Positions 1-41,526 of a stretch of 41,526 nucleotides of DNA are shown here, piece by piece. Source of the DNA: an uncultured Bacilli bacterium (lineage in GTDB: Bacteria; Bacillota_I; Bacilli_A; RF39; UBA660); NCBI GenBank assembly GCA_944358415.1, contig CALVRA010000011.1:1-41526 (forward strand), in the 5' to 3' direction. The first letter of the stretch is position 1. The number at the start of each line of letters is the position of its first letter. A program made the position numbers and the translations under genes. The notes beneath the pieces are model-generated. The model did not search any database. It saw only the letters and a program-made list of their open reading frames with translations, and was not told the DNA's origin.

Positions 1-171
1 GATGGTGCACTTAGAAACCTAAAAGCTGCCAATAGTAAAGATGGCTCCCTAGCACAATTAAGAGAAAAACAAGACGGCTATTTAAAACCAGGAGTTAGAA
101 GAAGAAACGCTAAAAAAGAAGGCATAAAAAATGCTCGTCGTCGTAACCGCCGTGAAAATCGTGATTACTAA
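1..171 (+). CDS. rpsU: 30S ribosomal protein S21 (partial, 5' end outside window)
   Basis: The first 56 codons of the window read in frame to a TAA at 169-171. The peptide has the S21 pattern: ALRNLK, then SKDGSLAQLR, then YLKPGVRRR, then a very basic tail rich in R, K and N. S21 is a small basic protein of the 30S platform, near the anti-Shine-Dalgarno end of 16S rRNA. The gene is followed directly by yqeY, the usual rpsU-yqeY order of Bacillota, which supports the call. The start codon is not in the window. The tail is a little longer than in Bacillus. Confidence 0.85.
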   Translation, partial: DGALRNLKAANSKDGSLAQLREKQDGYLKPGVRRRNAKKEGIKNARRRNRRENRDY

Positions 172-192
172 GCCATTTTAATGGCTTTTTTC
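171..192 (+). terminator. Short hairpin terminator after rpsU
   Basis: AGCCAT (171-176) pairs with ATGGCT (181-186) around TTTA, followed by a run of T to 191. The 6-bp stem begins on the last base of the rpsU stop codon. It is probably leaky, since yqeY follows 16 bases later with only a ribosome binding site. Confidence 0.6.
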
Positions 193-207
193 TAAAAGGA
201 GGGAATT

Positions 208-645
208 ATGCGTAATCAAATTTTAGAAGACTTAAAAACAGCTATGAAAAATCAAGATAAAGAAAGACTTTCTGTCATTAGAATGGTTAAAGGATCTATT
301 CAAATGAGTGAATTAAATAAAAAACATGAACTTTCAGATGAAGAAGTAATAGATGTTATTACTAAAGAAATAAAATCAAGAAAAGACTCTATTAATGAAT
401 TTAAAAAAGGCGGTAGAGAAGACTTAATTAAAAAAACTGAATCTGAAATAGAAATTTTATCTGAATATTTACCAAAACAATTAACTGAAGATGAATTAAA
501 TCAAATAATAGAAGAAGTCTTTAACGAAGTAAAGCCTGAATCATCTAAAGACATGGGAAAAATCATGAAAATTTTAACTCCAAAAGTTAAAGGAAAAGCC
601 GATATGGGCTTAGTAAGTAAAATCGTTAAAGAAAAAATTGGATAA
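208..645 (+). CDS. yqeY: GatB/YqeY domain protein
   Basis: A 145-residue protein that is a full-length YqeY. It starts with MRNQILEDLKTAMKNQDKER, then a helical domain with SVIRMVKGSIQ, then EILSEYLPKQLTEDEL and a C-terminal KGKADMGLVSKIVKEKI segment. The family resembles the tRNA-binding tail of GatB (aspartyl/glutamyl-tRNA amidotransferase), but the exact role of free-standing YqeY is not settled. The start is fixed by an AAAGGAGGG site at 195-203. It lies right after rpsU, its common partner, and is probably co-transcribed with it. Confidence 0.9.
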   Translation: MRNQILEDLKTAMKNQDKERLSVIRMVKGSIQMSELNKKHELSDEEVIDVITKEIKSRKDSINEFKKGGREDLIKKTESEIEILSEYLPKQLTEDELNQIIEEVFNEVKPESSKDMGKIMKILTPKVKGKADMGLVSKIVKEKIG

Positions 646-673
646 AAAAATCTCGTAAAAACGAGACTTTTTT
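644..673. terminator. Bidirectional terminator between yqeY and the collagen-like gene
   Basis: TCTCGT (651-656) and ACGAGA (661-666) form a stem with an AAAA loop. It has A7 before it and CT6 after it, so it can end both the rightward yqeY transcript and the leftward collagen-like transcript. Confidence 0.75.
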
Positions 674-674
674 G

Positions 675-1733
675 TTATGGTCCGGTAGGCCCAGTAGGTC
701 CAGTAGGTCCAGTTGGTCCAGTAGGTCCAGAAGCACCAGTAGGTCCAGAAGCTCCTTGAGGCCCAGTAGGTCCAGTTGGGCCAGATACACCTTGTGGTCC
801 AGTAGGCCCAGTAGGTCCTGTAACAGTGCTGGCTGCTCCAGTAGGTCCAGTAGGACCAGTAATACCTTGTGGTCCAGTAGGCCCAGTACTGCCTGATGGC
901 CCAGTAGGTCCAGAAGCTCCTTGTGGTCCAGTAGGACCAGTAGCTCCAGCAGTTCCAGAAGCACCAGTAGGTCCTGTTGGCCCAGAGACTCCTTGAGGCC
1001 CAGTAGGTCCAGTTGGCCCAGATACACCTTGTGGTCCAGTAGGCCCAGTAGGTCCTGTAACAGTGCTGGCTGCTCCAGTAGGTCCAGTAGGACCAGTAAT
1101 ACCTTGTGGTCCAGTAGGCCCAGTACTGCCTGATGGCCCAGTAGGTCCAGAAGCTCCTTGTGGTCCAGTAGGACCAGTAGCTCCAGCAGTTCCAGAAGCA
1201 CCAGTAGGTCCGGTAGGTCCAGAAACTCCTTGAGGTCCAGTCGGCCCAGTCGGACCAGTAGGCCCAGCTACAGTACTCGCCATACCAGTAGGACCAGTAG
1301 CTCCAGCAGGAATTGTCAAATTTAAAAATAAATTTGGAGTTACACCAGTTATACTCGCACTAGCTTGACTTCCAGGTGCCCCTGTTGTTACAGTTCCAAT
1401 TGTAATATTCGGACTTGCGCCAGTCGCACCTGTTGCTCCAGTTGGTCCAGTTGCTCCTGCTGGCCCAGTAGGTCCAGTCGCCCCAGCCGGTCCTGTTGGT
1501 CCAGTCGCTCCTGCTGGAATACTAAACGTTAGTATTGCGTCCTGATTAGTTCCTGTATTTGAAACAGTCGCAGGAGTTCCAGGATTTCCAGTTGTTGTTG
1601 TGCCAATTGCTATTGTAACTGGTCCAGCCGGTCCTGTTGGCCCAGTTGGACCAACATTGCCAATTTGCTCTCGGCACCGGCGTCCTTCTTCTAATATCTG
1701 TTCTATTTTATTATTACAATTTCTTTGACTCAT
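675..1733 (-). CDS. Collagen-like Gly-X-Thr repeat protein
   Basis: A 352-residue protein dominated by GPT/GPQ/GAT triplets. Residues 1-26 are a short polar leader ([20 protein letters not shown], then REQIGN). Two non-collagen inserts follow, at about 38-75 and 110-143, each ending in a hydrophobic '[14 protein letters not shown]' strand. After that the triplets run unbroken to the stop. The family (BclA/ExsF-like and gut collagen-like surface proteins) forms trimeric fibres on spores or cells. No TM segment, LPXTG or secretion signal is seen, and no C-terminal TNF-like head: the protein stops in mid-repeat at GPTGP. The gene is far more GC-rich than its neighbours, partly because of Gly and Pro codons. 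Start supported by AAAGGAG at 1741-1748. It runs against its neighbours. Confidence 0.85.
784..1257 (-). repeat. 237-bp tandem duplication inside the collagen-like gene
   Basis: Two direct copies of a 237-bp (79-codon) unit lie at 784-1020 and 1021-1257. The first 191 bases of each are identical, including the non-triplet AASTVTG interruption; the rest differ at a few places. The near-identity points to a recent in-frame duplication, the usual way collagen-like tracts change length. Confidence 0.85.
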
Positions 1734-1831
1734 CTTCGCACTCCTTTCTTTACTATTTTATGTATTAAAATCATAAAGTTTAGTATTTTTCCCTTAAAAT
1801 ATCAAAAAAATGGTCCAAAAACATAAAATTA

Positions 1832-1840
1832 TGTTATAAT
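1832..1840 (+). promoter_or_regulatory. Extended -10 promoter of rpsB-tsf
   Basis: TGTTATAAT (TGn plus perfect TATAAT at 1835-1840) lies about 109 bases before the rpsB start. There is no good -35, as expected for an extended -10 promoter. The predicted start near 1847 leaves a leader of about 100 nt, in which 1876-1880 (GTGAG) could pair with TTCAC at 1902-1906. Confidence 0.6.
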
Positions 1841-1948
1841 ACTATTGGCTTTTTTAAAACACATGAATATGGATTTGTGAGTCTAGTGCCAATTGTGGTG
1901 GTTCACTTGTTAAAATATTCAGAGGAAATAACAAAAGGAGGAATGAAA

Positions 1949-2971
1949 ATGGCCGTTGTGTCAATGAGTTATTTATTAGAAGCTGGTGTTCACTTTGGAC
2001 ATCAAACTAAAAGATGGAACCCAAAAATGAAAGAGTACATCTTTACAGCTAGAGATGATATTTATATTATCGATTTACAAAAAACTGCAAAAAAAATTGA
2101 GGAAGCTTATGCAGCTTTAAAAGAAATAGCTGCAAATGGTGGTAAAGTTTTATTTGTTGGAACTAGAAAACAAGCTTCTGAAGCTGTTCAAGAAGAAGCT
2201 TTGAGATCTGATTCTTATTACGTTAACGAAAGATGGTTAGGTGGTACATTAACTAACTTCAAAACAATTAGAAGAAGAGTTAAAAGATTAGAACAAATTG
2301 AAAGAATGGAAAAAGATGGAACATTCGAACTTTTACCTAAAAAAGAAGTTGTTCATATCAAAAAAGAATATGCTAAATTAAATAAATTATTAGCTGGTAT
2401 TAGAGATATGTACAAATTACCACAAGCAATGTTTATTGTTGACCCATCTAAAGAAGAAATTGCTATTAGAGAAGCAAGAAAATTAAATATTCCAGTATTT
2501 GGTATCGTTGATACTAACTGTGATCCAGATATGGTTGACTATGTAATTCCTGGTAACGATGATGCCATTAGAGCAGTAAAATTAATTGTTAGTGTTATGA
2601 ATAATGCTATCGTTGAAGCAAATGGTGGTAAAATCGTTGATTACACTAGTGATAACCGTAAAGATGAAAAAGGCGAAGATATTATGAAAAAAGCCTTAGA
2701 AACTGTAAAACGTAAAGAAGATAGAAAACCAAGATTTGAACGTAAATCTGATAAAAAATTTAATAAGTCATCTGAAAAAGTAGAAAAAAATCCAAAAGAA
2801 GAAGTTAAAGAAGAAAAGCCTGTAAAAGAAGTTAAATCTGAACCTAAAAAAGCCAATACAGAAGATTTAACAACTAAAACAGTAGCTGAACTTCGTGAAA
2901 TGGCTAAAGAAAAAGAAATCAAAGGATATTCTACAATGAAAAAAGCTGAATTAATTGACGCTTTAAAATAA
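1949..2971 (+). CDS. rpsB: 30S ribosomal protein S2 with long C-terminal extension
   Basis: Residues 1 to about 235 are a normal S2: [39 protein letters not shown] and the VDTNCDPD segment near the core end. S2 sits on the back of the 30S subunit and is needed for S1 and late assembly. The 340-residue protein is about 90-100 longer than usual. The extra part is a charged K/E/R linker ending in a compact '[20 protein letters not shown]' plus '[14 protein letters not shown]' segment, which looks like a Rho_N or SAP-type helix-hairpin. ATG 1949 is chosen over in-frame starts further upstream because AAAGGAGG sits at 1934-1941 and family members begin here. It is followed by tsf, the classic pair. 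Confidence 0.93.
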
Positions 2972-2977
2972 TATATC

Positions 2978-3003
2978 AAAGATGACTATTTAGTCATCTT
3001 TTT
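2978..3003 (+). terminator. Hairpin between rpsB and tsf
   Basis: AAAGATGACTA (2978-2988) is perfectly complementary to TAGTCATCTTT (2991-3001), followed by more T. It may lower tsf expression relative to rpsB, because no clear separate tsf promoter is visible in the gap. Confidence 0.7.
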
Positions 3004-3021
3004 AAATAAAAGGAGGAAAAT

Positions 3022-3891
3022 ATGATTAGTGCAAGTTTAGTAAAAGAATTAAGAGAAAAAACAGGAGCTGGAATGCTTGACTGTAAAAAAGCCTTAGAAG
3101 CCACTAATGGTAACATTGATGAAGCTATTGATTGGCTAAGAGAAAAAGGTATTTCTAAAGCTGCAAAAAAAGCCGATAGAATTGCTGCAGAAGGTTTAGC
3201 TGCTATTTTAACAGAAGGAAACCAAGCTGTAATCTTAGAAATGAACTCTGAAACAGATTTCGTTGCTAAAAATACAGAATTCCAAGATTTAGTAAGCGAA
3301 ACTTTAAAAACAATCATCAAAAGCGATGCTAAAACTTTAGAAGAAGCTTTAAACCTACCTTATGAAGAAGGAACTATTAATGATTTAATAGTCTCTAAAA
3401 CTGCAAAAATTGGTGAAAAATTATCACTAAGAAGATTTGCTAAAGTAGAGAAAAAAGATAACGAAACATTTGGTGAATATATTCACATGGGTGGAAAAAT
3501 TGCCGTTTTAATCGTAACTGAAGGAACAGATGACATAGTCGCAAAAGATATCGCTATGCATGCTGCCGCAATGCGTCCAACTTATGTAAGTGAAAAAGAT
3601 GTCCCAGCCGATGTCTTAGAAAAAGAAAAAACAGTTTTAAAAGAACAAGCTATGAATGAAGGAAAACCTGCTGAAATAGCTGAAAAAATGGTTCAAGGTA
3701 GAATTAATAAATTCTATAAAGAAATTTGCTTAGAGGAGCAACCATTTGTTAAAGATAGTGATATTAACGTTAAAACATACGCTAAAAATAATGGTGGTAA
3801 AGTTATTGCTATGTATAGATTCGAAGTAGGCGAAGGTATGGAAAAAAGAGAAGAAAACTTTGCTGAAGAAGTAGCAAAACAAATGAAATAA
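3022..3891 (+). CDS. tsf: Elongation factor Ts
   Basis: A 289-residue EF-Ts, the guanine-nucleotide exchange factor that recycles EF-Tu from GDP to GTP in the cytoplasm. The N-terminal UBA-like domain (about 1-45: LVKELREKTGAGMLDCKKAL) is followed by the core with the TDFVAKN motif that contacts EF-Tu. Two core subdomains follow, with HAAAMRP and a C-terminal AKNNGGKVIAMYRFEVGEG. Length is normal. ATG 3022 follows AAAGGAGG at 3009-3016. It is in an operon with rpsB, separated by a hairpin. Confidence 0.96.
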   Translation: MISASLVKELREKTGAGMLDCKKALEATNGNIDEAIDWLREKGISKAAKKADRIAAEGLAAILTEGNQAVILEMNSETDFVAKNTEFQDLVSETLKTIIKSDAKTLEEALNLPYEEGTINDLIVSKTAKIGEKLSLRRFAKVEKKDNETFGEYIHMGGKIAVLIVTEGTDDIVAKDIAMHAAAMRPTYVSEKDVPADVLEKEKTVLKEQAMNEGKPAEIAEKMVQGRINKFYKEICLEEQPFVKDSDINVKTYAKNNGGKVIAMYRFEVGEGMEKREENFAEEVAKQMK

Positions 3892-3914
3892 GTATCAAAC
3901 ATGATACTTTTTTT
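3891..3914 (+). terminator. Terminator after tsf
   Basis: AGTATCA (3891-3897), loop AACA, TGATACT (3902-3908), then T7. The stem begins on the last base of the tsf stop. Confidence 0.8.
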
Positions 3915-3930
3915 CTAAAATGGAGGAAAA

Positions 3931-4515
3931 ATGAATCAATTAATAATCGTTGAAATAGGTAAAAAAAACACCATGAAAATTTTTGAAGATGATAAATTAA
4001 TAAAAAAAATAGATCATGTTGAAATTGGTAAAAATGGTGCAAGTAAAACCATTAACGAAACATCTTGGAAAACACCACTTGGCCTTTTTAATTTAGGTAT
4101 TGCCTTTGGAATCCATAATTTAAATATAGATTATCCTTATATCAAAATAAATAAAAATATGTATTGGGTAGATGATACAAATTCAAAATATTATAATAAA
4201 TTAATATCTTTGAATGAAAATATTAATACCTTTAATTATCCATATATTATAAACACAGATAAAAAACAATTTTTATCTGCAGAACATCTTATAGACTATC
4301 CAAAACAATATGAATATGCCATCTATATTGATTATAATGTAAATGGTGAAAAATACGAAAATGGTATAGGAAAAGGTTCAGCAATATTTCTTCATTGCTT
4401 AGGTAATAAAGGTTATACTGCCGGCTGTGTAGCTATTCCTAAAGAAAAGATGCTTTCTATATTAAACTTTTTAAATAGAAATAAAAATCCAAAAATACTT
4501 ATAAAAAGAAAATAA
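3931..4515 (+). CDS. YkuD-family L,D-transpeptidase-like protein
   Basis: A 194-residue protein. The C-terminal third has the YkuD-type active site: GSAIFLHC with His155, then GYTAGCVAIPKE with Cys166 as the likely nucleophile. The upstream WKTPLGLFNLG segment is also typical. L,D-transpeptidases make 3-3 peptidoglycan cross-links or attach proteins to the wall. The pattern fits the COG3786-like branch rather than the Ldt with HGC-N motif. No signal peptide or TM helix is visible at the N-terminus (MNQLIIVEIGKKNTMKIFED), odd for a wall enzyme. The start is supported by TGGAGG shortly before ATG 3931. It is a single gene between two terminators. Fold family fairly sure, substrate unknown. Confidence 0.75.
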   Translation: MNQLIIVEIGKKNTMKIFEDDKLIKKIDHVEIGKNGASKTINETSWKTPLGLFNLGIAFGIHNLNIDYPYIKINKNMYWVDDTNSKYYNKLISLNENINTFNYPYIINTDKKQFLSAEHLIDYPKQYEYAIYIDYNVNGEKYENGIGKGSAIFLHCLGNKGYTAGCVAIPKEKMLSILNFLNRNKNPKILIKRK

Positions 4516-4539
4516 AGTCTAACCATGGCTTTATTTTTT
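4509..4539. terminator. Shared terminator of convergent genes
   Basis: AAAATAAAG (4509-4517) pairs with CTTTATTTT (4529-4537) around an 11-base loop, with A-runs on the left and T-runs on the right. It overlaps the 3' ends of both converging genes. AT-rich and of moderate strength. Confidence 0.55.
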
Positions 4540-4746
4540 CTTTTCAAAAATTATATTTATATCATTTTTTTTACAAATTTCCATTAAAGCTTTAAAAGTA
4601 TAATTTCTTTTTCCTTGTTCATAATTTTGAACAGTACCCTTAGAAACATTAATTTTTTTTGCAAACTCCTCTTGAGTTAATTCTGTCCATTCTCTAATTA
4701 TTTTAAATAATTCTTTTGAATTATAATCCATCGCATTTATTTTCAT
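4531..4746 (-). CDS. XRE-family regulator of module 1
   Basis: A 71-residue protein that is almost only a Cro/CI-type helix-turn-helix: LTQEEFAKKINVSKGTVQNY is the HTH, followed by EQGKRNYTFKALMEIC and a short IIFEKKK strand. No sensor or dimerisation domain is present. The start at 4746 has a GGGAGG site upstream. It is divergent from the surface-protein gene at 4867, with a palindrome between them, so it probably represses that gene and itself. The C-terminal 'TF...I/L...F-E' pattern is shared with the regulator at 17015, which suggests common descent of the modules. Confidence 0.85.
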   Translation of the reverse strand: MKINAMDYNSKELFKIIREWTELTQEEFAKKINVSKGTVQNYEQGKRNYTFKALMEICKKNDINIIFEKKK

Positions 4747-4772
4747 TAAGGCCTCCCTTATTTTTTACATTA

Positions 4773-4802
4773 TTGACAGTATATACCAAAATGTTTTATA
4801 AT
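4773..4802 (+). promoter_or_regulatory. Promoter of module 1 surface protein
   Basis: A perfect TTGACA (4773-4778), an 18-base spacer and a perfect TATAAT (4797-4802). The predicted start is near 4809, immediately before the inverted repeat at 4812. This is one of the best sigma-A-type promoters in the window. Confidence 0.8.
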
Positions 4803-4811
4803 TATTATAAG

Positions 4812-4828
4812 TCGGTCGATATGACCGA
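4812..4828. promoter_or_regulatory. Candidate operator, inverted repeat TCGGTC-N5-GACCGA
   Basis: A perfect 6+6 inverted repeat with a 5-base spacer, a few bases downstream of the likely transcription start of the module 1 gene and upstream of the divergent XRE gene. It is GC-rich in an otherwise AT-rich spacer. Spacing and position suit binding of a dimeric HTH repressor. Binding is inferred, not shown. Confidence 0.55.
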
Positions 4829-4866
4829 TATAGATAACGAACAATAATATAAAAGGGGAGGAAATT

Positions 4867-5769
4867 ATGAAAAAAATAAAAGAATTTTCAAAGAAATATT
4901 TAATAGGATTTACATTAGGACTAATAACATCAGGAATAGTAGTAGTGTGTGCAGCGACATATTTTCCATCAAATCAAACAACATATGATAATGGGACAAC
5001 AGGAATGAGTGCAACAAATGTCCAAACAGCTATAGATGAATTATATAATACATGTTTTCCTAAAGCCGGAGAACAAATAATAGAAGATGCCGGCTTAGAA
5101 AAAGACCCATATGAATGTAGATATTTCTTTAAAGGAGCAACCCCCAACAATTACATAATCTTTAATAATGAAACATGGCGTATTATTTCAGTCGAATGTG
5201 ATGGAACAATAAAAATAATGAAAGAAGCAAGTATAGGAAATATGGTATGGGATTCATCAAATTCAAAAAATTGGGCAAGACCAGCCAGTTTAAATACATA
5301 CTTAAATGGAACATATTATAGTAGTTTAACTAGTACAGCTCAAAGCCAAATTGTATCGAAAGATTTCAGTATAGGCGGAGTAACATGGGATAATAATGAT
5401 TTAGCTACGCAAATAAATGAAGAGAAAGCAACAAAATGGAACGGAAAAGTTGCATTGGTAACAGTCTCAGAATATATAAGAAGCAATAGTAATAAAAGTA
5501 GTTGTGGAACATTTAGTTTATATAATGATAATTCTAGTAACTGTAAAAATACAACCTGGATGTATTATTCAAAGGACCATTGGTGGACTTTGTCCCCTAT
5601 TTCTGGCGACTCTTCCTATGCGTTCGATGTGACCTTTCGCGGCACCTTCAGCAGCCACAGCACCGTCAACGACTCTCGTGGAGTTCGTCCGGTCGTCTAT
5701 CTAAGCTCTAAGGTCAAAATTACAGACGGAACAGGGATTTCTACAGATCCATATCAAATTTCACTATAA
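4867..5769 (+). CDS. Signal-anchored C-lectin-like surface protein, module 1 (candidate DGR target)
   Basis: A 300-residue protein. Residues 1-32 are a basic start plus one hydrophobic segment (signal peptide or anchor). Residues about 36-62 hold NGTTGMSATNVQTAIDELYN, resembling phage tail-fibre segments. The body has RYFFKGATPNNYI, FNNETWRIISVE, SLNTYLNGTYY and EYIRSNSNKSSCGT. The end has WWTLSP, then GVRPVVYLSS and a final DPYQISL. This layout resembles DUF6273/C-type-lectin-fold proteins; the exact family needs a profile search. Codons 239-278 have a base composition unlike the rest of the gene (see the separate block). ATG 4867 follows GGGGAGG at 4855-4861. Two paralogues lie at 17359 and 38908. 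Ligand unknown; extracellular binding is inferred. Confidence 0.75.
   Translation: MKKIKEFSKKYLIGFTLGLITSGIVVVCAATYFPSNQTTYDNGTTGMSATNVQTAIDELYNTCFPKAGEQIIEDAGLEKDPYECRYFFKGATPNNYIIFNNETWRIISVECDGTIKIMKEASIGNMVWDSSNSKNWARPASLNTYLNGTYYSSLTSTAQSQIVSKDFSIGGVTWDNNDLATQINEEKATKWNGKVALVTVSEYIRSNSNKSSCGTFSLYNDNSSNCKNTTWMYYSKDHWWTLSPISGDSSYAFDVTFRGTFSSHSTVNDSRGVRPVVYLSSKVKITDGTGISTDPYQISL
5581..5712 (+). other. Adenine-poor, GC-rich variable-region-like block
   Basis: In 5581-5700, 67 of 120 bases are G or C and 17 are A. In the 120 bases before, 32 are G or C and 51 are A. Of the 40 codons, 33 end in C or T, 6 in G and 1 in A (GGA). The block starts at WWTLSP and ends in a GC-rich stretch (GTTCGTCCGGTCGTC, 5683-5697) that could serve as the 3' anchor of a DGR variable region. 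Host-like composition resumes about 5712. No template repeat or reverse transcriptase is visible in the window. Confidence 0.5.
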
Positions 5770-5778
5770 TAAAAATTT

Positions 5779-5817
5779 AAAGGGCTTTTAAAACTAATTT
5801 ATAAAAGTTCTTTTTTT
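5779..5817 (+). terminator. Terminator of module 1
   Basis: AAAGGGCTTTTA (5779-5790) pairs with TAAAAGTTCTTT (5802-5813) with two G-U pairs, followed by more T. Confidence 0.7.
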
Positions 5818-5839
5818 GTAAAGTAAATTATCAATTCCA

Positions 5840-5868
5840 TTGTTTTAAAACCAAAAATATATTATAAT
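5840..5868 (+). promoter_or_regulatory. Promoter of uppS-cdsA-rseP
   Basis: TTGTTT (5840-5845), a 17-base spacer, TATAAT (5863-5868). It is placed right after the module 1 terminator and 26 bases before the uppS start. Confidence 0.6.
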
Positions 5869-5894
5869 TATTATTGGAATAGTGAGGTAGTAAA

Positions 5895-6626
5895 ATGGAT
5901 TATTCAAAATTAAAAATTCCAAATCATGTCGCAATCATTGTTGATGGAAATGGTAGATGGGCCACAGAAAAAGGAATGAGTAGAAGTGAGGGACATAAAC
6001 AAGGATTTTTAAACTTAAAAAAATTAACGGCTTATATCTTTTCTAAAAATATAAAATATATAAGTGCTTATCTTTTTTCGACCGAAAATTTCAAAAGAAG
6101 TGAAAAAGAAGTAAATTTTATCATGAATTTATTAACCAAACAGTTAAAAGACATTCTAAATTTTTGCCATGAAAATCAAATAAAAGCTGTTTTTTCCGGT
6201 AGAAAAGAACACCTTTCAGAAAAAGTATTAAAAGCAATTCAAACAATCGAAAAAGAAACAAATATATACAAAGATAGAATTTTCAATATCTGCTTTAATT
6301 ATGGTGGTCATACAGAAATAATCGACGCCATAAAAAAAATCATCAAAGATGTTAATGAAAATAAACTAGACATTAACTCATTAGATGAAGAAACATTCAG
6401 TAAATACTTATACCAAAACTTGCCAGAAGTTGATTTAATGATTAGAACCTCTGGTGAACAAAGACTAAGTAACTTTATGCTTTGGCAAAACTCTTATGCT
6501 GAATTTTATTTTCCAAAAACCTATTTTCCAGACTTTGATGAAAATGAATTTGATAAAGCAATTTTAGAATACACAAAACGTGATAGAAGATTTGGAGGTA
6601 TTGATTATGAAAAAAAGAGTCATTAG
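5895..6626 (+). CDS. uppS: Undecaprenyl diphosphate synthase (isoprenyl transferase)
   Basis: A 243-residue cis-prenyltransferase. It adds isoprene units from IPP to farnesyl-PP, making the C55 lipid carrier for wall synthesis at the cytoplasmic membrane. Near the N-terminus, HVAIIVDGNGRWA holds the catalytic Asp17; SRSEGHKQG follows. YLFSTENFKRS lies in the middle, and the C-terminus has IRTSGEQRLSNFMLWQ and YAEFYFP, all family signatures. Length is normal. It overlaps the following cdsA by 20 bases, which implies coupled translation. The ribosome site (GAGGT) is modest. Confidence 0.95.
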   Translation: MDYSKLKIPNHVAIIVDGNGRWATEKGMSRSEGHKQGFLNLKKLTAYIFSKNIKYISAYLFSTENFKRSEKEVNFIMNLLTKQLKDILNFCHENQIKAVFSGRKEHLSEKVLKAIQTIEKETNIYKDRIFNICFNYGGHTEIIDAIKKIIKDVNENKLDINSLDEETFSKYLYQNLPEVDLMIRTSGEQRLSNFMLWQNSYAEFYFPKTYFPDFDENEFDKAILEYTKRDRRFGGIDYEKKSH

Positions 6627-7407
6627 TGCATTCATCGCTCTTGCTATTATAATTCCATTAATTATAGATGGAGGATTAATATTTAATCTTGGTGTTTATG
6701 CAATTTCTATCCTTGCTTTAAAAGAATTTTTAGATATTAAAGCCACAAAAAAACAAATACCAATTTTTATACAATTAATCGCATATATTTTTATAACCAT
6801 ATTAATTGCCTTTAACTCAAAAGATTTATCTAACGTCTTCACATTAGACTATAGAATATTATCCGCATTATTTATGGCTTTTCTAATTCCAACCGTATTT
6901 TACCATGAAAGGTCAAAATATAGTATAAATGATGCCTTTTACTTAATTGGTGGACTATTATTTCTAGGAATATCTATGTCTTTATTAATACTAGTGCGAA
7001 ATGTTGATTTATATTTATTAGTATTCTTGTTATTAATACCAATGATTACTGATATATTCGCATATATAACAGGTATGTTAATAGGAAAACATAAACTATT
7101 AGAAGAAATCTCACCAAAAAAAACTGTTGAAGGTATGATTGGTGGAACCCTAATGAGTGTATTTATAAGCGCTATGTTCTATCACACCATGATTGATCCA
7201 TTATTTCCAAAGTTAAACTTACTTGCAATATGTACATTCTTATCAATTTTAGGTCAATATGGAGATTTAGTATTTTCTGCCATTAAACGTTATTTTGGAA
7301 AAAAAGACTTTTCACATCTTTTACCAGGTCACGGTGGAATATTAGATAGATTAGATAGTATTATCTTTGTCTTATTAGGCTTCATGTTTTTCATGACAAT
7401 TATATAA
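6607..7407 (+). CDS. cdsA: Phosphatidate cytidylyltransferase
   Basis: A 266-residue integral membrane enzyme that makes CDP-diacylglycerol from phosphatidate and CTP, the branch point of phospholipid synthesis. Several hydrophobic helices lead to the CdsA signature near the C-terminus: SAIKRYFGKKDF, then HLLPGHGGILDRLDS. An in-frame start further upstream would give nine more residues, but ATG 6607 is preferred: GGAGGT lies at 6594-6599 and the protein then begins MKKRVISAFI as in homologues. The start lies inside the end of uppS. In many Bacillota dxr follows; here rseP follows directly. Confidence 0.94.
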   Translation: MKKRVISAFIALAIIIPLIIDGGLIFNLGVYAISILALKEFLDIKATKKQIPIFIQLIAYIFITILIAFNSKDLSNVFTLDYRILSALFMAFLIPTVFYHERSKYSINDAFYLIGGLLFLGISMSLLILVRNVDLYLLVFLLLIPMITDIFAYITGMLIGKHKLLEEISPKKTVEGMIGGTLMSVFISAMFYHTMIDPLFPKLNLLAICTFLSILGQYGDLVFSAIKRYFGKKDFSHLLPGHGGILDRLDSIIFVLLGFMFFMTII

Positions 7408-7419
7408 AAGGAGGACTTT

Positions 7420-8457
7420 ATGACATTAATTTATTTTATTTTAATATTAGGAGTAATAGTGTTAATCCATGAATTTGGACATTTCATATTTGCTAAAAAA
7501 GCTGGTATTTACGTCTATGAATTTTCTATAGGTATGGGACCAAGAATCTTTAAATGGACAAGGAAAAATGATGAAACAGAATATTCAATAAGATTAATTC
7601 CAATTGGTGGCTTTGTTCAAATGGCCGGAGAAGAAGTCGAAGATGACAAAAGCATTCCCAAAAATAAAAAATTCGGTACTAAAACTTTTGGACAAAAATT
7701 TATGACAGTCATCGCTGGTATCATGAATAACTTTATTTTAGCCATTTTACTTTTCTTTATTATTGCTTTAATCAGTGGTGCTCCACAAAATAAAGCCATA
7801 ATAGGAGAAATAAGTGAAGACTATCCAGCTTATACATCAGGTCTAAAAACTGGTGATAGAATCTTAAAAATAAATGGTAAAAATGCCAAAACTTATGATA
7901 CTCTTGCCCTAGAACTTCAAGTAAATAATGGTAAGAAAATAGAAATGGAAGTTGACAGAAATGGTAAAACAAAAACCATAAACCTAACTCCAAAAAAAGA
8001 AAAACAAGATGGACAAACAGTTTATAAATATGGCTTCACTATCACTGATGAAGTTGAAACAGGCCTCTTTGCCTCACTAAAATATGCCTTTACTAAAACA
8101 TTCAGCTTACTTCATCAAATGATTTTAATCATTGCTTATTTAGTAACAGGGAATTTAAACTTAACTGCTTTATCAGGCCCAGTTGGTATCTACAGTATTG
8201 TTGGAACAGCTGCCAGTAGTGGTATCTTATCAATATTAAGCTTAACAGCTTTATTAAGTGTAAACGTGGGCTTTATTAACTTACTTCCACTTCCAGCTTT
8301 TGATGGAGGAAGACTTTTATTCATAATAATTGAAAAAATCAAAGGAAAACCAGTTGACCCAAGATTAGAAAATACTATTCATTCCATTGGATTTTTCTTG
8401 TTAATGGCCTTAATGCTATTAATAACTTATAACGATATTATTAGACTAATAAAATAG
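7420..8457 (+). CDS. rseP: Site-2 intramembrane metalloprotease RseP/RasP
   Basis: A 345-residue protein with the zinc motif HEFGH (residues 17-21) in the first membrane helix. A PDZ domain spans about 125-205 (YTSGLKTGDRILKINGK), and the second metal-ligand motif is PLPAFDGGRLL near residue 295. Later helices complete the S2P fold. RasP-type proteases cut anti-sigma factors and leftover signal peptides within the membrane. ATG 7420 follows AAAGGAGG. Third gene of the uppS operon, followed after 8 bases by the ABC transporter. Confidence 0.94.
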   Translation: MTLIYFILILGVIVLIHEFGHFIFAKKAGIYVYEFSIGMGPRIFKWTRKNDETEYSIRLIPIGGFVQMAGEEVEDDKSIPKNKKFGTKTFGQKFMTVIAGIMNNFILAILLFFIIALISGAPQNKAIIGEISEDYPAYTSGLKTGDRILKINGKNAKTYDTLALELQVNNGKKIEMEVDRNGKTKTINLTPKKEKQDGQTVYKYGFTITDEVETGLFASLKYAFTKTFSLLHQMILIIAYLVTGNLNLTALSGPVGIYSIVGTAASSGILSILSLTALLSVNVGFINLLPLPAFDGGRLLFIIIEKIKGKPVDPRLENTIHSIGFFLLMALMLLITYNDIIRLIK

Positions 8458-8465
8458 GAGAAAAT

Positions 8466-9365
8466 ATGCTTAAAGTAGAAAATGTCACAAAATATTATGG
8501 AAATTTTAAAGCCGTAGATAACCTTTCATTCGAAGTAAAACCAGGTGAAATATTCGGACTATTAGGTGTTAATGGAGCTGGAAAAACAACCACATTTAGA
8601 ATGATAGTTGGCCTTTTAAAACCATCTAGTGGAAAAATAACCCTAGATGGTCGCTTTATTGACTATGATATTACCGATAAAATTGGTTTTTTAACCGAAG
8701 AACCAAGCCTACTTACAAAACTAACCGTAAAACAGCAAGCTATCTACTATGGAACCTTAAAAAACATGAAAGAAAAAGAAATTCTAAATAAATTAGATGA
8801 ACTTTTAATAAAATTTAAAGTAACAGAATATAAAAATAAAAAAATCAAAGAATTATCTAAAGGAAATAGACAGAAAATTCAGTTTATTATGGCCATTATT
8901 AATAATCCGAAACTACTAATACTAGATGAACCTTTTTCTGGCTTAGACCCATTCAATACCGAAATGTTTAAAAACGAAATAAAACACCTGGCTCAAAATG
9001 GTAGTATTATAATATTTTCATCCCATAGATTAGAACATGTCGAACTATTTTGTAAAAAACTTCTTGTCTTAAAAAATGGAAAAAATATTTTATCTGGTAA
9101 TCTAGAAGACATCAAGCATAAATACCGTAAGAAAAATATCGAAGTAATAGGGGATATAGACGAAGAAAAAATAAAACAAATAAAAGGTGTTATTTCAGTA
9201 AATTTAGAAAATAATAAATATCAAATAAAAATCAAAGATGAAAGCGTAATAGATGAAGTATTTGATATAGTTAAAACAGGGAAAAATATTTCGAAATTTA
9301 GTGTCGAAGAGCCGAGCTTAAATGAAATATTTATTGAAAAAGTAGGTGAAACCTATGATAAATAA
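8466..9365 (+). CDS. ABC transporter ATP-binding protein (NatA-like)
   Basis: A 299-residue ATPase. Walker A GVNGAGKTTT lies near residues 34-43, with the Q-loop region GFLTEEP, signature LSKGNRQKIQ, Walker B LLILDEPFSGLDP and H-loop FSSHRLEH. The C-terminal 80 residues form the extra domain typical of the DrrA/NatA/CcmA-type family. It pairs with the permease at 9355, whose start overlaps its end by 11 bases. The substrate is unknown; sodium export or lipid/drug efflux are family roles. Probably read through from rseP, as the gap is only 8 bases. Confidence 0.9.
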   Translation: MLKVENVTKYYGNFKAVDNLSFEVKPGEIFGLLGVNGAGKTTTFRMIVGLLKPSSGKITLDGRFIDYDITDKIGFLTEEPSLLTKLTVKQQAIYYGTLKNMKEKEILNKLDELLIKFKVTEYKNKKIKELSKGNRQKIQFIMAIINNPKLLILDEPFSGLDPFNTEMFKNEIKHLAQNGSIIIFSSHRLEHVELFCKKLLVLKNGKNILSGNLEDIKHKYRKKNIEVIGDIDEEKIKQIKGVISVNLENNKYQIKIKDESVIDEVFDIVKTGKNISKFSVEEPSLNEIFIEKVGETYDK

Positions 9366-10635
9366 ATTAAAATTTTTAACCAAAATTAGTCTTCAAAGAA
9401 AAATTAATAATAAATGGTTTTTAATAGCTAATATCATATTTGCTATTTTAATTATAAGTCTTCTAAATATTGATTCAATTGTAAGTTTTTTTGGTGGCGA
9501 CTTTGATGAAACAAAAGTAATTTATGTCAAAGATAACACAAATAAAACTTATGATATTTTAAAAACTCAAAATGATAACTATAAAAGCATTATAAAAGAA
9601 GATGAAAACGCCTTTATATTAGAAAAAACAACTAAAAAAGATACAGAAATAATTAAAAAAAATAAAAATGCTTGGTATCTAACTATTGATATAGACAAAG
9701 ATAACTATATCAAAGCCACATTAACAACTAACGATTATGTAAATACAGCTGACTATACAGCTATATCTACTATATTAAATAATGTTAAAACAAATATTGC
9801 TATAAACGAAAGCGGTATCGACCCAAATGAACTTTCTAAAATATCAAAACCCCTAAACATTGAAAGAAACATTTTAGATGATACTAAAAAAGCTAAAGAT
9901 GAAAACACTCAAATGATGATGAGTACCATTTTTCCAATATTAATATTACCATTCTTCACCTTAACAATTTTTTTAGTCCAAATGGTTGGTGCTGAAATAA
10001 ACGATGAAAAAACTACTAGAGGTATGGAAATAATAATATCAAACGTATCTCCAAAAACACATCTATTTTCTAAAGTAATTGCCAGTAACTTATTTGTCTT
10101 ATTTGAAGCCATTTTATTAGTAATTTATGCCATAATAGGCCTTGCCATTAGAAAGACATCATCACCATTAGATATATCATCTATAAGTTCGCTAATCTCA
10201 TCTGATATAATAAAAAATCTAACTTATATCATCCCACTCGCATTAATATTAATGATTTTAACATTTATCGCTTATGCCATACTAGCCGGAATACTAGCCT
10301 CTATGACAACTAATATCGAAGATTTTCAGCAAATGCAAATGCCAATAGTAATTATTTCTCTAATAGGTTATTACCTAGCCATGATGGCTGGTATGTTTGA
10401 AGGCTCTATATTTATCAAAATATTATCCTTTATTCCATTCATATCTGCCATACTTGCCCCTTCATTATTAATCCTAGGGCAAATAAGTATATTTGAAGTT
10501 GTAATAGCTATTATACTTTTAATAATAACCATTTGGGCTTTATTAAAATATGGTATGCGAATTTATAAAGTTGGCATCTTAAATTACTCTTCTAAAAATC
10601 TTTGGAAAAAAATGTTCAAAGCCTTGAAAGGATGA
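9355..10635 (+). CDS. ABC-2 type transporter permease (NatB-like)
   Basis: A 426-residue membrane protein. One TM helix lies near residues 20-40, followed by a polar region of about 145 residues likely outside the membrane (YVKDNTNKTYDILK...). A cluster of five or six helices follows from about residue 190 to the end, the ABC-2/NatB/YhaP layout. ATG 9355 is preferred to a GTG at 9346 because AGGTGA lies just before it. It is co-translated with the ATPase gene. Confidence 0.87.
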   Translation: MINKLKFLTKISLQRKINNKWFLIANIIFAILIISLLNIDSIVSFFGGDFDETKVIYVKDNTNKTYDILKTQNDNYKSIIKEDENAFILEKTTKKDTEIIKKNKNAWYLTIDIDKDNYIKATLTTNDYVNTADYTAISTILNNVKTNIAINESGIDPNELSKISKPLNIERNILDDTKKAKDENTQMMMSTIFPILILPFFTLTIFLVQMVGAEINDEKTTRGMEIIISNVSPKTHLFSKVIASNLFVLFEAILLVIYAIIGLAIRKTSSPLDISSISSLISSDIIKNLTYIIPLALILMILTFIAYAILAGILASMTTNIEDFQQMQMPIVIISLIGYYLAMMAGMFEGSIFIKILSFIPFISAILAPSLLILGQISIFEVVIAIILLIITIWALLKYGMRIYKVGILNYSSKNLWKKMFKALKG

Positions 10636-10639
10636 TTTG

Positions 10640-11026
10640 ATGAAAAAAACAAATAAAATATTTATAGTTATCATTGCCATTTTAATAATTTTAACAATAA
10701 TTATAACCTTAATTGGAGCAAATCAAAATAAAACAGTTCACAAAATTAATAATACAGAATTTTATGAAATTATTAAAAATAAAAACTTTACTTTAATTGA
10801 CGTTCGCACAAAAGAAGAATATAACACTGGCCATATTGAAAATGCCCTTAATATTCCATTAGATGACATAGCTAATATTAATCTTGATAAAAGTACAAAA
10901 ATTGCTGTTTATTGCCGCACTGGCAAAAGAAGCTCAGAAGCTGCTTTACAATTAGAAAAAATGGGGTATAATAATATATATGACCTTGGAGGTATTTCAA
11001 ATAAAGAAATTGAGCTAACAAAATAA
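10640..11026 (+). CDS. Membrane-anchored rhodanese-like protein
   Basis: A 128-residue protein. One N-terminal TM helix (residues 8-28) is followed by a single rhodanese domain: IDVRTKEEYNTGHIENALNI and the active-site loop CRTGKRSS with Cys92. Rhodaneses carry a persulfide sulfur on that Cys. The short loop is the type of single-domain rhodaneses such as GlpE/PspE. Placement outside the membrane is inferred from the anchor. ATG 10640 follows AAAGGA and starts 4 bases after the permease stop. The gene end lies in a 9-bp inverted repeat (11010-11018 with 11028-11036) that lacks a T-run. Confidence 0.85.
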   Translation: MKKTNKIFIVIIAILIILTIIITLIGANQNKTVHKINNTEFYEIIKNKNFTLIDVRTKEEYNTGHIENALNIPLDDIANINLDKSTKIAVYCRTGKRSSEAALQLEKMGYNNIYDLGGISNKEIELTK

Positions 11027-11042
11027 CTTAGCTCAATAAAAT

Positions 11043-11128
11043 GCATGGGTGGCGGAATGGTAGACGCGCTACCTTGAGGAGGTAGTGAGGATTTCCTTGT
11101 GTGGGTTCAAATCCCATCTCATGCACCA
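11043..11128 (+). tRNA. tRNA-Leu (anticodon GAG)
   Basis: An 86-nt class II tRNA with encoded CCA. The acceptor GCATGGG pairs with CTCATGC (one G-U). The anticodon stem CTACC/GGTAG encloses TTGAGGA with GAG at 11076-11078, and a long variable arm follows. The T-arm has GTTCAAATC. It reads CUC and CUU leucine codons. It is 16 bases after the rhodanese gene, probably in the same transcript. Confidence 0.95.
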
Positions 11129-11163
11129 AAATAGTTTAATCAAAAGCATTTATCTTAGTATAT

Positions 11164-11200
11164 GGGACAATTAATTTATAATTAAAAAATTAATTGTCCC
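11164..11200 (+). other. Strong 13-bp hairpin downstream of tRNA-Leu
   Basis: GGGACAATTAATT (11164-11176) is perfectly complementary to AATTAATTGTCCC (11188-11200), with an 11-base loop. Only ATTT follows, so it is a poor canonical terminator. It may mark the 3' end or a processing site of the tRNA operon. Confidence 0.5.
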
Positions 11201-11261
11201 ATTTGTATGTACACAAAAAATGTAAACTATAAAAAAAATTAGAAACATTATTAAAGATATA

Positions 11262-11290
11262 TTGACAGACTAATTTATACATGGTATCAT
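11262..11290 (+). promoter_or_regulatory. Strong promoter of a non-coding transcript
   Basis: Perfect TTGACA (11262-11267), a 17-base spacer, and TATCAT (11285-11290) preceded by TG at the extended -10 position. Predicted start about 11295-11298. No protein-coding start with a ribosome site lies within the next 300 bases. Confidence 0.75.
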
Positions 11291-11296
11291 TAAAGT

Positions 11297-11592
11297 ACTT
11301 AATAGGATAGCGATAAAAATTTAATTGTTCAAATTCATAAATCTTAATTTTTAATCTGTAATTACTTATTGAAAATGACCATTTATGATTTGTCTATTAA
11401 ATCTTCATTACTTACCTTATATGTGGAAGTATAGTATAGGGGAAGCGTGAAGCGCCTTATCAATCAAGCTATTAAGTAATATGTACATATATGGGATCTT
11501 GATAAAAATTATAATTTGTAACTGTCATTACAATATTATAATTTCCTTAACCCCATCCAAAGCATGCTTCTTGACAGAAAGCATGTTTTTGG
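11297..11592 (+). ncRNA. Candidate structured non-coding RNA of about 295 nt
   Basis: The stretch starts at a strong promoter and ends in a hairpin with a T5 run. Domain 1: ACTTAATAG (11297-11305) pairs with CTATTAAGT (11469-11477), closing about 180 nt, a 6S-like layout. Domain 2: ATGGG (11491-11495) pairs with CCCAT (11552-11556) and encloses AAATTATAA/TTATAATTT and TTGTAA/TTACAA stems. The terminator stem is 11557-11569 with 11579-11592. I see no SRP, RNase P or tmRNA consensus, so the class is unknown. It could instead be a long attenuating leader of the superoxide reductase gene, but that gene appears to have its own promoter. A 19-codon ORF at 11375-11434 lacks a ribosome site. Confidence 0.5.
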
Positions 11593-11621
11593 TTGACTAA
11601 AATCATATAAACATATAAAAT
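11593..11621 (+). promoter_or_regulatory. Promoter of the superoxide reductase gene
   Basis: TTGACT (11593-11598), a 17-base spacer, TAAAAT (11616-11621), beginning just after the hairpin of the preceding terminator. Confidence 0.6.
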
Positions 11622-11656
11622 AATAATGTAAAATTAAAAATGGAGGTTGTAAAAAA

Positions 11657-12028
11657 ATGATAAAATTTTACTTATGTAAAAAATGTGGTAATGTAGTCGC
11701 ATTACTTGTAAATGGAAAGGGAACACTAACATGCTGTGGTGAGCCAATGGAACTATTAACTGAAAATACATCAGATGCTGCTTTAGAAAAACATGTTCCA
11801 ACATATGATGTTAGAGATGGCAAAATTGTTGTCAAAGTAGGTGAAACACTTCACCCAATGGATGAAGATCACTATATTAATTTTGTTGCTTTAGTAGATG
11901 GAGAAGATGTAGAAATACATAACTTTAAACCATCAGATGAACCAATTTGTACATTTGATTATAAAGAAAACTCTGTTATATATGCATACTGTAATAAACA
12001 TGGCTTATGGAAAACTAGTGTGAATTAA
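11657..12028 (+). CDS. dfx: Superoxide reductase (desulfoferrodoxin)
   Basis: A 123-residue two-iron superoxide reductase. The N-terminal desulforedoxin domain has Cys7, Cys10, Cys26 and Cys27 for an Fe-Cys4 centre. The catalytic domain has E44-K45-H46, H66, H72, Cys112 and H115, the set that holds the His4-Cys iron. It reduces superoxide to hydrogen peroxide without making oxygen, a typical defence of anaerobes; electrons usually come from rubredoxin. Length is normal and all ligands are present. GGAGG lies 11 bases before ATG 11657. The next gene starts at the base after the stop. Confidence 0.95.
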   Translation: MIKFYLCKKCGNVVALLVNGKGTLTCCGEPMELLTENTSDAALEKHVPTYDVRDGKIVVKVGETLHPMDEDHYINFVALVDGEDVEIHNFKPSDEPICTFDYKENSVIYAYCNKHGLWKTSVN

Positions 12029-12685
12029 ATGAAAATAACCATACAATATCAAAATTTAAATGAAAATTATATTTCTTATTTAAAATCATTGCCAAGTATT
12101 TTAGATGTTAATGTACTAATGCCAGAAAAAACAATAGTAATAAATGCTAAAAATTTAAATTTTATAACAAAATTAGAAAAAAATAATATAAAAATAACAA
12201 GCTGTATAGTAACATACCAAAACTTTGATATTAATATGCTTGAATACATGAATGATAAAGAAGAAAAAAATCATGAAATTGTTCGTGAAAATGACCATTT
12301 TAATTTAAAAGACTTTTATTTAAATAAACTAAATGGTGCAGTTGCTGTCATAACCCAAGATGATATAATCTTTGCTTATGCTATCTGTGACCATAAAAAT
12401 GTTACCAATGCTATCTATAATTATTTATATAATAATCAAGAAGAATATTTTAATAATTTAGATTATTTGTGGCAACAAACTGCTCTAAAATATGGGAATA
12501 TCATTATCCAATTTTGTTCAGATTCACCTAGTATGATTTGGCTTCCATCTGATATAAATGAATTTCAAAATGCAGCTTTGTCATTTATTCAAAATAGCAT
12601 GGAAAATGTTAGACAAAAATATGGCATTCAAATAGATTATTTTATTACTAAAGAAGAAGAACTTCGTCAAAATAAGAATAAATAA
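12029..12685 (+). CDS. Uncharacterised protein coupled to superoxide reductase
   Basis: A 218-residue cytoplasmic-looking protein that I do not recognise. It is rich in Asn, Ile and Lys, with no TM segment or signal peptide. The first 70 residues alternate beta-like stretches (VNVLMPEKTIVIN, IKITSCIVTY). The middle has GAVAVITQDDIIFAYAICDH, and a helical part follows with YLYNNQEEYF and WLPSDINEF. The start codon directly follows the dfx stop, with no spacer and no own ribosome site, so it depends on dfx translation. A link to oxidative stress is only a context inference. Confidence 0.7.
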   Translation: MKITIQYQNLNENYISYLKSLPSILDVNVLMPEKTIVINAKNLNFITKLEKNNIKITSCIVTYQNFDINMLEYMNDKEEKNHEIVRENDHFNLKDFYLNKLNGAVAVITQDDIIFAYAICDHKNVTNAIYNYLYNNQEEYFNNLDYLWQQTALKYGNIIIQFCSDSPSMIWLPSDINEFQNAALSFIQNSMENVRQKYGIQIDYFITKEEELRQNKNK

Positions 12686-12686
12686 A

Positions 12687-12710
12687 ACCCTTGAAATTCA
12701 AGGGTAATTT
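12687..12710. terminator. Bidirectional terminator
   Basis: ACCCTTGA (12687-12694) pairs with TCAAGGGT (12698-12705), with T-rich sequence on both strands. It ends the dfx transcript and, on the other strand, the tRNA-Thr transcript. Confidence 0.75.
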
Positions 12711-12716
12711 TTATAA

Positions 12717-12792
12717 TGGTGCTGGAAACAGGACTTGAACCTGCGACCTGCTGATTACGAAACAGCTGCTCTACCAACTGAGCTACTCCAGC
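12717..12792 (-). tRNA. tRNA-Thr (anticodon CGT)
   Basis: A 76-nt tRNA on the minus strand with encoded CCA. Acceptor GCTGGAG/TTCCAGC, D-arm with AGTTGGTA, anticodon loop TTCGTAA with CGT (complement at 12757-12759), and T-loop TTCAAGT. It reads ACG threonine codons. The anticodon stem GCTGT/TCAGC has a U-U mismatch at its loop end (31-39). A TATAAT-like -10 lies 16 bases upstream on the minus strand. Confidence 0.93.
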
Positions 12793-12894
12793 GCGTCAAA
12801 TCATCTTTATTATATAATATTTTTAAATATTTGACTAGTTCTTTCCAAAAAATCATCAAAGCATTTTTAAAAACTGTTATTTCTAGCCAAATAA

Positions 12895-12903
12895 TGGTAT
12901 AAT
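12895..12903 (+). promoter_or_regulatory. Extended -10 promoter of mutL
   Basis: TGGTATAAT (TGn plus TATAAT at 12898-12903), 28 bases before the mutL start. The -35 is weak. Confidence 0.5.
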
Positions 12904-12930
12904 TTTATAAGAAGATTAAAGGTGATTGTT

Positions 12931-14736
12931 ATGGCAGTAATAAAAATAATGGATGAACTTTTAGCTAATAAAATAGCCGCAGGTGAAGTTGTTGAAAAAT
13001 GTGCGTCAGTTGTAAAAGAATTAGTCGAAAATAGTATTGATGCTAAAAGTACAGAAATAAAAGTCGAATTAGAAGATGCCGGCACTAGACAAATTAAAGT
13101 TATTGATAATGGTAAAGGAATGGATAAAGATGATGCCATTTTAGCTTTTTCAAGACATGCTACAAGTAAAATAAAAGATGAAGATGACCTATATAGATTA
13201 ACCACCTTAGGCTTTAGAGGTGAAGCATTGGCTTCTATTGCTGCTGTAAGTAAAGTCGATTTAAAAACCTGTAATGGTGATATAGGAACTCATGTAATTA
13301 TAAATGGAGGAGAAATAAAAGAAGTTGGGCTAGGTGATGCCAGAAAAGGAACAACTATCACCGTCAGTGAACTTTTTTATAATACCCCAGCTAGATTAAA
13401 ACATATGAAAAGCTTATACACAGAATTAGCTAATATCACAGACTATATTAATAAATTAGCACTTTCAAAACCTAATATTCGTTTTACTTTAAAAAATAAT
13501 GATAATATTATCCTAAGAACAGATGGCAGTGGTAATACCTTAAAAGTAATTCAAAGTATCTATGGAACCGATGTTGCAAGAAAAATGGTTCCAATCAAAG
13601 GAGAAAATCCAGACTATGAAATATCAGGCTATATATCTTTACCAGAAGTTCATCGATCAAGTAGAAATAATATGGTTACAATAGTCAACGGTAGAGTAGT
13701 TAGAAATATCGATATTAATAGAATAATCAATGATGCCTACCATTCTTATAAACCGGATAATAGATATCCAATCACTGTAATAAATATCGAAGTCGATCCA
13801 AGCATCATCGATGTTAACATTCATCCAACAAAAATGGACATAAAATTCAGTAAAATGGATACTTTACTTGAACTAATAAGTTTAACCATTAAAGCCGCTA
13901 TCACAGATAGAAATCTCATACCAGAAGTATCAATTAGAAAAGAAAAACCAAAAAAAGAAGAACTTAGATTTGACCTTGAAAGACATACAAATGTGCCAAA
14001 AATTGAAGAAATTCCATTCCAAGAACCAGAAATCCCAGTAAATGAATCTATCTTTGAAGATGAAAATAATGGAGATATCGTTCATGAAGTTGTCATGGAT
14101 GAGGAAAATTACCAAATAAAAGAAGAAAAAAAAGAATTTATGCCTGAAATGTATCCAGTCGGTCTTGTCCATGGTACCTACATAATTGCTCAAAATGAAA
14201 AAGGTATGTATATCATTGACCAGCACGCCGCCAAAGAAAGATGTAACTATGAAAAATTCAAAAAAGCCATGGGAAATCCTAATATTGCCTCAACCGATTT
14301 ATTATTTCCAATTACTTTAGAATTTTCAACCGATGAATTCATTATTTTAAAAGAAAACATCAATATTTTAGAAAATCTAAAATTTAAAATAGAACCATTT
14401 GGGATTAACTCAATTATCGTAAAAAGTCATCCGACATGGCTTCCAAAAGGAAACGAAGAACAAACAATTAGAAAAATTATTGAAATAATTTTAACCACTA
14501 AAAAAGATTTCAGTATCGAAAAATTCAATGAAAAAGTTGCCACTATGATGAGCTGTAAAAAAGCCATTAAAGCCAACACCAATATAACCTTAGAGGAAAT
14601 GGAAGCTCTAATAACTGATTTAAGGAATTGTAAAAATCCATTTAACTGTCCTCATGGTAGACCAACCATAATATATTATTCAAACTATGACTTAGAAAAA
14701 TTATTCAAACGTAGTGGTTTTGACACCATAAAATAG
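12931..14736 (+). CDS. mutL: DNA mismatch repair protein MutL (endonuclease type)
   Basis: A 601-residue protein. The N-terminal GHKL ATPase has LANKIAAGEVVEK, KELVENSIDAKS, DNGKGM and TLGFRGEALASIA. A linker follows at about 340-400, then a C-terminal dimerisation domain. That domain has DQHAAKE (D430 to E436), the metal site of nicking MutL, plus SCKKAIKAN and CPHGRP. MutL couples MutS mismatch recognition to strand incision. The usual VVERPASVVKEL is VVEKCASVVKEL here, replacing a conserved Arg-Pro. ATG 12931 is preferred to a GTG at 12922 because AAAGGTGA lies just before it. mutS is not adjacent. A cysteine desulfurase follows after 12 bases. Confidence 0.95.
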   Translation: MAVIKIMDELLANKIAAGEVVEKCASVVKELVENSIDAKSTEIKVELEDAGTRQIKVIDNGKGMDKDDAILAFSRHATSKIKDEDDLYRLTTLGFRGEALASIAAVSKVDLKTCNGDIGTHVIINGGEIKEVGLGDARKGTTITVSELFYNTPARLKHMKSLYTELANITDYINKLALSKPNIRFTLKNNDNIILRTDGSGNTLKVIQSIYGTDVARKMVPIKGENPDYEISGYISLPEVHRSSRNNMVTIVNGRVVRNIDINRIINDAYHSYKPDNRYPITVINIEVDPSIIDVNIHPTKMDIKFSKMDTLLELISLTIKAAITDRNLIPEVSIRKEKPKKEELRFDLERHTNVPKIEEIPFQEPEIPVNESIFEDENNGDIVHEVVMDEENYQIKEEKKEFMPEMYPVGLVHGTYIIAQNEKGMYIIDQHAAKERCNYEKFKKAMGNPNIASTDLLFPITLEFSTDEFIILKENINILENLKFKIEPFGINSIIVKSHPTWLPKGNEEQTIRKIIEIILTTKKDFSIEKFNEKVATMMSCKKAIKANTNITLEEMEALITDLRNCKNPFNCPHGRPTIIYYSNYDLEKLFKRSGFDTIK

Positions 14737-14748
14737 AAAGGAGTAAAT

Positions 14749-15864
14749 ATGACATACTTAGACTATAGTGCGACTACTCCAGTAGACGAAGAAGTCTTAG
14801 ATAGTTTCATAAAAGCCACAAAATATATTGGAAACCCTAATTCTCTTCATAAACTTGGAGTAAAAGCCAAACACTTAATAGATGCCAGTACAAATCAAAT
14901 CGCAAGTATTTTAAATATTAAGCCTAATGAAATTATATATACATCAGGCGCTAGTGAAAGTAATAACACCATTATTAAAGCCATAGAAAAATTTAAAAAT
15001 AGGGGTAAACATATAATAACCACCCCTTTAGAACACTCATCGATTTATGGTCCTTTAAAACAGTTAGAAGAAAAAGGATTTATCATAGAATATACCCCTT
15101 TAAAAAACGGAATCGTTGACACCGAAAAATTAGAAACGCTCATAACTGATGATACCGTTTTAGTAACTATCAGTATGGTAAATAGTGAAACGGGCCTTCG
15201 ACAGCCTATTGAACAAATAGGTAAACTTTTAAAAAAATATCCTAAAATTATATTTCATTCGGATATTACCCAAGCAGTAGGTAAAATAAAATTTGACCTA
15301 ACAGATGTTGATGCCGCAAGCTTTTCCGCTCATAAATTCTTTGGCTTCAAAGGAATTGGTGTGCTATATAAAAAAGAAAATTTAAATCTAGAACCGTTAA
15401 TATCAGGTGGAAAAAGCACGACTAATTTCCGTAGTGGAACCCCACCAACAGAACTCATCGTCTCACTGGCTAAAGCATTAAGGCTTTCCTATCAAACTGC
15501 CAAAGAAGATTATCAAAAAGTAAAACAATATAATCAAACATTAAAAAAAGAACTACATAAATATAAAGATGTTTCCATAAATAGTAATGAATTTTCTATT
15601 CCACATATCTTAAACATAAGTATTAAAAATATTAAACCAGAAACTATGCTTCATAGCTTAGAAGAAAAAGATATATATATATCAACCCAAAGTGCATGTT
15701 CTACAAAAGATGTCTCCAAATCAGTTCTTGCCCTCACAAATGATATAGATAAAGCTAAAACAAGCATCAGAATAAGTATATCTAAAAAAACCACTGAAAA
15801 TGACATCACAAACTTTCTTAAAGCCTTTGATGAAAGCTATAAAAAATTAGGAGGTACAATATGA
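14749..15864 (+). CDS. Cysteine desulfurase (NifS/IscS family)
   Basis: A 371-residue PLP enzyme that takes sulfur from cysteine as a Cys-bound persulfide for Fe-S clusters or tRNA thiolation. YLDYSATTPVDE opens the protein. SGASESNN and HSSIYG match the cofactor region. FSAHKFFGFKGIG holds the PLP Lys196. QSACSTKD holds the catalytic Cys317 in a short loop, as in NifS-like enzymes. The ribosome site is AAAGGAG. Its stop overlaps the next start (ATGA). No iscU, sufBCD or mnmA is near. The partner acceptor is unknown. Confidence 0.92.
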   Translation: MTYLDYSATTPVDEEVLDSFIKATKYIGNPNSLHKLGVKAKHLIDASTNQIASILNIKPNEIIYTSGASESNNTIIKAIEKFKNRGKHIITTPLEHSSIYGPLKQLEEKGFIIEYTPLKNGIVDTEKLETLITDDTVLVTISMVNSETGLRQPIEQIGKLLKKYPKIIFHSDITQAVGKIKFDLTDVDAASFSAHKFFGFKGIGVLYKKENLNLEPLISGGKSTTNFRSGTPPTELIVSLAKALRLSYQTAKEDYQKVKQYNQTLKKELHKYKDVSINSNEFSIPHILNISIKNIKPETMLHSLEEKDIYISTQSACSTKDVSKSVLALTNDIDKAKTSIRISISKKTTENDITNFLKAFDESYKKLGGTI

Positions 15865-16991
15865 AAAAACTATTATTAATATTAACTTTATTTTTAATTA
15901 TTCCATTTACTAAAGTAAACGCCGAAGAAGTATCCATCACCTTTTTTAATGGTAATGGTTGTCCGCATTGTGCACAAGAAGAAAAATTTTTAAACACTTT
16001 AAAAAAACAATTAGGTGAAAACATAAACATCCAGTCATTTGAAACATGGGATAATAAAGAAAACAATGAACTTTTAACCAAAGTTAGACAAACTTTAAAT
16101 AATAATGGAGAAGGAGTTCCATTTACTGTTATCGGAACTAAATACTTTGAAGGATATAATGACAACATCGCTAAAGAAATAAAACAAACTGTTTTAGATA
16201 GTTTTGATAAAGAAAATATTAACATCACTGAACTAATACAAGAAGGGAAACCAGTACCAACAAACCAAACAATGGCTAAAAATCCAACTATGCATTTTAC
16301 TTTATTAGGAGAAACTAATATCAAAGAAACAAATTCACTTACTGTAGCTACTACTGAAGGCATATCTGATGCCATAAACCTAGGCTCTCTTTGGATAATA
16401 CTATTCCTATCAGGTATTATGCTTGCCATTTATAATAATAAAAAACGTTTATTACTAGGAGGTTTATTCATCTTAACAAGTACCATCACCTATATGGCAT
16501 TAACACTCGTAAACACTGAATTTACTATAAATCAAACAACATTTATAAGAACATTTATTGCCATTATTGCTATCATAGTTGGTGCTATTACAGTGGATGC
16601 TCATATTAAAATAAGCGTTCCTAAAAAAAGTCTCCTTCAAATACTTCAAGAACTATTTGGTAAAAAACAAATGATATTATATGCAGCAGGGATTATCATC
16701 ACTAGTATTATCACAACCTTTGCTCTAGTCAATCAAACTCAAAGCTCACCATTACTTGTCAAAACAGCTTTGGAAATAAATGGAATCACTAATCAAATAC
16801 CATATATGCTTTTATATTTCTTTATGTATTTAATCACTAGCTTAATTTTAGTCGGCGTTTTAAATATTATTATTAAAGAATTAGTAATTGAAAATACCAT
16901 AGGCACCTATAATAGATTAATTGCTGGAATAATCATGTTAATTGCCGCATTTATATTAATATATTTCCCAGGCATATTCATGATGGCCTAA
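15861..16991 (+). CDS. Membrane protein with extracytoplasmic thioredoxin/glutaredoxin domain
   Basis: A 376-residue protein. The signal peptide is at 1-21. A thioredoxin-like domain (about 24-115) has the CPHC active site after FFNGNG and a GVPFTVIG cis-Pro loop. A linker follows, then six hydrophobic helices from about residue 170 to the end. The order (thioredoxin first, helices after) is the reverse of most DsbD proteins, and the helices lack the Cys pair of CcdA. A role in passing electrons or disulfides across the membrane is likely, but the partner is unknown. It overlaps the cysteine desulfurase gene by 4 bases, suggesting linked sulfur and thiol chemistry. Confidence 0.75.
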   Translation: MKKLLLILTLFLIIPFTKVNAEEVSITFFNGNGCPHCAQEEKFLNTLKKQLGENINIQSFETWDNKENNELLTKVRQTLNNNGEGVPFTVIGTKYFEGYNDNIAKEIKQTVLDSFDKENINITELIQEGKPVPTNQTMAKNPTMHFTLLGETNIKETNSLTVATTEGISDAINLGSLWIILFLSGIMLAIYNNKKRLLLGGLFILTSTITYMALTLVNTEFTINQTTFIRTFIAIIAIIVGAITVDAHIKISVPKKSLLQILQELFGKKQMILYAAGIIITSIITTFALVNQTQSSPLLVKTALEINGITNQIPYMLLYFFMYLITSLILVGVLNIIIKELVIENTIGTYNRLIAGIIMLIAAFILIYFPGIFMMA

Positions 16992-17016
16992 AAAAGAGTT
17001 CAAACGAACTCTTTTT
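16991..17016. terminator. Bidirectional terminator
   Basis: AAAAAGAGTTC (16991-17001), loop AAAC, then GAACTCTTTTT (17006-17016). It serves the thioredoxin-membrane gene and the converging XRE gene. Confidence 0.85.
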
Positions 17017-17251
17017 AAATGTCTTTTCTTAAAATATCTTTGCTTTCAAACTTTTCCTTACTTTTAACATCCTCAAAATATATTTTAAAGCCACATTTAT
17101 TAAGTAAAGTTTCAATCATCTCAAAAGTAGGTTGTCTAAACTCTGTTTCATAATTTCCTAAAGTTGTTCTGTTAATATTCGCAAGTTTTCCAAGCTCTTC
17201 TTGAGTAAGACCAGATTTTCCTCTCGCATATTTTATAATTTTTCCTATCAT
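17015..17251 (-). CDS. XRE-family regulator of module 2
   Basis: A 78-residue HTH protein: MIGKIIKYARGKSG, LTQEELGKLANINRTTLGNY as the HTH, then TFEMIETLLNKCGFKIYFED and a charged tail. The longer ORF from 17278 lacks a ribosome site, whereas 17251 has a GAGGGGTGG stretch upstream, so the shorter form is chosen. Its C-terminal part matches the module 1 regulator pattern. It is divergent from the surface protein at 17359, with a palindrome inside that gene's promoter. Confidence 0.82.
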   Translation of the reverse strand: MIGKIIKYARGKSGLTQEELGKLANINRTTLGNYETEFRQPTFEMIETLLNKCGFKIYFEDVKSKEKFESKDILRKDI

Positions 17252-17295
17252 TTTACACCACCCCTCACATTGTTTCATATTGTGGCATTTTTGTC

Positions 17296-17324
17296 TTGAC
17301 TAGCCACGAATCGTGGAGTAAAAT
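17296..17324 (+). promoter_or_regulatory. Promoter of module 2 surface protein
   Basis: TTGACT (17296-17301), a 17-base spacer, TAAAAT (17319-17324). The palindrome at 17304-17316 fills most of the spacer. Confidence 0.7.
17304..17316. promoter_or_regulatory. Candidate operator CCACGA-A-TCGTGG
   Basis: A perfect 6+6 inverted repeat with a 1-base centre, lying between the -35 and -10 of the module 2 promoter. A bound repressor here would block RNA polymerase directly. The divergent XRE protein is the likely binder, by inference. Confidence 0.6.
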
Positions 17325-17358
17325 AATATTAGAAAATAAAATAGAAAGAGGAAATGCT

Positions 17359-18297
17359 ATGAAAGAAAAGATTAAAAAAGTTTTTAAAAATAGAATACTT
17401 ATTTTTATATTAAGTGGCCTTGTTTTTGGAACAATAGGAGTCTCAGCTGCTACATATTTTAAAAGCATAGATGTTACTTATGATAATACTGAAAGTGGAT
17501 TATCTGCAAATAATGTCCAATCCGCAATCGATGAACTTTATACAAAAATTCCAGATAATACTATTGTAAGTGATTTAAAACAAAATATAGTAACTAAAGG
17601 AGATGGACTTTACAAAGACGAATATGAAGATAGATATTTTTTTAAAGGGGCCAATCCTAATAATTATATTGCTTTTGATGGATACATGTGGCGCATAATA
17701 TCTATCGAACCAGATGGGGCTTTAAAAATAATAAATATGTCAAGAATTTACGATAGAGCGTGGGGAGAAAATTCCGATGCATCATTAGACTGGAAAGATG
17801 CTACATTAAATAAAACTTTAAATGAGACATATTATAATACTATTAGTAATGATTCAAAAAATTATATAATATCACATGATTTTAATGTTGGTACTATTAG
17901 AAGATATAACTATCCTTTAAATACATTAATAGAACAAGAAAATAGTAGCAAATGGAATGGAAAAATTGCTTTAATTACATTAACTGAATATCTTAGAACC
18001 AATAGTAATAGTAGTTGTGATGATACATTGAACAGTTTTAATCCTACAAATTGCTCAAATACCACTTGGTTAAAAATGACAGGTGATTATTGGTGGTGGG
18101 GTCTAACTAGAATTAATGATGAAAACTATGTTTTAAATTTTAATGAAGAAGGGAATATTTATTTTTCTAATAGGACTTGTTATAATAATGCAGATTCTTA
18201 TGGATGTCAAATAACTGTTCATCCTGTTGTTCATTTAAAATCTGATATAAAACTTTCTGGAAGTGGAACCTCTTTAGATCCGTACAAAATTAATTAA
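17359..18297 (+). CDS. Signal-anchored C-lectin-like surface protein, module 2
   Basis: A 312-residue paralogue of the proteins at 4867 and 38908. Basic N-terminus, hydrophobic segment (about 12-34), then TYDNTESGLSANNVQSAIDE matching the tail-fibre-like motif. GDGLYKDEYEDRYFFKGANP and MWRIISIEPDGALKI follow. C-terminal features are YWWWGLTRIND, TVHPVVHLKSDIKL and a final DPYKIN. The RP motif of the other two copies is HP here, and the C-terminal region has ordinary AT-rich codon use, with no sign of a mutated block. ATG 17359 is supported by AAAGAGG at 17345-17351; upstream in-frame ATGs overlap the promoter. Likely exported and anchored; ligand unknown. Confidence 0.72.
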   Translation: MKEKIKKVFKNRILIFILSGLVFGTIGVSAATYFKSIDVTYDNTESGLSANNVQSAIDELYTKIPDNTIVSDLKQNIVTKGDGLYKDEYEDRYFFKGANPNNYIAFDGYMWRIISIEPDGALKIINMSRIYDRAWGENSDASLDWKDATLNKTLNETYYNTISNDSKNYIISHDFNVGTIRRYNYPLNTLIEQENSSKWNGKIALITLTEYLRTNSNSSCDDTLNSFNPTNCSNTTWLKMTGDYWWWGLTRINDENYVLNFNEEGNIYFSNRTCYNNADSYGCQITVHPVVHLKSDIKLSGSGTSLDPYKIN

Positions 18298-18324
18298 ACT
18301 CAAGGTAAAAACCTGAGTTTTTTT
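18296..18324 (+). terminator. Terminator of module 2
   Basis: AAACTC-A-AGGT (18296-18306), loop AAAA, then ACCT-GAGTTT (18311-18320) with one bulged A, then T4. The stem starts within the stop codon. Confidence 0.75.
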
Positions 18325-18370
18325 ATGGAAACATTTATACCCATTAATCATATATTTAATTGGTGATTAT

Positions 18371-20275
18371 ATGTTCTTCAAAAATATCCATCGCCGTATG
18401 AAAATAACTTTATTAATAATTTTATTTATTTTTATTGTAATAATTTTAAGAGTTTTTTATATTCAAGTAATTGATTATCAAAAATTAAATCAAAAAGCAA
18501 CTGACCTATGGAGTAGAAATTTACCTATCAAAGCCGATAGAGGAATAATCTATGATAGAAGTGGAGTAATACTTGCCGATAATGCCACAACCACATCATT
18601 AGTAGTAATTCCAAATCAAATAAAAAATAAAAAAGAAACTGCTACAAAACTTGCTGAAATTTTAAATGTAAGTTATGAAGCAATGTATAAACATGTTAAT
18701 AAAAAAACATCAATAGAAAGAGTTCATCCAGAAGGAAGAAGACTATCCTATGACATTGCTGATAAAATAAAAGCTTTAAAATTAGATGGCGTTTATTTAG
18801 TCAAAGAATCAAAAAGAGTTTATCCTTATGATAGTTATATGGCTCATACTTTAGGCTTTGTTGGTATAGATAATCAAGGATTGAGTGGTATAGAACTTAC
18901 TTATGATGATTATCTAACAGGTGAAGATGGCGCAATTAAATATTTCAGTGACGCCAAGGGAAATAAACTAAATTTAAGTGAAGTCTACCAGCAACCACAA
19001 GATGGTATGAATATAACCTTAACCATTAATAACGAAATTCAAACCTCACTAGAAAGAGAATTAAGCAATGCCGTCACTAAATATAACCCAGATAGAGCCA
19101 TTGGCCTTGTCATGGACCCCAATAATGGTGAAATACTAGCCATATCCGCTAGACCAACATTTTCTCAAGAAAACTATCAAAACTATAGTATAGAAGAAAT
19201 TAATAGAAATCTCCCTATATGGGCTACCTATGAACCAGGTTCAACCTTTAAAATAATTACCTTGGCTGCCGCCTTAGAAGAAAATAAAGTAGATTTAAAT
19301 AAAGATACCTATTATGATAAAGGAAGCATCAAAGTTGAAAATGCCACTATCCACTGCTGGAAACATGGTGGACATGGTAAAGAAACATTCATGCAAGTAG
19401 TCGAAAATTCTTGTAACCCAGGCTTTGTCATTCTAGGACAAAGATTAGGTAAAAATACTTTATTTGATTATATTGATAAATTTGGTTTTGGTAAAAAAAC
19501 TGGTGTTGATTTAAATGGTGAAGCAACTGGAATTATTTTCGATAGATCTAAAGTAGGACCAGTTGAACTCGCAACGACCGCCTTTGGTCAAGGTGTATCA
19601 GTAACCCCAATCCAGCAAGTAACCGCTGTAAGTGCTGCTATAAATGGAGGAACTTTATATAAGCCATATATTGTCAAAAGTATTAATGAACCAGAAACCA
19701 ATACTGTAATCAAAGAAACATACCCAACAGTAGTTAGAAAAGTCATCAGCGAACAAACTAGTCAAAAAGTAAGAGAAGCTCTAGAAAACGTTGTCGCAAA
19801 TGGTAGTGGAAGAACATCATATATTGACGGTTATAGAGTAGGGGGAAAAACTGGTACCGCTCAAAAAGTTGAAAATGGCCGATATCTATCAAATAACTAT
19901 ATCTTATCTTTCATCGGTTTCCTTCCAGCTGATAACCCTAAAGTAGTTGTTTATATTGCCATAGATAATCCTAAAGGAACTGTCCAGTATGGAGGTACAA
20001 CAGTTGGACCAATATCTAAAGCCGTTTTAAAAGATTGCATTAAAGCCTTAGATATTCCAAAAAGTGAAGGCGGAAAAGATAAAAAATATAAATGGCCTGA
20101 CCCAAAAACATATACAGTTCCTGATGTTACTAATAAAACAGTAGAAGATGCTAAAAAAGAATTAAAAAACTTCCAAATATCCATAGAAGGAAATGGTAAT
20201 ACCGTTACATATCAATCTCCAGAAGCTGGAACTAAATTAGAAGAAGATAAAACCATAAGACTATTCACAGAGTAA
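18371..20275 (+). CDS. Class B penicillin-binding protein, SpoVD/FtsI-like with PASTA domain
   Basis: A 634-residue transpeptidase that cross-links peptidoglycan outside the membrane. One TM helix (about 12-30) is followed by a dimerisation domain beginning LWSRNLPIKADRGIIYDRSG, very like SpoVD. The transpeptidase domain has S291-T-F-K294, S347-C-N349 and K493-T-G. A single PASTA domain (about 575-634, YTVPDVTNKTVEDAK) closes the protein. SpoVD versus division FtsI/Pbp2b cannot be separated without other genes; adjacency to mraY and ftsW fits either. GGTGATT precedes ATG 18371. First gene of the operon. Confidence 0.93.
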   Translation: MFFKNIHRRMKITLLIILFIFIVIILRVFYIQVIDYQKLNQKATDLWSRNLPIKADRGIIYDRSGVILADNATTTSLVVIPNQIKNKKETATKLAEILNVSYEAMYKHVNKKTSIERVHPEGRRLSYDIADKIKALKLDGVYLVKESKRVYPYDSYMAHTLGFVGIDNQGLSGIELTYDDYLTGEDGAIKYFSDAKGNKLNLSEVYQQPQDGMNITLTINNEIQTSLERELSNAVTKYNPDRAIGLVMDPNNGEILAISARPTFSQENYQNYSIEEINRNLPIWATYEPGSTFKIITLAAALEENKVDLNKDTYYDKGSIKVENATIHCWKHGGHGKETFMQVVENSCNPGFVILGQRLGKNTLFDYIDKFGFGKKTGVDLNGEATGIIFDRSKVGPVELATTAFGQGVSVTPIQQVTAVSAAINGGTLYKPYIVKSINEPETNTVIKETYPTVVRKVISEQTSQKVREALENVVANGSGRTSYIDGYRVGGKTGTAQKVENGRYLSNNYILSFIGFLPADNPKVVVYIAIDNPKGTVQYGGTTVGPISKAVLKDCIKALDIPKSEGGKDKKYKWPDPKTYTVPDVTNKTVEDAKKELKNFQISIEGNGNTVTYQSPEAGTKLEEDKTIRLFTE

Positions 20276-20287
20276 AGGGGTGATTAT

Positions 20288-21280
20288 ATGCTTGTCTTAA
20301 CAAAATCAGTAATGGCAATGATGATTAGTTTTATCTTTGCCGTTATAACTGGCCTAATAATCATCCCAATTTTAAAAAAACTCCATGCTTCACAATCTTT
20401 AAGTATCTATCTACAAAGAGCACACAAAGCCAAAGAAGGTACTCCTACAATGGGCGGTCTAATATTCATCATCCCAACCATATTAATTACTTTAACTTTC
20501 CTAATTTTAAAAAAAATTAAAATCTCATATACTTTAATTATTATTATTTTTACCTTTATAAGTTATGCCCTAATTGGTCTTATAGATGACTATTTAATTA
20601 TTAAAAAACATAACAATAAAGGTCTAACAAAAACGCAAAAATTTTCACTTCAAATAATTGTTGCCATAATTTTTTTCTATCTTTTCATGAAATCAGGTAG
20701 TGAGCCATTACTTTGGATTCATAGCCTAAACATTAAACAAAATATTGGTTGGCTCTATGGAATTGTCATTTTATTTATGTTAGTAGCTAGTAGTAATGCC
20801 GTAAACCTAACAGATGGTCTAGACGGTTTAGCTGGTGGACTTTCTATCATAAGTTTTTTAACATTTGGTATCATTGCTTGGAACACTGGTTGGTTAGAAG
20901 GTTATGAAGATATTGCCATTTTCGCATTTACCTTAATTGGTTCCTTATTAGGTTTTCTCATATTCAATACAAACAAAGCTAAAGTATTTATGGGAGATAC
21001 TGGTTCTTTATGTTTAGGAGCCACCTTAGGAGCTTATGCCATCATCACTAGACATGAACTTTTATTAATCGTTATCGGTATTGTCTTTGTCATTGAAACA
21101 TTAAGTTGTATAATTCAAATCACTGTTTATAAATTAACTAAAAAAAGATTATTTCCAATGACCCCAATTCACCATACATTCGAAAAAATGGGAATGAAAG
21201 AAACCGATATCGTTAAAATGTTTTGGACCATTGGACTAATTGCCTCAATGTTCGCCCTAGTATATGGAGTGTGGCTATGA
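20288..21280 (+). CDS. mraY: Phospho-N-acetylmuramoyl-pentapeptide-transferase
   Basis: A 330-residue membrane enzyme that links UDP-MurNAc-pentapeptide to undecaprenyl phosphate, forming lipid I. Motifs in order: HKAKEGTPTMGG, LIDDYL (metal-binding Asp pair), SNAVNLTDGLDGLAGG, FMGDTGSL and TPIHHTFEKMG. About ten hydrophobic helices, normal length. AAAGGGGTGA precedes the start. In most Bacillota murD follows; here ftsW follows with a 4-base overlap. Confidence 0.97.
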   Translation: MLVLTKSVMAMMISFIFAVITGLIIIPILKKLHASQSLSIYLQRAHKAKEGTPTMGGLIFIIPTILITLTFLILKKIKISYTLIIIIFTFISYALIGLIDDYLIIKKHNNKGLTKTQKFSLQIIVAIIFFYLFMKSGSEPLLWIHSLNIKQNIGWLYGIVILFMLVASSNAVNLTDGLDGLAGGLSIISFLTFGIIAWNTGWLEGYEDIAIFAFTLIGSLLGFLIFNTNKAKVFMGDTGSLCLGATLGAYAIITRHELLLIVIGIVFVIETLSCIIQITVYKLTKKRLFPMTPIHHTFEKMGMKETDIVKMFWTIGLIASMFALVYGVWL

Positions 21281-22350
21281 AAAAAATTAATAAAGGTTTG
21301 TTCATAAGCGTAATTATTTTATCTTTATTTGGCCTACTAATGGTATATTCTTCCTCAAGCGTATGGGCAGAATATAAATTTGATGATCCATTTAAGTATT
21401 TAAAAAATCAAGGATTCTTCTTAATATTAGGCATAATTATTATGTATATAGTTAGTAAAATAAACTATCAACACTATTATAAATACGCCTCTAAAATATT
21501 TTTAATATGTTTTATCTTAATAATATTAGTTCTCTTCGTTGGAACTGAGAGAAATGGTAGTAAAAGCTGGTTTGGAATTGGTTCATTTGGTATACAGCCA
21601 AGTGAATTTATGAAACTAGCTATGATTATATTCACTAGTAAATATCTTTATAATAATAAAAAAGATATTGGTAATATCAAAAAAGGAGTCATGCCTATCT
21701 TAGCTCTTACTCTAATAATATTTATCTTAATTATGCTTCAGCCAGACTTTGGAACAGGAGTAATATTGGTTATGGGTGTAATTGGACTACTTTTCATCGG
21801 TGGTGTTGATTTAAAATTTTTCTTAAAAATAGGCATTCTAGGTATCGCCGGTATTGCCGCCTTAATAATTGCTGCCCCATATAGATTAAAAAGAATCTTG
21901 TCATTTCTAAATCCTTGGAGTGATCCATTAGGAAGTGGATTTCAAATCATACAGTCACTATATGCCATTGGACCAGGCGGTTTGTTTGGTTATGGATTAG
22001 GTGGCTCAAGACAAAAACATTTTTATCTTCCAGAACCTCAAACAGACTTTATTTTTTCTGTAATTAGTGAAGAATTTGGCTTTATGGGTGTTATTATTGT
22101 CTCAGGTCTATTCATATTTATTATTTATCAAGCTATTAAAATAGCTTTAAAATGCGAAGACTTATTTGGTAAATATCTAGCTTTTGGAATCATTTTCATG
22201 CTTGCTTTTCAAGCTTTATTAAACCTAAGTGTTGTTATAGGATTAGTTCCTGTAACTGGTGTCACCTTACCATTTTTATCCTATGGTGGTTCAAGTCTAT
22301 TAATAACCTTAGCTTCCATGGGAATCATTTTAAATATATCAAGACATTAA
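21277..22350 (+). CDS. ftsW: SEDS peptidoglycan glycosyltransferase FtsW/SpoVE
   Basis: A 357-residue polytopic SEDS protein that polymerises lipid II with a class B PBP. Typical segments: LLMVYSSSSVWA, GSKSWFGIGSFGIQPSEFMK, LQPDFGTG, NPWSDPLGSGFQIIQSL, and IGLVPVTGVTLPFLSYGGSS near the end. The start at 21277 overlaps the mraY stop as ATGA; a longer in-frame reading from 21223 lies inside mraY and has no family match. With the PBP two genes upstream it forms a SEDS-PBP pair. RodA is the alternative, but the wall-cluster position favours FtsW/SpoVE. Confidence 0.93.
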   Translation: MKKINKGLFISVIILSLFGLLMVYSSSSVWAEYKFDDPFKYLKNQGFFLILGIIIMYIVSKINYQHYYKYASKIFLICFILIILVLFVGTERNGSKSWFGIGSFGIQPSEFMKLAMIIFTSKYLYNNKKDIGNIKKGVMPILALTLIIFILIMLQPDFGTGVILVMGVIGLLFIGGVDLKFFLKIGILGIAGIAALIIAAPYRLKRILSFLNPWSDPLGSGFQIIQSLYAIGPGGLFGYGLGGSRQKHFYLPEPQTDFIFSVISEEFGFMGVIIVSGLFIFIIYQAIKIALKCEDLFGKYLAFGIIFMLAFQALLNLSVVIGLVPVTGVTLPFLSYGGSSLLITLASMGIILNISRH

Positions 22351-22376
22351 AAGTTATATAACCCATAACTTTTTTT
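22349..22376 (+). terminator. Terminator of the wall-synthesis operon
   Basis: AAAAGTTAT (22349-22357) pairs with ATAACTTTT (22365-22373), followed by more T. Confidence 0.8.
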
Positions 22377-22428
22377 GCATTTAAAAGGAATTTTGATAAA
22401 AAAATCGTATATATATAGAGGCGATTAA

Positions 22429-22761
22429 ATGAATTACTATAAAGAAATAAAAGAAACATTAATTAAAAATGAAATATATAAAAAAGTAAAAGATTATTCT
22501 AAAAATAGAAGTGATTTAAATACATATTTTGAAGTAGGAAGATTAATAGTAGAAGCTAAGGATGGTGAAGCAAGAGCCAAATATGGAAATAAATTAATTA
22601 AAAAATACTCAGAAAAATTAACTAAGGAACTTGGAAAAGGATATAATGTTACGAATCTTAAAAGAATGCGTCAGTTTTATTTGATTTTTCAAAAAGGTGA
22701 CACACTGGAGCACCAATCCAAATATATTTACATCTACTTATCAAACTATATAAAAGATTAA
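22429..22761 (+). pseudogene. Truncated DUF1016 (YhcG-type) N-terminal fragment
   Basis: A 110-residue ORF matching only the first third of the DUF1016/YhcG family: YFEVGRLIVEAKDGEARAKY, then YGNKLIKKYSEKLTKELGKG, then NLKRMRQFYLIF. Family members are about 330-350 residues, with a C-terminal PDDEXK nuclease domain. Here the ORF stops soon after, at YLSNYIKD, and the nuclease domain is absent downstream. The ribosome site is weak. Probably a decayed gene; a retained short DNA-binding domain is the alternative. Another DUF1016-like fragment lies at 32284. Confidence 0.65.
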
Positions 22762-22830
22762 GTAAATAACCCATTTAAAAGCCTTGTTTAAACTTTTATT
22801 AAAATGTGCTAAAATAAAACTGGTGATGAT

Positions 22831-23358
22831 ATGAACTTTAAAGAAGAAATAAAAACTTATAATTTTCAAAACGCTCCATATATTATAAAGATGGGACTGA
22901 ACGATATCGCTATAATAGTTAAAGAAAATAACCCTATAGAAACATCCACAAAAATAATAGCTAAATATGTCTCGAATGAAACCGAAAGTTCCTTTCTAAT
23001 AAATATAAACGAAGATTTAGAAGAAAACTTTAATAATCTTCTTTTAAATATCATAAATACTCAAAAAATCAAATTATTGATAAATCTAACAATTAATAAT
23101 AAAGATGATGGCTTTGATATAGACATAGAAACATCAAAACACTTATCAGCTGTTTATCAAACTATTAAAATCCTTGAAAAAGCTTTAAAAGAAAATCATA
23201 TCAAATACATCTATAATAAAAACTATCAAGATTCATTAAAATATAATAATATAGATATCATAAAAATGCAGCTAAACAAAACTCATACAAATGAAAATAC
23301 TTTAGAAAATATAAGTAACGCTTTAATAAAATTCATAACTGAATATTTAAAACATTAA
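22831..23358 (+). CDS. Uncharacterised protein
   Basis: A 175-residue protein without signal peptide or TM segment, which I do not recognise. It is rich in Asn, Ile and Lys, with short beta-like stretches (NAPYIIKMGLNDIAIIVK; IKLLINLTIN) and a helical C-terminal half (SAVYQTIKILEKALKEN, NISNALIKFITEYLKH). The layout faintly recalls amidase-type alpha/beta domains, but none of their metal ligands is evident, so no function is proposed. GGTGAT precedes ATG 22831, and a terminator follows. Confidence 0.6.
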   Translation: MNFKEEIKTYNFQNAPYIIKMGLNDIAIIVKENNPIETSTKIIAKYVSNETESSFLININEDLEENFNNLLLNIINTQKIKLLINLTINNKDDGFDIDIETSKHLSAVYQTIKILEKALKENHIKYIYNKNYQDSLKYNNIDIIKMQLNKTHTNENTLENISNALIKFITEYLKH

Positions 23359-23386
23359 AAAACGTTCCCTAAAAAGAACGTTTTAA
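23357..23386. terminator. Bidirectional terminator
   Basis: AAAACGTTC (23359-23367) pairs with GAACGTTTT (23376-23384), flanked by A-runs and T-rich sequence, between converging genes. Confidence 0.8.
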
Positions 23387-23388
23387 AA

Positions 23389-24663
23389 TTATTTTTTTCT
23401 CTTAGACTTTTCCTCTTGGCCAGAAACCCAATCTTTGCCATCCACAACTCTTGAAACAAGAAGAGAACAACTAGTATCACCAACTGCATTCAAAGCTGTC
23501 GCAGGCGCATCAATAACTGTCGCAATCATTGTAAGAACAGGTAAAGCTGCCACTGGATAACCCATCATAGAAATAATAACCATCTCACTAATAGTGCCAC
23601 CACCAATTGGTACTGCACTAATAAGAACAGAAGCCACTAAAGCTGTAAGTAAAATTTGAAATGTCGTTCCAGGATCTGCAATATTTGTACCAAATAAACA
23701 AACCAAGAACATAATTTTAAACACACTACCTATCATTGAACCATCTTGATGTAAATTAGTTGCAAGTGAAATAGTAGTATCAGCTACATCTTCAGAAACA
23801 TTCATTTTCTTAGCTGAATCAATATTAATTGGAATACATGCTGCCGAAGAACATGTTGCTAAAGCTGTAAAAGTTGAAGGTAAAATATTTTGCCACCAAA
23901 CTTTAAGACCTTTAACCCCACCTGCAATAAATGCATATAAACTATACATAATCACATAATAAGCAAGTGCCACCACTGCATATAAAATAGCTACTTTAAG
24001 AAATCCTGTCGCAATACTCGCACCAAAGGTTCCAACATAAGAAGCAAAATAACAACCAATACCAATAGGGGCATAATACATAGTAATTTTAATAAAATTA
24101 AATACAACACTATGTGCACTTTCCATTACTTTTAAAAGTGGTTCAGCTTTTTCTTTGCTCATTCTCATTGCAAATCCAACAATCAAAGCACACACAAGTA
24201 AAGCAATAACATTTTCTTTAGAAAGTAACCCTGTAAAATCATCTACACTTATTAATTGAACAGTTCTCTCTAAAAAATTCAAATCCGCATCATCAGCTTG
24301 TGATCCATCAAATAACTCTCTAATTACCGCATTATCACCCGCATCAACTAAATCTACAAAATAAGTACACGCAAAACCAATAACCACCGCAATCACAGAA
24401 GTAATTAAAAAGATAACAACCGTTGATATCATAATCTTTCCAAGTCTTTTTGGATGTTTAACCTTCGCAACCGCTAAAGCAATAGTTAAAAATACAAGCG
24501 GTACGATAATAACGAACATCAAATTCAAAAATAAATCTCCAAGTGGCTTAACAATAGTCGCATCCTCTTTAAAGATAAGACCTGCTATTGCTCCAATAAT
24601 CATAGCTAAAATAAGCAAAAGCATTGTCTTATAATTTTTCAAAAAATTAACAAACTTTTTCAT
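23389..24663 (-). CDS. Dicarboxylate/amino-acid:cation symporter (SDF family)
   Basis: A 424-residue transporter with about eight helices and two re-entrant loops. Family marks: MFVIIVPLVFLTIALAVAKV in the first third, a serine-rich hairpin TALATCSSAACIPINI, a helix 7 region SLATNLHQDGSMIGSVFKIM that replaces the NMDGT motif, and the second hairpin with IGGGTISEMVIIS. The family takes up glutamate, aspartate, serine, threonine or C4-dicarboxylates with sodium or protons; the NLHQDGS variant prevents naming the substrate. AAAGGAG precedes the start. A charged tail (GQEEKSKRKK) ends the protein. Confidence 0.88.
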   Translation of the reverse strand: MKKFVNFLKNYKTMLLLILAMIIGAIAGLIFKEDATIVKPLGDLFLNLMFVIIVPLVFLTIALAVAKVKHPKRLGKIMISTVVIFLITSVIAVVIGFACTYFVDLVDAGDNAVIRELFDGSQADDADLNFLERTVQLISVDDFTGLLSKENVIALLVCALIVGFAMRMSKEKAEPLLKVMESAHSVVFNFIKITMYYAPIGIGCYFASYVGTFGASIATGFLKVAILYAVVALAYYVIMYSLYAFIAGGVKGLKVWWQNILPSTFTALATCSSAACIPINIDSAKKMNVSEDVADTTISLATNLHQDGSMIGSVFKIMFLVCLFGTNIADPGTTFQILLTALVASVLISAVPIGGGTISEMVIISMMGYPVAALPVLTMIATVIDAPATALNAVGDTSCSLLVSRVVDGKDWVSGQEEKSKRKK

Positions 24664-24684
24664 TATAAAACTCCTTTCTAGTAC

Positions 24685-24714
24685 ATTATAAGCAATTTAT
24701 AGGAAAATGCCCAA
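24685..24714 (-). promoter_or_regulatory. Promoter of the symporter gene
   Basis: On the minus strand: TTGGGC (complement at 24709-24714), an 18-base spacer, TATAAT (complement at 24685-24690), about 22 bases before the start codon. Confidence 0.5.
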
Positions 24715-24764
24715 TATGTGTAATCCACATTTTATTATAAATTCCACACTTTTTACTCAAAATA

Positions 24765-24773
24765 TGATATAAT
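24765..24773 (+). promoter_or_regulatory. Extended -10 promoter of the Sel1-repeat gene
   Basis: TGATATAAT, with TATAAT at 24768-24773, 18 bases before ATG 24792. The short distance leaves a very short leader. No clear -35. Confidence 0.5.
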
Positions 24774-24791
24774 AAAATTGGTGATTAAAAA

Positions 24792-26336
24792 ATGAAAAAA
24801 AACTTTATAAAAATGAATAATAATCAAAATCAATTATCCTTAGGAAACTTTTGTAAAGCCGTAAAAAACTTTGCTCAAAATAAAAGTTTTGCCAGTCAAA
24901 CTGAAATCTTTTATTGCCTTTTTGGTGTTGATAACATCAGTGACTCTACTGTCAATAACTATTGTATAGGCTATAGAGCCATTGGAACTGAATTTAGGCA
25001 AAAATACATATCATACAAAAATCATTATAATGAAAAACCAGAAATTTTTGATGAAGTAATACTAGGCCTATTGTCAATATTAGATGGTATCGTCTATCCG
25101 AAATTAACTCATGAAGAATTATTAAATAAAATTAAAGATCATCAAATCTTTAAAAAACTAATTTTAGAATTATATAACATAGCTAAAAACGATAAAACAG
25201 TTTCTGATATTTTTACAAAACAAATCTATAGTCAAATCTCTGAAAACCAAATGCATAAAACAATGTTTGATTTACTAGTTTATATAGTATTAGAAAAAAA
25301 ACAGCCAGTATATACTAAAATATCTCAAAAAGAAATGATTGAAAACGTTTTAAATAACACTAACATTTCTGTCTCTGAATTAGAAAAATTTCTTAAGCTT
25401 CAAATGCAAGATGGTATTAACTATACTCATTCATTAAAAAAATTAGTTAAAGAAAAAAACCCCTATGCATGTTATGAAATAGGTGAAATGGAATATACAG
25501 GTCAAATGACCGGATACCCAAGATATATTAAAAGTTATGAATATTTCAAAATAGCCGCTGAAAAAAATCATCCAAGAGCGTGCTGGCTAATCGCTCAAAT
25601 GATATATCAAAAAAAAATAGGAGATTTATCACAAGATGATTTAGAAATGGCTTGGTACTATCTTAAAAAAGCCGAAAATGTCGGTAGTATTGCAGCCATA
25701 AATACTATTGGAATATGTTATTTAAAAGGATTAGTGCCAAACGAACCAAAAAGTGAAACCAAAGCCATCGAATATTTTCAAAAAGCTATGAATCATAACT
25801 ACGTTTACGCCAGTAATAACTTAGGTAAAATATATGAACAACAAAAAGACTATGATAAAGCTTTCAAATACTTTTTAATTGGAGCTGACAAAGAAGAAAG
25901 CTGGGCCTGTAATAAAGTAGGCGAGTATTATCGATTAGGTATTGCCACTGAAAAAGATATTAAAAAGGCCTTTAAATACTATAACTTAGCTACAGAAGTA
26001 CCACTAAACATTTTAAATCATTGGGCTTTCTATAATTTAGCAAAACAATTCTATTTAAAAGGTAGTGCCATTGCTGGCATTGAACCAAACCTTAATAAAG
26101 CTATTGAATATTTTAAAAAAGCTGCTAAACATGGCATCTATGAAGCCTATGAAGAGTTAACCTATATTTATATTGATAAATATAAAGAAACATCACTAGA
26201 TTTTTATCTAAATAAAATAAATGAATATTTAAATATTTTATCCAAAAATAAACACTATGAAAAATGCCAAAAAAACTTAGAAATAAAACTAAAAGAAATT
26301 GAAAAAAAACATCTAGCTTTAGTCAAATTAATTTAA
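24792..26336 (+). CDS. Sel1/TPR-like repeat protein
   Basis: A 514-residue cytoplasmic-looking protein. Residues 1 to about 190 form a helical domain of unknown family (NFCKAVKNFAQNKSFASQTE...). From about 215 to 460 there are about six Sel1-type repeats of 36-40 residues, with the A..LG..Y..G...D..KA..Y...A pattern (KAIEYFQKAMNHNYVYASNN; KAFKYYNLATEV; KAIEYFKKAAKHGIYEAYEE). A helical tail follows. Sel1 repeats are protein-binding scaffolds, so a signalling or adaptor role is plausible, partner unknown. It is followed by the GH25 gene, which has its own promoter. GGTGATT ribosome site. Confidence 0.8.
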   Translation: MKKNFIKMNNNQNQLSLGNFCKAVKNFAQNKSFASQTEIFYCLFGVDNISDSTVNNYCIGYRAIGTEFRQKYISYKNHYNEKPEIFDEVILGLLSILDGIVYPKLTHEELLNKIKDHQIFKKLILELYNIAKNDKTVSDIFTKQIYSQISENQMHKTMFDLLVYIVLEKKQPVYTKISQKEMIENVLNNTNISVSELEKFLKLQMQDGINYTHSLKKLVKEKNPYACYEIGEMEYTGQMTGYPRYIKSYEYFKIAAEKNHPRACWLIAQMIYQKKIGDLSQDDLEMAWYYLKKAENVGSIAAINTIGICYLKGLVPNEPKSETKAIEYFQKAMNHNYVYASNNLGKIYEQQKDYDKAFKYFLIGADKEESWACNKVGEYYRLGIATEKDIKKAFKYYNLATEVPLNILNHWAFYNLAKQFYLKGSAIAGIEPNLNKAIEYFKKAAKHGIYEAYEELTYIYIDKYKETSLDFYLNKINEYLNILSKNKHYEKCQKNLEIKLKEIEKKHLALVKLI

Positions 26337-26338
26337 CC

Positions 26339-26367
26339 TTTACACACCTTTATAAAACAAGTATAAT
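26339..26367 (+). promoter_or_regulatory. Promoter of the GH25 gene
   Basis: TTTACA (26339-26344), a 17-base spacer, TATAAT (26362-26367). Confidence 0.75.
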
Positions 26368-26390
26368 ATAGTCGAAGTAGGGGGGAGAAT

Positions 26391-27611
26391 ATGAAAAAAA
26401 TTTTAAAATGCATACCATTTTTAATCATCTTAAGTTTAGATATCATTTTAAGCATTTCTTTTAATAATGTCTTAAGTAGAGAAATAACTTATAATACCTC
26501 AAACATTAGTTTACTTAAAAAATATAAAACTCCGACTTATACAGTACCTAAAAAAACTGAAGAAATAATTGAAGTAGCTCCAGTTAATGATAAAGAAGAC
26601 GGTCAGTCCAGAACTAGACCAAAAGATACAAGAGGCACCTTTACCGTAAACGATATAAAACAGTATGAAACATCTGGAACCTCACTAGGCATTGATGTAT
26701 CTAAATATCAAGGAAATATTAACTGGGCTAAAGTCAAACAAGACGGCATCGACTTTGCTATTATAAGAGTTGGTTACCGTGGTTATGGCACTGGAAAAAT
26801 AGTCATGGATCCATATTTTAAAAAAAATATTGAAGGTGCCCTAGCTAATAATATTCATGTTGGTATATATTTTTATTCAGTTGCTAAAAACGAATTAGAA
26901 GCCATAGAAGAAGCCAACTTTACCATAAATGCCATCAAAGGCTATAATATTACCTACCCAGTTGCCTTTGATCTAGAAGATTTTAATAGATATAGACTAG
27001 CTGGTGTTAGTTATGAACAGCTAAATAAAAATGCCTTAGCTTTCTTAAATAAAATTCAATCTGCTGGATATACAGCAATGCACTATGGTAGTAAAAATAC
27101 CTTTGGACCAATTTGGAATATGAATAATTTCAATAAATATAAAGTATGGCTTGCCCATTATACAGGTAAAACCAACTATGCTGGAAAATATAATATTTGG
27201 CAGTATACCAGCAACGGCAAAGTAAACGGTATCCAAGGTAGAGTTGATTTAAATATTGCATACTTCAAACTATCATCAAATGCCAACGATGAAGTAAAAG
27301 ATGATAGCCAGTTAAGCCTAGATCCAAATAATGAGGCTATTAAAAAAATAAACTTCCAAGAAGTAAACGAAAATGTCATTACAATAACAAATGCCATCAT
27401 GCGTGGATCTCCAACCACCGAATTAGATAATAAAATAATGGCTATAAATAGTAACACTATGGTTATAAGAACTGGCATCAGTGAAACTTGGTCTAGAGTA
27501 ACATATCAAAATAAAACCGGTTATATACTAAATAGTGAACTTAAAATATATGAAGAACCAAAAGAAGAAATAAAACCAGAAATAGAACCAGAAAATAAGG
27601 AGGAATCATGA
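26391..27611 (+). CDS. Exported GH25 lysozyme with C-terminal SH3-like domain
   Basis: A 406-residue protein. The N-terminal hydrophobic segment (about 7-27) is a signal or anchor, followed by a low-complexity linker to about residue 95. The GH25 muramidase domain (about 98-295) has GIDVSKYQGNINW with Asp102, FAIIRVGYRGYG, and the catalytic AFDLEDF with Asp194 and Glu196. WLAHYT and IWQYTSNGKV also fit. An SH3-like wall-binding region at about 320-390 (RGSPTTELDN...WSRVTYQNKTGYIL) and a Glu/Lys tail follow. It cuts the MurNAc-GlcNAc bond; a role in wall remodelling is likely. The ribosome site GGGGGAG is strong. The last bases overlap the next gene as ATGA. Confidence 0.93.
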   Translation: MKKILKCIPFLIILSLDIILSISFNNVLSREITYNTSNISLLKKYKTPTYTVPKKTEEIIEVAPVNDKEDGQSRTRPKDTRGTFTVNDIKQYETSGTSLGIDVSKYQGNINWAKVKQDGIDFAIIRVGYRGYGTGKIVMDPYFKKNIEGALANNIHVGIYFYSVAKNELEAIEEANFTINAIKGYNITYPVAFDLEDFNRYRLAGVSYEQLNKNALAFLNKIQSAGYTAMHYGSKNTFGPIWNMNNFNKYKVWLAHYTGKTNYAGKYNIWQYTSNGKVNGIQGRVDLNIAYFKLSSNANDEVKDDSQLSLDPNNEAIKKINFQEVNENVITITNAIMRGSPTTELDNKIMAINSNTMVIRTGISETWSRVTYQNKTGYILNSELKIYEEPKEEIKPEIEPENKEES

Positions 27612-28216
27612 AACAAGAAATGCAAGAATATGAAAGAATAATAAACCTTTCCAATGAAATTCAAACCCAAATAGCACGTTTAGAAAATACAGATTTAATC
27701 AAACAGTATTTAGAACTTCTTCATCAAAATCAAAAATTATTGCAAAAGAAAAAAGAATTATATAAAAAAATTAAAACTGAAGAATATTCATCATGTGACC
27801 ATCTGTGGATAGAAACTATAACTGATTATAATTTCTTAAAAACGCCATTTCATTATTGTAGCTGTGTAAAATGCGGTTTAGACCAAGGCGTAGTTTATTC
27901 AATTAATCATGGAAAGCCTCTATCTTTTGAACAAACTATTATGTATAATTTTTTAAAAAAGCATCACATAGATAATCCAAATCAAATTAATTCCAATATA
28001 AAATGTGATTTCTCACTTGCTACTGCTTTATATAAAAAAATCGAAGAAAATCATCCAGATATAGATAATATAACTATGCAAAAATATATACAAACAGCTT
28101 TAGATAGTATTCGCCAAAATGAAAATGATACCCAAGAAAAAGAAAATAGAATCAAAAGATTAACCTTAAACCCCAACTTTAATAAATGGCATTCTCGTGA
28201 TATAGTTCATTGGTAA
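27608..28216 (+). CDS. Uncharacterised coiled-coil protein with possible zinc ribbon
   Basis: A 202-residue protein, not recognised. Residues 1-60 are a likely coiled coil (YERIINLSNEIQTQIARLEN, LLHQNQKLLQKKKELYKKI). The centre has SSCDHLW and YCSCVKCGLDQ, enough Cys and His to bind a zinc ion. The rest is helical, ending KWHSRDIVHW. No signal or TM segment. It is co-translated with the GH25 gene through a 4-base ATGA overlap, although that product is exported and this one looks cytoplasmic. Its stop codon lies within the terminator hairpin. Confidence 0.65.
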   Translation: MKQEMQEYERIINLSNEIQTQIARLENTDLIKQYLELLHQNQKLLQKKKELYKKIKTEEYSSCDHLWIETITDYNFLKTPFHYCSCVKCGLDQGVVYSINHGKPLSFEQTIMYNFLKKHHIDNPNQINSNIKCDFSLATALYKKIEENHPDIDNITMQKYIQTALDSIRQNENDTQEKENRIKRLTLNPNFNKWHSRDIVHW

Positions 28217-28228
28217 AATGAACTTTTT
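28204..28228 (+). terminator. Terminator overlapping the end of the GH25 operon
   Basis: AGTTCAT (28204-28210) pairs with ATGAACT (28218-28224), followed by T4. The stop codon (28214-28216) is in the loop. Confidence 0.75.
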
Positions 28229-28241
28229 GGCATGAAGATAG

Positions 28242-28270
28242 TTGACTAATCGAAATACCTAATTTATAAT
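28242..28270 (+). promoter_or_regulatory. Promoter of pseudopilin and RNA-modification genes
   Basis: TTGACT (28242-28247), a 17-base spacer, perfect TATAAT (28265-28270). Near-consensus. Confidence 0.78.
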
Positions 28271-28288
28271 TTATAGTAGGTGATAAAG

Positions 28289-28660
28289 ATGAAAAGTAAA
28301 GCTTTCACACTAGTTGAATTACTAGGTGTTATTGTTGTTTTAGGTATTCTTGCAATGATTACCGTTCCAATTGTTCAAAGAACTATCATTGATAATACAA
28401 ATAGCGTCTATGAAGATCAAATAACTAGTTTTGAAAAGGCCGCTAGAAACTATGTCGGTCAAGATCCATTTAAAATGACTAAATGTCAAACTGAAAATTG
28501 TGAAATAACTTTAGAAGAACTTCAAGACAAAGGCCTTCTTCCATCAGGTGATATTAAAAACCCAAAAACCGATGAAAATTTCAATTTAAAAAATGTTGTT
28601 AAAATAACCTATGACGGAAATAAATATACTTATAAATATGATACCTCTCAAGATGAATAA
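28289..28660 (+). CDS. Orphan type IV pseudopilin-like protein
   Basis: A 123-residue protein. A short basic leader MKSKA is followed by FTLVELLGVIVVLGILAMIT, the class III prepilin signal and hydrophobic stalk with Glu at +5. The globular part has two Cys (KCQTENCE) and LEELQDKGLLPSGDIKNP, as in ComGC/PulG-type pseudopilins. The residue before Phe is Ala, where most substrates of prepilin peptidase have Gly. No assembly ATPase, platform protein or peptidase is in the window. ATG 28289 is chosen over a GTG at 28280, which lies in the AGGTGAT ribosome site. Only a few bases separate it from the methyltransferase gene. Confidence 0.82.
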   Translation: MKSKAFTLVELLGVIVVLGILAMITVPIVQRTIIDNTNSVYEDQITSFEKAARNYVGQDPFKMTKCQTENCEITLEELQDKGLLPSGDIKNPKTDENFNLKNVVKITYDGNKYTYKYDTSQDE

Positions 28661-28674
28661 AGAAGGTGAAAGAA

Positions 28675-29397
28675 TTGTTATATACATCAGTTAATAATCA
28701 AAAAATAAAAGAATTAATAAAACTTAAAACAAAAAAACACCGTGATAAACAAAACCTTTTTTTAGTCGAAGGAGAACATTTGACTGAAGAAGCTTATAAA
28801 AATGGCTATTTAAAAGAATTACTGCTTTTAGAAAATATAAACTTAAAACTAGATATCGAAACTAACTATATCAATGAAAACGTTTTAAAACATCTAAGTA
28901 GTGTGCAAACACCATCTGGTATCATCGGTATATGTCAAAAAAAGGAAAATAAATTACTTGGCAACAAACTTTTAATTTTAGATAGTATTCAAGACCCAGG
29001 AAATATGGGAACTATTATCAGGACCAGCGCTGCTTTTAATATAGATACCATTATTATTAACGATAAATGTGCTGATATTTATAGTGATAAAGTGATAAGA
29101 TCATCACAAGGTATGCTTTTTTGTACCAATATCATAAAAACAGATATTCAATCATTATTAAAAACTATTAAAGGAAAAACTCCTATTTATGGTACTAAAG
29201 TAAATGGTGGTAAAGACTTAAAAACTATTGAAAAAACTTCTGGTTTTGCTATAATAATGGGAAACGAAGGTAGTGGCGTAGAACAAAATATTTTAAACAT
29301 GTGTGATGAATATTTGTATATACCTATGAATAAAAAATGTGAAAGCTTAAATGTTGGAGTTGCTACCAGTATAATTTTATATGAATTAACGAAGTAG
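28675..29397 (+). CDS. TrmH/SpoU-family RNA 2'-O-methyltransferase
   Basis: A 240-residue SPOUT enzyme that moves a methyl group from S-adenosylmethionine to a ribose 2'-OH in rRNA or tRNA. The N-terminal substrate-binding part has FLVEGEHLTEEA. Motif 1 is DPGNMGTIIRTSAAFNID, motif 2 is IIMGNEGSGV, motif 3 is IPMNKKCESLNVGVATSIIL, forming the knotted cofactor site. No ATG is available at the start. TTG 28675 is preferred, with GAAGGTGA at 28662-28669; GTG 28666 lies inside that site. It differs from the RlmB-like paralogue at 33837. Confidence 0.87.
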   Translation: MLYTSVNNQKIKELIKLKTKKHRDKQNLFLVEGEHLTEEAYKNGYLKELLLLENINLKLDIETNYINENVLKHLSSVQTPSGIIGICQKKENKLLGNKLLILDSIQDPGNMGTIIRTSAAFNIDTIIINDKCADIYSDKVIRSSQGMLFCTNIIKTDIQSLLKTIKGKTPIYGTKVNGGKDLKTIEKTSGFAIIMGNEGSGVEQNILNMCDEYLYIPMNKKCESLNVGVATSIILYELTK

Positions 29398-29407
29398 AGG
29401 TGATAAA

Positions 29408-29878
29408 ATGCTATATATTGGAGAATTAGTAAATACTCATGGCATTAAAGGTGAAGTCCGTATCATCTCATTTTTTAAATATAAAAATATCATTTTTAAA
29501 CCTAATAATTACCTATATATAAATAATGAAAAACTAAAAATTAAAACATACCGTAAACATAAAAACTATGACATGGTTACCTTTGAAAACTATGACAATA
29601 TCAATGATATTTTAAAATTCAAAGGAAATAAAGTATATATAAATAAAGATGAATTTAAATTTCCAGGTCCCTTAAACGAAGATTTATTTGGAAAAAAAGT
29701 TTATGATAAAGATAAATATATTGGAACTTTAATTAATATTATTAATAATAATGGTCAAGAAATATTGGTTATTAAAGGAAATAAAGAGTATTTAATTCCT
29801 TATGTAGATGAATTTGTCAAAAATATCGGAAGTACTATTCAATTAGATTTAATCAAAGGATTTATCGATGAAGATTGA
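29408..29878 (+). CDS. rimM: Ribosome maturation factor RimM
   Basis: A 156-residue protein. The N-terminal RimM barrel begins YIGELVNTHGIKGEVRIIS. The second, PRC-type barrel has EDLFGKKVYDKDKYIGTL and EYLIPYVDEFVKNI, ending IDLIKGFIDED-like. It helps 16S maturation by binding S19 in the 30S head. Length is near the short end for the family. GAGGTGAT precedes ATG 29408. It overlaps trmD by 11 bases, the usual rimM-trmD-rplS order. Confidence 0.93.
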   Translation: MLYIGELVNTHGIKGEVRIISFFKYKNIIFKPNNYLYINNEKLKIKTYRKHKNYDMVTFENYDNINDILKFKGNKVYINKDEFKFPGPLNEDLFGKKVYDKDKYIGTLINIINNNGQEILVIKGNKEYLIPYVDEFVKNIGSTIQLDLIKGFIDED

Positions 29879-30548
29879 TATTCTAACCATATTTCCAGAA
29901 ATGTTTGATGGCTTTTTAAATACTTCAATCATTAAAAGAGCTATTCAAAATAAACTTGTCGATATTCAAATTCATGATATTAGAAAATATAGTAAAGATC
30001 CGCATAAAAAAGTTGATGATTATGGATATGGTGGAGGAAAAGGCATGGTTTTAATGCCAGAGCCTATCTTTGATGCTGTAGATGATTTAAAAAAAGCAAA
30101 TACTAAAGTATTATTAATGACTCCTCAAGGAAAAACATATAAACAAAAACTAGCCTATGACTTATCAAAAGAAAAACATTTAATCTTAATATGTGGTCAT
30201 TATGAAGGCTTTGATGAACGCATCAGAACACTAGCAGATTTAGAAATAAGCATTGGTGATTATATTTTAACAGGCGGTGAACTTGCCAGCATGGTTATCA
30301 CTGATAGCATAACTAGGCTAATTGATGGCGTAATTGAAAAAGAATCCCATTTAAATGAATCATTTAATAATAATCTTTTAGATTATCCAGTCTATACTAA
30401 ACCTGCAAACTTTAGAGGCATGAAAGTTCCAGAAGTTCTTTTATCAGGTCATCATGCCAATATTCAAAAATTTCGTGAAGAAAAAGCTTTAGAAAAAACG
30501 AAACAAAACCGTCCAGATTTATTAGAAAATGGTGAGAATAATGAATGA
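29868..30548 (+). CDS. trmD: tRNA (guanine-37-N1)-methyltransferase
   Basis: A 226-residue SPOUT methyltransferase that makes m1G37 next to the anticodon, preventing +1 frameshifts. Motifs: IDILTIFPEMFDGFLNTSII at the N-terminus, DDYGYGGGKGMVLMPEPIFD, ICGHYEGFDERI and SIGDYILTGGELA (cofactor knot), then PANFRGMKVPEVLLSGHHANI. Length is normal. AAAGGA lies before ATG 29868 inside the end of rimM. A small unknown gene overlaps its last 8 bases, separating it from rplS. Confidence 0.96.
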   Translation: MKIDILTIFPEMFDGFLNTSIIKRAIQNKLVDIQIHDIRKYSKDPHKKVDDYGYGGGKGMVLMPEPIFDAVDDLKKANTKVLLMTPQGKTYKQKLAYDLSKEKHLILICGHYEGFDERIRTLADLEISIGDYILTGGELASMVITDSITRLIDGVIEKESHLNESFNNNLLDYPVYTKPANFRGMKVPEVLLSGHHANIQKFREEKALEKTKQNRPDLLENGENNE

Positions 30549-30984
30549 AAGATACTATATTTGTGATAAAGATAATAATGAAATAGTATATGGTTATATT
30601 GATTATAATAAAATGACCGGCTTTAAAATAAAACCCCAAAACACTATTCCATATGAAGGAGTAGAAGTAAGTAGATTAACACTAGTCAAACCAGAACTAA
30701 TATCCAACGTTCTAAAAAGAAAAACAAAGCATAAATTAGACGCATATTTAACCTTTCTATTTACCATTATTGATGACGACGATGATGATCCAGAAACTCT
30801 AGAACTAGTAATTAGTGATGTTGATCGATATAAAAATATTATTATTAATAAATATTCCAAATTCTTAGATAAAAAATACATCAAAAGATTAATTAAACAA
30901 GTTGGTATGGTTGAATTAGAACTAAAAACAAAACTTGAAACACTCACCAAGCCAAAAGCAAAATCCCAAGGAAAATCAAGATAA
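30541..30984 (+). CDS. Uncharacterised protein between trmD and rplS
   Basis: A 147-residue cytoplasmic protein, not recognised. It begins MNERYYICDKDNNEIVYGYI; the middle has an acidic run IIDDDDDDPETLELVISD and the C-terminus is helical and basic (VELELKTKLETLTKPKAKSQ). ATG 30541 is preferred to ATG 30529 because GGTGAG sits just before it. It overlaps trmD by 8 bases and is thus translated with it. In Bacillus no gene lies here, so it is a lineage-specific insertion into a conserved operon. Confidence 0.65.
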   Translation: MNERYYICDKDNNEIVYGYIDYNKMTGFKIKPQNTIPYEGVEVSRLTLVKPELISNVLKRKTKHKLDAYLTFLFTIIDDDDDDPETLELVISDVDRYKNIIINKYSKFLDKKYIKRLIKQVGMVELELKTKLETLTKPKAKSQGKSR

Positions 30985-30998
30985 TTTATTATTTTTAG

Positions 30999-31027
30999 TT
31001 GAACTTTTTATAAAAATGTGATATAGT
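30999..31027 (+). promoter_or_regulatory. Promoter of rplS
   Basis: TTGAAC (30999-31004), a 17-base spacer ending in TGA, TATAGT (31022-31027): an extended -10. It separates rplS from the trmD transcript. Confidence 0.65.
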
Positions 31028-31033
31028 TTAATA

Positions 31034-31103
31034 TGTCGTGATCCGATTAGTAAACTTTAAAACTTACTTATGATCATAGATTTATATGCAAAGGAGTGAT
31101 AGT
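31034..31103 (+). promoter_or_regulatory. Candidate ribosomal protein L19 leader
   Basis: The 70-nt leader before rplS can fold into two stacked stems: GTGATC (31038-31043) with GATCAT (31072-31077), and AGTAA (31049-31053) with TTACT (31064-31068), separated by an internal loop. L19 autoregulatory leaders are known in this position in Bacillota. I match it by position and two-stem layout only. Confidence 0.45.
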
Positions 31104-31442
31104 ATGAATTTGGTAGATAAAATAACTCAAAAACAAATTAGAACAGACCTACCAGAATTTCGTGTTGGTGATACCATTAAAGTAAATGTTCGTATCATCG
31201 AAGGAAAACGTGAAAGAATTCAAGCATTTGAAGGTATCGTAATAGCTATCAAAGGTAGTGGAGTAAGCAAAAACTATACCGTTAGAAAAAAATCTAGTGG
31301 TATCGGTGTCGAAAGAACTTTCCCATATAGCTCACCAAAGGTTGATAGCGTAGAAGTAATTAGAAAAGGTAAAGTTAGAAGAGCTAAACTTAATTATTTA
31401 CGTGACCTTAAAGGACAAGCAAAAATTAAAGAAAGAAAATAA
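31104..31442 (+). CDS. rplS: 50S ribosomal protein L19
   Basis: A 112-residue L19, which lies at the 30S-50S interface. [51 protein letters not shown] and RGKV-like [10 protein letters not shown] are all present. ATG 31104 is chosen because AAAGGAGTGA lies at 31090-31099; the ATG at 31086 would overlap that site. Length is normal. Confidence 0.97.
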
Positions 31443-31461
31443 GGTCAAACCTTATTTTTTT
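31437..31461 (+). terminator. Terminator after rplS
   Basis: AAATAAGGT (31437-31445), loop CAA, ACCTTATTT (31449-31457), then T4. It starts before the stop codon. Confidence 0.75.
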
Positions 31462-31479
31462 CTAAAAAAGGGGGAAAAC

Positions 31480-32016
31480 ATGGAAAATAATCAAAACAAA
31501 GAAGAAAATAAAATAAGTAAATTCTTACAAGGAACTGTGCCCTATGTTGTTATAATCATTGTTGTTGTTTTAATAAGAAGTTACATAATTACACCAGTCC
31601 AAGTTGAAGGTATGTCAATGTATTCTACCTTAAATGATAAAGAAATATTACTATTAAAAAAATATGATAAAAATTATCAAAGATTTGACGTTGTTGTATT
31701 CAACTATAATAATACCAAATTAATTAAAAGAGTCATCGGTCTTCCAGGAGAAACAGTAGAATATAAATCTGGTAAACTTTATATCAATGGGACTTATGTT
31801 GCTGAATCATTTTTAAATAACAATATGACAGCTGATTTTACCTTAGAAGAATTAGGCTATGAAAAAATACCTAAAGATTATTATTTTGTCATGGGTGATA
31901 ATAGAGCTAACTCAACTGATAGCCGTATTATTGGTCTAATTCATAAAGAAGACATAGAAGGAACTACTAGTTTCGCCATTTTCCCCTTAGATAAATTTGG
32001 TAATTTTGATAAATAA
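31480..32016 (+). CDS. lepB: Type I signal peptidase
   Basis: A 178-residue membrane protease that removes signal peptides on the outer face. One TM helix (about 18-36, VPYVVIIIVVVLIRSYI) leads to the catalytic VEGMSMYSTL with Ser46. FDVVVFNY follows, then KLIKRVIGLPGE with Lys83 as general base, and the MGDNRANSTDSR box. ATG 31480 follows GGGGGA. The short single-TM form is typical of Bacillota. Signal-bearing proteins in the window (GH25, thioredoxin-membrane, surface modules) are possible substrates. Confidence 0.95.
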   Translation: MENNQNKEENKISKFLQGTVPYVVIIIVVVLIRSYIITPVQVEGMSMYSTLNDKEILLLKKYDKNYQRFDVVVFNYNNTKLIKRVIGLPGETVEYKSGKLYINGTYVAESFLNNNMTADFTLEELGYEKIPKDYYFVMGDNRANSTDSRIIGLIHKEDIEGTTSFAIFPLDKFGNFDK

Positions 32017-32046
32017 CTGCACTTTAAAAAGGCAGTTTTATTTTTT
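32015..32046 (+). terminator. Terminator after lepB
   Basis: AACTGC (32015-32020) pairs with GCAGTT (32032-32037) around an 11-base loop, followed by a T-rich tract. Confidence 0.65.
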
Positions 32047-32174
32047 CAAAAAGCAATACTTTTAATAATTATAACAAAGTTTACACGAAATTATTTAAAA
32101 GCATTGTTATTCAGAATCAAATGTAAGCCGATATCAAATTTTATCTTCAAATAACATTTTTAAAACAAAAATTA

Positions 32175-32183
32175 TGATATAAT
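32175..32183 (+). promoter_or_regulatory. Extended -10 promoter-like site in the lepB-rbgA gap
   Basis: TGATATAAT (TATAAT at 32178-32183) in the AT-rich stretch 32047-32283, which otherwise shows no gene. It could drive the decayed ORF at 32284 and rbgA. A -35 is not clear. Confidence 0.4.
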
Positions 32184-32283
32184 TATTAAGAAATGCAGTG
32201 AATATAGTAACCATTAAAATTATAAAAATATTATAATATATACTAAAGAATAATTAAAAAATGATAGTATATTGGAGGGAATG

Positions 32284-32604
32284 ATGAAGAAAATTAGTAA
32301 TAATTATACTAACAGTATTTTTGAAAATATAAAAAATATAAATATAGATGAGTATGGAAATGAATATTGGTTTGTTCGTACTTTGCAAAAAGTTTTGAAA
32401 TATAAAGAGGATAAAGTTATGCAACAGCTTGTTGCACAAGTTCCTTGGGGGCATAATATAGTATTAATAGATAAAGAAAAAAATAAAGAAATTAGAAAAT
32501 GCAATGTTAAATAAAACAAAAAATTTCCTAGTTCAACTAGGAAATTGCCAACAGAAGAAGAGATTAATCTTCATATAGATATGGAAAGTGGTGATTCAAA
32601 TGAA
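32284..32604 (+). pseudogene. Chimeric remnant of DinD-like and YhcG (DUF1016)-like genes
   Basis: The ORF 32284-32514 (76 residues) begins like the DinD/BRO-N family (SIFENIKNINIDEYGNEYWF, then VRTLQKVLKY). At about residue 45 it changes to a DUF1016/YhcG core segment (QQLVAQVPWGHNIVLIDK). It stops at 32512-32514. The same frame continues with RKLPTEEEINLHIDMESGD to a TGA, which looks like a C-terminal end of such genes. A 10-bp hairpin (32522-32531 with 32537-32546) lies in between. Complete DinD and YhcG proteins are each near 270-350 residues, so this is debris joined by deletion. GGAGGG precedes ATG 32284. Confidence 0.6.
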
Positions 32605-33460
32605 TGAAAAACTAAATATAAATTTTTATCCTGGCCATATGGCCAAAACCAAAAGATTAATCAAAGAAAACTTAAAATATATTGACATTATTTATGAAGT
32701 TGTCGATAGTAGAATGCCCAAATCTTCTAAAATAATAGACATTGACGAAATAACCAAAGATAAACCAAGATTAATGATTATGACCAAAGCTGATTTATGT
32801 GATAAAGAAGAAACAAGTAAATGGATAAATTATTATGAAAACCAAGGATATACAGTTATATTAATTAATTTAGAAAATAATAGTAACATAAAACCAATTT
32901 TAAATGCTACTGATGAAATATTAAAAGAAAAATGGAAAAAAAGAGAAAAACAAGGTCTATTAAATCGAAAAGCGAGAGTTTTAGTTGTTGGTGTTCCAAA
33001 CGTCGGTAAATCAACTCTAATAAATCGTTTAGCTGGTAAAAAAGTTGCTAATATCGGAAATAAACCAGGTGTTACAAAAAACTTAAATTGGATAAGAATA
33101 AATGACAAAATAGAACTTCTAGACTCGCCAGGTATATTATGGCCAAAACTAGATCAAAAAGAAGCCTTAAATCTAGCTGCCCTAACAGCTATTAAAGAAG
33201 AAACCTTACCTTTATTTGATGTTGCCTGTTATATCTTAATCACCTTAGAAAAATATTATCCTAATATACTAAAAGAAAGATATAATTTAGATAATCTAGA
33301 TGAAGATATTGTTTTAAGTATTGAAGAAATTGGTAAAAAAAGAGGTTGCTTAGTAAAAGGTGGCGAGATTGATTATGATAAAGTTGTATCTTTAATCATT
33401 GGCGATGTCAAAAATGGTTATATCAAAGGTGTTACATTTGATAGGATAGAAAATGAATAA
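32600..33460 (+). CDS. rbgA: Ribosome biogenesis GTPase A (YlqF)
   Basis: A 286-residue circularly permuted GTPase needed for late 50S assembly. The N-terminus has INFYPGHMAKTKRLIKENL and VVDSRMPKSSK. The order G4 (MTKADL), G1 (GVPNVGKSTLINRL) and G3 (DSPGILWP) shows the permutation. A C-terminal RNA-binding domain follows. ATG 32600 is supported by GGTGATT; a longer in-frame reading from 32588 lies within the remnant upstream. It overlaps mrnC by 8 bases. In Bacillus it follows rplS-lepB as here. Confidence 0.95.
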   Translation: MNEKLNINFYPGHMAKTKRLIKENLKYIDIIYEVVDSRMPKSSKIIDIDEITKDKPRLMIMTKADLCDKEETSKWINYYENQGYTVILINLENNSNIKPILNATDEILKEKWKKREKQGLLNRKARVLVVGVPNVGKSTLINRLAGKKVANIGNKPGVTKNLNWIRINDKIELLDSPGILWPKLDQKEALNLAALTAIKEETLPLFDVACYILITLEKYYPNILKERYNLDNLDEDIVLSIEEIGKKRGCLVKGGEIDYDKVVSLIIGDVKNGYIKGVTFDRIENE

Positions 33461-33836
33461 AGAAAAAATATTAAATATTAATTCTCTCGCCTTCGCATAC
33501 TTAGGAGATGCAACTTATGAGCTTTATATTCGTAAATATTTAACTAAAAAAGGGAACTATAAAGTTAAAGAATTGCAGAAAATGGCTGTAGATTATGTCT
33601 CCGCTAAAGCTCAAAGCAACTTTTTAGATAAAATGACGCAAGATAACTTTTTAACTGAAGACGAATTAGAAATTGTTAAAAGAGCAAGAAATCATAAAGT
33701 CTTGTCACATCCTAAAAATACAAGTATAATTGTATATAAAAAAGCCACAGGCTTAGAAGCGCTATTAGGATATTTAGAACTAAACGATAATAAATCAAGA
33801 ATAAATGAAATTATGAAATATATAGTAGGTGATTAA
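33453..33836 (+). CDS. mrnC: Mini-ribonuclease 3
   Basis: A 127-residue RNase III-like protein without a dsRNA-binding domain. NSLAFAYLGDATYELYIRKY is the catalytic helix with Asp of the metal site; VSAKAQSNFL, RARNHKVLSHPKN and ATGLEALLGYLEL with the second acidic set follow. It trims the ends of 23S rRNA in Bacillota. Start inside the end of rbgA. It abuts rlmB, with no bases between stop and start. Together with rbgA this makes a compact 50S-maturation operon. Confidence 0.93.
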   Translation: MNKEKILNINSLAFAYLGDATYELYIRKYLTKKGNYKVKELQKMAVDYVSAKAQSNFLDKMTQDNFLTEDELEIVKRARNHKVLSHPKNTSIIVYKKATGLEALLGYLELNDNKSRINEIMKYIVGD

Positions 33837-34523
33837 ATGCGTGTATATGGAAAAAATGTAGCTAAAGAAATATTACAAAACAAAAAAACAATAAAAAAGG
33901 CATATATTTATGAAAAATTTAATGATAATGAAATATTAAATAATTTAAAAGAAAATAATATTCCTTGTAAATTTTTAGATAAAATAGCTTTAGACAATAT
34001 GGAAAAAGGAACACACCAAGGAATAATCTTAGAAATAGATGATTATAAATATAAATATTTAGACGAACTTTTAGATAAAGATATTATTGTCATATTAGAC
34101 CATTTAGAGGACCCTCATAACTTTGGCGCTATCATAAGAACTTGTGAAGCCGCTGGAATAACCAGCATCATTATTCCAAAAGATAGATCGGTTAAAGTAA
34201 ATGCTACTGTTATGAAAACAAGTGTAGGAGCCTTAGAAAATGTTGATGTATGTATGGTAACAAATTTAGTAAATACTATCAAAACTTTAAAAGAAAATGG
34301 ATATTGGATAATAGGAACTGATATGGAAGGAACAGATTATAAGCAAATAGACTATAAAGGGAAAATTGCTATTATAATCGGTAGTGAAGGAAAAGGATTA
34401 AGTAGATTAACCGAAGAAAACTGTGACTTTATAGCTAAAATTCCCATGTATGGTAAAGTAAATAGTTTAAATGCTTCTGTTGCAGCAGCCCTAATAATCT
34501 ATGAGGCGGTGAGAAATAGATGA
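33837..34523 (+). CDS. rlmB: 23S rRNA (guanosine 2'-O)-methyltransferase RlmB-like
   Basis: A 228-residue TrmH-family enzyme. The N-terminal RNA-binding domain begins RVYGKNVAKEILQN, with THQGIILEI. Catalytic motifs: DPHNFGAIIRTCEAAG, IIIGSEGKGLSRL and IPMYGKVNSLNASVAAALI. Position after mrnC and before a sigma factor matches Bacillus yacO. It methylates ribose in 23S rRNA or, in some members, tRNA. AGGTGATT within the end of mrnC is the ribosome site. 4-base overlap with the sigma factor gene. Confidence 0.92.
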   Translation: MRVYGKNVAKEILQNKKTIKKAYIYEKFNDNEILNNLKENNIPCKFLDKIALDNMEKGTHQGIILEIDDYKYKYLDELLDKDIIVILDHLEDPHNFGAIIRTCEAAGITSIIIPKDRSVKVNATVMKTSVGALENVDVCMVTNLVNTIKTLKENGYWIIGTDMEGTDYKQIDYKGKIAIIIGSEGKGLSRLTEENCDFIAKIPMYGKVNSLNASVAAALIIYEAVRNR

Positions 34524-35125
34524 ATTATGATGATGTAAATGATTATGAAATATTGTCAATTGTATCAGATAACGAACAAGCCACAGAAACATTATTTAAT
34601 AAATATAAACCATTAATAGTCGGTATAGCTAAAAAAATTTATACAACTAACCAAGTTACAGGTTTTGACTTAAATGATTTAATTCAAGAGGGGATGATAG
34701 CCTTCAGCACGGCAATAAATACCTTTGATGAAAAAAAAGACACTACCTTTTTCACATATGCTAAAACATGCATTGAAAGAAGACTTTATAGTCTTATTAA
34801 ATCAGCCAGCCGTTATAAATATCAGCTTTTAAATGAATCTTATTATGTAGAAGATTTAGTTAACAATAGCAAAGACTTAGAAAATTTACTTAAAGATAGT
34901 ACCAGTAATCCAGAATACCAAATAATTGATAATGAAAATACTAAAGAATTAATTAAAAATATCCAAAAAACTTTAACTAATTTAGAAAGTGCTGTTTTTG
35001 AACTTAAAATCAGTGGTTTTAATTATAAAGAAATAGCCGATATTTTAGATAAAGATAGTAAATCGATTGATAATGCTATTAGCCGAATTAAAATTAAAGT
35101 AAATAATTTTTTAAATAAAGATTGA
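34520..35125 (+). CDS. RNA polymerase sigma factor, sigma-70 family (SigH-like)
   Basis: A 201-residue sigma factor. Region 2 is at about 18-90, with LFNKYKPLIVGIAKKI, FDLNDLIQEGMIAFSTAINT and TFFTYAKTCIERRLYSLIK (2.3-2.4). Region 4 is near 140-198 (LTNLESAVFELKISGFNYKE, IADILDKDSKSIDNAISRIK). The mrnC-rlmB-sigma order matches the sigH locus of Bacillus, which supports a SigH assignment. SigH there controls competence and early sporulation; the role here is unknown. No separate promoter is seen. Confidence 0.85.
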   Translation: MNYDDVNDYEILSIVSDNEQATETLFNKYKPLIVGIAKKIYTTNQVTGFDLNDLIQEGMIAFSTAINTFDEKKDTTFFTYAKTCIERRLYSLIKSASRYKYQLLNESYYVEDLVNNSKDLENLLKDSTSNPEYQIIDNENTKELIKNIQKTLTNLESAVFELKISGFNYKEIADILDKDSKSIDNAISRIKIKVNNFLNKD

Positions 35126-35151
35126 CATAAACTATAATATTCATATATATT
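35122..35151 (+). promoter_or_regulatory. Promoter of the DUF4234 gene
   Basis: Perfect TTGACA (35122-35127, overlapping the stop of the sigma gene), an 18-base spacer, TATATT (35146-35151). Confidence 0.6.
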
Positions 35152-35169
35152 AATAATGAGGTGGAAATA

Positions 35170-35523
35170 GTGAGAGAAAGAGGAATTGCTGTAAGCATTA
35201 TTTTAACCATTGTAACTTGTGGAATTTATGGAATCTATTGGTTTATTTGTATAACCAATGAAACTGAAGCAGAAAGTGGAGATACTAGTCTATCATCAGG
35301 TGGAGTAGCTTTCTTACTTACCATACTTACTTGCGGTATCTATGGTATTTACTGGGCTTATAAAATGGGTAAACTATTAATGATTGCCCAAGAAAAACAC
35401 GGCCTTAGAAGTGAAGATAACTCTGTAGTATTCCTACTTTTACAATTAATTGGTTTTGGTATTATTAACTATGCCTTAATCCAAAATGGTTTGAATGAAA
35501 TTGCTAGAACAAAAAGCGCATAA
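35170..35523 (+). CDS. DUF4234 small membrane protein
   Basis: A 117-residue membrane protein with two near-repeat helices, each with the LTI-x-TCGIYGIYW motif (about 9-24 and 51-66), and a third helix near 90-108. This is the DUF4234 pattern, of unknown function. The start is a GTG at 35170, with GAGGTGG at 35159-35165; the in-frame GTG at 35161 lies inside that site. It is a single transcription unit with its own promoter and terminator. Confidence 0.8.
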   Translation: MRERGIAVSIILTIVTCGIYGIYWFICITNETEAESGDTSLSSGGVAFLLTILTCGIYGIYWAYKMGKLLMIAQEKHGLRSEDNSVVFLLLQLIGFGIINYALIQNGLNEIARTKSA

Positions 35524-35531
35524 GCGTTTTT
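35511..35531 (+). terminator. Terminator overlapping the stop of the DUF4234 gene
   Basis: AAAAAGCGC (35511-35519), loop ATAA, then GCGTTTTT (35524-35531) with one G-U pair. The stop codon (35521-35523) is in the loop. Confidence 0.7.
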
Positions 35532-35535
35532 CTTT

Positions 35536-35898
35536 ATGAAAAAATTTATAATTTTAATACTATTATTAATAATATATTTACTTGTATCTAGCCATTTTCA
35601 TTTTTATATCCCATGCCCAATAAAAGAAATAACCAATCTTTATTGTCCAGGATGTGGTATTACTAGAATGCTTCTTTCTCTTCTAAAACTAGATTTTATA
35701 AAAGCCTTTAACTATAATCCTTTAGTATTTATATCCCTTCCAATCGGTCTATATTTATATATAGACTACTTAATAAAAAAAGATAAATCATTATACAAAA
35801 AAATACCAGAAAAAATATGGTATATTGTAATAATTATATTTATAGTTTATGGAATACTAAGAAACATTCCAGCCTTTGATTTCCTTGCTCCAAATTAA
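35536..35898 (+). CDS. DUF2752 membrane protein
   Basis: A 120-residue protein with three hydrophobic helices (about 3-22, 55-75, 95-112) and the DUF2752 hallmark LYCPGCGITRMLLSLL near residues 33-48. The two cysteines and Arg are conserved in the family; the function is unknown. A clear ribosome site is missing: TTTTTCTTT precedes the ATG, and the gene follows the preceding terminator by only 4 bases. Expression may therefore be low or depend on read-through. Confidence 0.82.
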   Translation: MKKFIILILLLIIYLLVSSHFHFYIPCPIKEITNLYCPGCGITRMLLSLLKLDFIKAFNYNPLVFISLPIGLYLYIDYLIKKDKSLYKKIPEKIWYIVIIIFIVYGILRNIPAFDFLAPN

Positions 35899-35919
35899 AA
35901 AGCGATTACTCGCTTTTTT
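35896..35919. terminator. Bidirectional terminator
   Basis: AGCGA (35901-35905) pairs with TCGCT (35910-35914), extended by A-T pairs on both sides, between the converging DUF2752 and murE genes. Confidence 0.8.
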
Positions 35920-37276
35920 CTATATATTTTTTAATTTCTTCACTATCATCTAAATGAACCTTAGTATGACCTAATATTTGATAATCCTCATGACCTTTAC
36001 CTAAAAGTAAAACAATATCATTTTTTTCTATCATATCTAAAGCTTTTTTAATAGCCATGCGTCTATCTAAACAAACCTCATAATTGTTTTTCTTAACTCC
36101 TTTTAAGATATCTTTCATAATATTTGAAGGATCCTCAGTTCTAGGATTGTCATTAGTAAATATCACATAATCACTATAATTAGAAGCAATTTCTCCCATA
36201 ATTGGCCTTTTTAAAGGATCTCTATCACCACCACAGCCTACTAAAGTAATAATTCTAGCCTTAGCTAACTCCTTATAAGCTGTAACAACCTTTAAAACTG
36301 CATCAGGCGTATGCGCATAATCGACAACCGCAAACCCATCTTTGACTTTATAAGTTTCGCATCTTCCTTTAGGTGCTTTCAAATCTTTAGTTTTTTCTAT
36401 TAAATCTTTAATATCAAATCCAAGCTCACATAAAATACTAAACATTGTAAAATAATTGTATATATTAAATTTACTAGTTAAATTAGTTGTAACATTATAT
36501 TCTTTATTATTAACTTTAAAAACAATATTTGTATGATCTGGATAAATATCATCACCTATAATATCATAGTCTGCATTTCCAAAACCAAATGTCTTAGTAT
36601 TTTTAAACCTTTTAATAAATGAACTGCTTGCTTCATCATCTTTATTTACAAGCAAAACACCATCATTTTTAATATAATCAGTAAGCAAAAGCTTAGCCTT
36701 TAAATAATTTTCCATCGTTTTGTGATAATCCAAATGATCCTCAGTTAAATTAGTAAAAGCTCCAGCAACAAATTCTAAACCTTCAATTCTTTTTTGATCT
36801 AAAGCAAAATTACTGACTTCCATAACCACATATTCACATTTCATTTCTTTTGCCATTTCAAGTAATTTGTAAGTAGTCAAAATTTCTGGAGAAGTATTAA
36901 GTAATTCCTTAAAATAGTCTCCACACATAAATCCAAGTGTACCAATATAAGCTGCTTTTTTTCCTAAATTTAAAAGCATTTGATAAGTCAAATAAGCAGA
37001 AGTAGTCTTACCATTGGTTCCAGTAATTCCAATTAGTTTTAAATCTTTAAACTCATCTTTATATTCTTTAACAAGTAACTCTTGATAATATTTAGCAGAA
37101 TTTTCTACTACCGTAACAGGAACTGAACACTTCACATCTTTTTCAGCAATAACTGAAGAAGCTCCATTTTTAATCGCATCTTCTATATAATCATGACCAT
37201 CAACAGTATAGCCCTTAATAGCTACAAAAGTTTGACCTGGTTTAACTAATCTAGAATTAGTTTCATATTTAAACAT
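35906..37276 (-). CDS. murE: UDP-MurNAc-tripeptide ligase MurE (meso-DAP type by motif)
   Basis: A 456-residue Mur ligase that adds the third peptide residue to UDP-MurNAc-L-Ala-D-Glu. TFVAIKGYTVDGHDYIEDAI lies near the start; the ATP loop GITGTNGKTT is near 83-92. Further marks are TSPEILTTY, the carbamylated-Lys region ENYLKAKLLL, and HTPDAVLKV. DNPRTEDP is the motif of meso-diaminopimelate-adding enzymes; Lys-adding ones lack the Arg. SNFALDQKRI replaces the usual SSHAL. The N-terminal region is about 25 residues shorter than many homologues. AGGAG precedes ATG 37276. It stands alone, away from the wall operon at 18-22 kb. Confidence 0.93.
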   Translation of the reverse strand: MFKYETNSRLVKPGQTFVAIKGYTVDGHDYIEDAIKNGASSVIAEKDVKCSVPVTVVENSAKYYQELLVKEYKDEFKDLKLIGITGTNGKTTSAYLTYQMLLNLGKKAAYIGTLGFMCGDYFKELLNTSPEILTTYKLLEMAKEMKCEYVVMEVSNFALDQKRIEGLEFVAGAFTNLTEDHLDYHKTMENYLKAKLLLTDYIKNDGVLLVNKDDEASSSFIKRFKNTKTFGFGNADYDIIGDDIYPDHTNIVFKVNNKEYNVTTNLTSKFNIYNYFTMFSILCELGFDIKDLIEKTKDLKAPKGRCETYKVKDGFAVVDYAHTPDAVLKVVTAYKELAKARIITLVGCGGDRDPLKRPIMGEIASNYSDYVIFTNDNPRTEDPSNIMKDILKGVKKNNYEVCLDRRMAIKKALDMIEKNDIVLLLGKGHEDYQILGHTKVHLDDSEEIKKYIEKSE

Positions 37277-37416
37277 TTAAAATCAACTCCTAATTTATTT
37301 TATTCATATTTAAAATTTGTGATATATAACCACTTATTAAATCATATCATTTTATTTCTACATATACAATTATCTTAATTACCTACAAATAATAAAAATA
37401 CTCAAAAAATCCTCAG

Positions 37417-37445
37417 TTGAAATAAATAAAAAAGAAGTATATAAT
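37417..37445 (+). promoter_or_regulatory. Promoter of the DUF362 gene
   Basis: TTGAAA (37417-37422), a 17-base spacer, perfect TATAAT (37440-37445). Confidence 0.72.
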
Positions 37446-37469
37446 TAAAATATAAAGGAGAGTGATTAA

Positions 37470-38345
37470 ATGTCAAAAGTTTATTTTACAAAAGAAATTA
37501 CCCCTGAAAGTTTAATTAAAATTTATGAAAAAGTAGGGGGAGAATTAAAAGGAAATGTAGCCGTAAAACTACATTCTGGAGAAAAAGGCAATCAAAACTA
37601 TTTAAGGCCAGAATTTGTAAAGCCATTAATAGATCATGTAAATGGAACAGTAGTGGAATGTAATACCGCATATGCTGGAGCACGAAACACAACTGAAAAA
37701 CATAGACAGTTAATTAAAGAACATGAATGGGATAAATATTTTAAATTTGATCTTCTAGATGAAGAAGGACCAGACTTCGAATTAGATATACCAAATGGTA
37801 AAATACTGAAGAAAAACTATGTTGGTAAAGACTTAGTTAACTATGATTTAATGTTAGTGCTTTCACATTTTAAAGGTCATGCTATGGGTGGTTATGGTGG
37901 AGCTTTAAAACAGCTTTCAATTGGCTGTGCATCTACAGCAGGTAAATCATTAATCCATACCGCAGGTAAAACTGATGATCAATATAAACTTTGGGATAAC
38001 CTTCCAGAGCAAGACCATTTCTTAGAAGCTATGGCCGATGCAGCCGAAAGTGTTCATAATCATTTTAAAGATAATATCGTTTATATAAATGTTATGAAAA
38101 ATCTATCAGTAGACTGCGACTGTGATGGAAATGCATCTGCTCCTTGTATGGAAGATATTGGAATATTAGCTTCAACTGATCCAATTGCCATTGACCAAGC
38201 TTGCTTAGATTTGGTTTATAACTCTAATGATGAAGGCAAAGAAAAACTAATCGAAAGAATTGAATCAAGACATGGTGTTCATACAATCGAAGCCGCATCA
38301 GAACTTGGCTTTGGTGAAAGAGAGTATGAGTTAATCGAATTTTAA
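37470..38345 (+). CDS. DUF362 protein
   Basis: A 291-residue cytoplasmic protein. VAVKLHSGEKGNQNYLRPEF, VVECNTAYAGARNTTEKHRQ, VLSHFKGHAMGGYGGALKQL and DPIAIDQACLDLVYN define DUF362. Many members carry a C-terminal 4Fe-4S ferredoxin domain; here it is missing, but DCDCDGNASAPC may hold a metal. Substrate and reaction unknown, so a redox role is a guess. AAAGGAGAGTGATT precedes the ATG. Monocistronic, closed by a terminator. Confidence 0.87.
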   Translation: MSKVYFTKEITPESLIKIYEKVGGELKGNVAVKLHSGEKGNQNYLRPEFVKPLIDHVNGTVVECNTAYAGARNTTEKHRQLIKEHEWDKYFKFDLLDEEGPDFELDIPNGKILKKNYVGKDLVNYDLMLVLSHFKGHAMGGYGGALKQLSIGCASTAGKSLIHTAGKTDDQYKLWDNLPEQDHFLEAMADAAESVHNHFKDNIVYINVMKNLSVDCDCDGNASAPCMEDIGILASTDPIAIDQACLDLVYNSNDEGKEKLIERIESRHGVHTIEAASELGFGEREYELIEF

Positions 38346-38372
38346 AAAGCGAACTAAATTCGCTTTTTTTTT
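38344..38372. terminator. Bidirectional terminator
   Basis: AAAAAGCGAA (38344-38353), loop CTAAA, TTCGCTTTTT (38359-38368) then T4, between DUF362 and the converging XRE gene. Confidence 0.85.
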
Positions 38373-38797
38373 CATCTTAAAAAATCATCAATCGAAATTT
38401 TATGATTTTTACATATTGAATATAAAGTTAATGTAGTAATCAAATTCATGCCGATTTCATAATGGCAGTAAGTGGCCCTAGAAATACCACATTCATCCGC
38501 AATCTTTTGTTGGGATAACTTTAATGACTTTCTTAAAGTCTTAAGTTTTTCACCAACAATTTTTTTATCTAATTTAATTTTATCAGAATACTTTTTATTT
38601 TCTCTAGTTAGACCTAAAATAAAATCTAATGAATATCCATATAAATTGGAAAATTTAACTAACTTTTTAAGAGGCATAGTTTCGTATGCATTTTCCCAAT
38701 TGGATACAGTTCCTTTTTGTACACCAAATACATATCCAAGCTCCGTTTGTGTCATTTCCAATTCTTCACGGCATTCCTTTAATCTATTTTCTATCAT
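38372..38797 (-). CDS. Tandem-HTH XRE-family regulator of module 3
   Basis: A 141-residue protein with two Cro/CI-type HTH domains. One is at about 5-60 (MTQTELGYVFGVQKGTVSNW); the second is at about 85-140 (LSQQKIADECGISRATYCHY). No other domain. The longer reading from 38905 adds 36 hydrophobic residues encoded by the promoter region and is rejected; ATG 38797 has a GGTGAT site. It differs from the single-domain regulators of modules 1 and 2, but occupies the same divergent position before a homologous surface protein. Confidence 0.83.
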   Translation of the reverse strand: MIENRLKECREELEMTQTELGYVFGVQKGTVSNWENAYETMPLKKLVKFSNLYGYSLDFILGLTRENKKYSDKIKLDKKIVGEKLKTLRKSLKLSQQKIADECGISRATYCHYEIGMNLITTLTLYSICKNHKISIDDFLR

Positions 38798-38798
38798 A

Positions 38799-38815
38799 TT
38801 TATCACCCAGATAAA
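38799..38815. promoter_or_regulatory. Candidate operator TTTATC-ACCCA-GATAAA
   Basis: A perfect 6+6 inverted repeat with a 5-base spacer immediately upstream of the XRE start codon, overlapping its ribosome site on the minus strand. It is about 60 bases before the module 3 -10, so it would suit autoregulation better than direct blocking of the surface-protein promoter. Confidence 0.4.
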
Positions 38816-38870
38816 TTTTCTCATCAAACAGGAAAATGTTATCAAAAGTATGTGCCATATACCAAAAATG

Positions 38871-38879
38871 TGATATAAT
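38871..38879 (+). promoter_or_regulatory. Extended -10 promoter of module 3 surface protein
   Basis: TGATATAAT (TATAAT at 38874-38879), 29 bases before ATG 38908. The -35 is weak. Confidence 0.55.
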
Positions 38880-38907
38880 AAATTTGAAAATAAAGAAAGG
38901 AGCAAAT

Positions 38908-39843
38908 ATGAAACTCAAAAATTTTATTAAAAATTATTTAACAGGATTTTTTATTGGCTTAATATTATTTACCGTAGTAGGTGTCTCAGCAGCTGCAGTT
39001 TTCCCATCAAACCAAACAACATATAATAATGGAACTACAGGCATGTCAGCAACCAATGTCCAAACAGCCATAGATGAACTTTATAATACATGTTTTCCAC
39101 CTAAAACAGGTGGTGAGGCAATATTAGAAAAAGTACCTATAGTAAATTTGGGAGATGGATTATATAAAGATGAATATGAAGATAGATATTTTTATAGAGG
39201 AAAAAATCCAAATAACTATATAATGTTTAATAATGAAAATTGGAGAATATTGTCAATAGAAAGTGATGGCACTATTAAAATAATTAGAAACGAAAAGATA
39301 GGAAATATTGAATGGGACACATCGGGAGCTCCGGAAAGTAATAATTGGATGCGCCCAGCAAGTTTAAATACATATTTAAACGGAACATATTTGAATGGAT
39401 TGACTTCTACTGCTCAAAGTCAAATAGTCGCCAAAGATTGGAGTATAGGAGCAGTAACAGATGATAATAATAATTTATCAAACCAAATCGAAAAAGAAAA
39501 TTCAATTGTTTGGAATGGGAAAATTGCTCTTCCAACATTAAGTGAATATATAAGAAGTAATAGTAATAAAAGTAGTTGTGGAACACATGAACTACATAAA
39601 GATAATTATAGTACATGTGGAGAAAGTACATGGATGACCATTAATACCTTTTGGTGGACTCTTACCAAAAATTCTGACTTTTCTAGCACTGTTTTCCGTA
39701 TAATTATGAATGACAATTTTTATGATTATGACGTTGCCAACCTACTTAATAATATGGTTCGGCCAACACTTTATCTCTCATCAGATATCAAAATCACTAA
39801 CGGAGACGGTTCGCAAAATAATCCATATACTTTATCACTATAA
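38908..39843 (+). CDS. Signal-anchored C-lectin-like surface protein, module 3
   Basis: A 311-residue paralogue of the 4867 protein, with large near-identical segments: FPSNQTTYNNGTTGMSATNV, QTAIDELYNTCFP, RPASLNTYLNGTY, LTSTAQSQIV and EYIRSNSNKSSCGT. N-terminal signal/anchor at about 10-30. GDGLYKDEYEDRYFYRGKNP is shared with module 2. The C-terminal domain has FWWTLTKNSD, MVRPTLYLSSDIKIT and a final NPYTLSL; between these the sequence differs almost completely from module 1. ATG 38908 follows AAAGGAG at 38896-38902; the in-frame upstream start overlaps the promoter. Likely exported and anchored. Confidence 0.75.
   Translation: MKLKNFIKNYLTGFFIGLILFTVVGVSAAAVFPSNQTTYNNGTTGMSATNVQTAIDELYNTCFPPKTGGEAILEKVPIVNLGDGLYKDEYEDRYFYRGKNPNNYIMFNNENWRILSIESDGTIKIIRNEKIGNIEWDTSGAPESNNWMRPASLNTYLNGTYLNGLTSTAQSQIVAKDWSIGAVTDDNNNLSNQIEKENSIVWNGKIALPTLSEYIRSNSNKSSCGTHELHKDNYSTCGESTWMTINTFWWTLTKNSDFSSTVFRIIMNDNFYDYDVANLLNNMVRPTLYLSSDIKITNGDGSQNNPYTLSL
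39670..39780 (+). other. Second variable-region-like block (weaker)
   Basis: Aligned with the module 1 block. In 39661-39780, 31 of 40 codons end in C or T and A falls to 35 of 120 bases. GC (39 of 120) stays close to host level. The flanks match module 1 (FWWTL before, RP..YLSS after) while the middle has diverged. Compatible with an older mutagenised variable region, but also with ordinary divergence. Confidence 0.3.
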
Positions 39844-39879
39844 AATATATTATCCAGAATTGGTGATAATTTAGAATTT

Positions 39880-39912
39880 AAAACAAATCATAACAAATAT
39901 GGTTTGTTTTAA
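39880..39912 (+). terminator. Terminator of module 3
   Basis: AAAACAAATC (39880-39889) pairs with GGTTTGTTTT (39901-39910) with one G-U pair; loop of 11 bases. Confidence 0.6.
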
Positions 39913-39922
39913 TATAGAAAAA

Positions 39923-39931
39923 TGCTATAAT
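39923..39931 (+). promoter_or_regulatory. Extended -10 promoter of exoA
   Basis: TGCTATAAT (TATAAT at 39926-39931), 30 bases before the start codon. Confidence 0.55.
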
Positions 39932-39961
39932 CTTTAAGAAAGGTTATATAGGTGATAAATA

Positions 39962-40717
39962 ATGAAGTTAGTTTCATGGAATGTCGCAGGAATAAGAGCC
40001 TGTCTAAAAAAAGGATTAGAAGATTTTTTCAATAATGTAAACGCCGATATTTTTTGTATCCAAGAATCAAAAGCCATGGAAGATCAGTTTGACTTTAGAC
40101 CAAAAGACTATGATATGTATCTATATCCAGCTGTAAGAAAAGGATACTCTGGAACTTTAATTTATTCTAAAATTAAACCATTAAATGTTAAATATGGAAT
40201 AGATGAAGAAGAATATGACGAAGAGGGAAGAACTATTACTCTAGAATTTGAAAACTTTTTTCTAGTAAATGTCTATGTCCCAAACGTCAAAAGAGATCTA
40301 TCTAGAATGGACCCTAGAATGCATTTTGAAGATGTCTTTAGAAAATATCTAAAAAAATTAGATGAGACAAAACCAGTAATTATATGTGGTGATTTTAATG
40401 TTGCTCATGAAGAAATAGATATTTGTAATGCCAAAGCAAATATTGGAAATGCTGGTTTTACTTATGAAGAAAGAGAAAAATTCACAAAACTTTTAAATAG
40501 TGGTTTTATAGATACATATAGATATTTTAATAAAGATAAAACAGGTGCCTATACTTGGTGGAGTTATATGCCAGGTGTTAGAGATAGAAATATCGGCTGG
40601 CGTATTGATTATTTTCTAGTATCAAATAAGTTCATAAAAAACGTTAAAGATGTTACCATATATAGTGATATATATGGTAGTGACCACTGTCCAATAGGTA
40701 TTGATATAGAAAAATAA
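39962..40717 (+). CDS. exoA: Exodeoxyribonuclease III / AP endonuclease
   Basis: A 251-residue Mg-dependent nuclease of the ExoIII/APE1 family that cuts DNA at abasic sites and removes 3' blocks. KLVSWNVAGIRACLKKGL, IFCIQESKAM (metal Glu), NVYVPNVKRD, ICGDFNVAHEEIDI (catalytic Asp and Asn), GWRIDYFLVS and YGSDHCPIGIDI (catalytic Asp-His) are all intact. Length is normal. AGGTGATAA precedes ATG 39962. It has its own promoter and works in base-excision repair. Confidence 0.96.
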   Translation: MKLVSWNVAGIRACLKKGLEDFFNNVNADIFCIQESKAMEDQFDFRPKDYDMYLYPAVRKGYSGTLIYSKIKPLNVKYGIDEEEYDEEGRTITLEFENFFLVNVYVPNVKRDLSRMDPRMHFEDVFRKYLKKLDETKPVIICGDFNVAHEEIDICNAKANIGNAGFTYEEREKFTKLLNSGFIDTYRYFNKDKTGAYTWWSYMPGVRDRNIGWRIDYFLVSNKFIKNVKDVTIYSDIYGSDHCPIGIDIEK

Positions 40718-40830
40718 AGATAAAATGCATTTATAAAACAAATGTACGCTTTTAACTTTATAATATAAATCCTTTGTGTTATATTAATTACATTGTTAAA
40801 AATATAAAACGGCAAAGGAGAGTAATGTAA

Positions 40831-41480
40831 ATGCCAGAAGAGTTATTAAAATCAAAAGTAAAACAAAGTAAACTGATAAAGGCTCATCAAAATAATTTAG
40901 AAATATCTAAAAAAATTTACCAAATAAGTTTGAAAAATTCGAAGAAAATGTTTTAAAAGAAAGTAAAACCTTATTGTATGAAACAATTGTAAAACCTACT
41001 AACTTTAAAAGATATGCTAGAGGATGTATAGTTAAGGTTAAATTTGGGGTTAATATTGGGAGTGAATTTTCAGGTGATCATTTCGCAATAGTTGTATCAA
41101 AAAAAGATACAATGAAAAACACTGTTTTACATGTAATTCCAATAACCTCTAAAGCTCATATAAAAAACGTTGAAATTGGCTCTATTTTGTATAATGAAAA
41201 TGAATTAATAAAATTGTTTCAGCAAATTGAATTAAGTAATGATAAAAAGGAAATAAAAAAAATAAATCAATGTATGAAATATTATCAAAATAGAAAAAAT
41301 AAAATTTCTTATGCTTGTGTTGACCATTTAAAAACCATCAGTAAATTGTCTATTTTAAAACCAATAAATGAATTTGACTATTTACCAAATTTAAGATGTT
41401 CTCAAGAAATAATGAAACAAATAGATGAAGCAATTATTAATGAATATACAGATGGTGTAAAAAAAGTAAGGGCAAAATAG
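40831..41480 (+). pseudogene. PemK/MazF-like toxin family gene with frameshift
   Basis: Two overlapping frames. Frame A starts at ATG 40831 (MPEELLKSKVKQSKLIKAHQ...) and stops at 40954-40956. Frame B continues NLPNKFEKFEENVLKESK and then carries the PemK/MazF-like core: RYARGCIVKVKFG, GDHFAIVVSKKDT and VIPITSK, ending 41480. The switch is at an A7 run (40909-40915): one extra A, or a -1 slip, joins the frames into one protein of about 216 residues. The stretch from 40974 alone gives 168 residues. MazF-type proteins are mRNA endonucleases of toxin-antitoxin pairs; no antitoxin is visible before the window ends. AAAGGAG at 40814-40820 precedes an ATG-TAA pair and then ATG 40831. Disrupted gene, programmed frameshift or homopolymer error are all possible. 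Confidence 0.65.
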
Positions 41481-41526
41481 AATGACTAATACAAGAATTA
41501 TAATTAAATTAATTTTAAAATAATGA

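Follow-up and report, generated by a model that had tools for sequence, protein, structure and literature searches.

A very probable diversity-generating retroelement variable region in a dispersed family of DUF6273 genes of an uncultured Bacilli bacterium

The chromosomal diversity-generating retroelement (DGR) of Treponema denticola has remote targets, up to seven in number and ranging from two to seven among isolates (PMC4891356; TvpA structure 2y3c). DUF6273 proteins with a C-terminal variable region (VR) have been described as DGR targets in Faecalibacterium prophages (PMC11792537). In the BPP-1 system, homing requires a hairpin just after the VR, and phage DGRs share stems of 7–10 bp and GRNA loops (PMC3240598). 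The DGRs of Thiohalocapsa PB-PSB1 act in trans on remote targets (PMC10907252). As Roux et al. point out, metagenome surveys seek VRs next to the reverse transcriptase (RT) gene and so miss remote targets; their own survey of 30,000 DGRs is described there as blind to such targets (PMC8144416).

We analysed a window of 41,526 nucleotides, which constitutes contig C11 of the draft genome of an uncultured Bacilli bacterium (1.2 Mb, 40 contigs, 75.8 % complete). The host is a gut-type bacterium. One gene in the window contains a GC-rich, adenine-poor block, which we consider very probably to be a VR written by a DGR. The system resembles that of T. denticola in being chromosomal, with a single core locus and several target genes at a distance from it, and in having VRs at the 3′ end of genes for putative surface proteins with a C-type-lectin fold, where deviations occur mostly at template adenines. 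It differs in its host, a Bacilli lineage, in its DUF6273 targets and in scale: its 1.2-Mb genome carries approximately 25 gene-sized paralogs, a VR-like block being present in 10 or more, against the two to seven targets of T. denticola. Domain family and C-type-lectin fold are shared with the DUF6273 targets of phages (Faecalibacterium prophages, PMC11792537; tentaclin phages nd4 and nd12, PMC10743442), as are the C-terminal position of the VR, in the case of the Faecalibacterium phages, and a related RT, in the case of nd12. Unlike those phage systems, the cassette described here appears to be chromosomal, lying beside housekeeping genes, and its targets are remote bacterial surface-type proteins rather than phage structural proteins. 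An RT, Avd, a template and adenine-specific change are common to this system and BPP-1 (PMC3240598), and the GATA loop of hairpins at cassette-linked targets is akin to the GRNA loop of BPP-1. In contrast to BPP-1, template and Avd are separated by a MutS-I-like gene, the hairpin stands about 104 bp after the VR rather than 4, and the window target has no hairpin. As in Thiohalocapsa PB-PSB1, a template at another genomic site accounts for the remote targets and mobile elements duplicate DGR parts, although targets and host are different and the template identified here, designated TR1, is not the exact template of the window VR. DUF6273 targets and remote targets are already known; what stands out is a large dispersed target family in a 1.2-Mb genome.

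Residues 127–280 of the protein encoded by the window target gene match Pfam DUF6273 (PF19789, E = 1.2e-11). Positions 5581–5700 have a GC fraction of 0.558 and an A fraction of 0.142, against 0.267 and 0.425, respectively, in the preceding 120 bases (5461–5580). The block is in frame with the gene start at 4867, and the third bases of its 40 codons are C (20), T (13), G (6) and A (1). Pyrimidine-ending codons therefore number 33 of 40, compared with 101 of 238 earlier in the gene (Fisher P = 2e-6). When all 120-bp segments of the window were scanned, GC reached 50 % only at starts 5548–5639 and in a collagen-like repeat gene near 645–1700, which argues that the composition of the block is not chance background. 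An initial annotation, made from the window alone, had proposed a candidate VR at 5581–5712; its composition figures and codon endings were reproduced exactly, and its statement that the window contains no RT agrees with the absence of one among the window ORFs. The block itself was confirmed, but alignment to the template bounds it better at approximately 5590–5692, after which a shared tail extends to approximately 5713. The window's other GC-rich stretch encodes a collagen-like Gly-Pro-Thr repeat protein of 352 residues (675–1733, minus strand), and a small prepilin-like protein (KAFTLVELLGVIVVLGILA) is encoded at 28280–28660 on the plus strand. Divergent Xre-type helix-turn-helix genes lie upstream of all three target paralogs in the window (4531–4746, 17015–17278 and 38372–38905, all minus strand).

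Table 1. Features of the window (contig C11) and paralog VRs on other contigs of the same genome
Feature	Position	Strand	Description
Target gene	4867..5769	+	300 aa; N-terminal hydrophobic segment/signal anchor, then DUF6273 C-type-lectin-fold domain
Conserved stretch directly 5′ of VR	5490..5589	+	Sharp edge of hypervariation relative to paralogs C30 and C7b
VR, refined by template alignment	5590..5692	+	Residues 242–275 of target protein
VR 3′ edge and target-family tail	5683..5713	+	GTTCGTCCGGTCGTCTATCTAAGCTCTAAGG; first 23 bases match C7:14477 and G019:C2:28664
Divergent Xre-type helix-turn-helix gene adjoining target gene	4531..4746	-	HTH_3, E = 4.5e-10
Target paralog	17365..18297	+	VR position AT-rich (GC 0.24), no TR1 similarity
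Target paralog	38911..39843	+	VR position AT-rich (GC 0.33) with pyrimidine at 74 % of codon third bases; possibly decayed VR
Paralog VR compared with TR1	C20:16356-16457		A-site/other changes 17/0
Paralog VR compared with TR1	C39:13952-14053		A-site/other changes 18/0
Paralog VR compared with TR1	C1:53518-53619		A-site/other changes 20/1
Paralog VR compared with TR1	C4:32067-32168		A-site/other changes 18/1

A family search of the source genome identified three RTs, on contigs C2, C4 and C9. The C2 cassette comprises, in order, the AAC-rich template TR1 (C2:80169-80270, 102 bp, about 1 kb upstream of the RT gene), a MutS-I-like gene with a MutS_I Pfam match, Avd and the RT. Its flanks, judged by sequence, are mraY- and trigger-factor-like genes upstream and a PriA-like gene downstream, and on account of these housekeeping genes the cassette looks chromosomal rather than phage-borne. 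The RT matched RVT_1 (E = 3.6e-18) and the PHROG reverse transcriptase family (3e-80), its relatives include RTs of Bordetella phages as well as that of DGR phage nd12, and its closest named records are from uncultured Bacilli; in viral contigs, only RTs of 32–36 % identity were found. It also contains the motif IGNMTSQ, which we take to be a mark of DGR-type RTs. Avd was recognized by bAvd (PF22296, E = 1.3e-11, above cut-off) and by the PHROG family 'Avd protein of DGR' (1.4e-15), whilst its NCBIfam DivGenRetAVD match (E = 2.7e-13, 50.1 bits) fell below the cut-off of 80. The C2 system thus combines a DGR-type RT, an adjoining Avd and a template with adenine-specific VRs, and is a DGR.

Further DGR-related sequences were observed in the same genome (G000). 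A second Avd–RT pair is present on C4, where this second DGR comprises a 773-residue target (G000:C4:7912-10233, minus), Avd (7289–7633) and RT (5576–6679). The VR of that target runs straight into an apparent template 3′ flank with no template remaining, an arrangement to be expected if crossing-over of the VR with the template had caused a deletion. As no template remains there, the C4 cassette was rejected as the source of the window VR, and the C9 RT (G000:C9:4927-5886, minus) was rejected as a DGR RT because it is retron Ec107-like. An ORF on C2 (L019:3639-4301) starts as the N-terminus of an IS605-type TnpB (HTH_OrfB_IS605) and ends, in frame, with TR1; it appears that the original target next to the C2 cassette has given way to an insertion element. 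Exact copies of the 102-bp template body, fused to a target-type tail, occur at G000:C1:53129-53308 and G000:C4:31684-31866 (both minus), in both cases shortly after a target gene, from which a hairpin separates them; these are possibly reciprocal products of VR–template crossing-over. A second MutS-I-like gene (G000:C1:52634-53044, minus) adjoins a template copy, with no Avd or RT nearby. A template 3′ flank (CTCTAAAACACTATGGGTTATGAACTAATATGGTCATAA...TTAGAG) with nested pairing potential is strongly conserved across loci L016, L141, L142, L144-L148, L105, L113, L116 and L124, and probably forms the structured portion of the DGR RNA. Five viral contigs contain an exact match to 27 bases of TR1.

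A protein search of the source genome matched the window protein at 46 places, about 25 of them gene-sized. At least 10 paralogs carry a fresh-looking VR (GC 0.46 or more, A 0.20 or less); the others have GC values of 0.22–0.42, and some of these AT-richer 3′ ends are perhaps decayed VRs. Many genomes of the genus have an expanded set of DUF6273 genes, whereas other families of the class that were sampled seldom carry the domain; matches occurred in only two genera among 59 relatives. Four paralog VRs align to TR1 without gaps over 102 bp (36 adenine and 66 other sites; Table 1), and all 73 of their changes at template adenines fall at codon positions 1 and 2. Such near-exclusive change at template adenines is the hallmark of mutagenic retrohoming. 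Paralogs with AT-rich ends align to TR1 only in short stretches, which shows the signal to be more than generic. TR1 was missed by a small local BLAST search of the RT loci, since A-site changes break seeds, and was recovered by a scan that did not count template A as a mismatch. Ordinary transfer of a GC-rich segment from another organism, with no part played by a DGR, would account for the composition of the block alone, but it is extremely improbable given that homologous paralog blocks match a local AAC-rich template and differ from it at template A only, and that the window block is in frame and homologous to VRs.

The window VR bears the same signature. Across 5590–5669, aligned gap-free to TR1, changes affect 19 of 31 A sites as opposed to 8 of 49 non-A sites (P = 4.7e-5), and the A-site changes are distributed 9/10/0 over codon positions 1/2/3. 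Five of the eight non-A changes lie at codon position 3, where A-site changes are lacking, which suggests that the window VR was written from a template variant differing from TR1 by silent third-base changes. In translation, TR1 reads LSPNSSNSNNVFNVNNNGNVNNNNANNTNNAVRP and the window block LSPISGDSSYAFDVTFRGTFSSHSTVNDSRGVRP; various residues take the place of the TR1 asparagines, while L, S, P, F, V, G, V, R and P mostly persist as a framework. Identity between the window and paralog C30 falls from 91 % in the 100 bp before the VR to 52 % inside it (P = 5e-10), and from 88 to 60 % for paralog C7b (C7:14072), so hypervariation begins sharply at the 5′ edge of the block. Orthologs at the same place beside uppS in sister species encode proteins only 36–60 % identical, too diverged for a site-by-site test. 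C-type-lectin binding loops evolve fast in many proteins, and ordinary selection on a ligand-binding loop could in principle produce codon and composition bias with no retroelement. We regard this as very improbable: the template-A changes occupy codon positions 1 and 2 only, an exact template repeat stands beside the Avd–RT cassette, and the 5′ edge of hypervariation is abrupt.

An AlphaFold2 model of the target built with 18 relatives had a mean pLDDT of 82.3. In the fold comparison, a Thomasclavelia ramosa IgA peptidase ranked first through its N-terminal part (Z 16.8 over 191 residues), and no other match rose clearly above the range in which hits can be generic. Lower matches included the C-terminal domain of Legionella Lcl (Z 7.2), T. 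denticola variable protein 1 (TvpA; Z 6.1, 130 residues) and many animal C-type lectins. A sequence profile search of solved structures with the target returned no match. Because C-type lectins recur consistently among the lower matches and published DALI results for DUF6273 support this fold (PMC10743442), the modelled C-type-lectin assignment appears sound. The likeness to C-type-lectin-fold targets noted at the outset is thereby borne out by domain, model and fold matches, TvpA among them. The VR sits at the 3′ end of the target, within the aligned domain (residues 95–279). The protein is presumably displayed on the cell surface, where VR variation would serve ligand binding.

Taken together, these features are best explained by a DGR on C2 that would reverse-transcribe an AAY-rich template RNA while randomizing the bases at its adenines, the resulting cDNA then replacing the 3′ end of genes for surface proteins with a C-type-lectin fold (DUF6273). 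AAY codons would become NNY codons, and this conversion would give rise to a GC-rich, A-poor, pyrimidine-ending block. The window gene would be one of a large dispersed target family, distant from the machinery.

The exact template is a separate matter. In the available 76 % of the source genome, no template matched the window VR at all non-A sites, and an IUPAC pattern allowing A at every site found only the block itself. A shorter IUPAC pattern yielded no exact template in 44 genomes of the genus, although this search was weak, with poly-A runs matching both it and a reversed control. TR1 remains the closest template, and the window VR ends in GGAGTTCGTCCGG where TR1 has GCGGTCCGCCCT, a 3′-end mismatch on the strength of which TR1 should not home efficiently at the window. 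The first 23 bases of the window 3′ edge show 0–1 mismatches to a pattern common to C7:14477 and G019:C2:28664. G019, a genome of the same genus, carries a complete target–TR–MutS_I–Avd–RT cassette with an RT 95 % identical to that on C2; the target at C2:28664 adjoins this DGR RT, and its VR bears the 3′ edge sequence of the window. Several template variants exist in the genus, and such variants are common there and beyond. We infer that the window VR derives from a close TR1 variant, absent from the assembly or since changed; the missing template may belong to the quarter of the genome that is not in the assembly, or may have been lost.

The C1:53443 and C4:31992 targets have a hairpin with an 8-bp stem and GATA loop 104 bp after the VR, followed by a template-body copy; in the G019 cassette target this stem carries a GTTA loop instead. 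No hairpin with a stem of at least 7 bp was found within 340 bp downstream of the window copy, which accordingly lacks an acceptor hairpin of the BPP-1 type (7–10 bp stem, 4-nt loop), and nine further paralogs that carry a VR likewise proved hairpin-less over 262–340 bp. The C20 and C39 paralogs are hairpin-less and carry near-perfect TR1-type VRs, so a hairpin is not needed for a copy to have been written. Target paralogs are also mosaic: C20 has a C1-type body (93 %), but its stretch before the VR is window-type (84 %, compared with 73 % to C1). Either these DGRs can write without a hairpin, or many dispersed VRs were written at the cassette and then moved by recombination, and we give the two about equal weight. 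The initial annotation had inferred a DGR acting in trans and suggested a search for a near-copy template beside an RT gene. A DGR origin of the block is supported by the RT, Avd and template in the genome and by adenine-specific VRs, and TR1 does lie beside an RT gene on another contig; however, TR1 differs from the window VR at non-A sites too, the exact template was not found, and the 3′-end mismatch and absent hairpin qualify the proposal of action in trans.

Two accounts of the window copy follow from this. With nearly an even chance, it is an active target in trans, its VR rewritten today by a template variant in the missing genome quarter or by an undiscovered second DGR. The window VR composition still appears fresh (A 0.15, GC 0.55) relative to old copies (GC 0.24–0.36), and the existence of several template variants in the genus and the 75.8 % completeness of the genome are in keeping with current writing, but no matching template was found in the available part of the source genome or by the noisier 44-genome search, and no hairpin follows the window VR. 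We hold tentatively, and at somewhat less than an even chance, that the VR was instead written at a cassette-linked target and reached the window gene through recombination among paralogs, and that this gene does not now serve as an acceptor. Such relocation is consistent with the hairpins after the C1, C4 and G019 cassette targets and their absence at the window and nine paralogs, with the hairpin requirement of BPP-1 (PMC3240598) and with mosaic paralogs such as C20. Yet the switch in C20 from window-type flank to TR1-type VR falls approximately at the VR 5′ edge, as expected of retrohoming in place, hairpin dependence is established only for BPP-1-type DGRs, and 12 of 23 related cassettes checked also have no simple hairpin.

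In sum, a window without an RT was recognized from composition alone, and the genome confirmed the machinery. This small genome combines two DGRs with a large, dispersed family of targets and with VRs that range from fresh to decayed, and in such a genome reads could separate writing in trans from relocation of VRs already written. It is possible, though we think it rather unlikely, that VRs are written only at hairpin-bearing cassette targets and spread by recombination into hairpin-less paralogs. If so, this small bacterium would keep a library of past lectin tips, an archive in which retroelement hypermutation is combined with antigenic variation in the style of gene conversion.
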